Source: Salinicola peritrichatus (GTDB taxonomy: Bacteria; Pseudomonadota; Gammaproteobacteria; Pseudomonadales; Halomonadaceae). Taken from it: a stretch of 64,000 bases of DNA. The stretch spans positions 1 to 64,000 of the forward strand of contig NZ_PZJU01000007.1 in assembly GCF_003206715.1 (NCBI RefSeq). Direction: 5' to 3'. Position numbers and translations under genes: made by a program. The notes under the pieces are model-generated. The model saw only the letters and a list, made by a program, of their open reading frames with translations, did not search any database and was not told where the DNA came from. Each line of letters begins with the position of its first letter. Position 1 is the stretch's first letter. Shown piece after piece: positions 1 through 64,000 of the stretch.

Positions 1-138
1 GCCGCGAACCCTGGAGAAACCGTGAAGCCCAACCGCTTGCCTCGCTGCCTAACGATGCTTGATTTGTTCAATCGAATCAATCGCTTGGCTTGTCTCTCCG
101 CTGCCGTCGAGAGCCTGTCTCGTCGCCAGCGGATGCGT

Positions 139-167
139 ACTTTACGGACCCCGGCCCGACTTGGCAA
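139..167 (-). promoter_or_regulatory. Strong leftward promoter, probably of an rRNA operon
   Basis: Read on the minus strand there is TTGCCA, a 17-base spacer and TAAAGT, followed by a GC-rich discriminator, the pattern of stringently controlled rRNA P1 promoters. A-rich sequence lies upstream. No protein gene is supported in 1-258, so the transcript runs out of the window to the left. In Pseudomonas aeruginosa a 16S rRNA gene lies just downstream of the tyrosyl-tRNA synthetase gene, which supports this reading. The rRNA itself is not in the window, so the target is inferred. Confidence 0.5.
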
Positions 168-210
168 GCCCTCGCGGCAAAAAAGTTGTCCAGCCGGTCC
201 AATAGATAGC

Positions 211-234
211 AAAACGCCCGCGTAGGGCGGGCGT
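211..234 (-). terminator. Rho-independent terminator of tyrS
   Basis: ACGCCCGC and GCGGGCGT form a perfect 8-bp stem with a 5-base loop. On the minus strand the stem is followed by TTTT. It lies 25 bases past the tyrS stop codon and separates tyrS from the rRNA-type promoter. Confidence 0.85.
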
Positions 235-258
235 CATGAGAGCAATGGCGCGTGCCGG

Positions 259-1458
259 TCAGTTCAGCAAAACGCGCGCATAACGTTTCTTGCCGGCCTG
301 GATGACGTAACTGCGGCCGGTGTCGAGCATTGCGTCCTTGGCGATGACCTCTCCGTCCACCTTGACCCGACCGTTATTGAGCATGTCCTTGGCCTGGGCG
401 CTGTTGTTGGCCAGGTTGGCGCGGTTGAGCACGGCCGCGATCGGCACCCGGGGCGCACCTTCGAACTCGATCGTCACCTCCGGCAGATCCTCGGGCAACT
501 CACCATCCGCCAGTTGATTGCCGACCGACTTGTGTGCCGTCGCCGCGGCTTCTTCGCCGTGATAGCGCGCGATCAGCTCGCGGGCCAGCAGCATCTTGAT
601 GTCCCGGGGATTGGCGCCTTGCTCGATATCCTGGCGAATCGCCTCGACTTCCTCGTTGGACTTCAGCGACAGCAACTCGAAGTAACGCCACATCAGGCTG
701 TCGGGCATCGACACCAGCTTGTTGAACATCACGCCCGGCGTATCGTCGACACCGATGTAGTTGTTCAGCGACTTCGACATTTTCTGCACGCCGTCGAGTC
801 CCTCGAGCAGCGGCATGGTAATCACTACCTGCGGCTCCTGACCGAAGTGCTTCTGGATCTCGCGCCCCATCAGCAGGTTGAACTTCTGATCCGTGCCGCC
901 CAGCTCGATGTCGGCCTTCAGCGCCACCGAGTCGTAGCCCTGGACCAAGGGGTAAAGGAATTCGTGGATCGAGATCGACTGCCCCGCGCGGTAACGCTTC
1001 TCGAAATCGTCACGCTCCAGCATGCGTGCCACGGTGCTCTGCGCCGCCAGCTCGATCATGTCGGCCGCCGACATCTGGCCGAACCATTCCGCATTGAAGC
1101 GAACCTCGGTCTTGCCGGGATCGAGGATCTTGAATACCTGCTCGCGATAGGTCTGAGCGTTGGCCTTGACCTCATCCTCGGTCAGCGGCTTGCGGGTGAC
1201 GTTCTTGCCAGTGGGATCGCCGATACGCCCGGTGAAATCACCGATCAGGAAGATCACCTCGTGACCAAGGTCCTGGAACTGGCGCATCTTGGTCAACAGT
1301 ACGCTGTGGCCCAGGTGCAGGTCGGGCGCCGTGGGATCGAAACCCGCCTTGATGCGCAGTTTACGACCGGATTCGAGCTTTCTTACCAGCTCGTCTTCGA
1401 TCAGAATCTCCTGCGTGCCACGCTTAATCAACGCCAGCGCATCGGCGACCTCGGTCAT
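259..1458 (-). CDS. tyrS: Tyrosyl-tRNA synthetase
   Basis: Charges tRNA-Tyr with tyrosine in the cytoplasm. The 399-residue protein has a class I catalytic domain with the HIGH-type signature HLGH near residue 48 and KMSKS near residue 230, followed by an S4-like RNA-binding domain at the C-terminus. The frame is open further upstream, but the ATG at 1458 has a GGAGA ribosome site and gives the family's usual N-terminus and length; upstream ATGs at 1506 and 1614 lack one. The KMSKS form and size match the TyrZ-type enzyme of Pseudomonas. Divergent from anmK. Confidence 0.96.
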
Positions 1459-1612
1459 CGTATCCGTCTCCACTACAAACGTATCGGGTTGGGGCGTCTC
1501 GTTCATTGGTTGCCAGGCGCCCAGGCAGCCATGGATGACACGCCCTGGAAAGGCGGCAATGGTAGCACGAGTCACTCGCCATCGCTGAACCTCGCCCAGC
1601 CAGGAGGAAACC

Positions 1613-2728
1613 ATGCCACTCTTCGTGGGCTTGATGTCCGGTACCAGTCTCGACGGCGTCGATGCCGCCCTGGTGGAAATCGACGACGACCCGCAACGGA
1701 TTCCTCGACTGGTGGATGCGCTCTGCCTGCCACTGGGTGCCGATCTGCGTGCGGCGCTACTCGAGCTGACCCAAGCGAGTCAGGTCGGTTTCGCCGCCCT
1801 CGGCGCCGCCGAAAGCGGGTTCTGCGACCAGCAGGCGCGGGCGGTGAAAGCGCTGCTCCAGCGCCACGACCTGAAGCCGGGCGACATCAGCGCCATCGGT
1901 AGCCATGGCCAGACCATCGAGCATGCACCCGACGCCATCCCTCCGTTTACCTGCCAGCTCGACAACCCCAGCCGGCTGGCAGAATTGACCGGCTGCCGGG
2001 TCGTCGGTGACTTCCGTCGCCGTGACATGGCCGCCGGCGGACAGGCGGCGCCGCTGGCCCCGATCTTCCACCAGGCGCTGTTCGCCGACGATGAGCGCAC
2101 CCGGCTGGTGCTCAACCTCGGCGGCATCGCCAACCTGACACGACTTGCCCCCAGGAATGCGCCACGGCCGGTGCTCGGCTTCGATACCGGCCCGGCGAAC
2201 CTGCTGATCGATGCCTGGCATAGCCGCCATCGCAATGGCCCAGTGGACGAGAACGGCAGCTGGGCCGCCAGCGGACGTGTCGATGGCGCCCTGCTCGAGC
2301 GCCTGCTCGACGACCCCTACTTCGCCGCGCCGCCGCCCAAGAGCACCGGACGCGAACGCTTCCATCTCGACTGGGTCGCCTCCCGCCTGACGGGGCGGGA
2401 AGCCGCGGCCGATGTTCAAGCCACCCTGGCCGAATTGACGGCAGCCAGCGTCGCCCGCGCCGCGGCACCGTTCATCGATGCGGGAAACACCGACCTGATC
2501 GTCTGCGGCGGCGGCGCACGCAACGCCTATCTCATGCAGCGCCTCGCCACTCGCTTGCCCGGGGTATCGATGCTCGCCTGCGAGGATTTCGGCTGGTCGG
2601 CCGACTGGCTGGAAGCCGGCGCCTTTGCCTGGCTGGCGTGGCGCCGCCTGCGAGGATTGCCGGGCAACCTGCCCGAGGTGACCGGCGCCCGCGGCCCGCG
2701 CGTGCTGGGTGGCGTCTATGCGCCGTGA
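1613..2728 (+). CDS. anmK: Anhydro-N-acetylmuramic acid kinase
   Basis: Phosphorylates and opens 1,6-anhydro-MurNAc released during cell-wall turnover, giving MurNAc-6-phosphate for recycling. The 371-residue protein starts with [14 protein letters not shown], the family's N-terminal ATP-binding signature, and has the GFDTGPAN and CGGGARN motifs typical of this ASKHA-fold kinase. A full AGGAGG ribosome site precedes the ATG. The gene ends 5 bases before the end of convergent pilU, with no terminator hairpin between them. Confidence 0.96.
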
Positions 2729-2733
2729 ACCGG

Positions 2734-3867
2734 CTAGTCGTCGTCGAGCAGCGTGAATGCATCGCCGGCGCCGGTGTCGCCGGCCTTGGCGCGCTGCTCA
2801 CCATACTTGATCAACATGCGCAGATCGTTGGCCGAGTCGGCATGTGACAGCGCGACGCCCTCACTGATGCACCCCCGGCGGAACAGCGCGTAGAGCGCTT
2901 GATCGAAGGTCTGCATGCCCTGCTCATGGGAGCGGCGCATGAGGTCCTTGAGTTCGCCGACCTCGCCGCGCCGGATCAATTCGCTGATCAGTGGCGATTT
3001 GAGCAGAATTTCGGTCGCCACGCAGCGCCCGACGCCATCCTGGCGCGGCAGTAACTGCTGGGCGACCACGGCGCGCAAATTGAGGGATAGGTCCATCCAC
3101 ACCTGCTCGTGACGCGTCGGTGGAAACAGGCTGAGAATGCGCTCGATCGCTTGATCGGCGCTGTTGGCATGGAAGGTGGCCAGACAGAGATGCCCGGTTT
3201 CGGCGAAGCTGAGCGCCAGCTCCATGGTGTCGCGGCTGCGAATCTCGCCGATCACGATCACGTCCGGCGCCTGGCGCAGGGCGTTTTTCAACGCCACCTC
3301 GTAGGACTCGGTATCGATCCCCACTTCGCGCTGATTGATGATCGCGCGCCGGTGCGGATGCATGTACTCGATCGGATCCTCGATACAGATGATATGGCCG
3401 CCGGTCGTGCGGTTGCGGTGCTGGATCATCGACGCCAGCGTCGTCGACTTGCCGCTTCCGGTCCCGCCCACGATCAACACCAGGCCACGACGGATGGAGG
3501 CCAGCGTGGCGACGACATCCGGCAACCCCAGGGTTTCGAGATCGGGGATGTCGAAGGCGATGCGCCGCACCACCATTGCCGGCTGGCTGCGCTGAAAGAA
3601 GGCGCTGATACGAAATCGTCCCTTGCCGCTCAAACTCAAGGCGAAGTTGGCTTCATGCTGTTCCTCGAACGCCTCGCGGCGGCCGTGCGGCAACGTGGCC
3701 GCCACCAGTTCTCGGACCTGATCGGGCTGCAGCGGTACATCGCCGAGCGCCACGAGCTTGCCATCGAGCTTGAGACAAGGCGGCGCACCGGTGGAGATCA
3801 GCAGATCCGATGCCTGCTTGGCCAGCATGATATCGAGCAGTTGTTCGAACCATTGGGACGGGGTCAT
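2734..3867 (-). CDS. pilU: Type IV pilus twitching ATPase PilU
   Basis: Accessory retraction ATPase of type IV pili, working with PilT at the inner-membrane base. The 377 residues contain Walker A GGTGSGKSTTLA, the Asp-box/Walker B region (DVIVIGEIRSRDTMELAL) and the His-box segment ATFHANSADQA. The second of the two tandem pilT-like genes is usually PilU, and the protein keeps a PilU-like N-terminus (MTPSQWFEQLLDIM). ATG 3867 was chosen because AGGA precedes it; the upstream extension looks non-coding. Follows pilT by 46 bases, presumably in one transcript. Confidence 0.92.
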   Translation of the reverse strand: MTPSQWFEQLLDIMLAKQASDLLISTGAPPCLKLDGKLVALGDVPLQPDQVRELVAATLPHGRREAFEEQHEANFALSLSGKGRFRISAFFQRSQPAMVVRRIAFDIPDLETLGLPDVVATLASIRRGLVLIVGGTGSGKSTTLASMIQHRNRTTGGHIICIEDPIEYMHPHRRAIINQREVGIDTESYEVALKNALRQAPDVIVIGEIRSRDTMELALSFAETGHLCLATFHANSADQAIERILSLFPPTRHEQVWMDLSLNLRAVVAQQLLPRQDGVGRCVATEILLKSPLISELIRRGEVGELKDLMRRSHEQGMQTFDQALYALFRRGCISEGVALSHADSANDLRMLIKYGEQRAKAGDTGAGDAFTLLDDD

Positions 3868-3913
3868 AACGATTCCTGGGGCCTCGTTCTGGGAGCGCGG
3901 CGCATGGACTGGG

Positions 3914-4948
3914 CTAGCTTTCGATTCCGACACGCGCTTTGGCATGCGCTTCCTGGCGGGTCACCACACCATCGGCAACCAGGCGCGACAGCGCGGCATC
4001 CAAGGTCTGCATACCCAGGTTGCCGCCAGTCTGGATCGCCGAATACATCTGCGCCACCTTGCCTTCGCGAATCAGGTTGCGGATCGCCGACGTGGCCACC
4101 AGGATCTCGTGAGCCGCAACGCGCCCCCCTCCGTCACGCTTGAGAAGCGTCTGCGAAATCACTGCCTGCAGGGACTCGGACAGCATTGAACGCACCATGC
4201 CCTTTTCGTCTCCCGGAAACACATCAATGATGCGGTCGATGGTCTTGGCCGCCGAGGTGGTGTGTAGGGTACCGAAGACCAGATGGCCGGTCTCGGCCGC
4301 GGTCAGCGCCAGACGAATCGTTTCCAGATCACGCAGTTCGCCGACCAGAATCACGTCCGGGTCCTCGCGCAGGGCCGAGCGCAACGCCGGCGCGAAGCCT
4401 TTGGTATCGCGATGGACCTCGCGTTGATTGATCAGGCAGCGCTTGCTCTGATGGATGAATTCGATCGGATCCTCGATGGTCAGGATATGTTCCTGGCGAT
4501 TACTGTTGATGTAGTCGATCATTGCCGCCAGCGTCGTGCTCTTGCCCGAGCCGGTCGGCCCGGTGACCAGCACCAGCCCGCGCGGCAGCATCGACAGACG
4601 CCGGAAGACGTCGCCCAGGCCCAGATCGTCGACCGACAACACCTTGTTCGGGATCGTACGAAACACCGCCCCGGCGCCACGGCTCTGAGTGAAGGCGTTG
4701 ACGCGGAAACGGGCAACGCCAGCCACCTCGAAGGAGAAGTCGGTTTCCAGTTCGGCCTCGAAGTCGCGCCGCTGGCGATCATTCATGACATCGTAGACCA
4801 GACGTTTGACCTGGCTATCGTCGAGTGCCGGCACGTTGAGCCGGCGCATGTCGCCATCGACGCGAATCATCGGCGGCAGCCCGGCGGAAAGATGCAGGTC
4901 TGAGGCGTCTTGCTTTGCCGAAAACGCCAGCAGTTCGGTAATATCCAT
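3914..4948 (-). CDS. pilT: Type IV pilus retraction ATPase PilT
   Basis: Hexameric ATPase that depolymerises type IV pili and powers twitching. The 344-residue protein begins MDITELLAFSAKQDASDLHL, the usual PilT N-terminus, then Walker A GPTGSGKSTTLA, AIRNLIREGK (the conserved AIRNLIRE motif of PilT) and the His-box GTLHTTSA. AIRNLIRE is weaker in the downstream partner, which supports the PilT/PilU assignment. No other pilus genes are in the window. Divergent from yggS with about 40 bases between the start codons. Confidence 0.96.
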   Translation of the reverse strand: MDITELLAFSAKQDASDLHLSAGLPPMIRVDGDMRRLNVPALDDSQVKRLVYDVMNDRQRRDFEAELETDFSFEVAGVARFRVNAFTQSRGAGAVFRTIPNKVLSVDDLGLGDVFRRLSMLPRGLVLVTGPTGSGKSTTLAAMIDYINSNRQEHILTIEDPIEFIHQSKRCLINQREVHRDTKGFAPALRSALREDPDVILVGELRDLETIRLALTAAETGHLVFGTLHTTSAAKTIDRIIDVFPGDEKGMVRSMLSESLQAVISQTLLKRDGGGRVAAHEILVATSAIRNLIREGKVAQMYSAIQTGGNLGMQTLDAALSRLVADGVVTRQEAHAKARVGIES

Positions 4949-4987
4949 GGTTTTTGTTCTATCCCCTGCGTAAGGTCGCTACCCAGT

Positions 4988-5698
4988 ATGCCAGATGCAT
5001 CGGTGTCCGAGTCTCTCCATTCCGCCCGCCAGCGGCTTCAGGCGGCACTGGCGGCGGCCGGTCGCGCGGCGGATGCGGCCACCCTGCTCGCGGTCAGCAA
5101 GACCAAGCCGGCAGACATGCTGCGACAGGCCTATCATGCCGGTCAACGCGCTTTTGGCGAGAACTACCTGCAGGAAGCGCTGGAGAAACAGCAGGCGTTG
5201 GCCGATCTGGCTGGCATCGAGTGGCATTTCATCGGCGCCTTGCAGTCGAACAAGACCCGCGACGTCGCCGAGCATTTCGACTGGGTACATAGCGTCGATC
5301 GCGAAAAGATCGCCCGGCGCCTTGCCGACCAGCGGCCGCCAACGCTGGCGCCACTCAACGTCTGCCTGCAACTCAACGTGAGTGGCGAAGCGAGCAAGGC
5401 GGGCGTGAGCGTCGATGCCCTGCCGGCGCTGGCCGAGGCGCTGCTGCAGTTACCCAATCTGCGCCTGCGCGGGCTGATGGCACTGCCTGCGCCCAGCGAC
5501 GATCCGCAGCAGCAGCGCCACGCTTTTCGCCAGGTCGCCGACGCGCTGGCCGAATTGCAGCGGCGCTTCCCCGACGCGCCCCTGGACACGCTTTCAATGG
5601 GCATGAGCAACGATCTGGAAGCCGCCGTCCTGGAGGGCGCCACCATCGTTCGCCTGGGTACCGCCATCTTCGGCAGCCGCCCTCCTTTCAGAAGCTGA
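4988..5698 (+). CDS. yggS: YggS family PLP homeostasis protein
   Basis: PLP-binding protein (PROSC/PLPHP family) that buffers pyridoxal phosphate and affects amino-acid pools. It has no established catalytic activity. The 236 residues form a single alanine-racemase-like barrel; the PLP lysine lies in AVSKTKPA near residue 35, and the phosphate-binding MGMSNDLEAA motif is near the C-terminus. ATG 4988 gives the family length. First gene of a yggS-proC-yggT cluster conserved across gammaproteobacteria. A 10-base tandem duplication (AGAAGCTGAC twice) overlaps its stop codon. Confidence 0.94.
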   Translation: MPDASVSESLHSARQRLQAALAAAGRAADAATLLAVSKTKPADMLRQAYHAGQRAFGENYLQEALEKQQALADLAGIEWHFIGALQSNKTRDVAEHFDWVHSVDREKIARRLADQRPPTLAPLNVCLQLNVSGEASKAGVSVDALPALAEALLQLPNLRLRGLMALPAPSDDPQQQRHAFRQVADALAELQRRFPDAPLDTLSMGMSNDLEAAVLEGATIVRLGTAIFGSRPPFRS

Positions 5699-5764
5699 CA
5701 GAAGCTGACGGTATCGATGCCCGCCTCTTCCTAGACCGACAGGACTACTCTCAAGGACTCTGCC

Positions 5765-6604
5765 ATGACCGACTCGCCCCAACCCAGCCATATCGCCTTT
5801 ATCGGCGCCGGCAACATGGCCAGCGCCATCTTCGGTGGCATGCTCGGCAGCGGTTACCCCGCCGAGGCCATCGTCGCCACGTCGCGTAGCCAGGAAAAAC
5901 GCGACGCCATCAGCCAGCGTTACGGCATCCGCACAATGCAGGACAATCTGGCCGCGATCGAAGAGGCCGATGTCGTGGTGCTGGCGGTCAAGCCGCAGAT
6001 GATGCGCGACCTCTGCCTGTCGCTACGCGAATCCGTCCAGGCGCGTCGCCCACTCATCGTCTCGGTGGCGGCCGGGCTCGACGTCGCGACGCTGGATCGC
6101 TGGCTGGGCGGCGGTCTGGCCCTGATCCGTTGCATGCCCAATACGCCCTCGCTGGTCGGTGCGGGCGCCAGTGGCCTTTACGCCAACGATCGGGTCAGCG
6201 ATGCTCAGCGCCGCCTCGCCACCGAACTGCTGGAATCGGTAGGCTTGGTCGAATGGGTCGAGCAGGAAGCCCAGATCGAGGCCGTCACCGCCATTTCCGG
6301 CAGCGGCCCGGCCTACTTCTTCCTGTTCATGGAGTCGCTGGAAGCGGCCGGCGTCGAACTGGGCCTGTCTGCCGAGAGCGCTCGCCGGCTGGCGTTGCAG
6401 ACCGCCTTCGGCGCCGCCAAGATGGCGCGGGAGAGCGAATTCGATCCCGCCGAACTGCGCCGGCGCGTCACGTCACCCAATGGCACCACCGAGCGTGCGA
6501 TCCAGACATTCGAGGAAGCGGGCCTGGCGGATATCGTGGGTCGCGCCACTCGAGCCTGCGCCGAACGCGCCCGCGAACTGTCGCGCGAGCTCTCGGGGGA
6601 GTGA
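5765..6604 (+). CDS. proC: Pyrroline-5-carboxylate reductase
   Basis: Last step of proline synthesis: NAD(P)H-dependent reduction of pyrroline-5-carboxylate. The 279-residue protein has the Rossmann dinucleotide motif IAFIGAGNMASAI at the N-terminus, the CMPNTPSLVGAGASGLY segment, and ISGSGPAYFFLFME with the substrate-binding helix. AAGGA precedes the ATG. Proline is also a compatible solute, but nothing here shows osmotic control. Lies 66 bases after yggS and 54 before yggT, probably one operon. Confidence 0.97.
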   Translation: MTDSPQPSHIAFIGAGNMASAIFGGMLGSGYPAEAIVATSRSQEKRDAISQRYGIRTMQDNLAAIEEADVVVLAVKPQMMRDLCLSLRESVQARRPLIVSVAAGLDVATLDRWLGGGLALIRCMPNTPSLVGAGASGLYANDRVSDAQRRLATELLESVGLVEWVEQEAQIEAVTAISGSGPAYFFLFMESLEAAGVELGLSAESARRLALQTAFGAAKMARESEFDPAELRRRVTSPNGTTERAIQTFEEAGLADIVGRATRACAERARELSRELSGE

Positions 6605-6658
6605 AACAAGAATTGAACCGAGTCGGAATGGAACTCGCCGAATCACTAGGAGAAAGTC

Positions 6659-7249
6659 ATGGGCAGTAATCTCGGAAGCGCCGGCCTGATGCTGGTCAAC
6701 ACGCTGGTCAACATCTATCTGTTTGTGCTGATGCTGCGCTTTTTGCTGCAATTTTCGCAGGCGGACTACTACAACCCCATGAGCCAGGGGATCGTCAAGG
6801 CAACGCAGCCAGTCGTCGCGCCGATCCAGAAGTTTCTGCGCCCCGTCGGCCGTATCGATATCGCCACGCTGTTCGTCGGTTTTCTGCTCAAGGTCATCGT
6901 GATCATCGCCATCTTCCAGTTCGCCGGATTCGGCATGCCGCCGCTGCAGGGCATCCTGCTCGCCGCCATCGCCGGCGTGCTCAACGCCATTCTCAAGATC
7001 TACTTCTTCGCGCTGATCATCATGATCATCCTGAGCTGGGTAGCACCGCAGGCGAGTCATCCCGGAGCGCTGCTGGTAATGCAGATCGTCGAGCCGATCA
7101 TGGCGCCGGTGCGCCGGGTAATCCCACCGTTGGGCATGATCGACCTGTCGCCGATCGTGGTGTTCATCGCCATCAATCTGCTCGATAGCATCGTGGTCGG
7201 CTCGCTGGCCCGTGCCGCCGGCCTGCCCGGGGCGCTGGTCGGTTTCTGA
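6659..7249 (+). CDS. yggT: YggT family integral membrane protein
   Basis: Inner-membrane protein of the YGGT family (PF02325). The 196 residues contain two copies of the YGGT domain, each with two hydrophobic segments: roughly residues 8-28 and 68-100, then 112-130 and 170-190. Typical repeat motifs are RFLLQFSQADYYNP and ILSWVAPQASHP. An AGGAGAAAG ribosome site precedes the ATG. The exact function is not settled; links to osmotic shock tolerance and cell-envelope assembly have been proposed for the family. Third gene after yggS and proC. Confidence 0.9.
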   Translation: MGSNLGSAGLMLVNTLVNIYLFVLMLRFLLQFSQADYYNPMSQGIVKATQPVVAPIQKFLRPVGRIDIATLFVGFLLKVIVIIAIFQFAGFGMPPLQGILLAAIAGVLNAILKIYFFALIIMIILSWVAPQASHPGALLVMQIVEPIMAPVRRVIPPLGMIDLSPIVVFIAINLLDSIVVGSLARAAGLPGALVGF

Positions 7250-7260
7250 GCACGCACAGC

Positions 7261-7286
7261 CGCCGCGGGAGTCGACTCCTGCGGCG
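7261..7286. repeat. Palindrome between yggT and metX
   Basis: A 26-base palindrome with no loop: left arm CGCCGCGGGAGTC, right arm GACTCCTGCGGCG, with one G-T type mismatch. It sits 11 bases after the yggT stop and 65 bases before metX. There is no T-run after it on either strand, so it is not a standard terminator; it could protect the yggT mRNA end or be an operator. No SAM-riboswitch elements are seen before metX. Confidence 0.55.
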
Positions 7287-7350
7287 TTCGGGGTATCCTG
7301 CCGCCGCCCCAGGCCTTGCGCCCCCGTAGAATCTGGAGACATCCCGTTTC

Positions 7351-8508
7351 ATGTCCGCTTCCTTCCCGTCCGACTCCGTCGGTCTGGTCACACCGCAAAT
7401 CGCGACCTTCGAATCGCCGTTGGCGCTGGCCTGCGGCAAGACGCTCGAACGCTTCGAGCTGATCTACGAGACCTACGGCACGCTCAGTGCCGAGCGCAAC
7501 AACGCCGTGCTGGTCTGCCATGCGCTGTCCGGACATCATCACGCCGCCGGCTACCATAGCGCCGATGAGCGCAAGCCCGGCTGGTGGGACGCCTACATCG
7601 GCCCCGGCAAGGCGATCGACACCGACCGCTTCTTCGTCGTCTCGCTCAACAATCTGGGCGGCTGTCATGGCAGCACCGGTCCCTGCAGCCTCAACCCGGA
7701 GACCGGCCGCCAGTGGGGACCCACTTTCCCGGTGATGACGGTGGCCGACTGGGTACACAGCCAGGCACGCCTGGCCGACCGCCTCGGTATCGAGCGCTTC
7801 GCCGCCGTGGTCGGTGGCAGTCTCGGCGGCATGCAGGCGATGCAGTGGTCGATCGCCTATCCCGAACGCGTCGCCAACGTGGCGGTGATCGCCGCCACGC
7901 CCAGGCTCTCGGCGCAGAACATCGCCTTCAACGAAGTCGCCCGTCAGGCCATCCGCTCGGACCCGGATTTCCATGATGGTTGGTACGCCGAGCATGAGGC
8001 CATTCCCAAGCTGGGGCTCAAGCTGGCGCGCATGATCGGTCATATCACCTATCTCTCGGAGCATTCGATGGGCTCGCGCTTCGGTCGCGACCTGCGCAGC
8101 GATCAGCTGAACTTCGGCTACGACGTCGAGTTTCAGGTGGAGTCCTACCTGCGCCATCAGGGCGATACCTTCTCGACCCGCTTCGACGCCAATACCTACC
8201 TACTGATGACCAAGGCACTGGACTATTTCGATCCCGCCGGCCAGCACGGCGGCGACCTGGCCGCGGCGCTGGCACCGGTCGCCTGCCCTTACCTGGTGGT
8301 CAGTTTCACCACCGACTGGCGTTTCGCCCCGGCACGCTCGCGTGAACTCGTCAACGCCCTGCTGCGCGCCGGCAAGTCGGTCAGCTATGTCAACGTCGAC
8401 TCGCCTCACGGTCATGACGCCTTTCTGCTGCCCAACGACCACTACGAAGCAGTCTTCGGCAGTTTCATGCGACGCATTCACGTCGAGCTCAGCGGGGAGG
8501 CGGCCTGA
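7351..8508 (+). CDS. metX: Homoserine O-acyltransferase (MetX type)
   Basis: Activates homoserine with an acyl-CoA in the first committed step of methionine synthesis. The 385-residue alpha/beta-hydrolase has the nucleophile serine in [12 protein letters not shown] (near residue 153), the oxyanion-region motif [16 protein letters not shown], and the acid and base residues in FTTDWRF and SPHGHDAF. MetX proteins are annotated as acetyltransferases, but those of Pseudomonas paired with metW are known to use succinyl-CoA, so the acyl donor cannot be decided from sequence alone. Overlaps metW by one base (TGATG). Confidence 0.93.
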
Positions 8509-9104
8509 TGCGCGCGGATCTCGAACTGATCTACGACTGGGTGCCGGAACATGCCCGTATCCTCGACCTGGGCTGCGGCGACGGCACCCTGCTGGCGGCC
8601 CTGGCCAAGCACAAGAACGTCTCCGGCTACGGGCTGGAGATCGATCCCGAGGGCATCACCGCGTGTCTGGGCAAAGGGGTCAACGTGCTCGAACAGAACC
8701 TCGACGACGGGTTGGGCAATTTCGATGACGACGCCTGCGACCTGGTGATCATGACCCAAGCGCTGCAGGCATTGCGTCGCCCCGATGTCATGCTCGACGA
8801 GATGCTGCGGGTGGCGCCGGAATGCATCATCGCCTTCCCCAACTTCGCCTATTGGAAGCACCGCCTGCATCTGACCCTGCGCGGGCGCATGCCAGTGTCG
8901 CGCTCGCTGCCGCACGCCTGGTACGACACACCCAACATCCACCTGTCGACGTTTCGGGATTTCGCCAACCTGTGTCGCGACAAGGGCGTGACCATCGTCG
9001 ATCAGGCCGTTGGCAGCGCCGACCACGAGGGCCATTGGAGCTCGCGGCTGTGGCCCAATCTGTTCGGCGAAACGGCGATCTTCCGCGTGCGGCGCGGACG
9101 CTGA
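8508..9104 (+). CDS. metW: Methionine biosynthesis protein MetW
   Basis: SAM-dependent methyltransferase-fold protein that always accompanies metX in this group. Reports in proteobacteria describe it as needed for full MetX activity. The 198 residues carry the SAM-binding motif ILDLGCGDGTLLAAL near residue 20 and the late motif FPNFAYWKHR that marks the MetW family. Translation is coupled to metX through overlapping stop and start codons. It ends 28 bases before the end of convergent sfsA. Confidence 0.93.
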   Translation: MRADLELIYDWVPEHARILDLGCGDGTLLAALAKHKNVSGYGLEIDPEGITACLGKGVNVLEQNLDDGLGNFDDDACDLVIMTQALQALRRPDVMLDEMLRVAPECIIAFPNFAYWKHRLHLTLRGRMPVSRSLPHAWYDTPNIHLSTFRDFANLCRDKGVTIVDQAVGSADHEGHWSSRLWPNLFGETAIFRVRRGR

Positions 9105-9132
9105 CGGCTGTCAGGTTGGATCCGCGGAAGGC

Positions 9133-9894
9133 TCACTCGATCTCGAAAAGATCCGGCCGCCAGCGGCGTTCGAGGTCGACCGCCAGGCGGCGATCGAGCG
9201 ACAGTCCGACAGGGCGTCCCTCTACCAACGTCACCCGACAGCCATAGGCGAGAATCTCCACCCCGCGCTCGGCGACCTCGCGCAACGCCCGGGCGTAGGC
9301 CGGGTCGAGATGCGCCGCCGCGGCCACGTCGTCGATGCCGGTATGCGCCGCGCAGAACAGCAGCACGCTGCGATGGCCCTGCGCGGCCAGCTCCGCCAGC
9401 ACCGTCAGGTGTCGCCGACCGCGCTCGCTGACGGCATCGGGGAAATAGCCGTGGCCGTCGCTCTCCTTCAACGTGACCTGCTTGACCTCGACGAAGATCG
9501 TCCTGCCGGCCGCGTCCTCCAGGCGAAAGTCGAGCCGGGCGCCTTCGACCTTCGCTTCGCGCTTGAGCTGGGTGAAATCCGCCAGTTCGGGAATCGTGCC
9601 CTTTCGCAGGGCCGTTTCGACCAATGCATTGGTGCGTCCGGTATGCACCGAAACCCAGTCGACGCCGTTCATCCCGTCGGGCAGCTCGATCAGTTCCCAG
9701 GTCCAGGCCAGCTTGCGCGCCGGGTTGGTGCTCGGCGACAGCCAGACACGACAGCCCGGCACGTTGACCGCCCGCATCGAGCCGGTATTCGGACAGTGCG
9801 CCACCACTTCGCGGCCATCGTCGAGCCGGATATCGGCCAGAAACCGCTTGTAGCGTCTGAGCAGCGTGCCGGGAACCAGAGCGCCATCGATCAT
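9133..9894 (-). CDS. sfsA: Sugar fermentation stimulation protein SfsA
   Basis: SfsA-family protein with an N-terminal OB-like nucleic-acid-binding part and a C-terminal nuclease-like part carrying FVEVKQVTL, which resembles PD-(D/E)xK motifs. Typical signatures seen are AHCPNTGSM, WELIELPDGMNGVDWVSVHTGRTN (residues about 60-83) and the final DPAYARALREVAERGVE. It is 253 residues, slightly longer than the E. coli protein. The E. coli protein was linked to maltose metabolism; its biochemical role is unclear. The ATG overlaps the stop of the upstream aminotransferase (ATGA), so the two are co-translated. Confidence 0.92.
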   Translation of the reverse strand: MIDGALVPGTLLRRYKRFLADIRLDDGREVVAHCPNTGSMRAVNVPGCRVWLSPSTNPARKLAWTWELIELPDGMNGVDWVSVHTGRTNALVETALRKGTIPELADFTQLKREAKVEGARLDFRLEDAAGRTIFVEVKQVTLKESDGHGYFPDAVSERGRRHLTVLAELAAQGHRSVLLFCAAHTGIDDVAAAAHLDPAYARALREVAERGVEILAYGCRVTLVEGRPVGLSLDRRLAVDLERRWRPDLFEIE

Positions 9895-11060
9895 TGCCGG
9901 CCTCGCCGGGCCAGGAACCGCTCGAGGCGTGAAACCGCTTCTTCGAGACGCGCGACATCGGTAGTGAAGGCGATGCGTACATGGCACTCGCCGCCGCGCA
10001 CCGCGAAGTCCACCCCCGGCGTGATTGCCACGTTCTCCTCCTCCAGCAGCTGGCGGCAGAAGGCTTGGCTGTCGTCGGTGTGGGCGGAGACGTCCAGCCA
10101 TACATAGAATGCCCCTTGCGGCGGCTGGGAGGGTGCAAGTCCCAGCCGCGCCAACGCGCCGAGCAGCGCGTCGCGGCGTCGGTGCAGCTCGGCCCGCCGA
10201 CGTTCCAGCTCATCCAGGCAGGCGGGCGTGAAGGCTGCCAGCGCGGCATGCTGGGCCAGCGTCGGCGGTGCCAGGAAGACGTTCTGCGCCAGTCGCGTCA
10301 ATGGCTCGACCGCCGCTCCGGGCACCACCAGCCAGCCCAGCCGCCAGCCGGTCATGCCGAAGTACTTGGAGAAGCTGTTGATCACGAACGCGTCCGGCAC
10401 GCACTCCACGGCCGATACCGGCGGCTGATCATAGCAGAGCCCCTGATAGATTTCGTCCACCAGCAGGTCACCGCCATGCGCGGCCACGACCGCGCCGACC
10501 TGGGTCAGGGCCTCGGCGGAGAGCATGTGCCCGGTGGGGTTTGACGGCGTGGCGAGCATCGCCAGGCGCGTCTCTTGTCGCCAGTGCCGCGCAACCAGTT
10601 CGGCATCGAGCTGCCAGCCGCTCTCGGGGCCCACGGCGACGGTATCCAGCGTGGCCTCGGCCAGTGCCATGAAGTGACGATTGCAGGGGTAGGTGGGATC
10701 GGCCATCAGCACCCGATCGCCACGCTGCACCAATAACTGGCTGGCCAGCAGCAGCGCACCGGAGGCCCCCGGCGTGACGATGACCCGGGCCGGATCGAGA
10801 TCGACGCCGTGCCATCGTCGATAGTGTCCGGCAATGGCTTGGCGCAGGGCCGGCAGGCCGCAGGCTGGCGTATAACGGGTATGTCCCGCGGCCAAGGCCT
10901 GTTGCCCGGCCTCGATCACCGCGGATGGCGTCGGAAAGTCGGGCTCTCCGATCTCGAGATGGATGACGTCGTGACCGGCGGCCTCCCGCGCTTGCGCAGC
11001 TTCCAGAAGCCTCATGACGCGAAACGGCTCAACTGCCGCAAGGCGGTCGCTCCATGGCAT
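9891..11060 (-). CDS. Class I/II PLP-dependent aminotransferase
   Basis: Fold-type I aminotransferase of the AspC/AlaC-like group. The 389 residues show the family signatures HLEIGEPDFPTP, TPSNPTGHMLS with the conserved Asn, VDEIYQGLCY, and the PLP lysine in NSFSKYFGMTGWRLGW (near residue 235), then an Arg-containing C-terminal segment (CHVRIAF) for the substrate carboxylate. The amino-donor specificity cannot be read from these motifs. Overlaps sfsA, an arrangement also seen in Pseudomonas relatives. Divergent from dksA, with about 250 bases of shared upstream DNA. Confidence 0.88.
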   Translation of the reverse strand: MPWSDRLAAVEPFRVMRLLEAAQAREAAGHDVIHLEIGEPDFPTPSAVIEAGQQALAAGHTRYTPACGLPALRQAIAGHYRRWHGVDLDPARVIVTPGASGALLLASQLLVQRGDRVLMADPTYPCNRHFMALAEATLDTVAVGPESGWQLDAELVARHWRQETRLAMLATPSNPTGHMLSAEALTQVGAVVAAHGGDLLVDEIYQGLCYDQPPVSAVECVPDAFVINSFSKYFGMTGWRLGWLVVPGAAVEPLTRLAQNVFLAPPTLAQHAALAAFTPACLDELERRRAELHRRRDALLGALARLGLAPSQPPQGAFYVWLDVSAHTDDSQAFCRQLLEEENVAITPGVDFAVRGGECHVRIAFTTDVARLEEAVSRLERFLARRGRQ

Positions 11061-11307
11061 GTCGTTGGTCCCCCGTGCAGAAAACGATGGTGATCAACCC
11101 TCGAACTTGACCGATAATGGTGCCATCGGTACGGTTCCGGTCGATCAGCGTTGGCGAGGATGATGAGAAAAATAAAGCGCGCATTCGGTTGCAATGCGGC
11201 AACTTTTTCGCTAAATAAGCATGGCTTCGGGCAGTGGCTCATGCTGCCCACGGCCGATCCTCGGCCAGGACAAACGCGTCAGACACTTGCGTAACGAGGC
11301 AGCCCCC

Positions 11308-11745
11308 ATGCCAGTAGCGGAAAAGAAAACGGAAGCGCCCAAAGCATTCACCCCGTACCAGCCGGCACCGGGTGAAGAGTACATGAACGAAAAGCAACTT
11401 GCGCACTTCCGTGAGATCCTGCTCGGCTGGAAACAGGATCTGATGGAAGAGGTCGACCGCACGGTTCGTCATCTGCAGGAAGAAGCCAACAACTTTGCTG
11501 ACCCGGCCGACCGCGCCACGCAGGAAGAGGGCTTCAGCCTGGAGTTGCGTACCCGTGATCGCGAGCGCAAGCTGCTCAAGAAGATCAACGAAACGATCGA
11601 GAAGATCGACGAAGAAGATTACGGCTTCTGCGAGGCCTGCGGCGTGGAAATCGGCATTCGTCGCCTGGAAGCGCGCCCGACCGCCACGCTGTGCGTCGAT
11701 TGCAAGACGCTGGCCGAGCTCAAGGAAAAACAGCTCGGCGGTTAA
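11308..11745 (+). CDS. dksA: RNA polymerase-binding transcription factor DksA
   Basis: Secondary-channel regulator that works with ppGpp to repress rRNA and activate amino-acid promoters. The 145 residues have the N-terminal helix, the long coiled coil with the tip acidic motif [10 protein letters not shown], and a four-cysteine zinc finger (C108, C111, C129, C132; CEACG...CVDC). All four cysteines are present, so it is the zinc form. ATG 11308 gives the usual length; the open frame further upstream lies in the promoter region. A terminator follows directly. Confidence 0.97.
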
Positions 11746-11767
11746 GCGCCTGGCCATCGCACTCATG

Positions 11768-11798
11768 AACGGGCACCGCATTGGTGCCCGTTTTGTTT
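11768..11798 (+). terminator. Rho-independent terminator of dksA
   Basis: CGGGCACC and GGTGCCCG form a perfect 8-bp stem, extended by AA/TT, with loop GCATT and then TTTTGTTT. It separates dksA from gluQ, whose likely start lies 27 bases further on. Confidence 0.92.
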
Positions 11799-11824
11799 CT
11801 ACCGTCCCCATGTCTCCGGTCACG

Positions 11825-12709
11825 ATGAACTACATCGGTCGCTTCGCCCCGACGCCCTCCGGCCCACTCCACCTTGGCTCCCTTGCCGCCGCCCTCGGCA
11901 GTTGGCTCGATGCCCGTGCCGTCGGCGGCCGCTGGCTTTTGCGCATCGAAGACATCGATCCGCCGCGCTGCCCGCCCGGCGCTGACGACACCATCCGCCG
12001 CCAGCTAGCAGCATTCGGCCTCGAATGGGATGGCGAGGCGCGCTATCAAAGCCGGCGCGGCGATGCCTATCAAGCCGCGCTCGAGCGTCTGATCGACATC
12101 GGCATGGCCTACCCTTGCGGCTGTTCGCGCCAGGAGTGGCAACGATATGGCCACTATCCGGGCTGGTGCCGGGAAACCCCACGCCATCCGGAGCGGCCCC
12201 AGGCGTGGCGCCTGCGGGGCGATCTGGGCATCAATCCCGTGATCTGGAACGACCGTCTGTTCGGCGAGCAGCGCTTCGATCCCACGGCATTGGGCGATGT
12301 CGTGCTCAAACGCAAGGACGGCCTCTGGGCCTATCAACTGGCCGTGGTGGTCGACGATGCCGATCAGGGCGTCACCGATATCGTGCGGGGCTTCGATCTG
12401 CTCGACAATACTCCGTGGCAGCGCCAGCTGCAGGCGGCGCTGGGTTATCCCGAGCCACGCTATCTTCATCTGCCGCTGATTCTCGGCGACGACGGTCAGA
12501 AACTCTCCAAGCAGAATCTGGCCCCTCCCATTCCGCAGGACAGCGACTCCGCACGTCCGTTGTTGCACCAGGCTCTGCAACTTCTCGACCAGCAGCCGGC
12601 CGAATCGTTGCGTCTCGCCTCCGTCGAGGAGCAGTTGGCCGAGGCCCTGGACAACTGGGCACCAGCGTCGCTGACGGCAACACCGACCCGCGCCGGTTCC
12701 CTGGTCTGA
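11825..12709 (+). CDS. gluQ: Glutamyl-Q tRNA(Asp) synthetase
   Basis: Truncated glutamyl-tRNA synthetase paralogue that attaches glutamate to queuosine at the wobble base of tRNA-Asp. The 294 residues contain the class I catalytic domain only: [15 protein letters not shown] (HIGH region), the zinc-site segment [18 protein letters not shown], and QKLSKQN (KMSKS region). There is no anticodon-binding domain, as expected. ATG 11825 fits the family N-terminus (MNYIGRFAP); ATG 11810, five codons upstream, is the alternative. The dksA-gluQ pair is conserved in gammaproteobacteria. Confidence 0.93.
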
Positions 12710-12887
12710 AGCCGCCGGGACCTGCGGTGCCGTTTCCTTCTGCCCAAGAATTTGCCTGCCCCCTTCGGCTGAAGACTATCGATTGAAGACTATGGTCTAA
12801 GCGAAACTGAAGCCATTTTGCGCCACCCTGTCGCCATCGCAGCCCAATGATGCACCACGAACAAGCATGGCTAACCTCTCGTGCCCT

Positions 12888-12915
12888 GTTATGAATCAGG
12901 TTACTGAACAGTGAC
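12888..12915 (+). promoter_or_regulatory. Phased TGTTAC-like repeats, possible activator site
   Basis: TGTTAT, GGTTAC and AGTGAC start exactly 11 bases apart, one helical turn each, and lie about 70-100 bases upstream of the sigma-54-type promoter. The last two also form an imperfect inverted repeat (GTTAC-N6-GTGAC). That is where an enhancer-binding protein would act. CbrB of Pseudomonas is reported to use TGTTAC-type half-sites, as recalled and not checked. The rest of 12710-12985 shows no gene. Confidence 0.4.
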
Positions 12916-12985
12916 AGCAAACGACTAAGAGGTTGGCACGGACCAGAAACAGCAAATGGTTGTCAGGGCTGAAAAAAATACGGAG

Positions 12986-13001
12986 TGGCACGGTGAGTGC
13001 A
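12986..13001 (+). promoter_or_regulatory. Sigma-54-type promoter of the CrcZ-like RNA
   Basis: TGGCACGGTGAGTGCA matches the sigma-54 consensus TGGCACG-N4-TTGCW at every defined position except one (GTGCA for TTGCA). The invariant GG (12987-12988) and GC (12999-13000) have the required 10 bases between them. The start site would be near 13012. A second TGGCACGG occurs at 12935 but lacks the downstream GC. Confidence 0.75.
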
Positions 13002-13011
13002 ATATCTATGA

Positions 13012-13492
13012 CAAGAAAAACAACAGCGGGCGCCGATCGAACCCAACAATAACAAGACCATCGATCGGCCGATGACCCAGGCGTCGCCAATAACAACAAT
13101 ACGGCGCAGATATCCACGACTCGCTGCCGCCGAGCCGATAACAACAACAACGGCCTTGCAGGCGGAAAAGGGGCTAACAACAACAATCCCTCGGAGTCAA
13201 AAATCAGGACGCGACGTTCTTCGTTAGCGGGGCAACAACAATAAACTTCCCCGTCAGCTGAAGACTTGCCGGAACAACAACAAGAACCGGAAAGGGCATT
13301 GCCTGTCGTGGTTGGATTATTGCTTTGAATACGAGGTGGTCGCTCAACAAGCTAGACAACGACAACGCCTTCATTGCGCTATCGTTCGGCGACTGTGGTG
13401 CGTATTCAAGGCGATGCGCCATCACGAACAAGAAGAAGCGGCATGGACGTTGCAAGCATCCTTAAAAGGGAGGCCATGGGCCTCCCTTTTTT
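13012..13492 (+). ncRNA. CrcZ-like small RNA with AACAACAA Hfq motifs
   Basis: The roughly 480-base transcript runs from the sigma-54-type promoter to a strong terminator and has no plausible protein gene. It holds seven A-rich CA motifs: 13016-13025, 13045-13055, 13089-13100, 13140-13151, 13176-13187, 13234-13245 and 13273-13284, plus weaker ones near 13345-13366 and 13427. Each fits the AAnAACAA pattern bound by the distal face of Hfq. In Pseudomonas the CrcZ RNA, which sequesters Hfq/Crc and relieves catabolite repression, lies immediately upstream of pcnB and is made from a CbrB-dependent sigma-54 promoter. The same position, promoter class and motif content here point to a functional analogue. 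Unlike Pseudomonas, no cbrAB genes lie beside it. The 5' end is predicted. Confidence 0.75.
13464..13492 (+). terminator. Rho-independent terminator of the CrcZ-like RNA
   Basis: GGGAGGCC and GGCCTCCC form a perfect 8-bp stem extended by AAAA/TTTT, with a 3-base loop and six Ts. It ends the RNA about 90 bases before the pcnB promoter. Confidence 0.93.
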
Positions 13493-13582
13493 ACTGTCAT
13501 TTCAATTGTTACCCGACGGCCGCTCGAGCGGTCATGTTCGGCATTTTCCGCCCTCATCGACACCTGTACCTTGCTCTCGCCT

Positions 13583-13610
13583 TTGCAAGGTCTCAGGGCT
13601 CCGCTACACT
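13583..13610 (+). promoter_or_regulatory. Probable sigma-70 promoter of pcnB
   Basis: TTGCAA (13583-13588), a 16-base spacer and TACACT (13605-13610). A start near 13617 would put the pcnB ATG about 28 bases downstream. This supports ATG 13645 over upstream codons in the same frame. Confidence 0.55.
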
Positions 13611-13644
13611 GGACCTTTGCTATCTCGCGAGTCGATTTCGCCGC

Positions 13645-15075
13645 ATGTTCAAAGGATTTTCCCGTTTTCTCCAACGTCCCGGTGAACGTTTGAAGACTCT
13701 TTTCGGCCCCGAGTCCGCCCACACCGACCAAGATGCCTCTGCCTTGCAGACCGTACTGCCCCGTGACGAGCACAATGTCTCGCGCAAGAATCTGAGCGAG
13801 AACGCGCTCAAAGTGCTCTACCGCCTCAATAGCGCCGGTTTCGACGCCTACCTGGTGGGCGGCTGCATCCGCGACTCGCTGCTCGGAAGTCAGCCCAAGG
13901 ATTTCGATGTCGCCACCAATGCCACGCCCGATGAAGTCCGCCAGCTTTTTCGCAATTCCCGCATCATTGGCCGGCGCTTTCGTATCGTGCACGTGCGATT
14001 CGGCCGCGAGATCATCGAGGTCACCACCTTTCGCGGACGCCACAGCGACGAGCACGGCGGCAATCTCAGCCAGCAGTCCGATGAGGGCTTGCTGCTGCGC
14101 GACAACGTCTGGGGCAGCGTCGAGGAAGATGCCATTCGCCGTGATTTTACCGTCAACGCCCTCTATTACAGCGTCAGCGATTTTGCGATTCATGACTGGA
14201 CCGGCGGACTCAAGGATCTCGACGCACGCGTGCTGCGCCTGATCGGCGATCCGGAAACCCGCTATCGGGAAGATCCTGTGCGCATGCTGCGCGCCGCGCG
14301 CTTCGCCGCCAAGCTAGATTTCCGCATCGCCGAGGAAACCGATACTCCGATTCGGGAACTGGCGCCACTGCTGTTGCAGATTCCGCCCGCGCGTCTGTTC
14401 GAGGAAGTACTCAAGCTGTTTCTGTCGGGCCATGCCGTGCAGAGCTTCCGCGTGCTTCGCGAGCGCGGCCTCTATGCCATGCTCTTTCCCGAAAGCGACG
14501 AGGTACTCAACGAACACCCGTGGGCGGTCAGACTGGTGGAACAGGCGTTGGCCAATACCGATACGCGGCTGGCCGAGGAGCGCCCGGTAACGCCGGCGTT
14601 CCTGTTCGCCGCCCTGCTGTGGCCCTGCGTACAGCAGCGCACGCTACGGGTGTCGCATGAACAGGATCTGCCCGATGTTCCGGCGCAGCAGGCCGCCGCT
14701 CAGCAGGTCATCAGCCGTCAGTTGCAGCACACCTCGATCCCCAAGCGTTTCAGCATGCCGATGCGCGAGATCTGGGATCTGCAGCAACAGCTGCCGCGCC
14801 GCCGTGGCCGCCGCGTGTACCAGACCCTGGAACACCCTCGCTTCCGCGCCGCCTATGACTTCTTGCTGCTGCGCGAGGAAGCCGGCGAACTGACGCCGGG
14901 GCTGGGCGAGTGGTGGACCGAGTTCCAGCAGGCCGACGACGACCGCCAGCGCCAGCTATTGTCCAGTGTCGATACTGGCAACCCTGCCGATGCCAGCGGC
15001 AAGCCCCGTCGTCGTCGGCCGCGCAAACGCCGCCGTCCGGCCAACCGGCCGACACCGCCGACGCTGGATGATTGA
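13645..15075 (+). CDS. pcnB: Poly(A) polymerase I
   Basis: Adds 3' poly(A) tails to RNA, promoting decay by PNPase and other exonucleases. The 476 residues have the class II nucleotidyltransferase head with VGGCIRDSLLG and the catalytic acidic pair in KDFDVATNATPDEV, then RRDFTVNALYY, a neck/body region, and a very basic C-terminal arm (RRRRPRKRRRPANR) for RNA binding. The frame stays open back through the sRNA terminator, but ATG 13645 lies after the likely promoter. Its last 8 bases overlap folK. Confidence 0.95.
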   Translation: MFKGFSRFLQRPGERLKTLFGPESAHTDQDASALQTVLPRDEHNVSRKNLSENALKVLYRLNSAGFDAYLVGGCIRDSLLGSQPKDFDVATNATPDEVRQLFRNSRIIGRRFRIVHVRFGREIIEVTTFRGRHSDEHGGNLSQQSDEGLLLRDNVWGSVEEDAIRRDFTVNALYYSVSDFAIHDWTGGLKDLDARVLRLIGDPETRYREDPVRMLRAARFAAKLDFRIAEETDTPIRELAPLLLQIPPARLFEEVLKLFLSGHAVQSFRVLRERGLYAMLFPESDEVLNEHPWAVRLVEQALANTDTRLAEERPVTPAFLFAALLWPCVQQRTLRVSHEQDLPDVPAQQAAAQQVISRQLQHTSIPKRFSMPMREIWDLQQQLPRRRGRRVYQTLEHPRFRAAYDFLLLREEAGELTPGLGEWWTEFQQADDDRQRQLLSSVDTGNPADASGKPRRRRPRKRRRPANRPTPPTLDD

Positions 15076-15565
15076 CGTGCCACCTCCCGCTCTTGCCTAC
15101 ATCGGCCTGGGCAGCAACCTGGATACCCCTCGCGACCAGATCCGGCGAGCGCTGGCGGCACTCGCCAGGTTGCCGCTGAGCGAACTCGCGGCGAGCTCCC
15201 CGCTCTATGCCAGCTCCCCTGTCGGTCCTCAGGACCAGCCGGACTTCGTCAACGCCGTCGCCGCCATCCGTACCCGCCTCTCGCCGCTGGCACTGCTCGA
15301 TCAGCTGCAGGTACTGGAGCAGCGCCACCGCCGCGTGCGTCTCCGTCGCTGGGGGCCACGCACGCTCGACCTCGATCTGCTGTGGTATGCCGGAGTGACA
15401 TTGGAAACACCGCGCCTGCGCCTTCCTCACCCCGAGATGCGCCGTCGACGCTTCGTACTCGAGCCCCTGGCCGAGATCGCACCCAATCTCGAACTCGACG
15501 GCGAAACCACTACGCTATTGGCCTCCCGTCTCACCGACCAGCCACTGCGGCGACTCGATAGCTGA
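15068..15565 (+). CDS. folK: 6-hydroxymethyl-7,8-dihydropterin pyrophosphokinase
   Basis: Transfers pyrophosphate from ATP to hydroxymethyldihydropterin in folate synthesis; its product is used by FolP, which is also in this window. The 165 residues include YIGLGSNL at the N-terminus and the signature RRWGPRTLDLDLLWY (PROSITE-type HPPK motif) near residues 95-109, then LPHPEMRRRRFVLEPL. The start overlaps the end of pcnB by 8 bases, which implies translational coupling; no separate ribosome site is obvious. Confidence 0.95.
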   Translation: MIDVPPPALAYIGLGSNLDTPRDQIRRALAALARLPLSELAASSPLYASSPVGPQDQPDFVNAVAAIRTRLSPLALLDQLQVLEQRHRRVRLRRWGPRTLDLDLLWYAGVTLETPRLRLPHPEMRRRRFVLEPLAEIAPNLELDGETTTLLASRLTDQPLRRLDS

Positions 15566-15682
15566 ATCGAGTCGTCCTGAAACATGACGCCAACGTCGTG
15601 TTGCGTCTTGTCGACAACCCATTACACTCTGCGTCGCGTCATCCTCCGGGCTCGGTCGCCCACCGTCTGTGAGAGAAAAGCC

Positions 15683-16474
15683 ATGAAGAGCGTCACCCTC
15701 AATACCCTGCGCGACTACAAGACGCGGGGCGAGGCCTTCAGCTGTCTGACCGCCTACGATGCCACCCTGGCGCGCTGTGCCGACAACGCCGGGATCGACC
15801 TGCTGCTGGTCGGCGACTCGCTGGGCATGGTACTGCAGGGCCACAAGAGCACGCTGCCCGTGACTCTCGACCACATTCGCTACCATACGGCCTGCGTGGC
15901 GCGGGGCAAGCAGCGTAGCCTGCTGATGGTCGATCTACCGTTCATGAGCAATGCCGACAGCGGTCAGTTGCTGCGCGATGCCGGCGAACTGATGCGTGCC
16001 GGCGCCGAACTGATCAAGATCGAGGGCCAGGCGTGGATGGCCGACGGCATCCGCGAACTGGATCGCCGCGGCGTGCCGGTTTGCGCCCATCTCGGCCTGG
16101 CGCCGCAGACGGTCCATCGTCTGGGTGGCTTCAAGGTTCAGGGCAAGGCCGAGGACGAGGCGCAACGGATCGTCGACGATGCGTGTCGGTTGGTCGATGC
16201 CGGCGCCGCGGTGATTCTGCTGGAGTGCGTGCCACGCGCGGTGGGCCGGGCCGTGAGCAAGGCAGTGGAAGTGCCGGTGATCGGCATCGGCGCCGGGCCG
16301 GACGTCGATGGCCAGATTCTGGTCATGCACGACGCGCTCGGTCTCGACAGCGGCTACGTGCCACGTTTCGTCAAGAATTTCCTCAGCGGCAACGACAGTA
16401 TCGAAGCGGCATTCCGCGCCTACGACGCCGCCGTCAAGGCACGCCGCTTTCCGGGCGAGGAGCACTGTTTCTGA
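15683..16474 (+). CDS. panB: 3-methyl-2-oxobutanoate hydroxymethyltransferase
   Basis: First step of pantothenate synthesis: transfers a hydroxymethyl group from methylenetetrahydrofolate to 2-oxoisovalerate. The 263-residue TIM-barrel protein has the metal and substrate motif [26 protein letters not shown], the catalytic Glu region ILLECVPR, and [15 protein letters not shown] 15683 follows GAGAGAAAAG. The stop overlaps the panC ATG (TGATG). It consumes folate made with the upstream FolK. Confidence 0.96.
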
Positions 16475-17337
16475 TGCAGACCCTGCATGACATCGCACCG
16501 CTGCGCGAAGCATTGCACGAACATCGGCGCGCCGGCCGGCGCATCGCTCTGGTCCCCACCATGGGCAACCTGCACGAAGGTCACCTGGCGCTGGTCGATC
16601 GCGCCCGGGAGCTGGCCGACGTGGTCGTCGCCACGCTGTTCGTCAATCCGCTGCAGTTCGCCCCCGGCGAGGATTTCGGCCGCTATCCGCGCACGCTGGC
16701 GGCCGACCGCGACCAGCTCACCGCCCGCGGCTGCGATCTGCTGTTCGCTCCCAGCGCGGAGACGCTCTATCCCAACGGGCTGGAGGCGCAGACTCGGGTT
16801 CACGTTCCGGGGGTTTCCGAGGGGCTTTGCGGCGGTAGCCGTATCGGCCACTTCGACGGCGTCGCCACCGTCGTCACGTTGCTGTTCCACCTCGTTCAAC
16901 CGGACGTTGCCTGCTTCGGCGAGAAGGACTTCCAGCAACTGGCCGTCATTCGCAAGCTGGTCAGCGATCTGCATTTCCCGATCGAGATCGTCGGCGTACC
17001 GACGGTGCGCGCCGAAGACGGTCTGGCCCTGTCGTCGCGTAACGGCTATCTCGACGCCACCCAGCGCCGGCAAGCCACGGCGCTCCAGGACACGCTGCGG
17101 CGTTGCGCACAGGCACTGGGCCGGGGCGAAGACGTCGCAACGGCATTGGCACGCGCCTCGCACGCGCTCGTCGAGGCGGGCTTGCGACTCGACTATCTCG
17201 AGTTGCGGGCGCCCGATCTCGCACCCTTCGACAAAAACCGACACGTGCAGGGGCGTCTGCTGGCGGCGGTCTACCTCGGCTCGACACGCCTGATCGACAA
17301 TGTCGCCGTCGCGCTGCCGCAGGCCGAACGTGGCTGA
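16474..17337 (+). CDS. panC: Pantothenate synthetase
   Basis: ATP-dependent condensation of pantoate and beta-alanine. The 287 residues carry [15 protein letters not shown] (HIGH-type motif), [28 protein letters not shown], and LSSRNGYL (KMSKS-equivalent). Family length is normal. Start overlaps panB by one base and the end overlaps the next gene by 8 bases. panD, which supplies beta-alanine and follows panC in Pseudomonas, is not in this window. Confidence 0.97.
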
Positions 17338-17836
17338 GCTCATCTGGCGCCATGCCCGACCGTGCGACCTGGAGACGATCGCCAGCTGGGTCGATTCGGC
17401 GCGAGCGCTGGAACGCTGGGCGGGGCCGGGGCTCACCTGGCCAATAAAGGCGTCGGCGCTGTTCGAACAGTTGGGTGGCAACGAGCTGCCCTCGTTCTGC
17501 CTGACGCAGGACGATCTTGCCGTGGCCTTCGGCCAGCTCTTCGTGAAAGGCGACAAGCGTCAGCACTTGGCTCGCATCATCGTCTCGCCGGCTCACCGGG
17601 GAATTGGTTTGGGACGCCAGCTGTGCCACCGGTTGCTGGAAGAGGCGCGCTCGCGGCATGCCACACACATCACGCTCAACGTGTTCGCCGACAACCAAGC
17701 GGCGCTCGCGCTCTATCGTCGTCTCGGCTTCGTGCCGGCGGGCAAGCCCGATGCCCGCGGTGTCTTGCCTATGCGTCTGCCGGCATTTGCCGGCACTGCC
17801 GACAACACGGACAATGGGCCAACCGACAATGGCTGA
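17330..17836 (+). CDS. GNAT family N-acetyltransferase
   Basis: A 168-residue GCN5-related acetyltransferase. The acetyl-CoA site is visible as [19 protein letters not shown] (motif A, Q/RxxGxG/A; residues about 81-99), followed by [19 protein letters not shown] (motif B). The substrate is unknown; closest in style to RimI-like and small-molecule acetyltransferases. GTG 17330 overlaps the panC stop and has a weak GCAGG site; ATG 17300 further into panC is the alternative. Placed in the panBC-coaA transcript, which might tie it to acetyl-CoA supply, but that is a guess. Confidence 0.82.
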
Positions 17837-17881
17837 CGGCGTCGTCATCCGCCCGCCAACGTCCTTGGTCAGAGAGATGTC

Positions 17882-18838
17882 ATGAACCAACTGAGACCGG
17901 ACCCGTTCTCCCCCTATCAGTTCTACACGGCGGAGCAGTGGTCCGAATTTCGCGCCGATACGCCGCTGACGCTCTCCTCCGAGGAGGTCCAGCGGCTGCG
18001 CTCGCTCAACGACCCGATCGATCTCAGCGAGGTCCGGCGCATCTATCTGTCGCTGTCGCGGCTGCTCTCTTCCTACGTCGAGGCCAGCCAGCAGCTCTAC
18101 GCGCAGCGCAAGCGCTTCCTCGACATCGTCGACACTCAGAGGACGCCGTTCATCATCGGCATTGCCGGCTCCGTTGCCGTGGGCAAGTCAACCACATCGC
18201 GCATTCTCAAGGAGTTGCTGGCGCGCTGGCCATCCAGCCCCAAGGTCGACCTGGTCACCACCGACGGCTTTCTTTACCCCAACGCGGTGCTGCAAGAAAA
18301 AGGGCTGATGGCGCGCAAGGGCTTCCCGGAAAGCTACGACATCGGCGCACTGCTGCGGTTCCTGTCGTGGATCAAGGCCGGGGCACGCAACGTCAAGGCA
18401 CCGCTCTATTCGCATCTGACCTATGACGTGCTCGAAAACGAGTACCAGAGCGTGGATTGTCCGGACATCCTGATCGTCGAGGGGATCAATGTGCTGCAGG
18501 TCCGTGACCTGCCCGAGGATGGCAAGATGGTGCCTTTCGTGTCGGACTTCTTCGATTTCTCGATCTACATCGACGCCGAGGAGACCCATATCCACGCCTG
18601 GTATCTCGAACGCTTCAAGCTGCTGCGCGAGACCGCGTTCCAGAACCCCGCGTCGTTCTTTCACCGCTATGCACAGATCGGGGAACGGGAAGCCCTCGAT
18701 ATCGCCGAGGGGCTGTGGCGCGACATCAACCGGCGCAACCTGCGCGAGAACATTCTGCCCACCCGCCCGCGTGCCGACCTGATCCTGCGCAAGGGCCCGG
18801 ACCATCTGGTGGAGCAGGTCGCGCTGCGTAAGGTGTAG
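17882..18838 (+). CDS. coaA: Pantothenate kinase, type I
   Basis: Phosphorylates pantothenate, the rate-controlling step of CoA synthesis. The 318 residues are of the prokaryotic type I (CoaA) kind: Walker [13 protein letters not shown] near residue 96, TTDGFLYPN, and the late motifs VEGINVLQ and FDFSIYIDA. Pseudomonas aeruginosa uses the unrelated type III enzyme, so this is a difference from that lineage. Lies 45 bases after the GNAT gene, completing a pantothenate-to-CoA block. Its stop codon is followed in the same frame by an acyltransferase remnant. Confidence 0.95.
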
Positions 18839-19787
18839 CTTTTTCTTGGCTTCGAGGCGGACAATGGGGTCGAGTATCTGTTTTCCACCCGCGGCCAAGT
18901 GGGTGTGGATATCTTTTTCGTCATCAGCGGCTTCGTGATCTACGTGTCGGCCCGCGGCAAGCACTTGTCGACGCCGCAGTTCCTGCTCCATCGCTTCGCC
19001 CGTGCGCGCCCACTGGCTCTATACCACGACCACCGCCGCGGTGATCTACTTCGCCAGTGACGTGATGCCGGATTACGGCTTCAGCCTGAAAGGGCTGGTG
19101 ATGTCGCTGTTCTTCATCCCCACGCAAAACCCCGCCGGCTACGGCTACTATCCCATTCTGCCGGTGGGCTGGACGCTCAACTTCGAGATGCTGTTCTACG
19201 TGGTGTTCGCCATGTCGTTGATGCTCAAGCGCCAATGGCAACTTTGGGGCGTGGTGCTGGCAATCGTGGTGATCAACACCCTGTTCGCGCATCAACCTTT
19301 CGTCAGCAGTTTCTATACCGACCCGATCATCTTCGAGTTCCTGCTGGGACTCGGCATCGGCGTCGTCTATGCCCGCTACGGCATTCCCTCCGGGCGTTGG
19401 TGGCCGATCGGCCTGGCCGTGGCGAGCGCGGCGGTGATCCTCCGCTGCAATGATCCGTCGGGGCTGACCCGCTTTCTGGCCTGGGGTCTACCGAGCGCCT
19501 TGCTGATGCTCGCCTTCATCGCGCTGGAATCCCGCACCGGTGACAACCGTATGTTCAAGGTGATGGGCGATTGGTCCTATTCGACCTCTTTGCTGCACGT
19601 CATCGTGCTGTGGTCGGGCAATTACGTATTGACCGAGCAGTTTGGACTGAGTCCCTACCTGGCGCTGGCGATCTGCCTGCCGATCATCGCGCTGTGCTCG
19701 TGGCTGAGTTTCGAATTCGTCGAGAAAAAGCTCTCGCGGCAGCTCAAGCGGCGTCTGCCGCGCTCTCACCGCACGGCCGCAGCCTAA
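18839..19787 (+). pseudogene. Acyltransferase-3 family gene, 5'-truncated and frameshifted
   Basis: Membrane O-acyltransferase of the AT3/OafA-ExoZ type, broken in two ways. The N-terminus is missing: homologous sequence (LGFEADNGVEYLF, then VGVDIFFVISGFVIYVSARG) begins directly after the coaA TAG in the same frame, without a start codon. Near 18995-19005 the reading frame changes, within the conserved FAR-x-RP-x-WLYTTT segment; a continuous frame of about 260 residues then runs to 19787 with eight or so hydrophobic segments. A GTG at 19002 could start the distal part, but that product would lack the catalytic His region. A real gene was probably cut when coaA came to lie beside it. Confidence 0.75.
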
Positions 19788-19800
19788 GCCGTCGCCAACG

Positions 19801-19832
19801 TAAAGCGCCCCGCCTGTCACCAGGCGGGGCGC
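19801..19832 (-). terminator. Terminator hairpin of pnp
   Basis: GCGCCCCGCCTG and CAGGCGGGGCGC form a perfect 12-bp stem with loop TCAC (19805-19832). On the minus strand it is followed by TTTA, after the pnp stop. It could also act on rightward transcripts from the pseudogene, though without a T-run there. Confidence 0.8.
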
Positions 19833-19859
19833 ATGCTCTTGCGCTATCGAATCGAGCCC

Positions 19860-21986
19860 TCAGGCGTCGGCGAGGGAAGCCTCGAAGGCGGCCTTCTCTT
19901 CCGGCGTGATCTCCTTGATCGACAGCTTGACGCGGTTGCGATTGTCGATGTCGAGCACCTTGACGATCACTTCCTGACCTTCACTCAGGTAGTCGCGGAC
20001 ATCGTTGACGCGCTCGGGCACGATCTGCGAGATATGCACCAGGCCGTCGGTTCCCGGCATGAAGTTGACGAAGGCGCCGAAATCGGCCAGACGCACCACC
20101 TTGCCGCGATAGAGCTTGCCGATCTCGGCTTCGGCAGTGATGCCGAGAACGGTATCGATGGCGCGCTTGGCGGCAGCGCGGTCCTCGGCATAGATACGCA
20201 CGGTACCGTCGTCGTCGATATCGATGGAAGCGCCGGTCTCCTCACAAATGCCGCGGATGGTGGCGCCGCCCTTGCCGATGACGTCGCGGATCTTGTCGGG
20301 ATCGATCTTGATCGTCTGCATCGCCGGGGCGTAGTCGGAGACTTCGGTGCGGCTTTCGGCGATCACGGCATTCATCTTGTCGAGAATTTCGATACGCGCC
20401 TGATGCGCCTGCTGCAGCGCGGTCTCCATGATCTCTTCGTTGATGCCCTCGATCTTGATGTCCATCTGCAGCGCGGTCACGCCATTGGCGGAGCCGGCCA
20501 CCTTGAAGTCCATGTCGCCGAGATGGTCTTCATCACCGAGGATGTCGGTCAGTACGGCGAAACCGTCATCATCCTTGACCAGCCCCATGGCGATACCCGC
20601 CACCGGGGCCTTGAGCGGAACGCCGGCGTCCATCAGCGCCAGCGAGGAGCCGCATACCGAAGCCATCGAGCTGGAGCCATTGGATTCGGTGATCTCGGAA
20701 ACCACGCGAATGGTGTAGGGGAAGTCGTCTTCGCTCGGCAGCATCGCCTGAACGCCGCGGCGAGCCAGACGGCCGTGGCCGATCTCGCGGCGCTTGGGAC
20801 CGCCCATGAAACCGGCTTCGCCCACGCTGTACGGGGGGAAGTTGTAGTGCAGCAGGAAACGGTCCTTGCGCTCGCCTTCCAGCGATTCGATCAGCTGCGC
20901 GTCACGCAACGTGCCCAAGGTGGCAATGACCATCGCCTGGGTCTCGCCACGGGTAAACAGCGCCGAGCCGTGGGTGCGCGGCAGCACGCCGACCTTGATG
21001 TCCAGCGGGCGCACGGTCTTGTGGTCGCGGCCATCGATACGCGGCTCACCGGCGATCACGCGGCGACGCACCACGCGTTTCTCGAGGCTGGCCAGCGCTG
21101 CACCGACCTCGTCGGCGTCGAACTGGGGCGCCTCGCCACCGGCCAGTTGCTCCACCGCCTTGGCCCGGATCTCGGCCAGCGCGTCCTGGCGCGCCATCTT
21201 GTCGGTGATGCGGTAGGCTTCGCCCACGGCCTGCTCGAAGGCGCCGGCAACGGCTTCCTTGAGCGCGACGTTGTCGGCGGCCGGTTGCCAGTCCCATTTC
21301 GGCTTGCCCGCCTGCTGAGCGAAGGCCTTGATCGCCTCGACCGCGACCTGCATCTCCTGATGGGCGTAGAGCACGGCACCCAGCATTTCGTCTTCGGTCA
21401 GCTCCTGGGCTTCCGACTCGACCATCAGCACCGCCTTGTCGGTACCCGCGACGACCATGTCGAGCTCGGAAGTCGCAAGCTCCTCGACCTTGGGATTGAG
21501 GAAGTACCCGCGGGATTCGGTGAAACCGACACGCGCAGCACCGATCGGACCGTTGAACGGCAGTCCGGAGATTGCCAGTGCGGCGGAAGTGCCGATCATC
21601 GCCGCGATGTCGGGGTCCTGGTTGCGATCGGCGGAGAGCACGGTGCAGATCACCTGCACTTCGTTCATGAATCCCTTGGGAAACAGCGGACGGATCGGAC
21701 GGTCGATCAGGCGCGAGGTCAGCGTCTCCTTCTCGGTGGGACGCCCTTCACGCTTGAAGAAACCTCCCGGAATCTTGCCCACGGAATAGGTCTTCTCCTG
21801 ATAATGCACGGAGAGCGGGAAGAAGTCCTGACCGGGCTTGAGCTCCTTGCGGCCCACCACGGTACACAGCACCACGGTGTCGTCCATGGTCACCAGCACG
21901 GCGCCGGTGGCTTGGCGGGCGATACGCCCGGTTTCGAGGGTGACGGTACTGGGACCATACTGGAATGTGGTTTGGACCGGATTCAC
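19860..21986 (-). CDS. pnp: Polyribonucleotide nucleotidyltransferase (PNPase)
   Basis: Phosphorolytic 3'-5' exoribonuclease, a core of the RNA degradosome that also degrades the tails added by PcnB. The 708 residues contain two RNase PH domains (about 10-140 and 310-460), with the [14 protein letters not shown] and TRGETQAM motifs, then a KH domain ([15 protein letters not shown], about 570) and an S1 domain ([16 protein letters not shown], about 625). The start is a GTG at 21986 with AAGGAAA upstream. Last gene of the rimP-to-pnp block. Confidence 0.97.
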
Positions 21987-22087
21987 GGGCTTTCCTTCAA
22001 CTTGTCGAATTCATGGATGTCTTTTGACTCGGCGACCATTTTAGGGGGTGATACGCCCAAGGGCCACCAGTAGCGCCGCTATCAATG

Positions 22088-22120
22088 CAAAACGGGCAGC
22101 CCGCAGGGGCTGCCCGTTTC
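22088..22120 (-). terminator. Terminator between rpsO and pnp
   Basis: CGGGCAGCCC and GGGCTGCCCG (10-bp stem, short loop) followed on the minus strand by TTTTGC. It lies about 50 bases past the rpsO stop. In E. coli partial termination plus RNase cleavage also separates rpsO from pnp. Confidence 0.88.
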
Positions 22121-22167
22121 ATAAGCCTGACGGAAAGGCGAATTCCGCGTTACGAAAGACGCTTTTC

Positions 22168-22437
22168 TTAACGACGCAGGCCGAGCTTCTTGATCAGCGC
22201 CTGGTAGCGCTCGAAGTCCTTGCCCTTGAGGTAATCCAGCAGCTTGCGGCGCTGGTTGACCATGCGGATCAGACCACGACGGGAGTGGTGATCCTGCTTG
22301 TGATCCTTGAAATGGCCCTGCAGGCCATCGATGTTGGCGCTCAGCAGCGCCACCTGGACTTCCGGAGAACCGGTGTCGTTTTCGCCTTGACCGAACTCCT
22401 TGACGATTTCGGCCTTCTTTTCAGCAGTTAGTGCCAT
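22168..22437 (-). CDS. rpsO: 30S ribosomal protein S15
   Basis: Primary 16S rRNA-binding protein of the central domain of the small subunit. The 89-residue protein has the usual size and the conserved [13 protein letters not shown]-like segment (here [16 protein letters not shown]), [25 protein letters not shown] and the C-terminal [19 protein letters not shown] ribosome site lies 5 bases before the ATG. In E. coli S15 represses its own mRNA through a leader structure; the leader here is about 140 bases but a pseudoknot was not worked out. Confidence 0.98.
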
Positions 22438-22502
22438 GGAACTCTCCAGTCAGCAATATGCCTGTGTGATGAATGTCGGAGACCACGCATATTTGCAGTC
22501 TC

Positions 22503-22528
22503 CCGGATGATCGCCGGCGTTCATCCGG
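22503..22528 (-). promoter_or_regulatory. Hairpin in the truB-rpsO gap
   Basis: CCGGATGA and TCATCCGG form a perfect 8-bp stem around a 10-base GC-rich loop, about 65 bases upstream of the rpsO ATG. No T-run follows. It could be an mRNA processing site or part of an rpsO leader structure. Confidence 0.4.
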
Positions 22529-22579
22529 CGAATGCGCCGAGTCGACGCTGGCAACCTGGCCCGGCTGACGCGCAACCGC

Positions 22580-23512
22580 TCAGCCCGGCACCAGTGCCGA
22601 AGTGTCGACCAGACGCCGGGGGGCGATTTCCCCCGGCGCGGTCGACTCGACTAGTCCCAGAAAGGACTCGCCGCGATACAGTCTTGCCGTCGCCCCCGGT
22701 GCCAGCGCCAGCGCGGCATCGGGAACCGACGCCCGCTGTCCCTGCAGCAGGCGATCGGCGACCGGCGCCTCCACCGCGAGCGAGGGCAGATGCCCGAGCA
22801 GCACGTCGATCGGCATCAACTGCCCCAGGCGTTCGTCGTCGCTCATTGCCTCGAGGGCCTCGAGCGAAAGCCGCTTCTCGCTGTCGAACGGCCCGGTTTC
22901 CAGGCGTTCGAGCGCGGTGATATGGGCACCAAGGCCCAGCGCCGCGCCGATATCCTCGGCCAGGGTGCGAATGTAAGTGCCTTTGCTGCAGCGTACCTGC
23001 AGCCAGAAACCGTCGCGCTCCCAGCCGAGCGGCCGCATATCATACACCGTCACGCACCGCGCCGCACGCGCTATCGTCTTGCCCTCGCGGGCGAGTTCGT
23101 AGAGCTTGCGCCCCTGGTGCTTGAGCGCCGAATACATTGGCGGTATCTGCTCGATCTCGCCGCGGAAGCGCTCGAGAATCGTTTCAACGGCGCTTCGATC
23201 GAGCGTATCGGGTAACGCCTGGCGCTCGACGACGACTCCCTCGGCATCACCGGTGTCGGTCGTCTCGCCCAGTTTGACCCGGGTACGGTAGACCTTGTCG
23301 GCATCGAGCAGGTGTGCGGAAAACTTGGTCGCTTCGCCGAAACAGACCGGCAATAGACCTGTCGCCATCGGATCCAGCGTGCCGGTATGTCCCGCCTTGC
23401 GCGCCTGGAACAGGCGCCGGACACGCTGCAGGGCGTGATTGCTCGACATGCCCTTGGGCTTGTCGAGCAGTAGCACGCCATCGATGGGAAGCCCCTTGCG
23501 ACGACGCGCCAT
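22580..23512 (-). CDS. truB: tRNA pseudouridine(55) synthase TruB
   Basis: Makes pseudouridine 55 in the T-loop of most tRNAs. The 310 residues start with GVLLLDKPKGMSSNHALQ, then GHTGTLDPMATGLLPVCFG containing the catalytic aspartate, YSALKHQGRKLYELAR, and the RCSKGTYIRTLAEDIG motif; the C-terminal part is PUA-like. Overlaps rbfA by one base at its start (TGATG), so the pair is translationally coupled. Confidence 0.97.
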   Translation of the reverse strand: MARRRKGLPIDGVLLLDKPKGMSSNHALQRVRRLFQARKAGHTGTLDPMATGLLPVCFGEATKFSAHLLDADKVYRTRVKLGETTDTGDAEGVVVERQALPDTLDRSAVETILERFRGEIEQIPPMYSALKHQGRKLYELAREGKTIARAARCVTVYDMRPLGWERDGFWLQVRCSKGTYIRTLAEDIGAALGLGAHITALERLETGPFDSEKRLSLEALEAMSDDERLGQLMPIDVLLGHLPSLAVEAPVADRLLQGQRASVPDAALALAPGATARLYRGESFLGLVESTAPGEIAPRRLVDTSALVPG

Positions 23513-23949
23513 CAGCGGGACTCCTCGTCTCCTCGTGCCGAGGCGTCGTCATCGTTCTGTTGGGAGTCGTCGTGCTGGGAATCGTCCTGACGACGATCAC
23601 TGGCAACGGCTTCGTCGATCAGCGCCGATAGCTGGTGCCCGCGCACGACGCTCTCGTCGTAGTGGAATCGCAGCTCCGGCACGTGGCGCAGCTTGATACG
23701 ACGCGCAACCTGCGAACGCAGAAAACCCGACGCACGCTTGAGCACGGCCAGGTTCTCCTTGATTCGCTCGGGGGCGTTTTCGCCCAGCAACGTGACATAG
23801 ATATCAGCGTAGCCCAGATCTCGACTGACCTTGGCCGAGCTGACCGTGACCATCCCCAGCCGCGGATCCTTGATCTCGCGCTGGATCAGCACGGCCAGCT
23901 CCTGCTGTAGCTGGTCGGCGACCCGATCGGTTCGTTTGAATTCACGCAT
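23512..23949 (-). CDS. rbfA: 30S ribosome-binding factor RbfA
   Basis: Assists maturation of the 16S rRNA 5' end and cold adaptation of the small subunit. The 145 residues show the KH-like fold signatures RVADQLQQELAVLIQREIKDPRLG, VTVSSAKVSRDLGYADIYV (residues about 36-54) and LRHVPELRFHYDES. A charged tail of about 30 residues (Asp, Gln, Ser, Glu rich), longer than in E. coli, is probably disordered. Lies 68 bases after infB. Confidence 0.96.
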   Translation of the reverse strand: MREFKRTDRVADQLQQELAVLIQREIKDPRLGMVTVSSAKVSRDLGYADIYVTLLGENAPERIKENLAVLKRASGFLRSQVARRIKLRHVPELRFHYDESVVRGHQLSALIDEAVASDRRQDDSQHDDSQQNDDDASARGDEESR

Positions 23950-24017
23950 CGTTGCCTCTCGAGAACCCGCAGGCGCCTATTTCGTAAAAAACCTAGGCAC
24001 CCGCAGGATCCTGTCAC

Positions 24018-26549
24018 TTACAGGGTACGCTCGACCTTGACCTGATCGAAGACCTCGATCTTGTCGCCGATCTGGACGTCATTGTAGTTCTTGACGCCGA
24101 TACCGCACTCCATGCCGTTGCGCACTTCGTTGACGTCATCCTTGAAGCGGCGCAGGGATTCCAGCTCGCCTTCGTAGATGACCACGTTATCACGCAGGAC
24201 GCGGATCTTCTTGTTGCGGTGAACGGAGCCCTCGACCACCATGCAGCCGGCCACGGCACCGATCTTGGGCGCGCGGAAGACGTCGCGAACCTCGGCGATG
24301 CCGACGATCTCTTCCTTCCACTCCGGCGCCAGCATGCCGCTCATGGCCTGCTTGACTTCGTCGATCAGCTGGTAGATGACGCTGTAATAGCGCAGATCCA
24401 GCCCTTCACGTTCGACGATCTCCCGTGCGGAAGCATCGGCACGCACGTTGAAGCCGACCAGGATCGCCTCACTGGCCAATGCCAGGTTGGCGTCGGTACC
24501 GGTGATGCCACCGACCCCGGAGGAGACGACCGCCACCTGAACTTCGTCGGTGGAAAGCTCTTCCAGTGCGCCGCGGATCGCTTCGAGCGAACCCTGCACG
24601 TCGGCCTTGAGCACGATGTTGACCTTGGCCACCTCGTCCTGGCCCATCTGGCTGAACATGTTCTCCAGCTTGGCCTTCTGCTGGCGTGCCAGACGCACTT
24701 CGCGGTACTTGCCCTGACGGAAGTTGGCGATCTCGCGCGCCTTCTTCTCGTCGGCCAGGACCATGAACTCCTCGCCCGCTTCCGGCGTGCCGTCGAGCCC
24801 CTGGATCTCCACCGGCATCGCCGGACCGGCTTCCTCGACCTGCTGGCCGAGTTCGTTGATCAGCGCCCGCACGCGGCCGTAGTGCAGACCGGCCAGCACG
24901 ATGTCGCCACGCTTGAGCGTACCGTTCTGGACCAGCACGGTAGCGACGGGACCACGCCCCTTGTCGAGGCGCGATTCGACCACCACGCCCTTGCCGGGCG
25001 CTTCCGGTACCGCCTTGAGTTCGAGCACTTCGGAGACCAGCAGCACCGCTTCGAGCAGCTGATCGATGCCTTCACCGGTCTTCGCCGATACGGGCACGAA
25101 CTGAGTATCGCCGCCCCACTCCTCGGAGATGACACCGTGCTGGGACAGCTCGTTGCGGATGCGGTCGAGATCCGCGCCTTCCTTGTCGATCTTGTTGATC
25201 GCGACCACCAGCGGCACGTTTGCCGCCTTGGCGTGCTCGATCGCCTCGACCGTCTGCGGCATCACGCCGTCGTCGGCAGCGACCACCAGAATGACCACGT
25301 CGGTGGCCTGGGCACCGCGTGCGCGCATCGCGGTAAAGGCAGCGTGTCCGGGCGTATCCAGGAAGGTGACACCACCGTGTTCGCCCTCGACGTGATAGGC
25401 GCCGATATGCTGGGTAATCCCGCCGGCCTCACCGGTCGCGACCTTGGTGCGACGAATGAAGTCGAGCAGCGAGGTCTTGCCGTGGTCGACGTGACCCATG
25501 ACGGTGACCACCGGCGAGCGGGTGATTTCGTCGCCCTCGTAGGAGATGCCCTCGAGCACTTCGGTCTCGAGCGCGTCCTCCTTGACCAGCTTCGGCTTGT
25601 GGCCCATCTCCTCGACCACGATCGCGGCGGTATCCTGATCGATGGTCTGGTTGATGGTCACCGCCGCGCCCATGCTGAACATGGCCTTGATCACTTCGTT
25701 GGCCTTGATCGACATCTTGTCGGCCAGCTCGGCAACGCTGATCGATTCCGGGATCGCCACTTCGCGCACGATCGGCTGCGTCGGCTTCTGGAAGCCGTGC
25801 TCGTTGTCGCGGCCGCGACGACTGCCGCGACGCTCGGAGCGCTTGACCTTCTTGGCTCCGCCGCCGCGACGACGTTCGCCGCGCTCGTCGTCGTCCCGAC
25901 GGCCACGGCGCCCCTGATCGCGCTCCTTGTCCTTCTTCGGATGCGCGCGACGGTTCTCGGTGCGCGGTTCCTTGGGCGGCGCCTCGACGAACGGCTCGCT
26001 GCTGGAGGTCGGCTCTTCGTCCTCGACCTGCGGCTCGCTGGGAATATTGTCTCCCGGGGCCTCGGGGTCGGGAGCCGGCGCGGCCGCCTTGTCGGAGCTC
26101 TCCTGGCCGGCAGTCGGCTCTTGGGTCTCCGCGCTTGCCGCTGCTGCCGCTTCGGCGCTCGCCTGCTGTTCGGCCTGCTGTGCCTGATCGGCCATATCGC
26201 CGACCAACTGACGCGGACCGGTCTCCTCGGCTGGCACCTCCTCGGCCGGTTCGGCATCGCGCTTGACGTAGGTACGCTTCTTGCGGACCTGGACCTCGAT
26301 GGTCTTGCCGCGACCATCGCCGGAGCGAATCCGGCTACGGGTATTGCGCGTCAGCGTAATGCGGTTACGCGGACCGCGGCCGCCACCGTGACTCTTGGTC
26401 AGGTGATCGAGCAGGCGCTGCTTGTCTTCTTCGGAGACTGCGTCGCTCTCCTTCTGATGCGGTAGACCCGCATCCTTCATCTGTTCAAGCAGGCGGGACA
26501 CATCGCGTCCCACCTTGCCGGCAAACTCTTTTACGGTCATGTCTGACAT
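24018..26549 (-). CDS. infB: Translation initiation factor IF-2
   Basis: GTPase that brings fMet-tRNA to the 30S subunit and promotes 50S joining. The 843 residues have an N-terminal IF2-N domain ([20 protein letters not shown]), a long linker (about 90-260) rich in Ala, Gln, Glu and Pro followed by Arg/Lys, a second IF2-N segment, then the G domain with [32 protein letters not shown] and NKID, and domains II to IV. fMet-tRNA of this same operon is its substrate. The start follows nusA by 27 bases. Confidence 0.98.
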
Positions 26550-26576
26550 TACGACCCTCCTGAACCCGTGACCACG

Positions 26577-28070
<1,494 letters not shown>

Positions 28071-28125
28071 GCCTATGCCTCGCCGAAAAATCGGTTCTTT
28101 GTCATCGAATAGCAGGTGACCGAAA

Positions 28126-28587
28126 TCAGTCGTCGAATTGTGGAACGACGCGAGCCTGGTCGATGCTCTCTATGGGAAAGCAGTACTCTTCCGAGTCGAT
28201 GTGAAGCAGCACCTCATCGCCGTCGATGCCTGCCAGACGCCCCTGGAACTTGCGCCGCCCATCGAACGCGGTGCGCAGCTTGAGTTGCACCACGTGGCCA
28301 CGAAAACGGGAAAAGTGGTCCAGCGTGTAGAGCGGACGATCGAGCCCCGGAGAAGAGACTTCCAAATTGTAGTTACCTGAAATCGGGTCCTCGACGTCAA
28401 GTACGCCACTGACCTGGCGACTGACGTCGGCACAATCGTCCACCGAGATCCCGTTGGGGCTGTCGATGTAGATCATCAGCTTGGAGTGCTTGCCCTGAGC
28501 CAGATATTCGAGGCCCCACAACTCGAAGCCCATGGCGCTGACCACAGGCTCGATGATCGCATATAGTGCTGCGTCTTTGGTGACCAC
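28126..28587 (-). CDS. rimP: Ribosome maturation factor RimP
   Basis: Needed for 30S subunit maturation, acting early at the 16S central region. The 153 residues contain [24 protein letters not shown]-type N-terminal sequence (only partly quoted: [20 protein letters not shown]), [19 protein letters not shown], and the [18 protein letters not shown] motif (about residues 82-99) that marks the family, then an SH3-like C-terminal domain. First protein gene after the metY tRNA and its attenuator. Confidence 0.97.
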
Positions 28588-28704
28588 AAACGATTCCTAC
28601 AGCAGTTGCATCAGGCACCTGGCCGGGAGTTGAGAGAAATGCAAGTGCTAGGTGGCTGACCGGCGTTGGCGTCAGCAGGCTATTTCAACGACATAGCTGC
28701 TAAC

Positions 28705-28736
28705 AAAAAGCCCCTTCTCAGGAAGGGGCCTTTCAA
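28705..28736 (-). terminator. Attenuator between metY and rimP
   Basis: On the minus strand GCCCCTT and AAGGGGC form a strong stem with a short loop and are followed by TTTTTG. It lies just after the initiator tRNA and before rimP, so it should release the tRNA while letting some transcripts read into the nusA operon, as in E. coli. Confidence 0.9.
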
Positions 28737-28742
28737 AAAACT

Positions 28743-28819
<77 letters not shown>

Positions 28820-28833
28820 ACATCAGGTTGGCG

Positions 28834-28862
28834 ATTATAGAAACGGCCTCGAGATGGGTCAA
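28834..28862 (-). promoter_or_regulatory. Sigma-70 promoter of metY-rimP-nusA-infB
   Basis: On the minus strand TTGACC (28862-28857), exactly 17 bases, and a perfect TATAAT (28839-28834). The tRNA begins 15 bases further on. One of the closest consensus promoters in the window. Confidence 0.88.
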
Positions 28863-28931
28863 GGAAGGCCGTCATATCGCCCTATCCAGTATCGTTCAGC
28901 GGCCCTGGCCGGATCGGCCGACAGACTTGAC

Positions 28932-29020
28932 GATGGTGCCGAAGGCGGGACTTGAACCCGCACGACCGTAAGGTCACTACCCCCTCAAGATAGCGTGTCT
29001 ACCAATTCCACCACTTCGGC
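28932..29020 (-). tRNA. leuU: tRNA-Leu (GAG)
   Basis: The 89-base gene includes the encoded CCA, a 7-bp acceptor stem (GCCGAAG/CTTCGGC), a long variable arm typical of class II tRNAs, and an anticodon loop TTGAGGG giving anticodon GAG, which reads CUC and CUU. It lies 80 bases downstream of secG on the same strand, the same place as leuU in E. coli, and is probably co-transcribed with it. Confidence 0.96.
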
Positions 29021-29100
29021 ATCGGGGGAAGTGTCGCACCGAAGCGCCGACACCCACTCGCCACCGCTCATATCAGCGACAACGAGTTTTCCTTTTTCAC

Positions 29101-29481
29101 TCAAGGATTTGGCGATTCCTGATCGCCGCCTTCCTCGAGTGCTGGCGCAGCATTATTCCCGCTTTGATCGCCGTCGTCAAGCGTCGGCGCACTATTGTGC
29201 TGCTGCTCGATCACCTGGGCGTCGGGAATGCCGCTCTGTGGCGCGCTACCGGCGTTGGCCGCGAAGTAGGCCAACGCCAGCGAAGTCACGAAGAACAGCG
29301 CCGCCAGGCCGCCGGTCAGCTTGGACAGAAAGCCACCGCTGCCCCGCGAGCCGAACACGGTCTGCGAAGATCCCCCACCGAACGCCGCGCCGGCCTCGGC
29401 ACCCTTGCCCTGCTGCAGCAGGACCAGCACCACCAGCGCAATGGCGAGTGCCACGTGAATCATCAAAACTGCTATCTGCAT
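29101..29481 (-). CDS. secG: Preprotein translocase subunit SecG
   Basis: Small membrane subunit of the SecYEG channel. The 126 residues have two hydrophobic segments (about 3-22 and 51-71) around the conserved cytosolic loop LLQQGKGAEAGAAFGGGSSQ, with the VFGSRGSGGFLSKLT motif. The C-terminal tail is acidic and Gln/Asn/Pro-rich, likely disordered. Start lies 4 bases past the tpiA stop, so expression is coupled to tpiA. Confidence 0.96.
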   Translation of the reverse strand: MQIAVLMIHVALAIALVVLVLLQQGKGAEAGAAFGGGSSQTVFGSRGSGGFLSKLTGGLAALFFVTSLALAYFAANAGSAPQSGIPDAQVIEQQHNSAPTLDDGDQSGNNAAPALEEGGDQESPNP

Positions 29482-29485
29482 GAAA

Positions 29486-30235
29486 TCAACCTGCTGACTG
29501 ACAAATCGCTATGAAATCGTCGACCTTGAGCGACGCACCGCCGATCAGGCCGCCGTCGATATCTTCCTGCGCGAGCAGTTCGTCGGCATTGCTCGCGTTC
29601 ATGCTGCCGCCATAGAGCAGACGCAAACCTTCGGCAAGCTCGCGGTCGAAGCCGGCCTGGTAACGCCGAATCGCCGCCATCACCTGCTGCGCCTGTTCCG
29701 GCGTCGCCGTGCGCCCGGTACCGATGGCCCATACCGGCTCGTAGGCGATCGTGACCTGACGTCGCTGTTCCGGCTCCAGGCGCGCCATGACGTAACCCAC
29801 CTGGCGCAATACCACATCTTCGGTATGGCCGGCGTCGCGCTCTTCAAGCGTCTCGCCGACGCACAGAATCGGCTTGATGCCGACACTCAGTGCCGCGATC
29901 AAACGATCGTAGACCTGCTCGTCGTTCTCGCGATAGAGCTGGCGCCGCTCGGAGTGGCCTACCAGCACGTATTCGACGCCGAACTCCCTGAGCATCTGCC
30001 CGCTGACTTCACCGGTGCGGGCACCGGAATGCAGCGGATTGAGCGTCTGCGCACCCAGACCGAGAGGCGTGTTCGCGAACGCGCGCCGTGCGGCATCGAG
30101 ATAAGGAAACGGGGGGTGGATCAGTACTTCGAGAGACGACGGCAGATCGACCTCGGCGAATGCCCGACCAAACGTCTCGACCAGTTCCGCCGAGCCGTTC
30201 ATCTTCCAGTTACCCGCGATCAGCGGCTTGCGCAT
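29486..30235 (-). CDS. tpiA: Triosephosphate isomerase
   Basis: Interconverts dihydroxyacetone phosphate and glyceraldehyde-3-phosphate. The 249 residues contain the lysine motif GNWKMN at the N-terminus, the catalytic histidine in VLVGHSERRQLY (near 95) and the catalytic glutamate in AYEPVWAIGTG (near 166), with the phosphate loop LLYGGSMNASN. ATG 30235 gives family length; the upstream open frame is not conserved-looking. Between glmM and secG, a common gammaproteobacterial order. Confidence 0.97.
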   Translation of the reverse strand: MRKPLIAGNWKMNGSAELVETFGRAFAEVDLPSSLEVLIHPPFPYLDAARRAFANTPLGLGAQTLNPLHSGARTGEVSGQMLREFGVEYVLVGHSERRQLYRENDEQVYDRLIAALSVGIKPILCVGETLEERDAGHTEDVVLRQVGYVMARLEPEQRRQVTIAYEPVWAIGTGRTATPEQAQQVMAAIRRYQAGFDRELAEGLRLLYGGSMNASNADELLAQEDIDGGLIGGASLKVDDFIAICQSAG

Positions 30236-30302
30236 GCTACCTCCCGTCGATGGTGCGACATGGTATAAGAGCCTTGACAGCAAGACAACAAGTGCTGTCA
30301 CA

Positions 30303-31688
30303 TCAAATGATCAGGTTCTCGACACTATCGGCGATTCGCTGGGCCATGGCCTGGACATCGAAATGGGGTCGTCCCTCGACCATCACCCGGATCAGCGGTT
30401 CGGTGCCGGAGGGGCGCAACAGCACCCTGCCGCTCCCGCCAAGCTCGTTCTCGACCGCGGCCACGGTATGGCGCAACGCATCACTTTCCAAAAGCGTCTG
30501 GGTGTCGAAGCCGCTCGGCAAACGCACGTTGATCAACGCCTGCGGGGCCTTCTCGAAATCTTCAAGCAACTGCTCGAGCGGCGCGCCCTCGTGCACCATG
30601 ACCGCCAATACCTGCAGTGCCGAGACGATGCCGTCACCGGTGGTCTGGACGTGGCGACAGACGACATGGCCGGAGGATTCGCCCCCGAGCAGCCAGTCGT
30701 TGGCCAACAGCCGTTCGGTGACGTAGCGGTCGCCCACCTTGGCGCGTTCGAACGGAATGCCCTGTTTTTCAAATGCTGCGGCCAGGCCGAAGTTGCTCAT
30801 CAAGGTGCCGACCACGCCACCGTTGAGCTTGCCTCGGCCGTGCAGATCGCGAGCGATGATGTAGAGAATCTCGTCGCCATCCACCAGTTCGCCGCGGCGA
30901 TCGATCAGCAACACCCGATCGCCATCGCCGTCGAAGGCGATACCGAGATCCGCTCGACCTGCCAGCACGGCTTCCCGCAGCCGTTCGGGATGCGTCGAGC
31001 CGACGCCGCTGTTGATATTGAGCCCGTCCGGTTCGGCGCCGATCACGCTGACATCGGCACCCAGTTCGCGGAAGACGTTGGGCGCGATGTGGTAGGTCGC
31101 GCCGTGGGCGCAGTCGAGCACGATACGCAGCCCGTGCAGCCCCAGCCGGTTATGCACCGTGGACTTGCAGAACTCAATGTAGCGCCCGGCGGCATCGTTG
31201 ATACGCACCGCTCGGCCCAGTTGATTGGGTGTCATGGTTTCGAGCGGTTTGTCGAGCTCAGCCTCGATCTCGCTCTCCACCTCGTCGGCAAGCTTGAGCC
31301 CCTCCGCCGAGAAGAACTTGATGCCGTTGTCTTGGTAAGGATTATGCGAGGCGGAAATGACGACGCCGGCATCGGCCCGGAAAGTCCGGGTCAGGTAGGC
31401 GATCCCCGGCGTCGGCATCGGCCCCAACAGCGACACATCCGCGCCGGCGGCCGAAAGCCCCGCTTCCAGCGCCGATTCGAACATGTAGCCGGAAATTCGC
31501 GTGTCCTTACCGATGACCACCTTGGGCCGCGGCGACTGCGTCGATTTCTGGCGGCTCTGCTGACCGGTCAGCTTGCGCGCCAGTACACGCCCCATCGCCC
31601 AGCCCAGCTTGAGCATGAAATCGGCAGTGATGGGAGGCTCGCCAACCGCCCCGCGGATGCCGTCGGTGCCGAAATAACGTCTATTCAT
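30303..31688 (-). CDS. glmM: Phosphoglucosamine mutase
   Basis: Converts glucosamine-6-phosphate to glucosamine-1-phosphate for UDP-GlcNAc, hence peptidoglycan and LPS. The 461 residues show [14 protein letters not shown], the catalytic serine in [17 protein letters not shown], the Mg site [11 protein letters not shown] and the sugar loop GGESSGHVV. It is about 15 residues longer than the usual 445, mainly from an insert [15 protein letters not shown] near residue 40. The start overlaps folP by 8 bases. Confidence 0.96.
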
Positions 31689-32571
31689 GATCGCTCCGCT
31701 CCTGAAGCACGGCCCAGGCCATATCGATCGCATCCAGCGTCGGCGCCACGTCGTGCACTCTGACTATTCTAGCGCCGCGCTCGACCGCCATCACCGTCAA
31801 TGCCAGCCCTCCTGGCAGACGCTCGTCGACCGCGCGCCCCAACGTCCGGCCGATCATGCTCTTGCGCGACATGCCCACCAATAGCGGCAGGCCCAGCGCA
31901 TCGAGGCTCTCCATTCGGTGGAGCAAGCGCAGATTGTGCGCGAGCGTCTTGGCAAAGCCGAAGCCGGGGTCGATCAGCAACCGCTCCCGAGCGATACCGG
32001 CCGCCTCGTAGACGGCGATACGTTGGCGCAGAAAGTCAGCCACGGCATCCTCGATCGGACGATCGTAATGGGGCGCCTGCTGCATCGTTTGCGGCTCGCC
32101 GAGCATGTGCATCAGACACACCGGCAGATCGATGCCCGCCGCCGCCTCGAGCGCCCCCGGGCGTGACAGAGAACGCACATCGTTGATCAGGCCGGCGCCG
32201 GCGGCAGCGGCCTCGCTCATCAACTCGGGGGAGCTGGTATCGACCGACACCAGCGCGTCGAACTCCTCCACCAGCGTCTCGACCACGGGCAGCACGCGCT
32301 CACGCTCGGCGTCGAGCGAGACGGCATCGGCCCCCGGCCGGGTCGATTCGCCACCAACGTCGATGATTGCCGCGCCTTCCCGCAACAAGCGCTCGGCATG
32401 GCGACGGGCGTCATCGAGGCGATTGTGACGCCCGCCGTCGGAGAACGAGTCCGGCGTGACGTTGAGAATCCCCATGACGCGCGGACGAGAGAGATCGAGG
32501 AAGTGTTTACCGCAGTGCAGCACCACGTCAGCAGATGTCGATTCAGCACCGATGGCTATCGATTCGCTCAT
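31681..32571 (-). CDS. folP: Dihydropteroate synthase
   Basis: Joins hydroxymethyldihydropterin pyrophosphate, the product of FolK, to p-aminobenzoate. Target of sulfonamides. The 296-residue TIM barrel has [27 protein letters not shown], the pterin-site Asn and Asp in LINDVRSL, and the [14 protein letters not shown] loop. About 20 extra residues at the N-terminus relative to E. coli. Followed by glmM with an 8-base overlap, the conserved ftsH-folP-glmM order. Confidence 0.96.
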
Positions 32572-32656
32572 AAGGCCTTAGGCTCGAAAAAGGTCAACTC
32601 TAAGCAGCACTCGAATTCGGCGCAACCAGACCGCGACGCCAAGTTCCGCCCAAACG

Positions 32657-32686
32657 CGACAGGGCGCCGATGATGGCGCCCTGTCG
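32657..32686 (-). terminator. Hairpin between ftsH and folP
   Basis: CGACAGGGCGCC and GGCGCCCTGTCG form a perfect 12-bp stem with a 6-base loop. On the minus strand only CGTTTG follows, a short T-run, so it may terminate ftsH transcripts partly. Confidence 0.6.
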
Positions 32687-32697
32687 GGGGAATGGCT

Positions 32698-32759
32698 AGG
32701 GCCTGTTCACATTATTCACGCGGCCACGCGGCTCGCGGCGCATAGGGTAAACAGGCCTC
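32698..32759. repeat. Short inverted-repeat element after ftsH
   Basis: GGCCTGTT (32700-32707) and AACAGGCC (32750-32757) bracket 42 bases that contain further GCG-rich palindromic sequence. The left end, GCCTGTTCACATT, closely matches the left end of the element at 45485 (GCCTGTTCACGAT). It may be a shortened relative of the MITE-like family in this window; it starts only a few bases past the ftsH stop. Confidence 0.5.
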
Positions 32760-32762
32760 GAC

Positions 32763-34730
<1,968 letters not shown>

Positions 34731-34821
34731 GACATCACCCTCGTAGTACGAATCTTGCTGCCAGCGCTTGCCATGGTTGCGACCTTACCTCAGATGGGGG
34801 CATGGGACCATGCTTGCAAGC

Positions 34822-35487
34822 CTAGCCGTGAAATCCCTGGGCCAGCAGGTAGACCTCGCGGGAACGAGCCCGGGACGCCTCCGGCTTGCGCGTGACCACC
34901 TTGCGAAAGCTGCCGCGCAGATCGCGCAGGTAGTCGTCGAATCCTTCGCCCTGAAACACCTTGGCCAGGAAATTGCCATCGGGCGAGAGTGTCTGGCGGG
35001 CCAGGTCGAGCGCCAGCTCGACCAGGTACATCGCCTGTGGCTGGTCGATCGCCGCCATGCCACTCATGTTGGACGCCATGTCGGACATCACCAGATCGAC
35101 CGGCCGCTCGCCGAGTTCGGCCAGGATCGCCTCGAGCACGCTCTCTTCAGTGAAGTCGCCCTGGATGAAGCTGACCCCGGCCAGCGCATCCATCTCCAGG
35201 ATGTCGGAAGCAATCACCAAGCCGTCGCTGCCCACTTTCTCGGCCGCGATCTGGCTCCAGCCGCCCGGCGCAGCGCCCAGATCGATCACCGCCATGCCCG
35301 GACGCAGCAACTTATCGCGTTCGTCGAGTTCGAGCAGCTTGTAACTCGCTCGCGAACGGTAACCATCCTTCCACGACTGCTGTACGTAACGGTCGTCGAA
35401 ATGCTCCTTCAGCCAGCCAGCGCTGCTTTTGCTCTGCCGCGTCGCGGAACCGGGCTTGTCGAAAGAGGAGCGCGCCACAAGAATCAC
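34822..35487 (-). CDS. rlmE: 23S rRNA (uridine-2'-O)-methyltransferase RlmE
   Basis: Methylates U2552 in the 23S rRNA A-loop; formerly FtsJ/RrmJ. The 221 residues contain the K-D-K-E type catalytic elements: [17 protein letters not shown] (Lys), [13 protein letters not shown] (SAM motif I), [11 protein letters not shown] (Asp) and [15 protein letters not shown] (Lys). The ftsH-rlmE pair and divergent yhbY match E. coli. Heat-shock control is known for the E. coli operon, but no clear sigma-32 site was found here. Confidence 0.96.
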
Positions 35488-35631
35488 CTGACAGAGTAGT
35501 AAACGAGGTAGTGTCGAAGAAGATGGGTCGTGGAAGACCGTTAACGCAAATTGAAAGGAATCAGGAAGGTTGGTCCCTGCCGGCCTCAGGCTGCTTCACT
35601 CGCGTGGAGCACGCTCTGCCTTTCCTGTCGC

Positions 35632-35663
35632 TGTCGAAACCCGTACCATAGCGCGTTTCGACA
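35632..35663. repeat. Inverted repeat in the rlmE-yhbY divergent region
   Basis: TGTCGAAAC and GTTTCGACA are perfect 9-base inverted arms separated by 14 bases. The pair lies between the divergent starts of rlmE (35487) and yhbY (35731), where an operator or a bidirectional promoter would be. The rest of 35488-35730 shows no gene. Confidence 0.5.
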
Positions 35664-35730
35664 GTGCGGTGGTGAGACCGATTGCAGCACCGCTGTATTA
35701 TTATCCGCGAAATCCAACGGTCAGGTTACC

Positions 35731-36057
35731 ATGAGCTTGTCATCGGCACAAAAGAAAGCCTTCCGCAGCATCGGCCATCATCTGCAGCCGATCGTCACCG
35801 TCAGCGAGAACGGCCTGAGCGAAGGCGCATTGCAGGAGCTTGAACGCGCCCTGCGCGATCATGAGCTGATCAAGGTCAAGCTGGCGCTCCCCGAGCGCGA
35901 CGACCGGCGCGCCATGATCGAGGAGCTGATCCAGCTCAGCGGTGCCGAACTGGTCCAGACCCTGGGCAAGGTGGCACTACTCTATCGCCACAACCCCAAG
36001 GCCAACCCGAAACTCTCCAACATTCAGCGCGCCGAGGATCATCACGGCCGGCACTGA
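35731..36057 (+). CDS. yhbY: CRS1-YhbY domain RNA-binding protein
   Basis: Pre-50S-associated RNA-binding protein with an IF3-C-like fold. The 108 residues match the family: LSSAQKKAFRSIGHHLQPIV, VSENGLSEGALQELERALRDHELIKVK, and the VQTLGKVALLYR loop. ATG 35731 gives the family N-terminus (MSLSSAQKK). Divergent from rlmE, convergent with greA, with a strong terminator between them. Confidence 0.94.
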   Translation: MSLSSAQKKAFRSIGHHLQPIVTVSENGLSEGALQELERALRDHELIKVKLALPERDDRRAMIEELIQLSGAELVQTLGKVALLYRHNPKANPKLSNIQRAEDHHGRH

Positions 36058-36070
36058 GCGGCCGCTCAGA

Positions 36071-36173
36071 GCTGTAAGCTGTAAGCCATAAGCGGTAAGT
36101 CAAAACCAATTCACCCCCAGGGCAGAACCCTGGGGGTGATTTTCTTACAGCTTAAAGCTTATGGCTTACAGCT
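36071..36173. repeat. Facing heptamer arrays around a terminator
   Basis: On the left are four heptamers of form GCNNTAA (36071-36098) and on the right four of the reverse form CTTANNG (36143-36170). The core AGCTGTAAGCCATAAGC (36077-36093) is matched perfectly by its reverse complement at 36157-36173. The yhbY-greA terminator sits in the middle, so the whole 103 bases can fold into one long hairpin. Confidence 0.8.
36111..36146 (+). terminator. Terminator between convergent yhbY and greA
   Basis: TCACCCCCAGGG and CCCTGGGGGTGA form a perfect 12-bp stem with loop CAGAA, then TTTTCTT on the plus strand. It serves yhbY and, less well, leftward greA. Confidence 0.92.
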
Positions 36174-36182
36174 GACCGAAGG

Positions 36183-36651
36183 TCAGAGGTGCTCGACACC
36201 CGATATCTCATACTCCACGTCGCCACCCGGCGTGCGCACGTTGACCACGTCCCCTTCCTGCTTGCCGATCAGGGCCCGGGCGATCGGCGAAGTCACCGAA
36301 ATCTTGCCCGCCTTGATGTCGGCTTCGTCCTCGCCGACGATCTGATAACGCACCTCATCGTCGGTTTCGAGATTGAGCAGCTCGACGGTGACGCCGAAGA
36401 TGACCTTGCCGGTCTTCGGCATCTTGGTCACATCGATGATCTGGGCAGTCGACAGCTTGCTTTCGATCTCCTGGATCCGCCCCTCGATGAAGCCCTGCTG
36501 CTCGCGCGCGGCGTGATACTCGGCGTTCTCCTTGAGGTCGCCGTGCTCGCGCGCCTCGGCGATCGCGCTGATCACCTTGGGCCGCTCGACGCTCTTGAGC
36601 TGGTCCAGCTCCTCACGCAAACGCTGTTCCCCGTTGACGGTCATCGGGACC

Positions 36652-36659
<8 letters not shown>
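36183..36659 (-). CDS. greA: Transcription elongation factor GreA
   Basis: Rescues backtracked RNA polymerase by stimulating transcript cleavage through the secondary channel, the same channel used by DksA. The 158 residues have the N-terminal coiled coil with [19 protein letters not shown] (tip acidic residues D and E) and the C-terminal FKBP-like domain with [19 protein letters not shown] 36659 has AGGAG at a good distance; it overlaps the end of carB by 8 bases. The longer upstream frame lies inside carB. Confidence 0.97.
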
Positions 36660-39885
<3,226 letters not shown>

Positions 39886-39979
39886 GCGCTAACACTCGTC
39901 GAAAAAGTTGGTGTCGGCGGCTCGCGCCGACCCGGAAAGACTGGATTGCAAACGGCTCAGGCCGCGTCCCGCTGATGGC

Positions 39980-41137
39980 TTATGCCACCTGCCGCTGATG
40001 GCTCCGCATCATCGCCACGAAGCGGTCGAACAGCGGCGACACGTCGCGCGGCCCCGGGCTCGCTTCGGGATGGCCCTGGAAGCTGAATGCCGGGCGGTCC
40101 GTCAGCTCGATGCCTTGCAAGGTGCCATCGAACAGCGAGCGATGAATGGCGCGCACGTTGGCCGGCAGGCTGGTCTCGTCGACCGCGAAGCCGTGGTTCT
40201 GACTGGTGATCATCACGTGCCCGCTATCGAGATCCTGCACCGGATGGTTGGCGCCGTGATGGCCATGGTTCATCTTCACCGTCCTGGCGCCGGCGGCCAG
40301 CGCCAGCAGCTGATGGCCGAGGCAGATACCGAACACCGGAATGCCGGTCTCGAGAATCTCGCGAATCGCCGCGATCGCGTAGTCGCAAGGCTCGGGGTCG
40401 CCCGGGCCATTGGCCAGGAACACGCCGTCCGGATTCATCGCCAGCACCTCGCTGGCCGGGGTCTCGGCCGGCACCACGGTCAGACGACAGCCGCGGGAAG
40501 CGAGCAGGCGCAAAATGTTGTGCTTGACCCCGTAATCGTAGGCGACCACGTGATAGGAATACTCGTCGCTGGCGGTGTCGGTATAGCCCTGGCCCAGCAC
40601 CCACTCTCCCTGCGACCACTCGTAGGTCGACTCACAGGAGACCACCTTGGCCAGATCCATGCCCTTGAGCCCCGGAAATTCGCGTGCCGCGGCCAGTGCT
40701 CGCTCGACCGCGTCGTCGCCCTGGGCGGCATCGCCGGCCAGGATGGCGCCGTCCAGCGAACCCTTGCTGCGCAGGATACGGGTCAGGCGGCGGGTATCGA
40801 TATCGGCGATACCGATCACGTTCTGCGCCGCCAGATATTCGGAAAGCGAAACCGTGCTGCGGAAGTTGCTGGCGATCAACGGCAGATCGCGAATGACCAG
40901 ACCGGCCGCGCAGATGCGCGTCGATTCGACGTCCTCGGCATTGATGCCGGTATTGCCGATGTGCGGATAGGTCAGCGTGACGATCTGGCGGGTGTAGGAA
41001 GGGTCGGTGAGGATTTCCTGATAACCGGTCATGGCGGTATTGAAAACCACCTCCCCGCTGGTTTGCCCATCGGCGCCGATGGCAATACCATGAAACACAC
41101 TACCGTCTTCGAGAGCCAGTATTGCGGGTCTGTTCAA
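39980..41137 (-). CDS. carA: Carbamoyl phosphate synthase small subunit
   Basis: Glutaminase subunit that feeds ammonia to CarB. The 385 residues have the N-terminal CPSase domain ([15 protein letters not shown]) and a class I glutamine amidotransferase domain with the catalytic Cys in [12 protein letters not shown] (near 270) and the His-Glu pair in [11 protein letters not shown] (near 353). Upstream, 41138-41231 is free for a promoter or an arginine/pyrimidine-responsive region, but no clear box was identified. Confidence 0.98.
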
Positions 41138-41231
41138 GGCAACATCCTCCTAAACTGGTCACCACATATCATCGGGGCAAGGCTTGAACCCCACAACTTA
41201 CTGCCGATTCGGCGGCCCGCCGCCAGGTCGT

Positions 41232-41275
41232 AAAAAAGCGGGACGAAATCCGGAAAAACCGATTTCATCCCGCTT
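41232..41275 (-). terminator. Rho-independent terminator of dapB
   Basis: On the minus strand GCGGGATGAAATC and GATTTCGTCCCGC form a 14-bp stem with one mismatch, a loop of about 10 bases and then TTTTTTA. It ends dapB transcription, so carAB probably start from their own promoter. Confidence 0.9.
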
Positions 41276-41408
41276 ATTGTCCTGATTGCTGCATCGCCTG
41301 CGACTATTCTCTCTTGCCTATGACGGTCGGCCCGGCCAAATTGGACGGATGATACCGAAAAATGGCGCCAATCTCCAGTATCGATCGCCAATCGATCCGC
41401 CTCCGCGG

Positions 41409-42287
<879 letters not shown>

Positions 42288-42338
42288 TCAGGGGAAACAT
42301 CGCTGCCACTGCACATCGCTACCGCTGATGCCGCTACA

Positions 42339-42485
42339 CTAGGGAGCATCTGATTAACGTCATGAGCGCAGGCAAGACAAGGCAAAATCAACGAAACAGC
42401 GGAGTTTACGGGGTGTAAATGAGCATGTTGAGTTGATTTTTAACGCCGTATTGCCCAGCGGAATAGTTAACCAGAGGTTTCCTAG
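42339..42485. mobile_element. MITE-like inverted-repeat element, copy A
   Basis: The 147-base element is bounded by 20-base imperfect terminal inverted repeats: CTAGGGAGCATCTGATTAAC at the left and the complement of CTAGGAAACCTCTGGTTAAC at the right (16 of 20 match). Inside is a second pair of perfect arms, AAAATCAAC and GTTGATTTT, around a centre containing GTTTAC and GTAAATGAG. No gene is present. It shares its architecture and centre with the element at 45485. It ends 34 bases before the next gene's start, so it may supply or disturb that promoter. Confidence 0.75.
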
Positions 42486-42519
42486 ACAGCGTCGTCCTGC
42501 CGCCGGGGAGTTCATGTCA

Positions 42520-43479
42520 ATGCCCGTCTCGTCCGCCTATCTGACAGGCCTGTTCGCCAGCCTGCTCCTCGCCGGCTGCAGCGCCACGCCCCAACGCACC
42601 ACGCTGGCGCCGGCAGACCTGCTGTCGAGCACGCCCGAGGTCGACTGGTGCGGCACGCTGGCGCTACCGGCGAAATGGCAGGACGGCACCCCGGTGGGCG
42701 GACTCTCCGACCTGGGCTGGGACGCGGACGAATCGATGCTGTTCCTGATCTCCGACCGCGGCTGGCTGCATCGCGCCCGCCTGACCTTCAGCGGCAGCGG
42801 TGAACTGCGCGACTATGTCCCACTGGACACCTACCCGCTACGTGGCGAGGACGGCGCGATTCTCGCAAGCGCCAGCAGCGATGCCGAAGCGCTGACCCTT
42901 GAAAATGCCGCAGACGGCGAGCACGGCAACACGCAACTGGTGATCGGCTTCGAGGGCGACGCCCGCTGGCAGCGCTTCCTGCCCTCCGGCATCGCCAGCG
43001 AAGCTCCGCATCGCCCACCGGCACTGGCGGACGTCGATCACAACGGCGGCCTGGAAGCGTTGACCGAGCTGCCAGGGCGCGGTCTGATCGGCGGCATCGA
43101 AGCGCCGCCCGCCGGCTGGCCCGACAAGATCACCCGGCTGTTCACCCTCGACGGCCAACATGAATGGCGTTATCCGCTGGCGGACGATGCCAACAGTGCG
43201 CTCACCGCGCTGGAAGTGCTGGACGGTGACTTGCTGGCACTCGAGCGCGCCTACACCCCACCGGCCTCGATCGTGATCCGGCTGCGGCGCGCCCACCTCG
43301 CAGACGATGGTAGCGTCAGCGTCAGCGAACTGGCACGACTCTCCAACAGTGACGGCTGGTCAGTGGACAACTTCGAAGGCCTGACCCGCATCGACGAGCA
43401 CCGCTATCTGATGGTCAGCGATGACAACTTCAGCCTCATGCAGCGCACCCTGCTGAGCTGTTTCGAAGTGAAGCAGTAG
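42520..43479 (+). CDS. Phytase-like esterase-domain lipoprotein
   Basis: The 319-residue protein resembles the 'esterase-like activity of phytase' family (PF13449): WCGTLALP, GGLSDLGWDADESMLFLISDRGWLHRA-type sequence (GGLSDLGW and LFLISDRG are visible) and a C-terminal DNFEGLTRIDEHRYLMVSDDN segment, consistent with a beta-propeller. Residues 1-20 form a lipoprotein signal with lipobox LLAGC (Cys20) and Ser at +2, predicting an outer-membrane lipoprotein facing the periplasm. ATG 42520 is placed 9 bases after GGGGAG; ATG 42514 is the alternative. The substrate is unknown. Confidence 0.8.
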   Translation: MPVSSAYLTGLFASLLLAGCSATPQRTTLAPADLLSSTPEVDWCGTLALPAKWQDGTPVGGLSDLGWDADESMLFLISDRGWLHRARLTFSGSGELRDYVPLDTYPLRGEDGAILASASSDAEALTLENAADGEHGNTQLVIGFEGDARWQRFLPSGIASEAPHRPPALADVDHNGGLEALTELPGRGLIGGIEAPPAGWPDKITRLFTLDGQHEWRYPLADDANSALTALEVLDGDLLALERAYTPPASIVIRLRRAHLADDGSVSVSELARLSNSDGWSVDNFEGLTRIDEHRYLMVSDDNFSLMQRTLLSCFEVKQ

Positions 43480-43792
43480 AGTCATACCGGCCAGTCATAC
43501 CGGCCAAGAATGAATCCGACGACGACCTGCCGTGCATCGACGCCCGATACCCCACGGCGGCGGGTATCTCGTCCACGGCGATCGCCGGCGCCAATTATGA
43601 ACGACGAAGCATAATTATTTTCGCTAGTTGCCTTGCGACGCTGCAATCCTGTTTCCTCCTCGTTGGCGCAACGACACCGACAATAAGAACGCAAATTCAT
43701 AGCTAACAACCTCCAGGTCAACATAGTACGCGCCGATATCCATTCGGCATCACTGGAAACGATAACGACACGACACCAGCGAGGGGTTCGGA
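43480..43792. other. Intergenic region before the OFA transporter gene
   Basis: No gene is seen in these 313 bases. A 12-base tandem duplication (GTCATACCGGCC twice) starts at 43481, just after the lipoprotein gene. The middle (about 43595-43625) is unusually AT-rich for this window and probably holds the promoter of the following transporter gene, whose ribosome site is GAGGGG. Confidence 0.5.
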
Positions 43793-45451
43793 ATGAATGG
43801 GATCGATCAGGCCGTCCTGGAAAGCGATGGCGGCAACCCTGCGGGATTCTTCTCCCGCGAGAGAACGATAGCGGGACCTAACTTCAATCGCTGGACGGTT
43901 CCTACGGCTGCCCTGGCGATTCACCTGTGTATCGGCATGGCCTACGGATTTTCGGTGTTCTGGCTGCCGATGACCAACATCCTGGCGAACACCGACCCGG
44001 CCATGTGCGGTGATATCGGATTTCTCCAGGCACTGACCACCACCTCCTGCAACTGGACGGTGCCGCAGGTCACTCATATCTTCGAAACCTTCATCGCCAT
44101 GCTGGGGATCTCGGCGGCGCTATGGGGTGGCTGGCTGGAGCATGCCGGTCCACGCAAGGCGGGATGTATCGCCGCGCTGTGCTGGGGCGGCGGCTTGATC
44201 GTCGGCGGCATCGGCGTGATGGTGCATCAGCTGTGGCTGGTCTATCTGGGCTGCGGCATTCTCGGCGGCATCGGCCAGGGTCTGGGTTACATCACGCCGG
44301 TCTCGACGCTGATCAAGTGGTTCCCCGACCGGCGTGGCATGGCAACCGGTTTCGCCATCATGGGCTATGGCGGCGGCGCCATGGTCGGCGCGCCACTGGC
44401 CGTGCTGCTGATGGGCCATTTCAGCGGCTCCGGCGGCACCGGCGTCGCCATGACCCTGATCGTGCTGGGCGCGATCTATATGGTGGTCATGGCCTCCGGC
44501 GCCATCGGTTTCCGTGTTCCTCCCAACGGCTGGAAACCGGAAGGCTGGACGCCGCCCGAGGAAGATCACGGCAGCGGCATGATCACCCGTCGCCACGTCC
44601 ACCTCGACCGTGCGTGGAAGACCAAGCAGTTCTGGCTGATCTGGGGCGTGCTGTTCCTCAACGTGACCGCCGGTATCGCGGTCATCTCGATGGCCAGCCC
44701 GATGCTGCAGGATGTCTTCGGCGGCGCACTGGTGGGCATTCAGGACACGGCCGCGGGACTGACGGATGCGCAGAAAGCCGCCGTCGTGGCCGCCGCCGCC
44801 GGGCTGGTGGGGCTGATCAGCCTGTTCAACAGTCTGGGGCGCCTGTTCTGGGCCTCGCTGTCCGACAAGATCGGGCGCAAGAATACCTACCATACCTTCT
44901 TCGCCCTCGGCATCGTCGTCTACTGCCTGTTGCCGACCTGGGGCCATCTAGGCATGGCCGGCATGTTCGTGATCTCGATCTGCATCATCCTCAGCATGTA
45001 TGGCGGCGGCTTCGCCACCGTGCCGGCGTATTTGGCGGACATCTTCGGCACCCAGATGGTCGGGGCCATCCATGGCCGCCTGCTGACCGCCTGGTCGGCC
45101 GCCGGAATCGTCGGGCCGCTGGTGATCGCCGCCCTGCGCGAGGCCCAGCTCAATGCCGGGCTCGAGCCCAGCCAGGTCTACGACCGCACGTTGTACATCA
45201 TGGCCGGACTACTGGCCCTCGGCCTGATCTGCAACCTGCTGGTGCGTCCGGTCAAGGAAGAGCATCACATGAGCGATGCCGAGCTTCAGCATGAACGCTC
45301 GTTGCAGCATGACGACACGATCTCCGGCAATGCGGAAAGCGCAGCGCGAGGCAAGTTCGGCATGGGCGGCGTCCTGGCCTGGCTCGGCGTGGGCATTCCG
45401 TTTTTGATCGGACTGTATATCGCACTAGCCAAGGCGGCAGCACTATTTTGA
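43793..45451 (+). CDS. OFA family MFS transporter (oxalate/formate type)
   Basis: Inner-membrane major facilitator protein of 552 residues with about 12 membrane segments. The second half has the MFS loop motif SLSDKIGRKNTY; family features include NWTVPQVTHIFETF, GGIGQGLGYITPVSTLIKWF (about residues 156-175) and GAIHGRLLTAWSAAGIVGP near the C-terminus, all typical of the oxalate:formate antiporter (OFA) group. A hydrophilic stretch of about 60 residues precedes the last membrane segment. Lying next to a formate dehydrogenase operon, formate or a related monocarboxylate is the likely cargo, but this is inference from context. Confidence 0.85.
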   Translation: MNGIDQAVLESDGGNPAGFFSRERTIAGPNFNRWTVPTAALAIHLCIGMAYGFSVFWLPMTNILANTDPAMCGDIGFLQALTTTSCNWTVPQVTHIFETFIAMLGISAALWGGWLEHAGPRKAGCIAALCWGGGLIVGGIGVMVHQLWLVYLGCGILGGIGQGLGYITPVSTLIKWFPDRRGMATGFAIMGYGGGAMVGAPLAVLLMGHFSGSGGTGVAMTLIVLGAIYMVVMASGAIGFRVPPNGWKPEGWTPPEEDHGSGMITRRHVHLDRAWKTKQFWLIWGVLFLNVTAGIAVISMASPMLQDVFGGALVGIQDTAAGLTDAQKAAVVAAAAGLVGLISLFNSLGRLFWASLSDKIGRKNTYHTFFALGIVVYCLLPTWGHLGMAGMFVISICIILSMYGGGFATVPAYLADIFGTQMVGAIHGRLLTAWSAAGIVGPLVIAALREAQLNAGLEPSQVYDRTLYIMAGLLALGLICNLLVRPVKEEHHMSDAELQHERSLQHDDTISGNAESAARGKFGMGGVLAWLGVGIPFLIGLYIALAKAAALF

Positions 45452-45484
45452 GACAGACCCGAGAATGACGACCGCCCTGTTCCT

Positions 45485-45641
45485 AGAGCCTGTTCACGAT
45501 CTAGCGAGCTAGGATCAAACTAGGCGAAAACGACTAAGGAAAGGACCGGGCTCGCGTACGAGTTTACAGGGGGTAAATGAGTATTCCGAAGTCGTTTGCA
45601 ACGACGTTTGGCCGACGCGCAGCCGATTGTTAACAGGCTCT
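45485..45641. mobile_element. MITE-like inverted-repeat element, copy B
   Basis: The 157-base element is bounded by AGAGCCTGTT and its perfect complement; the match extends to 15 of 17 bases. Inner arms AAAACGAC and GTCGTTT flank a centre GAGTTTAC...GTAAATGAG, nearly the same as in the element at 42339. A CTAG-N4-CTAG palindrome lies near the left end. The inner arms differ in sequence from copy A but still pair, which suggests the folded form is what is kept. It lies between the OFA gene and the convergent regulator gene. Confidence 0.75.
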
Positions 45642-45676
45642 GAGTCCCGCGACCGGGCGGCATTCGAACCACCCGG

Positions 45677-46759
45677 TCAGTCCACCCGATCGCTGGCCAG
45701 CAATTGGGCGAAGGTGCATACCTCACCGCAACGATCCGGCGCGTAGCCGGGTAGCTTGTCGATCTGCTCGAGAAAGACCGGCGCCTTCATCAATTCCAGC
45801 AACTGCTTCATGTTGCGCTGGTCCAGCCTGTCCTTGTGACAGATCAGCAGATAATGCTCGGTGGCCAGGTCAATGAAATCGAGCCCGAACTGTCGCGCCG
45901 CCGCTTCCACGCCAAAACCGGCATCGGCCATGCCGGCGGCTACGTAGGCGGCCACCGCGGTGTGGGTGAACTCTTCCCGGTCGGCGCCCCGGATGTCGTC
46001 CGGGGCCACGCCCTGCTCGTCCAGCAGCATGTTGAACAGAATGCGCGTGCCGGAATGCCGGTCGCGGTTGATGAAGCGAATTTCCGGCCGCAGCAGATCC
46101 GCCAGCCCGGTCACCACCGCCCGGCTTTCGGCGCGGATGATCAGGCCCTGCTCACGGGTCACGAAACGGATCACCCGCAGATCATCCAGGTCGAGGCGAT
46201 CCCGGTACAGCGCCATTATCTGGTCCGCCAGGCGCGGGCAGGCGGGAAAATGAAAGCTGGCCAGATCGGATTCGCCCCGTGCCAGAATGCTCAGCGCATT
46301 GGCGGGATTGGTGTACTGCAGATCCAGTTCCACCCAGTCGGAAAACTCCGGCAACAGCGCCACCGCGTAGCCGTGACTGGCATACAGCCGCAGCACCGGA
46401 TGTTCGCCGGCCAGCAGTTGCTGGAGCTGGGTATTCAACTCCGAGGCCATGCTGTCGAGCTGCGGGCCCAGTCGCGCCTTCACACGCTGATCCGACCACA
46501 ACAGTTTCTCGCCCAGCGGGGACAACCACGTACCGTGCCCCTTGCGCATATCCACCAATGGCAAACCGAAAAAGGCCTCACCCTGGTTCAGCAGGTTCCA
46601 TGCATGGCGATAGGAAACGCCGACTTCCTGGGCGGCTCGGGTGAGTCTACCGGTCTCTCGCAAGCTGCTTAATAACCGAAAAAGCACCGGATTGAGCAGC
46701 TCGCCATCGTCGCTGCGGAATATCCACGCCGGGGAGATATTCAACTTTTTCCTAAGCAT
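45677..46759 (-). CDS. ModE-type HTH regulator with periplasmic-binding-like domain
   Basis: Transcription regulator of 360 residues. The N-terminal part (about 20-110) has a ModE/LysR-type winged helix: LLSSLRETGRLTRAAQEVGV, YRHAWNLLNQGEAFFGLPLV. The rest (about 115-350) is a PBP-like ligand-sensing domain (PF12727 type) with VLRLYASHGYAVALLPEF, FINRDRHSGTRILFNMLL and AAYVAAGMADAGFG. Such proteins are found beside molybdoenzyme and formate dehydrogenase genes. Divergent from fdsG, so it probably controls the fds operon in response to formate or molybdate; the ligand is not determined. Confidence 0.85.
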   Translation of the reverse strand: MLRKKLNISPAWIFRSDDGELLNPVLFRLLSSLRETGRLTRAAQEVGVSYRHAWNLLNQGEAFFGLPLVDMRKGHGTWLSPLGEKLLWSDQRVKARLGPQLDSMASELNTQLQQLLAGEHPVLRLYASHGYAVALLPEFSDWVELDLQYTNPANALSILARGESDLASFHFPACPRLADQIMALYRDRLDLDDLRVIRFVTREQGLIIRAESRAVVTGLADLLRPEIRFINRDRHSGTRILFNMLLDEQGVAPDDIRGADREEFTHTAVAAYVAAGMADAGFGVEAAARQFGLDFIDLATEHYLLICHKDRLDQRNMKQLLELMKAPVFLEQIDKLPGYAPDRCGEVCTFAQLLASDRVD

Positions 46760-46927
46760 TTTCGTTCATATTTTTTGCGCCCCATGGGAGTGCTAATTTG
46801 GCGATTAGCGGGACCTCAACTTAAAGCAGTTAAGAATAACGATTCCTATAAGACGATTGGCTGAGTGCTGGCGACTCGTGCAGATATCGCCAGACGAAAC
46901 CCAACTACTCGATGAGATGACCAGGCC
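46760..46927 (+). promoter_or_regulatory. Divergent control region of the regulator and fds operon
   Basis: The 168 bases between the regulator ATG and fdsG are AT-rich for this window. CTTAA-N5-TTAAG (46820-46834) is a perfect inverted repeat and a candidate operator. ACGATTCC and ACGATTGG (46838 and 46852) form an imperfect direct repeat. Exact -10 and -35 boxes are not certain. Confidence 0.45.
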
Positions 46928-47434
46928 ATGTCACACGCCAGCCCGCAGACCGCAGGCGCCTGGACGCCGGCACAGATTCAGGAAGTGGTCGATACCCATA
47001 AATCGATGCCGGGCGCCATGCTGCCGACCCTCCATGCCATTCAGGAACGCTTCGGCTATGTTCCGGAAGCGGCGATTCCGATCATTGCCGAGACGCTGCG
47101 TCACACGCGCGCCGAAGTGCACGGCATCATCAGTTTCTACCATCACTTCCGCACGCAGCCGCCGGGGCGCCATGTGGTCCAGGTCTGTCGCGCGGAAGCC
47201 TGCCAGGCCGTGGGTAGCCGACAGTTGGAAGCGCACGTCAAAACCGCCCTCGGCGTCGACTATCACCAGACCAGCCTCGACCGCGAATTCACGCTGGAGC
47301 CGGTGTACTGCCTGGGCAACTGTGCCTGCGGCCCGTCGGTTCGCGTGAATGACGAGGTCCACGGCCGGATGACCGCCGCCAAGTTCGACCGCCTGGTGGA
47401 ACGACTGACGACCATGGTGCTGGAGGTGGAGTGA
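46928..47434 (+). CDS. fdsG: NAD-dependent formate dehydrogenase, gamma subunit
   Basis: Electron-transfer subunit of a soluble Mo-containing formate dehydrogenase, homologous to NuoE. The 168 residues hold a thioredoxin-like [2Fe-2S] domain with the four cysteines in VCRAEACQAVG (C-x4-C) and CLGNCACGP (C-x3-C). The N-terminal part has the NuoE-like MLPTLHAIQERFGYVPEAAI helix bundle. Start of the fds operon; its stop overlaps the fdsB ATG. Confidence 0.94.
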   Translation: MSHASPQTAGAWTPAQIQEVVDTHKSMPGAMLPTLHAIQERFGYVPEAAIPIIAETLRHTRAEVHGIISFYHHFRTQPPGRHVVQVCRAEACQAVGSRQLEAHVKTALGVDYHQTSLDREFTLEPVYCLGNCACGPSVRVNDEVHGRMTAAKFDRLVERLTTMVLEVE

Positions 47435-49002
47435 TGACGATCACCGTCTATGTTCCCCGCGATACCACCGCGCTTGCCCTGGGCGCCGACGAAGTGGCGG
47501 CTCTGATCGAGCAGGCGGCGAACGGCCGCGGGCTGGATATCAAACTGATTCGCAACGGCTCCCGCGGGCTGTCGTGGCTGGAGCCGATGGTCGAGGTTGC
47601 AACGGCCGGAGGTCGCATGGCCTATGGCCCGGTCGAACCGGGCGATGTGGCGGATCTGGTCGACGCGGGGCTGTTCGAAGGCGGGCTGGATCATCCGCTA
47701 GCCCGGGGTCTGACCGATGAAATCCCCTACTTGAAGCATCAGCAGCGCCTGACCTTCTCGCGCATCGGCCTCACCGATCCGCTCTCCATAGACGACTATC
47801 GGGCTCATCGGGGCTTTGCCGGCCTGGAAAAGGCTCTGCGGATGACGAGCCAGGGCATTGTCGACGAAGTGAAAGCTTCGGGCCTGCGCGGCCGCGGCGG
47901 CGCCGCCTTTCCCACCGCCATCAAATGGCAGACGGTCCACGACGAGCCGCAAGGCCAGAAAACCATCGTCTGCAACGCCGACGAGGGCGACTCCGGCACC
48001 TTTGCCGACCGGCTGGTGATGGAGTGCGACCCGTACATGCTGATCGAGGGCATGACCATCGCCGGGTTGGCCGTGGGTGCGACCCAGGGCTATATCTACC
48101 TGCGCTCGGAATATCCGCTCGCTCATCGAATCTTCAACGACGCTCTCGGACGCGCTTACCGGGCCGGCTACCTGGGCAACGACATTCTCGGCAGCGGCAA
48201 GGCGTTCGACCTGGAAGTCCGTCTTGGCGCCGGCGCCTATATCTGTGGCGAGGAGACCTCCCTGCTGGAGAGTCTGGAAGGCAGGCGCGGCCTGGTTCGC
48301 GCCAAGCCGCCATTGCCGGCGATCGAGGGCCTGTTCGGCCGCCCCACCGTGGTCAACAACGTGCTCTCGCTGGCGGCGGTGCCGTTCATTCTCGATCAGG
48401 GCGGACAGGCCTACGCCGATTACGGCATGGGCCGGTCGCGCGGGACCCTGGCGCTGCAACTGGCCGGCAACGTCAAGCGCGGCGGGCTGGTGGAACTGGC
48501 GTTCGGCGTCACCCTGCGCGAGCTGATGGAGGATTTCGGCGGCGGCACCCTGAGCGGCCGGCCGCTGAAAGCCGTGCAAGTGGGCGGGCCATTGGGCGCC
48601 TATCTGCCCGAAAGCCAGTGGGACAACCCCATCGACTACGAAGGCTTCGCCGCGTTCGGCGGCGTCGTGGGACATGGCGGCGTGGTGTTGTTCGACGACA
48701 GCGTCGACATGGGCGAGCAAGCCCGCTTCGCCATGGAGTTCTGCGGCGTCGAATCCTGCGGCAAATGCACGCCGTGCCGGATCGGCGCGGTGCGCGGCGT
48801 GGAGGTCATCGACCGTATTCGCGCCGGTGACGCTGCCGAAGCCAATCTCGCACTGCTCGCTGATCTCTGCGAAACCATGGTCGACGGCTCGCTCTGCGCC
48901 ATGGGCGGCATGACGCCGTTCCCCGTACAAAGCGTGATGAAGCACTTCCCCAACGACCTGACACCCCGGCAAGCCCAACCGGCGGGAGGCAAGCCATGTT
49001 GA
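47434..49002 (+). CDS. fdsB: NAD-dependent formate dehydrogenase, beta subunit
   Basis: FMN- and NAD-binding subunit, homologous to NuoF. The 522 residues have an N-terminal thioredoxin-like part (about 1-115), then GRGGAAFPTAIKW and NADEGDSGTFADR (NADH site), GAYICGEETSLLESLEG (FMN site) and the [4Fe-4S] motif ESCGKCTPCRIGAVRG with a distal Cys in SLCAMGG. ATG 47434 overlaps the fdsG stop; a GTG one codon earlier is possible. Overlaps fdsA by 7 bases. Confidence 0.95.
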   Translation: MTITVYVPRDTTALALGADEVAALIEQAANGRGLDIKLIRNGSRGLSWLEPMVEVATAGGRMAYGPVEPGDVADLVDAGLFEGGLDHPLARGLTDEIPYLKHQQRLTFSRIGLTDPLSIDDYRAHRGFAGLEKALRMTSQGIVDEVKASGLRGRGGAAFPTAIKWQTVHDEPQGQKTIVCNADEGDSGTFADRLVMECDPYMLIEGMTIAGLAVGATQGYIYLRSEYPLAHRIFNDALGRAYRAGYLGNDILGSGKAFDLEVRLGAGAYICGEETSLLESLEGRRGLVRAKPPLPAIEGLFGRPTVVNNVLSLAAVPFILDQGGQAYADYGMGRSRGTLALQLAGNVKRGGLVELAFGVTLRELMEDFGGGTLSGRPLKAVQVGGPLGAYLPESQWDNPIDYEGFAAFGGVVGHGGVVLFDDSVDMGEQARFAMEFCGVESCGKCTPCRIGAVRGVEVIDRIRAGDAAEANLALLADLCETMVDGSLCAMGGMTPFPVQSVMKHFPNDLTPRQAQPAGGKPC

Positions 49003-51911
49003 GCCACTTCGATCCCAAACAGTTCGATCCCAGCCAGCACCGCATCGAACCCAATCCGGCGTATTTCGACCGGGATCTGGGCACACCGGCACGGCTGTCG
49101 GAAACCCTCGTCGCCCTGACCATCGACGGTATCGAGATCAGCGTCCCGGAAGGGACCTCGGTCATGCGCGCCGCGGCGCTGGCCGGCATCTCCATTCCCA
49201 AGCTGTGCGCCTCCGACAATCTGGAAGCCTTCGGCTCCTGCCGCCTGTGCGCGGTGGAGATCGAGGGCCGGCGCGGCTATCCCGCCTCCTGCACCACGCC
49301 GGTGACCGAAGGCATGGCCGTTACCACCCAGACGGGCAAGCTGGCCAAGCTGCGCCGCAACATCATGGAGCTGTACATCTCCGATCATCCGCTGGACTGC
49401 CTGACCTGCCCCGCCAATGGCGACTGCGAGTTGCAGGACATGGCCGGCGCCGTAGGCCTGCGCGAGGTACGCTACGGCTTCGACGGCACCAACCATCTGG
49501 ATGCCGAGACCGACGACTCCAATCCCTATTTCAGCTTCGACCCCAGCAAGTGCATCGTCTGCTCGCGCTGCGTGCGCGCCTGCGGGGAAGTCCAGGGCAC
49601 CTTCGCCCTGACCATCGAAGGGCGCGGCTTCGACTCCAAGGTCGCCGCCGGCCAGCACGAGCCGTTCATGGATTCGGAGTGCGTCTCCTGCGGCGCCTGC
49701 GTGCAGGCCTGCCCCACCTCGACGCTGATGGAGAAGAGCGTCATCGAGCAGGGCGTGCCCGAGCACAGCGTGGTGACCACTTGCGCCTACTGCGGCGTGG
49801 GCTGCTCGTTCGAGGCGCAGATGAAGGGCGATCAGCTGGTGCGCATGGTGCCCTACAAGGGCGGCGACGCAAACCACGGCCACTCCTGCGTCAAGGGCCG
49901 CTTCGCCTTCGGCTACGCCACCCACAAGGACCGCATCCAGGAACCGATGATCCGCGAGTCCATCGACCAGCCCTGGCGTCCCGTCTCCTGGGAGGAAGCG
50001 ATCGGCTTCGCCGCCCGGCGCTTGAAGGAGACCCAGGCTCGCTACGGCCGCGAAAGCATCGGCGGCATCACCTCCTCGCGCTGCACCAACGAGGAGACTT
50101 ATCTGGTGCAGAAACTGATCCGTACCGCCTTCGGCAACAACAACACCGATACCTGCGCCCGCGTCTGCCATTCGCCCACCGGCTTCGGTTTGAAAACCAC
50201 CCTGGGTGAATCCGCCGGGACCCAGACCTTCGACTCGGTAATGAAGGCCGACACCATTCTGGTGATCGGCGCCAACCCCACCGATGCCCACCCGGTGTTC
50301 GCCTCCCAGATGAAACGCCGGCTACGCCAGGGCGCCACCCTGATCGTTGCCGACCCGCGCCGCATCGATCTGCTGAAAACGCCCCATGGCGGCAAGACGA
50401 TGCATCTGGCCCTGCGCCCGGGCACCAATGTGGCGCTGATCAACTCCTTGGCCCATGTAGTGGTCTCCGAAGGCCTGGAAGACAGCGCCTTCATCGAGTC
50501 CCGCTGCGAACCCGGCGCCTATCAGGCGTGGCGCGACTTCATCCTGGAGGAACGCAACTCACCGGAAGCCCTGGCAGCGGAAACCGGTGTACCCGCCGAG
50601 CAGGTTCGCGAAGCTGCCCGCGCCTACGCCACCGTGGGCAATGGAGCCATTTACTATGGCCTGGGCGTGACCGAGCACAGCCAGGGCTCGACCATGGTGA
50701 TGGGCATCGCCAACCTGGCCATGGCCACCGGCAACATCGGCCGGGAAGGCGTGGGCGTGAACCCGCTGCGCGGACAGAACAACGTCCAGGGCTCCTGCGA
50801 CATGGGCTCGTTCCCCCACGAACTGCCGGGCTATCAGCACGTGGCCGACCCGGCGGTACGCAAGCGTTTCGAAGCGATCTGGAAGGTGAAGATCGACGAC
50901 GAGCCGGGGCTACGCATCCCCAACATGTTCGAGGCCGCCATTGCCGGTACTTTCAAGGCGCTGTACGTCCAGGGCGAGGACATCGCCCAGTCGGATCCCA
51001 ATACCCAGCACGTCGAAGCGGCCCTGAAGGCCCTGGATTGCCTGATCGTGCAGGACATCTTCCTCAACGAGACGGCCAAGTACGCCCACGTGCTGCTGCC
51101 CGGCTCCACCTTTCTGGAGAAGAATGGCACCTTCACCAACGCGGAACGGCGCATCAACCGGGTGCGCAAGGTCATGCCGCCGGTAGCCGGCAAGGAGGAC
51201 TGGGAGGTCACCCAGGATCTGGCCAATGCCTTGGGCTATCCGATGCATTACAGCCATCCGTCCGAGATCATGGACGAGATCGCCCAACTGACACCGACCT
51301 TCACCGGGGTCAACTACCGCAAGCTCGATGAACTGGGCAGCATACAATGGCCCTGCAACGCGGCACATCCGGACGGCACGCCGACCATGCACGCCGAGGA
51401 CTTTCCCATCGGCAAGGGCCATTTCGCCGTTACCGAATACGTGGCCACCGAAGAGCGCACCAGCCGCCGCTATCCGCTGCTGCTGACCACCGGGCGCATT
51501 CTCAGCCAGTACAACGTCGGCGCACAGACCCGACGCACGGCCAATAGCGCCTGGCATGCCGAAGACGTGCTGGAGATCCATCCTGTCGATGCCGAAGACC
51601 GCGGCCTGCGTGATGGCGACTGGCTGGGCATCAGCAGTCGAGTAGGACAAACGGTGCTGCGTTGTCGCGTCAGCGACCGGATGGCGCCGGGCGTGGTCTA
51701 TACCACCTTCCACCACCCCGGCAGCGGCGCCAACGTGATCACCACCGACAATTCCGACTGGGCCACCAACTGTCCCGAGTACAAGGTCACCGCGGTACAG
51801 GTCGAGAAAGTCACGCAACCGTCCGAGTGGCAACGCCACTTCCAGCGCTTCGATGCGCGCCAACAGCGCTACCTGGAGCGCACCGATGAAACCCCGGCAG
51901 CGCTCAAATGA
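48996..51911 (+). CDS. fdsA: NAD-dependent formate dehydrogenase, alpha subunit
   Basis: Catalytic subunit: oxidises formate to CO2 at a bis-molybdopterin guanine dinucleotide Mo centre. The 971 residues begin with a NuoG-like region: [2Fe-2S] cysteines in GSCRLC, HPLDCLTCPANGDC (His-Cys3 cluster), and two [4Fe-4S] motifs CIVCSRCVRAC and CVSCGACVQAC. Then comes the DMSO-reductase-type core with CAYCGVGC and the catalytic pair in DTCARVCHSPTGFG, where Cys is the Mo ligand followed by His, as in Rhodobacter FdsA. It has cysteine, not selenocysteine. Confidence 0.96.
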   Translation: MLSHFDPKQFDPSQHRIEPNPAYFDRDLGTPARLSETLVALTIDGIEISVPEGTSVMRAAALAGISIPKLCASDNLEAFGSCRLCAVEIEGRRGYPASCTTPVTEGMAVTTQTGKLAKLRRNIMELYISDHPLDCLTCPANGDCELQDMAGAVGLREVRYGFDGTNHLDAETDDSNPYFSFDPSKCIVCSRCVRACGEVQGTFALTIEGRGFDSKVAAGQHEPFMDSECVSCGACVQACPTSTLMEKSVIEQGVPEHSVVTTCAYCGVGCSFEAQMKGDQLVRMVPYKGGDANHGHSCVKGRFAFGYATHKDRIQEPMIRESIDQPWRPVSWEEAIGFAARRLKETQARYGRESIGGITSSRCTNEETYLVQKLIRTAFGNNNTDTCARVCHSPTGFGLKTTLGESAGTQTFDSVMKADTILVIGANPTDAHPVFASQMKRRLRQGATLIVADPRRIDLLKTPHGGKTMHLALRPGTNVALINSLAHVVVSEGLEDSAFIESRCEPGAYQAWRDFILEERNSPEALAAETGVPAEQVREAARAYATVGNGAIYYGLGVTEHSQGSTMVMGIANLAMATGNIGREGVGVNPLRGQNNVQGSCDMGSFPHELPGYQHVADPAVRKRFEAIWKVKIDDEPGLRIPNMFEAAIAGTFKALYVQGEDIAQSDPNTQHVEAALKALDCLIVQDIFLNETAKYAHVLLPGSTFLEKNGTFTNAERRINRVRKVMPPVAGKEDWEVTQDLANALGYPMHYSHPSEIMDEIAQLTPTFTGVNYRKLDELGSIQWPCNAAHPDGTPTMHAEDFPIGKGHFAVTEYVATEERTSRRYPLLLTTGRILSQYNVGAQTRRTANSAWHAEDVLEIHPVDAEDRGLRDGDWLGISSRVGQTVLRCRVSDRMAPGVVYTTFHHPGSGANVITTDNSDWATNCPEYKVTAVQVEKVTQPSEWQRHFQRFDARQQRYLERTDETPAALK

Positions 51912-51951
51912 GCCTGCCGCTCGCGATCTCGATGCCACGGGGGAATCCGGC

Positions 51952-52197
51952 ATGAGCGAATCGACAGCGTCGCTGATCAAGATGATCAACCAGATCAGCG
52001 CCAACAATCGCCATCACGGCGACGATGCGCAGGCGGCCGAGCAGGTCGCCACGCACCTCAAGAAATTCTGGGCACGCAGCATGAAACGGCAGATCATCGC
52101 CTACGCCGACACGGATGGCAGTGAACTGAGCCCGGTGTCGCGACTGGCCGTCGAACGCTTGAAGGCTTGGTATCAGCCAAGCGAGAAGACGGCGTGA
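51952..52197 (+). CDS. fdsD: Formate dehydrogenase subunit delta
   Basis: Small FdsD-family protein of 81 residues with SLIKMINQISANNRHHGDD, VATHLKKFWARSMKRQII (residues about 34-51) and LSPVSRLAVERLK. In Cupriavidus and Rhodobacter FdsD is needed for assembly or activity of the complex. ATG 51952 gives the family length. In those species fdsC, an FdhD-like sulfurtransferase, lies between fdsA and fdsD; here only 40 bases separate them. Confidence 0.92.
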   Translation: MSESTASLIKMINQISANNRHHGDDAQAAEQVATHLKKFWARSMKRQIIAYADTDGSELSPVSRLAVERLKAWYQPSEKTA

Positions 52198-52322
52198 TGT
52201 TCATGCGGCGTCTCCGTCAGTCACCGCGCGCTCGTCAAACCCGGCAGCCGCGGTGTATGACTGCCAGGGCTAGTTGCGGACCAGGACATCACATCGGTGA
52301 TCGCTTTCAGCGTTGAAAAATC

Positions 52323-52943
52323 TCAACGGCTGGCATGCAGCAGGCCGTGAATGCCCAGCCCGCCAAGCACGCCGCCGCCGAAGCGTTGCAACCAGCGCGA
52401 TGGGTTGCTTTCGCCGCGAGTCAGCCAGCGCCGCAGCGGCGACGCCAGCAGCACCGTGACGACATCGGCGGAGGAGAAGATCAGGTTGGTGGCGATGCCC
52501 AGGCAGAGCAGTTGCCAGGTCATCGCCATGTCCGCTTCGGGCTGCACGAACTGCGGCAGGAAAGCGACGAAGAATAGCGCCGTCTTGGGATTGAGCACTT
52601 CGACCAGGAAGCTGTCGCGCAATACCCGGCGTGCCGAGGCCCGCTCACTCAGCATCGGCGCCTCGCCCACTCCCTGGCGCCACAGGCGGATGCCGGCCCA
52701 GATCAGATAGCCACCGCCGATCAGCTTCATCGCCACGTAGGCCGGTGGTACCGCAGCGAACAGCGCCGCCAGGCCGAGGGTGGCGGCGATCACATGCACG
52801 TAGCAGCCCAGATGCACGCCCAACACTGCCTGCCAGCCGGCGCGCCGACCCCGCCCCAGGGTCTGGGCGGCGGTATAGAGCATCGCCGGCCCCGGCAGAT
52901 AAGCGAAACCGAGCGCGGCGAGAACGAAGGTCAGCAAATCCAT
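52323..52943 (-). CDS. LysE/RhtB family exporter
   Basis: Inner-membrane amino-acid or metabolite exporter of 206 residues with about six hydrophobic segments. Family marks are the N-terminal FAYLPGPAMLYTAAQTLGRG (the PGP motif), GVHLGCYVHVIAATLGLAAL and FLVEVLNPKTALFFVAFLPQF (residues about 118-138). ATG 52943 gives the family length and start; the longer open frame upstream overlaps the dnaJ terminator. Substrate not predictable. An inverted repeat (GTTGA-N6-TCAAC) lies at its 3' end. Confidence 0.9.
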   Translation of the reverse strand: MDLLTFVLAALGFAYLPGPAMLYTAAQTLGRGRRAGWQAVLGVHLGCYVHVIAATLGLAALFAAVPPAYVAMKLIGGGYLIWAGIRLWRQGVGEAPMLSERASARRVLRDSFLVEVLNPKTALFFVAFLPQFVQPEADMAMTWQLLCLGIATNLIFSSADVVTVLLASPLRRWLTRGESNPSRWLQRFGGGVLGGLGIHGLLHASR

Positions 52944-52992
52944 GCGGGCATTTCCGAGATGGAGAGACTTTGAGTCTAACGCGAGCCCATTC

Positions 52993-53030
52993 AAAAACGA
53001 AGCCAGCCCGGCAATACCGGACTGGGCTCT
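52993..53030 (-). terminator. Terminator of dnaJ
   Basis: On the minus strand AGCCCAGTCCGG pairs with CCGGGCTGGCT (one bulge and one G-U), followed by TCGTTTTTG. It lies 27 bases past the dnaJ stop. Confidence 0.8.
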
Positions 53031-53056
53031 TATCCAAAACACCGATGATGGAGATG

Positions 53057-54202
53057 TTACGGCTTCATATCCTCGAAGAAGCGTTTGACGCCGTCGAACC
53101 AGCCATCCTTCTTGGGCGAGTGGCGGCTGCCACTGCCAAGACTCTCCTGGAACTTGCGCAAGAGGTCTTTCTGCTCCTCGTTGAGGTTGACCGGGGTCTC
53201 CGTCACCACCTTGCAAAGCAGATCGCCGGCCGGACCGCCGCGAACCGGCTTGACGCCCTTGCCACGCAACCGGAACAGCTTGCCGGTCTGGGTTTCCGGC
53301 GGGATCTTGAGCTTGACCCGGCCTTCCAGCGTCGGCACTTCCAATTCGCCGCCCAGCGCCGCATCGACGAAGTTGATCGGCACTTCGCAGTGCAGGTGAC
53401 GGCCGTCGCGCTCGAAAATCGGATGTGGCTTGATCTCCACCTGAACATAGAGATCGCCCGCCGGACCGCCGTTGAGACCGGATTCCCCCTCGCCGTTGAG
53501 ACGAATGCGATCGCCGGTATCGACACCGGCCGGGATCTTGACCGACAAGGTGCGGGTTTCGCGCACGCGGCCCTCGCCGTGACACTTGCGGCACGGCACC
53601 TTGATCACCTGGCCGCTGCCGTGACAGGTCGGGCAGGTCTGCTGCACGGCGAAGAAGCCCTGCTGCATGCGCACCTGGCCCTGGCCGTGACAGGTCGGAC
53701 AGGTCTCCTTGCCGGAACCCGGCTCGGCGCCGCTGCCATCGCAGTGTTCGCATTCGATGTGGCGCGGCACGCGGATGTCGACCGTGGTACCGAATACCGC
53801 ATTCTCTAGGTCGAGTTCGAGGTTGTAGCGCAGGTCGCTGCCGCGTTGCGGCGCATTCGGATTGCGACGGCCGCCGCCGCCACCGAAGATATCGCCGAAT
53901 ACGTCGCCGAAGATATCGCTGAAACCACCGGCGCCGGCACCACCGAAGCCGCCACCGCCAAACCCGCCGGCCTGACCATCGACACCGGCATGGCCGAACT
54001 GGTCGTAGGCCGCGCGCTTCTCGCTGTCGGAGAGCACCTCGTAGGCGTCGGAAACCTCGCGGAATTTCTCCGCCGCCTGCTGGTCGTCCGGGTTGCGGTC
54101 CGGATGGTACTTCTGCGCCAGTCGACGATAGGCCTTCTTGATCTCCTTGCTGTCGGCGCTCTTGTCGACGCCCAGCACTTCGTAATAGTCACGCTTGGAC
54201 AT
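53057..54202 (-). CDS. dnaJ: Chaperone protein DnaJ
   Basis: Hsp40 co-chaperone that delivers substrates to DnaK and stimulates its ATPase. The 381 residues have the J domain with HPD in KYHPDRNP (near 33), a Gly/Phe-rich linker (about 75-120), four CxxCxGxG zinc repeats ([32 protein letters not shown]; about 145-215) and the C-terminal substrate domains. ATG 54202 gives the canonical [12 protein letters not shown] start. Confidence 0.98.
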
Positions 54203-54242
54203 GACTGTGTTCGCCTCCGTGTCGAAGCCGTGCAAACAGCAA

Positions 54243-54300
54243 CGCGGGAGTCGTTGCTGGCTCCCGCGCTACCGCCGTGCGCACGACGTCAGACGTCGTG
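54243..54300 (-). promoter_or_regulatory. Two hairpins in the dnaK-dnaJ gap
   Basis: CGCGGGAG/CTCCCGCG (8-bp stem, 10-base loop, 54243-54268) and a 19-base palindrome CACGACGTC-A-GACGTCGTG (54282-54300), which ends one base past the dnaK stop codon. Neither is followed by a T-run on the minus strand. They could stabilise the dnaK 3' end and set the dnaK:dnaJ ratio. Confidence 0.6.
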
Positions 54301-54301
54301 G

Positions 54302-56242
54302 TTATTGCTTCTTCTGATCGTCGTTGACTTCCTCGAATTCGGCGTCAACCACATCGTCCTCTTTCTTGCCGCTGCCGGCCTGGCCGTCCGCCTGTTGTCC
54401 GGCGTCCTGAGCCGCACCTTCGCCCTGCTCGGCGTACATCTTCTGCGCCAGGGCGCCGGAGGCTTCGGTCAAGGCATCGAGCTTGGCCTGGATGGCGTCC
54501 TTGTCGTCGCCCTTGAGCGCTTCCTCGAGCTCGCCGATCGCGGTCTCGATCTTGCTCTTCTCGTCGGCGTCGACCTTGTCGCCGGCCTCTTCCAGCGTCT
54601 TGCGCGAGGCGTGTATCATGCCGTCGGCCTGGTTGCGCAGCTGGACCAACTCCTCGAACTTCTTGTCCTCGGCTTCGTGGGCCTCGGCATCGCGAACCAT
54701 CTGGTCGATCTCTTCATCGGTGAGACCGCCGGAGGACTTGATCACGATCGACTGCTCCTTGCCGGTCGCCTTGTCCTTGGCGGACACGTTGAGGATACCA
54801 TTGGCATCGATATCGAACGCCACCTCGATCTGCGGCATGCCGCGCGGCGCCGGCGGGATGTCGGACAGGTCGAAACGGCCCAGCGACTTGTTCTGGCTCG
54901 CCTGCTTGCGCTCACCCTGCAGCACGTGAATGGTCACGGCCGTCTGGTTATCCTCGGCGGTGGAGAACGTCTGGGTCTTCTTGGTCGGGATCGTGGTGTT
55001 CTTCTCGATCAGCGGCGTCATCACGCCACCCAGCGTCTCGATGCCCAGGGTCAGCGGGGTCACGTCGAGCAGCAGCACGTCCTTGACGTCACCGCCGAGC
55101 ACGCCGCCCTGGATCGCGGCACCGATGGCCACGGCCTCGTCCGGGTTGACGTCCTTGCGCGCATCCTTGCCGAAGAATTCGGCGACCTTCTGCTGTACCA
55201 GCGGCATGCGGGTCTGGCCACCGACCAGAATCACGTCATGGATCTCGCTGTTGGATAGGCCGGCATCTTCCATCGCGGTCTTGCACGGACCGAGCGAGCG
55301 CTGGACCAGATCTTCGACCAGCGATTCCAGCTTGGCGCGGGTAACCTTGATCGCCAGGTGCTTGGGCCCGCTCTGGTCGGCCGTGATGTACGGCAGGTTG
55401 ACCTCGGTCTGCTGCGAGGAAGAGAGCTCGATCTTGGCCTTCTCGGCGGCTTCCTTCAGGCGCTGCATCGCCAGACTGTCGCCGGACAGATCGATGCCGG
55501 AGTCGCTCTTGAACTGCTGCACCAGGTAGTCGATCAGCTTGAGGTCGAAGTCCTCGCCACCGAGGAAGGTGTCGCCGTTGGTGGCCAGTACCTCGAACTG
55601 CTTCTCGCCGTCGACGTCGGCGACTTCGATGATCGAGATATCGAACGTCCCGCCACCCAGGTCGTAGACCGCAATGGTGCGATCGCCGCTGGCACGGTCC
55701 ATGCCGTAGGCGAGCGCCGCCGCGGTCGGCTCGTTGATGATGCGTTTGACCTCGAGACCGGCGATACGGCCGGCATCCTTGGTCGCCTGGCGCTGGGAAT
55801 CGTTGAAGTAGGCCGGCACGGTGATGACCGCTTCGGTCACTTCTTCGCCGAGATAGTCCTCGGCGGTCTTCTTCATCTTCTTCAGTACTTCCGCGCTGAC
55901 CTGCGGCGGTGCCAGCTTCTTGTCGTTCACCTGAACCCAGGCGTCGCCGTTGTCGGCTTCGACAATCTTGTACGGCACCATCTTGATGTCTTTCTGGACG
56001 ACGTCGTCCTTGAACTTGCGGCCGATCAGACGCTTGACCGCATACAGCGTGTTGGTCGGATTGGTGACCGCCTGACGCTTGGCCGCCTGGCCGACCAGCG
56101 TTTCGCCGTCGTCGGTGTAAGCGATGATGGAGGGCGTCGTACGTCCGCCTTCGGCGTTTTCGATGACGCGAGTCTTGTCACCGTCGAGAACGGCGACACA
56201 GGAGTTGGTCGTACCCAGGTCGATGCCAATGATGCGTCCCAT
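54302..56242 (-). CDS. dnaK: Chaperone protein DnaK
   Basis: Hsp70 chaperone for folding and heat-shock feedback. The 646 residues contain the ATPase domain with [26 protein letters not shown] and [14 protein letters not shown], the linker [15 protein letters not shown] (near 388), the substrate domain, and the C-terminal [10 protein letters not shown] tail. Length is normal. Its own sigma-32-type promoter lies about 70 bases upstream. Confidence 0.98.
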
Positions 56243-56312
56243 AGTTCCTCACCTCTGAAATTCGTTGACTCGATTCGTTTTCATAGCGGCGCTAACGGCG
56301 CGATTGACTGCT

Positions 56313-56340
56313 ATGTGGGGGCTGGTCGGTACCTTTCAAG
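56313..56340 (-). promoter_or_regulatory. Sigma-32-type heat-shock promoter of dnaK
   Basis: On the minus strand CTTGAA (56340-56335), 14 bases, and CCCCACAT (56320-56313), close to the consensus CTTGAA-N(13-15)-CCCCATnT. It lies in the grpE-dnaK gap, so dnaK-dnaJ can be induced apart from grpE. Confidence 0.75.
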
Positions 56341-56380
56341 TCCCGCCGGCGATTCGATCCGTCGAGCTGGCGCTCTCCAC

Positions 56381-57007
56381 TCAGCCCGCCGCCTTGCTGA
56401 CCACGACCATCGCCGGACGCACCAGACGCCCATTGAGCGTGTAACCCCGCTGCATCACATCCATCACCGTGTTCGGCTCCAGCTCGGGATTGGGCACCAT
56501 GGTCATTGCTTCGTGGAACTGCGGATCGAACGGTTCGCCCTGCGGATCGAGCTGTTCGACGCCGAACTTGCCCAGCACGTCGAGCTGCATCTTGAGCGTC
56601 ATCGACACGCCTTCACGGTGGGTCTCGTCGATCTCCTGCATGCTCTCGAGCGCTTTCTCCAGGCTGTCGACCACCGGCAGCAGTTCCTTGACGAACTTCT
56701 CGAGCGCAAACTTTTTCGCCTTGTCGGCTTCCTGCTCGGCACGACGGCGCGCGTTCTGCGCCTCGGCGGCAGCGCGCAGGGACTGCTCCTTGGCATCAGC
56801 CAGCGCCTGTTCGAGTTCTTCAACGCGGGCGGCCAGCACTTCCGCTTCGGGATTGGCTCCGCTCTCCAGTTCATCCGTTTCGTGCTCGATCTCGTCCGCC
56901 ATCTCCTCGATATCGCCTTCGAGGGTCTGTTCGGTCGGTTGCGGCTCGGCATCGCGCTCGGCGCGCTCGAGCTCTTCGTCTACGGGCTTTTGCGGATCTC
57001 TAGCCAT
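56381..57007 (-). CDS. grpE: Nucleotide exchange factor GrpE
   Basis: Releases ADP from DnaK. The 208 residues have an acidic disordered N-terminus, a long coiled coil (about 50-125; [18 protein letters not shown]) and the C-terminal beta domain with [13 protein letters not shown] and [21 protein letters not shown] (partly quoted). ATG 57007 has a GGGAG ribosome site. That site lies only about 10 bases from the end of a MITE-like element that fills the mRNA leader. Confidence 0.97.
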
Positions 57008-57029
57008 ATGAGTCTCTCCCGGCAGGATG

Positions 57030-57179
57030 TTAGGGAAACACTGCATAAATGTCTGCGCAGGCGAATCGCTGCGTTACGCGGTGCTCGGAGTTCTCACCTA
57101 TACCCCATAGGCTCCGAGTCCTGCGCTCCGTGCGCCTTGCGCTTCACCCTGCTCGCCGACTTATTCAGCGTTTCCTTAG
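57030..57179. mobile_element. MITE-like inverted-repeat element, copy C, in the grpE leader
   Basis: About 150 bases bounded by TTAGGGAAACACTGCATAA and the complement of CTAAGGAAACGCTGAATAA. Inner arms CTCGGAG and CTCCGAG surround a centre whose minus strand reads ATGGGGTATAGGTGAG, resembling the centre of copies A and B (ACGGGGTGTAAATGAG). It therefore seems to be the same family, inserted the other way round. It lies between the grpE ribosome site and the sigma-32-type promoter. Confidence 0.75.
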
Positions 57180-57210
57180 AACAGCAGTTCGATAATCGAA
57201 GTTGACTGCC

Positions 57211-57239
57211 TATATGGGGTTGGCGAACGCGATCTCAAG
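57211..57239 (-). promoter_or_regulatory. Sigma-32-type heat-shock promoter of grpE
   Basis: On the minus strand CTTGAG (57239-57234), 14 bases, and CCCCATATA (57219-57211): near-consensus, with the same spacing as the dnaK promoter. The start site would be near 57204, giving a leader of about 200 bases that contains the whole MITE-like element. Confidence 0.82.
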
Positions 57240-57286
57240 CGCTTCTTGCGAGCACTTCGGGAGATCCGTTGAAGCGCCACGGCGAC

Positions 57287-57306
57287 TACTGTATAAACAG
57301 CCAGAG
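57287..57306 (+). promoter_or_regulatory. LexA box (SOS operator) of recN
   Basis: TACTGTATAAACAGCCAG contains CTG-N10-CAG (57289-57304) with an AT-rich centre, the LexA consensus. It lies about 37 bases before the recN ATG, where it would overlap the promoter. recN is SOS-induced in E. coli. Confidence 0.8.
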
Positions 57307-57340
57307 ACCGTATGGCCGCCATCGATCCTCGGGAGGCAGC

Positions 57341-59014
57341 ATGCTGATTCAACTCGCGATACGCGACTTCGCCATCGTCGATACCCTCGATCTGGAATTT
57401 CATGCCGGCATGACCGCCATCACCGGCGAGACCGGTGCCGGCAAGTCGATCCTGCTCGGCGCTCTCGGGCTCTGTCTGGGCGAGCGCGCTGACGCCGGCG
57501 GCGTGCGCCATGGCGCCGACCGCGCCGATCTGAGCGCGCGCTTCGACATCGCCGAGCGCGAGGACGCCAAGGCATGGCTGGCGGCCCGCGAACTGCCGAC
57601 CGATGACTGCCTGCTGCGCCGCGTGGTGACCGCCAGCGGCCGCTCGAAGGCATGGATCAACGGTCAACCCTGCACCATCGCCGATCTGCGCGAGCTGGGG
57701 GAGTGCCTGATCGACGTGCACAGCCAGCACGCCCATCAGGCATTGCTGAATGAGGACACCCATCGCCGCCTGCTCGACGATGCCGCCGGACACCAGCGTG
57801 AAGTCGCCGAGCTGGCCACCCTGCATCGCCAATGGCACGGCCTGCGCCGTCAGTATCGCGAGCGCAGCGACAACGACGAGGAGCGCCAGGCCAAGCGGCA
57901 ACTGCTGCGCTACCAGGTCGAGGAACTGGATCAGCTCAATCTACAGCCGGACGAACTCGAGGCGTTGGAACGGGAGCAGGAGACGCTGGCCCATCTCGAG
58001 GAGACGCTGCGCGAGGCGCAGTTCGCCGCGGATAGCTGCGACCACGACGAAGGCGGCGCGCTGTCGCTGCTGCAGCAGGCCACCAGCCGCCTGTCGCGGG
58101 TTCCGGGCAGCGACAGCGGCAGCCTGTCCGAGGCCTTGGGCATGCTGAACGAAGCGCAGATCCAGCTCGAGGAAGCCGCCCGCGAACTCCATCACTTCGT
58201 CGAATCCACCGAGCTCGACCCGCAGCGTCTGGCTTGGGTCGACGAGCGCCTGGGCGAGATTCACCGCATCGCGCGCAAGCACCACGTCATGCCGGAAGAA
58301 CTGGCCGATCTGCACCAGCGACTGAGCGGCGAGCTGGAGGCGCTGGACAGCGGCGGCGACGATCTGGACAGTCTGCGAGCGCAACTCGAACAGACCCGGC
58401 AGCGCTACCGCGAGGCTGCCAAGCGGATCAGCGAGAGGCGCCAGCGCACCGCCGCCACTTTCGCCCGGCAGGTACAGGATCAACTGGCTTTCCTGGGGAT
58501 GGACAAGGCGCGCTTCGCGGTCGAGGTGACGCCGCTGGAGACGCCGCAGCCTCATGGCATCGATCGCGTCAGCCTGCAGATCAGCGCCAACCCGGGCCAA
58601 CCGCCGCGACCGCTGGCCAAGGTAGCCTCCGGGGGAGAGCTTTCCCGCGTCAGCCTGGCGATCCAGGTCGTCGCTGCCAGCCACAGCACGCTGGCAACGC
58701 TGGTATTCGATGAGGTCGACGTCGGCATCTCCGGCGCCACCGCCGAGATCGTCGGGCAGCTGCTGCGCCGGCTCGGTCAACACGCTCAGGTCATGACTGT
58801 CACCCACCTGCCGCAGGTCGCCGCCCAGGCCCACCAGCATCTGCATATCGAGAAGCAGTCGGACGACCATGTCACGCGCACGCAGATGGCACAGCTCGAC
58901 GATGCCGGCCGGGTGCGGGAACTGGCGCGTATGCTGGGTGGCGTCAAGCTCTCCGATCGCACGCTCGCCCACGCCCGCGAGATGCTGGCGGCCAGCCAGG
59001 GCGCCGCGCACTAA
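57341..59014 (+). CDS. recN: DNA repair protein RecN
   Basis: SMC-like ATPase for double-strand break repair. The 557 residues have an N-terminal Walker A GETGAGKSILLGAL (near 30), long coiled-coil arms (about 150-370), and C-terminal signature and Walker B motifs VASGGELSRVSLAIQ and TLVFDEVDVGISG, then VTHLPQVAAQAHQH. ATG 57341 follows GGGAGG. Divergent from the grpE operon and convergent with fur, with a terminator between. Confidence 0.97.
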   Translation: MLIQLAIRDFAIVDTLDLEFHAGMTAITGETGAGKSILLGALGLCLGERADAGGVRHGADRADLSARFDIAEREDAKAWLAARELPTDDCLLRRVVTASGRSKAWINGQPCTIADLRELGECLIDVHSQHAHQALLNEDTHRRLLDDAAGHQREVAELATLHRQWHGLRRQYRERSDNDEERQAKRQLLRYQVEELDQLNLQPDELEALEREQETLAHLEETLREAQFAADSCDHDEGGALSLLQQATSRLSRVPGSDSGSLSEALGMLNEAQIQLEEAARELHHFVESTELDPQRLAWVDERLGEIHRIARKHHVMPEELADLHQRLSGELEALDSGGDDLDSLRAQLEQTRQRYREAAKRISERRQRTAATFARQVQDQLAFLGMDKARFAVEVTPLETPQPHGIDRVSLQISANPGQPPRPLAKVASGGELSRVSLAIQVVAASHSTLATLVFDEVDVGISGATAEIVGQLLRRLGQHAQVMTVTHLPQVAAQAHQHLHIEKQSDDHVTRTQMAQLDDAGRVRELARMLGGVKLSDRTLAHAREMLAASQGAAH

Positions 59015-59046
59015 AGACGCTCGAATCCCAATTATCCAACGACAAA

Positions 59047-59071
59047 CGCCGACCCTGGGGGTCGGCGCTTT
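59047..59071. terminator. Bidirectional terminator between recN and fur
   Basis: CGCCGACCC and GGGTCGGCG form a perfect 9-bp stem with a 3-base loop. The plus strand continues with CTTTT and the minus strand with TTTG. Serves convergent recN and fur. Confidence 0.9.
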
Positions 59072-59094
59072 TGGTATCCGGGTGGAAAGCGGAC

Positions 59095-59544
59095 TTACTT
59101 CTTGATGCCATCCTGCCGCGTCGCCTTGGAACCGCGTGGGCGAACATAGAGTACCAGGGCGTGCTCTACCAGCTCATAGCCGTGCTCTTCGACGATCTCG
59201 CGCTGGCGCCGCTCGATCTCTTCGTCGTAGAACTCGACGATGTCGCCCGACTCCAGGTCCACCATGTGATCGTGGTGCTCTTCCTGTGACATTTCGAAGA
59301 CGGCATGACCCCCATCGAAGTTATGTCGCACGACGAGACCGGCGGCCTCGAACTGGGTCAGTACGCGATAGACCGTGGCCAACCCGACGTCTTCCCCGGA
59401 TTCCAGCAGCGCCTTGTAGACGTCCTCGGCGCTCATGTGGAGCTCTTCTTCCATCCGTGTCGCTTCGAGGATCTGCAGAATCTTGACACGCGGCAGAGTG
59501 ACCTTCAGCCCCGCCTTGCGCAATTCTTGATTTTCGTCGGCCAT
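59095..59544 (-). CDS. fur: Ferric uptake regulator Fur
   Basis: Iron-responsive repressor. The 149 residues have the winged helix (LRKAGLKVTLPRVKILQIL, VGLATVYRVLTQFEAAGLV) and the metal-binding dimerisation domain with EEHHDHMVDLESGDIVEF. The two CxxC cysteines that follow HHDHM in E. coli Fur are absent, as in Pseudomonas Fur. ATG 59544 gives the usual MADENQELRKAGLK start. Divergent from bamE, an arrangement shared with Pseudomonas. The tail is basic (GSKATRQDGIKK). Confidence 0.97.
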   Translation of the reverse strand: MADENQELRKAGLKVTLPRVKILQILEATRMEEELHMSAEDVYKALLESGEDVGLATVYRVLTQFEAAGLVVRHNFDGGHAVFEMSQEEHHDHMVDLESGDIVEFYDEEIERRQREIVEEHGYELVEHALVLYVRPRGSKATRQDGIKK

Positions 59545-59616
59545 GGTCGCTCTTCGCAGTAGCGTCTCGTGTCGGGTATGATCAATCCACGCAACGATAG
59601 TGAAAGACGGACTCAA

Positions 59617-60039
59617 ATGCAAAACCTGATCAGAACGGTCGTACTCCTGCTCGCAGCATCTCTCATCACAGGCTGCAGCTACTTCGGTGTCTACAAGCGA
59701 GACATTCCTCAGGGCAACCTCATCACCCAGGACATGGTATCTCAACTTCACCCCGGCATGAGTCGGGAGCAGGTCGCCTACATCATGGGCACGCCGCTGA
59801 TGGAAGCGCCCTTCTCTTCCGATCAGTGGGACTACGTTTTCTATCTCGACGAGGCCTACGGCGGCGCCGTCGAAAAGCGGCTGACACTGACGTTCGACAA
59901 TGACCAGCTGGTCGACATCGCCAAATCCGGCGACATCGACTCCGATATCGAACTGAATCAGGACAGCGGTCCGGGACCAGCGGTCGAAGGCGCTGGCGAG
60001 AGCGCATCGATGCCGCATGTCGGTCCCAGCGGGATCTGA
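59617..60039 (+). CDS. bamE: Outer membrane assembly lipoprotein BamE
   Basis: Lipoprotein of the Bam complex that inserts beta-barrel proteins into the outer membrane (also called OmlA/SmpA). The 140 residues begin with a lipoprotein signal with lipobox LITGC (Cys20), followed by the family motif QLHPGMSREQVAYIMGTPL (residues about 49-67) and WDYVFYLDEAYGG. The tail is acidic and longer than in E. coli. ATG 59617 was chosen because it starts the signal peptide. Confidence 0.95.
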   Translation: MQNLIRTVVLLLAASLITGCSYFGVYKRDIPQGNLITQDMVSQLHPGMSREQVAYIMGTPLMEAPFSSDQWDYVFYLDEAYGGAVEKRLTLTFDNDQLVDIAKSGDIDSDIELNQDSGPGPAVEGAGESASMPHVGPSGI

Positions 60040-60059
60040 CATCCGGCCGTGCGGGCGTG

Positions 60060-60356
60060 TCACCGCGTAGACGCTTTGGCCGCCCGCTCCCTTCTCGCTT
60101 GCTTGGGGTCGATCTCGAGCGGGCGATAGACCTCGAGGCGCTCGCCGGGCATCAGGCGGTAATTATCGGGATCACGCAGTTTCTCCCCGAAAATGCCTAG
60201 CGGCGCACTGGCGAAATCAGCCTCCGTAATGTTTTCGAAGTGACTGGCAAGGTCCGCTTGCTTCACCGCATCCCGAGCGCTCATGCCGGGTTCCAGCGGC
60301 ACTGAAACGATGACCTGGCGCTCGGGCGTGGCAAAGGCGACTTCGACATTCGCCAT
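60060..60356 (-). CDS. rnfH: RnfH family ubiquitin-like protein
   Basis: Small beta-grasp protein (UPF0125/RnfH) of 98 residues with VEVAFATPERQVIVSVPLEPG, FGEKLRDPDNYRLMPGERLEVYRPL (partly quoted: LMPGERLEVYRPL), the family's closing motif, and a basic tail. Pairs with ratA, as in most gammaproteobacteria; the pair is called ratA-ratB or pasT-pasI in E. coli. Molecular role unsettled. Starts 9 bases after ratA. Confidence 0.92.
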   Translation of the reverse strand: MANVEVAFATPERQVIVSVPLEPGMSARDAVKQADLASHFENITEADFASAPLGIFGEKLRDPDNYRLMPGERLEVYRPLEIDPKQARRERAAKASTR

Positions 60357-60365
60357 GGAAAATCC

Positions 60366-60800
60366 TCAGTTCCGGTAGAGCTGGTCGGCACGGCGCGTAA
60401 AGGCATCGACCAGTTGCCCCGCCACCTGTTGGAACAGCCGGCCGAAAGCCATTCCCAGCAACCGGTTGCTGAACTCGAACTCCATCTCCAGTTCAATCTT
60501 GCAGGCCTCCTCGCCCATCTCGCGAAAGTACCAACGCCCCTTCAGACGCTTGAAGGGACCATCGACCAACGAGAGGTCGATGCGCGACGGCCGCTCCAGG
60601 TCGTTTCGCGTCGTCACGCTCTGCTCGACACCGCCCTTGGCCAGGGTCATGCGACCGATCAGGTAATCGTCTCCACGCTCGACGACGTTGGCTCGCCGAC
60701 AGCCCGGTAGAAACTCGGGATAGCGTTCGAAATCATTGACCAGTTCGAACATCTCCTCCGGCGTATGCCGGACGAATGCGGACCGGTTAACGGTTGGCAT
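60366..60800 (-). CDS. ratA: RatA/PasT family START-domain protein
   Basis: Polyketide-cyclase/START-like protein of 144 residues with MFELVNDFERYPEFLPGC near the N-terminus and FEFSNRLLGMAFGRLFQQVA near the C-terminus, both typical of RatA. In E. coli it was reported to inhibit 70S formation; mitochondrial relatives are coenzyme Q chaperones (COQ10), so a ubiquinone role is also possible. ATG 60800 gives family length. Divergent from smpB. Confidence 0.92.
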   Translation of the reverse strand: MPTVNRSAFVRHTPEEMFELVNDFERYPEFLPGCRRANVVERGDDYLIGRMTLAKGGVEQSVTTRNDLERPSRIDLSLVDGPFKRLKGRWYFREMGEEACKIELEMEFEFSNRLLGMAFGRLFQQVAGQLVDAFTRRADQLYRN

Positions 60801-60925
60801 AGGGATCTCCACTGATTTATCGCCCCAATGCGCGTATGATGGGCGACCGTTTTGCGAATGCTTGAATGGTATCACGCCTGCCCCTATATCTGTGGGCGTA
60901 CCGGGTACAGCCGTGAAGAGGTGTC

Positions 60926-61405
60926 ATGGGGAAAAAGAAAGGCAACGCGCCAGGCAACAACGTGATCGCCCAGAACAAGAAGGCCCGCTTCGAATACCAT
61001 ATCGACGAGACCTTCGAAGCCGGCCTTGCGCTGGCCGGCTGGGAAGTCAAGAGCTTGCGTGCCGGCAAGGCCCAACTGACCGACACCTATATCCTGGTCA
61101 AGAATGGCGAGGCGTGGCTGCTCGGCAGCCACATCATGCCGCTCAATACGGCGAGCACCCACGTGCTGGCGGACCCGACTCGGACGCGCAAGCTACTCTT
61201 GCATCGCAAGGAGATCGCCAAGATCTTCTCCAGAACGCAGGAGAAAGGGCATACCTGCGTGCCGCTCAAGCTTTATTGGAAGCGCAACATGGTCAAGTGC
61301 GAACTGGCCCTGGTTCGCGGCAAGCAGTTGCATGACAAGCGCGCCACGCAGAAGGAGCGCGACTGGAACCGCGAGAAGGCCCGGGTGATGCGTGATCACG
61401 CATGA
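60926..61405 (+). CDS. smpB: tmRNA-binding protein SmpB
   Basis: Binds tmRNA and brings it to stalled ribosomes for trans-translation. The 159 residues contain [38 protein letters not shown] (residues about 38-55), the [10 protein letters not shown] segment, and a basic C-terminal tail ([19 protein letters not shown]) that enters the mRNA channel. Lies 72 bases upstream of its partner ssrA on the same strand. Confidence 0.97.
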
Positions 61406-61477
61406 GTTTCAAGTGTCCGGTGCGGCACTTGAGATAGCGTGGTCTCATCCCCATCTGCTAGAATGGCCGAGTTCCAC

Positions 61478-61857
61478 GGGGGCGACATGGCTTCGACGCC
61501 GGTGACAATCCCTGAGGTGCATGCCGAGAGCGTAACGTATCTCGTAAATCCAACGTTACGATTAAATAGTCGCAAACGACGAAAACTACGCTCAGGGCGC
61601 ACTGGCAGCGTAAAAACTGCTAGCTGTTAGCCTGGCCCCAAAGCGATGTGCCCATCCATCGCCGCGGGGATACGAGCTAAAGCTGATGGGACCGCGGATG
61701 TCAGCGCTCTCCTGACATTCGTTAAACCCTAGAGAGATCGCGAGGTGCAATCCTGCCCGTCGGAGTGCACCGAGTTAAATCCATAGACGGACCTAAGCAT
61801 GTAGAGCCAATGGGTGAGTGCCGGCGGACGGGGGTTCAATTCCCCCCGCCTCCACCA
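61478..61857 (+). ncRNA. ssrA: Transfer-messenger RNA
   Basis: The 380-base one-piece tmRNA has a tRNA-like acceptor stem formed by GGGGGCG at the 5' end and CGCCTCC at the 3' end, with encoded CCA and the T-arm GGGTTCAATTCCCC. The tag reading frame begins at GCA in GTCGCAAACGAC and encodes ANDENYAQGALAA then TAA, ending in the protease-recognised LAA-type tail. A -10-like TAGAAT lies at 61459, so ssrA probably has its own promoter after smpB. Confidence 0.97.
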
Positions 61858-61871
61858 AACACAGAACAGAA

Positions 61872-62048
61872 TCAAGCACCTACGGGTGCTTTTTTCTTGC
61901 CTGTAGACCTGAAATGGTCTGTTTTAGGCATAGCGAGGTCAGCTTTTTGGTCAGCATCTGCCACCCACTCTTCTCCGAGTACCTGATGTTCGATCAGGCC
62001 TTCTTTCTGCTCTTGATCATGGTCCCACCCCGCGCCAAACAATCCCAT
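61872..62048 (-). CDS. Possible 58-residue protein antisense to the ssrA terminator region
   Basis: An ATG at 62048 with GGAG about 12 bases upstream opens a 58-residue frame: begins MGLFGAGWDHDQEQKEGL, is acidic in the middle (GEEWVADADQKADL) and basic at the end (STGKKKAPVGA). The composition looks protein-like, but its last codons come from the ssrA terminator stem. No family recognised. Otherwise 61898-62180 shows no gene; the plus-strand frames there are unconvincing. Could be a remnant of an inserted element. Confidence 0.35.
   Translation of the reverse strand: MGLFGAGWDHDQEQKEGLIEHQVLGEEWVADADQKADLAMPKTDHFRSTGKKKAPVGA
61874..61897 (+). terminator. Rho-independent terminator of ssrA
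   Basis: AAGCACC and GGTGCTT with loop TACG, followed by a T-run (TTTTTCTT). It starts 16 bases after the tmRNA CCA end. Confidence 0.92.
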
Positions 62049-62181
62049 CAGAATACTGACTCCATTACTCGTGCAGCTCTAGAGAATTGCCTCTCTACGT
62101 TTTCAGCAATTCAGCAGACTGTCGTTTCCGTGAGAAACCGAGTACCAGCCGCTTTCGCGGGCTTCATTCCTCTACTCTGAC

Positions 62182-62201
62182 TGTAGTTTAAAAGCTACAA
62201 T
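62182..62201 (+). promoter_or_regulatory. Operator and -10 region of the toxin-antitoxin pair
   Basis: TGTAGTTTAAAAGCTACA is an 18-base near-palindrome (14 of 18 positions symmetric). Its right end overlaps TACAAT, a good -10 box, 9 bases before the toxin ATG. Typical of an autoregulated toxin-antitoxin operator; the -35 box is unclear. Confidence 0.6.
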
Positions 62202-62209
62202 ACCCAACC

Positions 62210-62542
62210 ATGATCGAGCTGACGCACTACCTCACCGCTGACGGCCATGACCCTTTCCAAGCCTGGCTGGAAGCCACCAAGGCCAAGGATCGTCAGGCCG
62301 CCATGCGCGTGCTAACCCGGCTCAACCGCTTGGCCGCAGGCAATGTCGGCGACACCAAGGCCATTGGTGATGGAGTGCTGGAGCTGCGAATCGACTATGG
62401 CCCTGGCTACCGCGTGTATTACGCCAAGGTGGGTAGGCGCCTGGTCATGCTGTTAATCGGTGGGACCAAGAAGCGCCAGCAGGCCGACATCGAACAGGCC
62501 AAGGCGTTCCTGGCCGACCATCGAAGGAGAGCACGGATATGA
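62210..62542 (+). CDS. RelE-superfamily toxin, HI1419 type
   Basis: Addiction-module killer protein of the phage-Gp49/HigB-like group (TIGR02683 type). The 110 residues include LTHYLTADGHDPFQAWL, AMRVLTRLNRLAAGNVGDTK (residues about 31-50), the core VLELRIDYGPGYRVYYAK and LLIGGTKKRQQADI, the pattern of RelE-fold mRNA interferases. Toxin-first order with the antitoxin ATG overlapping its stop (ATGA) matches the HI1419/HI1420 family. Likely cleaves mRNA on ribosomes; not shown here. Confidence 0.88.
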   Translation: MIELTHYLTADGHDPFQAWLEATKAKDRQAAMRVLTRLNRLAAGNVGDTKAIGDGVLELRIDYGPGYRVYYAKVGRRLVMLLIGGTKKRQQADIEQAKAFLADHRRRARI

Positions 62543-62850
62543 AAAAGCACGACACTGCTGTTATCGAGATGCTGCGCGATGACCCGGACATGGCGCTCGA
62601 CTACCTGCGCACCGCTTTCGACGAGCTGGACGAGGAAGGCGGCGAATCGGCCTTTCTGATGGCGCTGCGTCATGTGGTAGAAGCCCAAGGCGGCATGGCA
62701 GCGGTAGCCGAGCGGGCGAAGGTCTCACGCGAAAGCCTATACCGGGCACTGTCACCCAAGGGCAACCCGACCCTGCGCACCATGACCGCTGTCATAAGGG
62801 CGACTGGCATCCACTTCCACGACCTGGCCGCGCCACGACAAGCAGGATAA
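62539..62850 (+). CDS. HTH antitoxin, HI1420 type
   Basis: Antitoxin and DNA-binding partner (TIGR02684 type) of 103 residues. It has an N-terminal toxin-binding helix region (MLRDDPDMALDYLRTAFDEL) and a C-terminal helix-turn-helix, GGMAAVAERAKVSRESLYRAL, with KGNPTLRTMTAVIRATGI (residues about 74-91). Overlaps the toxin stop by 4 bases; GGAGAG ribosome site. It should bind the palindrome upstream of the toxin gene. Confidence 0.88.
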   Translation: MKKHDTAVIEMLRDDPDMALDYLRTAFDELDEEGGESAFLMALRHVVEAQGGMAAVAERAKVSRESLYRALSPKGNPTLRTMTAVIRATGIHFHDLAAPRQAG

Positions 62851-62860
62851 CGAGTCACCA

Positions 62861-62887
62861 ATGGGGCATATCTGGGGGCGCATTTTT
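62861..62887. repeat. GGGGC-CAT direct repeats, integrase-arm-like
   Basis: TGGGGCATA and TGGGGGCGCATTTTT lie 11 bases apart. G-run plus CAT repeats of this kind are often seen beside tyrosine-integrase genes of islands inserted in tRNA or tmRNA genes. No integrase gene is present here, so this is at most a remnant. Confidence 0.3.
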
Positions 62888-62937
62888 CGGCGCAGGGAGA
62901 AAACCTTTTCTAGCCGCCGGATAGACGAGCTTTCAGT

Positions 62938-62987
62938 GGCTCCATCACCAAATCAGAAAGCACCTCGATGGAGGTGCTTTTTTCGTT
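62938..62987 (+). other. Degenerate copy of the ssrA 3' end, possible attachment-site remnant
   Basis: GGCTCCATCACCAAATCAGA followed by AAAGCACCTC-GATG-GAGGTGC and a T-run parallels the order at the tmRNA end: CCTCCACCAAAC, CAGAATC, AAGCACC-TACG-GGTGC and T-run. The second hairpin (62957-62987) is a good terminator for the toxin-antitoxin transcript in its own right. The resemblance may mark the far end of an old ssrA-integrated element. Confidence 0.35.
62957..62987 (+). terminator. Terminator after the toxin-antitoxin genes
   Basis: AAAGCACCTC and GAGGTGCTTT form a 10-bp stem with loop GATG and TTTTTT. The stem is also usable leftward for the 53-residue zinc-ribbon gene, whose stop is at 63047. 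Confidence 0.9.
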
Positions 62988-63046
62988 GTTGATCTCGAGT
63001 GACTGCCGCGGCGCTGCTGGCCGGCAGCCCATGCTCGCTCGTCATT

Positions 63047-63208
63047 TCATCGGCTGGCGGTCATGACGCGCTCAAGGTCGTCACTCTTGCATTTGAAGGC
63101 GGAACAGTCCGCACAGCGGACATCTTCAGCGATTTCGCTGAGCGCCGGCAGCAGGAACCGCTTGCCTCCGCAGACGTTGCAGCGCAAATCCAGTGTGACG
63201 TTCCACAT
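63047..63208 (-). CDS. Small zinc-ribbon protein, 53 residues
   Basis: An ATG at 63208 with a strong AGGAAAG ribosome site opens a 53-residue frame with two CxxC pairs: LRCNVCGGKRF (C10, C13) and VRCADCSAF (C32, C35), plus C40. This is a zinc-ribbon (rubredoxin-like knuckle) layout. The family and function are not recognised. It lies 72 bases downstream of another zinc-ribbon gene on the same strand, so the two may be co-transcribed. Below the size many gene finders report. Confidence 0.7.
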   Translation of the reverse strand: MWNVTLDLRCNVCGGKRFLLPALSEIAEDVRCADCSAFKCKSDDLERVMTASR

Positions 63209-63280
63209 GATCTTTCCTACCTATGATGTGGCGAGCTCTCGAGAGAGCTGCCGTCGTGACGTTGGTACTCTTCCCTGCGC

Positions 63281-63490
63281 TCAGGCGCGAATCCCCATCT
63301 CCCGAGCCATGGCCCGAGATTTCAGACAGGTCTCGATGAGGAAGGAGTGCGTGTGGCGTTCATCGAACGCTTGGCGAGTCTCCAGGAATTCCCCACAATC
63401 GCTGCAGTGGATCTCGTCCCACTCGCAGCTGCTGTTCGGAGACATGGCCTTCTCGCTACCGCAACGTGGACAGCTGATACGATGATGCAT
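63281..63490 (-). CDS. Small zinc-ribbon protein, 69 residues
   Basis: The 69 residues have two CxxC knuckles: SCPRCGSEKAM (C7, C10) and IHCSDCGEFLET (C28, C31), then a helical tail rich in Arg and Glu with one more Cys (ETCLKSRAMAREM). A full AAGGAGGGG ribosome site precedes the ATG. Probably a nucleic-acid or protein-binding accessory factor; no family assigned. In 63491-63776 upstream no gene is supported. Confidence 0.75.
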   Translation of the reverse strand: MHHRISCPRCGSEKAMSPNSSCEWDEIHCSDCGEFLETRQAFDERHTHSFLIETCLKSRAMAREMGIRA

Positions 63491-63776
63491 GTGAACCCCT
63501 CCTTGGCTTCGACATCAGATAACCATGAGAAGCATAGCTCACATCATGCCCTTGGGTATCCAACTTAGACGCGTCTTCTGCAAGTTATGCCTCGTCGTCA
63601 TTCACGGCGATCCGCTTCGGCCTCTAAAAAGACGCCGCTGCGTGGCAATATTTCCGAGATTGGCTAGCCTCAAAGTCCGTCGGCGCGCTTGGCTTCGCAT
63701 TGGCGAAGGGATGTTACGCTAAGGAGCGCGGGTGGTTACGGATCATCGATTCATCTTCATGACAGGAGGTTACAGC

Positions 63777-64000
63777 GTGACGATTCTTCATTCTGAGCGC
63801 TGGCTGCGCCATTGGCTGTTGTTGCTCTTGCTGGCATTCACCGTGCCGGTACTGGCGCAAGCACAAGACAGTGGCGCCGGGGAACAGGAAGCCCCGCGGG
63901 AGCCCGCCTATTCGACGATGGCGGATCTGCTCGAAAACGAACAGTCGCGCCAGGCATTGATCGATCAATTGAGGCAGCTGGCTGCCCAGCAGGAGAACGG
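63777..64000 (+). CDS. Probable mechanosensitive channel (MscS family), N-terminal part
   Basis: Starts at a GTG with AGGAGG 8 bases upstream and runs off the window. The 74 visible residues have a signal peptide (WLLLLLLAFTVPVLAQAQ, cleavage near residue 28), then YSTMADLLENEQSRQALIDQ and LRQLAAQQEN, which resembles the periplasmic start of large YbiO-type MscS channels of Halomonas and Pseudomonas. The channel core is not in the window, so the assignment is tentative. Confidence 0.5.
   Translation, partial: MTILHSERWLRHWLLLLLLAFTVPVLAQAQDSGAGEQEAPREPAYSTMADLLENEQSRQALIDQLRQLAAQQEN

Follow-up and report, generated by a model that had tools for sequence, protein, structure and literature searches.

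Does Salinicola peritrichatus, a member of the Halomonadaceae, carry a CrcZ-like RNA upstream of pcnB, and which activator would drive it? We analyzed a 64,000-nucleotide stretch of its genome (the window) together with related genomes. The region of interest lies between gluQ (11825–12709, + strand; identified as an ORF and by tblastn synteny) and pcnB (13645–15075, + strand; TIGR01942, 541.7 bits).

The predicted RNA gene and its partners

The predicted transcript is a CrcZ-like non-coding RNA of ∼480 nt at 13012–13492 (+ strand), its start being placed from the promoter. The original prediction described about 480 bases without a protein gene, and the ORFs in this region are indeed not conserved as frames. 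Protein-coding use was rejected: antisense ORFs and a 5′ extension of pcnB align piecemeal among relatives, in many cases with in-frame stops.

The sigma-54-type promoter that had been predicted is TGGCACGGTGAGTGCA (12986–13001, + strand). It has GG and GC at the −24/−12 spacing and matches 11 of the 12 scored positions of the sigma-54 pattern. An IHF-like site, CAAN4TTG (12953–12962, + strand), lies between the enhancer and the promoter, and its position is kept across genera. In P. putida, IHF aids crcZ transcription (PMC6296734). A scan for sigma-70 promoters detected none.

Eight exact copies of AACAACAA and 10 copies of AACAAC were found in 13012–13456, where dinucleotide shuffles averaged 0.08 and 0.54 copies, respectively. 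The observed counts were reached by 0 of 2000 shuffles. Outside the motif cluster of the RNA, the maximum over the whole 64-kb window on both strands was 2 AACAAC per 445 bp. The enriched motifs form seven AACAACAA-type clusters, candidate Hfq/Crc sites, at 13019–13283 (+ strand), starting at 13019, 13045, 13092, 13140, 13176, 13234 and 13273. Their number is as predicted and their spacing, 26–58 bp, is much like the 35–60 bases claimed. Weaker clusters are present at 13346–13365. The RNA has a folding z-score of −3.3 against shuffles, and in the predicted fold most motifs sit in hairpin loops. Three of the motif-flanking stems show compensatory changes among relatives.

The strong terminator expected just upstream of pcnB is at 13464–13492 (+ strand), evident both from folding and from conservation. 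It consists of a GC-rich hairpin, GGGAGGCC/GGCCTCCC, followed by six T, with the layout AAAAGGGAGGCC-ATG-GGCCTCCCTTTTTT, and compensatory changes occur in it among relatives. A simple terminator scan missed this hairpin, probably because A-T pairs consume the T run.

Genes for Hfq and for Crc (50% identical) are present in the genome. The catalytic motifs of the Crc homologue are degenerate, and we rejected the idea that it is an active exonuclease. Active ExoIII enzymes carry QE.K, GDxN and SDH; the homologue has QNLK, CGTW and SEFAP at the catalytic motif positions. By pattern search, on which the genome-wide statistics rest, AACAAYAA occurs within 14 bases before an ATG 28 times in the genome versus 10 times for the reversed control. 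This excess is in line with the Hfq/Crc decoy mechanism. Several genes with AACAAYAA before the ATG encode transporters, and the ten annotated ones include TctC, NMT1, SBP family 5, Tsx and a weak DctM match.

Conservation in the Halomonadaceae and relation to Pseudomonas CrcZ

A TGGCA-type sigma-54 promoter with AACAAC motifs precedes pcnB in nearly every family genome with a readable gap, whether CbrB is present or absent. The alignment of the gluQ-pcnB gap across the family, suggested as a check of the prediction, found both features conserved in nearly every genus examined. The family search included 14 Salinicola genomes, the window's own among them; proteins with 82–88% identity to its PcnB come almost entirely from named Salinicola, S. 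salarius, S. corii, S. socius and S. halophilus included. In this sample, as the genomes are related, counts across species are not independent. No such promoter/motif RNA was found before pcnB in an Allopseudospirillum-like genome (L082). That genome has CbrA and CbrB ∼116 kb from pcnB (L093, G311:C11:147143-151476).

An alignment of the RNAs from Salinicola, Kushneria, Larsenimonas, Chromohalobacter, Halomonas, Billgrantia and Bisbaumannia shows that a large part of the 5′ end CAAGAAAAACAAC is common to them, along with the motif positions, a 3′ core and the terminator. The structured 3′ core (13296–13430, + strand), with the long stem GAATACG...CGTATTC, is conserved and has covarying pairs. 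Over its 31 pairs, 98.6% of cells are paired and 23 cells are double changes versus 6 in shuffles, a count matched by 0 of 500 shuffles. R1, a covariance model built on this core, was run on a sample of 294 genomes of the order; it matched 12 of 12 family genomes and 0 of 282 others. A second, CrcY/CrcX-like copy was sought with R1 in the Salinicola genome, and only the one locus was found.

In a Pseudomonas-type control genome the genes run dksA-gluQ-cbrA-cbrB-crcZ-pcnB. This arrangement recurs in most Halomonadaceae genera, where the RNA takes the place of crcZ (cbrA-cbrB-RNA-pcnB). The original prediction gave the Salinicola RNA the location of Pseudomonas CrcZ. This holds for the place upstream of pcnB, but cbrA-cbrB are missing between gluQ and pcnB; if CrcZ is taken as the gene between cbrB and pcnB, the Salinicola RNA has only the second of these neighbors. 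Like CrcZ of Pseudomonas (RF01675, with CrcY/CrcX), it has a sigma-54 promoter with an IHF-like site, many AACAACAA loops and a terminator, in a genome with Crc and Hfq. In other Halomonadaceae the likeness extends to the adjoining cbrAB and the CbrB sites. Unlike CrcZ, the Salinicola RNA is ∼480 nt long, as against 398 model positions, and has a family-specific 3′ core. Salinicola also lacks CbrA, CbrB and the CbrB sites, and has an NtrC-like enhancer in their place.

The Rfam CrcZ search, proposed as a further check, was negative: RF01675 (gathering score 95 bits) had no match in the window or in the rest of the same genome. Within the family it gave one weak match, of 22.3 bits, in Kushneria. 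Rfam matches at gathering or permissive thresholds, mostly to the terminator, were judged to be due to chance. R1, in turn, does not recognize Pseudomonas CrcZ. The divergence between the RNA sequences is therefore beyond the reach of these models, and the case for homology to CrcZ is built on synteny, promoter, CbrB sites and motifs, not on RNA sequence. As the Rfam CrcZ model has no match, we named the RNA a "CrcZ-like variant". Elsewhere in the window, Rfam matched an S15 ribosomal leader (22381–22506, − strand) and a tmRNA (61478–61857, + strand).

Taken together, synteny, promoter class, motifs, conservation and the presence of Crc and Hfq support the predicted CrcZ-like RNA outside Pseudomonas, and the locus very probably encodes an Hfq/Crc decoy RNA of this type. 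In the open-access literature we found no description of a CrcZ-like RNA in this lineage, in keeping with the suggestion that it may be undescribed there. Reviews regard CbrAB-CrcZ as exclusive to the Pseudomonadaceae (PMC8871633, PMC6296734). In Azotobacter vinelandii, CrcZ/CrcY exert carbon control of the CrcZ type in a genus other than Pseudomonas (PMC6292655, PMC5429807), as is proposed for Salinicola; unlike Salinicola, Azotobacter belongs to the Pseudomonadaceae and its system is CbrAB-driven. Contrary to the limit given in the reviews, CbrAB-CrcZ is found across the Halomonadaceae. The same synteny and CbrB sites are also found in Hahella, Marinobacter, Microbulbifer, Gilvimarinus and Marinobacterium. 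In these genera and in Pseudomaricurvus and Bacterioplanes, CbrB adjoins a sigma-54 promoter, with CbrB sites and AACAA motifs also present ahead of pcnB (L215, L216-L219, L220, L223-L226, L227, L228, L244, L250).

CbrAB loss and the enhancer in Salinicola

The original prediction missed two things in Salinicola, the loss of CbrAB and the change of the enhancer. CbrB is absent from all 14 Salinicola genomes, one of which is a single contig (G377). The best matches to the CbrB query there have ∼288–296 bits and end at residue ∼380–400, before the DNA-binding end, whereas true CbrB proteins of the family have 391–633 bits. CbrA is absent from the same 14 genomes; the leftover match is a CrbS-like kinase and covers the transporter domain only. 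The Kushneria/Larsenimonas clade is also without CbrA and CbrB. On a tree of GlnA and PcnB, CbrB was lost at least twice independently, in Salinicola and in Kushneria-Larsenimonas, and the starred branches force two losses. The same tree needs about five CbrA changes. Chromohalobacter is among the genera without CbrA yet with CbrB and CbrB sites at crcZ (L057, L058, L061, L065, L060).

The CbrB subsites of P. putida are TGTTAC and GTAACA (PMC6296734). Both are present in 37 of 37 aligned CbrB-containing family genomes, and their distance to the promoter hardly varies. The pair is missing from all aligned genomes without CbrB, including all Salinicola; one isolated TGTTAC is present in the CbrB-less Kushneria aurantia. 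That the enhancer changed along with the loss of CbrB is supported by two loss events only.

A one-mismatch NtrC pattern gave 315 genome-wide matches and was too loose, so we adopted a matrix and a spacing test. The matrix (consensus TGCACCATAATGGTGCA) draws on 30 family genomes and their glnA promoters; a consensus, rather than footprints, served as its seed. Salinicola retains TGCACC-type elements at about −135 and −104 relative to the promoter. NtrC-like site 1, TGCACCACGAACAAGCA (12851–12867, + strand), has 8.6 bits and is conserved in Salinicola; NtrC-like site 2, TGCCCTGTTATGAATCA (12882–12898, + strand), is 31 bp from it. The pair has 13.1 bits, a value reached in 0 of 1000 shuffles, and ranks first among the 31-bp pairs of the 64-kb window. 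Across 425,760 positions in relatives, every one of the 16 pairs with at least 13 bits is a crcZ enhancer. When spacings were scanned, the maximum was at 31 bp both in Salinicola (4.6 sd) and in the genera with CbrB (4.3 sd); three glnA promoters likewise have tandem NtrC sites 31 bp apart. For nine CbrB-less loci of other genera, p≤0.003 was obtained with helical spacings (19–21, 30–32) allowed.

The strength of the sites differs between genera. Single sites in Salinicola mostly have 4–12 bits and are weaker than most glnA sites (9.5–21 bits). Kushneria sites have 16–21 bits, on par with those of glnA, and one of them, TGCACTAAAATAGTGCA, is near perfect with 20.9 bits. In genera with CbrB, the first site is a hybrid in which TGCACCA runs into TGTTACC, a form that points to a double enhancer in the ancestor. 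Because these genera share parts of the same sites, the NtrC-like sites may have another role. An NtrC equivalog (752 bits) is encoded beside ntrB-glnA in the Salinicola genome. As in the NtrC regulon, paired NtrC-like sites, here moderate ones, precede a sigma-54 promoter in a genome with ntrC. Like NtrC-activated sigma-54 promoters such as glnA, where the spacing is 31 bp in some genera, the enhancer has tandem sites; unlike them, its predicted target is a decoy RNA.

Proposed working and rival explanations

The sequences show the anatomy of the locus and how it is conserved, the losses of CbrAB and of the CbrB sites, and that NtrC, Crc and Hfq are present; transcription, Hfq/Crc binding, NtrC binding and physiology we infer. 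In most Halomonadaceae, CbrB would drive the RNA through TGTTAC/GTAACA, as in Pseudomonas. In Salinicola, phosphorylated NtrC on the tandem sites would activate the surviving sigma-54 promoter, with IHF bending the DNA and helping NtrC-P to open it. The A-rich AACAACAA loops would be bound by Hfq together with Crc. Once made, the RNA would draw Hfq/Crc off catabolic mRNAs and relieve carbon catabolite repression. If NtrC activates the RNA, this release would thus answer nitrogen limitation, and nitrogen starvation would lift carbon catabolite repression. We regard the statement as a whole, a CrcZ-like decoy RNA that lost CbrAB and is NtrC-driven in Salinicola, as reasonably likely. Whether CbrAB loss was tolerated at least twice because the enhancer already had NtrC-like sites, so that the RNA passed from CbrB to NtrC, appears evenly balanced to us. 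The two CbrAB losses are a natural experiment on which signal a CrcZ-type RNA must convey and on whether NtrC is able to take over from CbrB. Because several members of the Halomonadaceae are used in biotechnology, their carbon hierarchy matters.

The TGCACC-type sites might not belong to NtrC; the same Hfq/Crc decoy would then be under another sigma-54 activator, GlrR or an unclassified one. The genome does encode further sigma-54 activators, e.g. a GlrR-like protein (688 bits), and the Salinicola sites match NtrC only moderately. We nevertheless consider this unlikely, since the matrix was built on glnA promoters within the family, a 31-bp spacing is also seen among glnA promoters and the near-perfect Kushneria sites are at a nearby position. 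The RNA could also be a relic, decaying and unexpressed since its usual regulator was lost with CbrAB. Promoter, motifs, structure and terminator are kept, with compensatory changes, in Salinicola and the Kushneria clade, which makes such decay highly improbable. Equally little weight is given to a long 5′ leader of pcnB in place of a separate RNA. The region shares its strand with pcnB and immediately precedes it, but the strong conserved terminator intervenes, at least ∼140 bp before pcnB in Salinicola.

An input other than sigma-54 is conceivable at the ACTU-like palindrome GACTATGGTCTAA (12788–12800, + strand), a candidate CrbR/ErdR/EupR site with the same shape as published ACTU sites (PMC5715377). 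It is one of two exact matches in the genome, and in nearly all Halomonadaceae a palindrome of this kind is found ∼200 bp upstream of the crcZ promoter. The main input would then be CrbS/CrbR (EupK/EupR-like), and the RNA would answer acetate or compatible solutes. The palindrome is kept in genera with and without CbrB, the genome encodes a CrbS-like kinase, and the actP operon next to that kinase has the same motif ∼47 bp upstream. Against this, close to 200 bp separate the palindrome from the highly conserved sigma-54 promoter downstream of it, and no sigma-70 promoter was found beside the palindrome; as the main input, this route seems to us quite improbable. The palindrome may connect crcZ with the sensing of acetate or ectoine (CrbSR/EupKR). 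Besides the copy in the window, ACTU-like palindromes were observed before the actP operon adjoining the CrbS-like kinase, and also upstream of a gene for a GntR-type regulator (L141:3088; L109:1501-1513).
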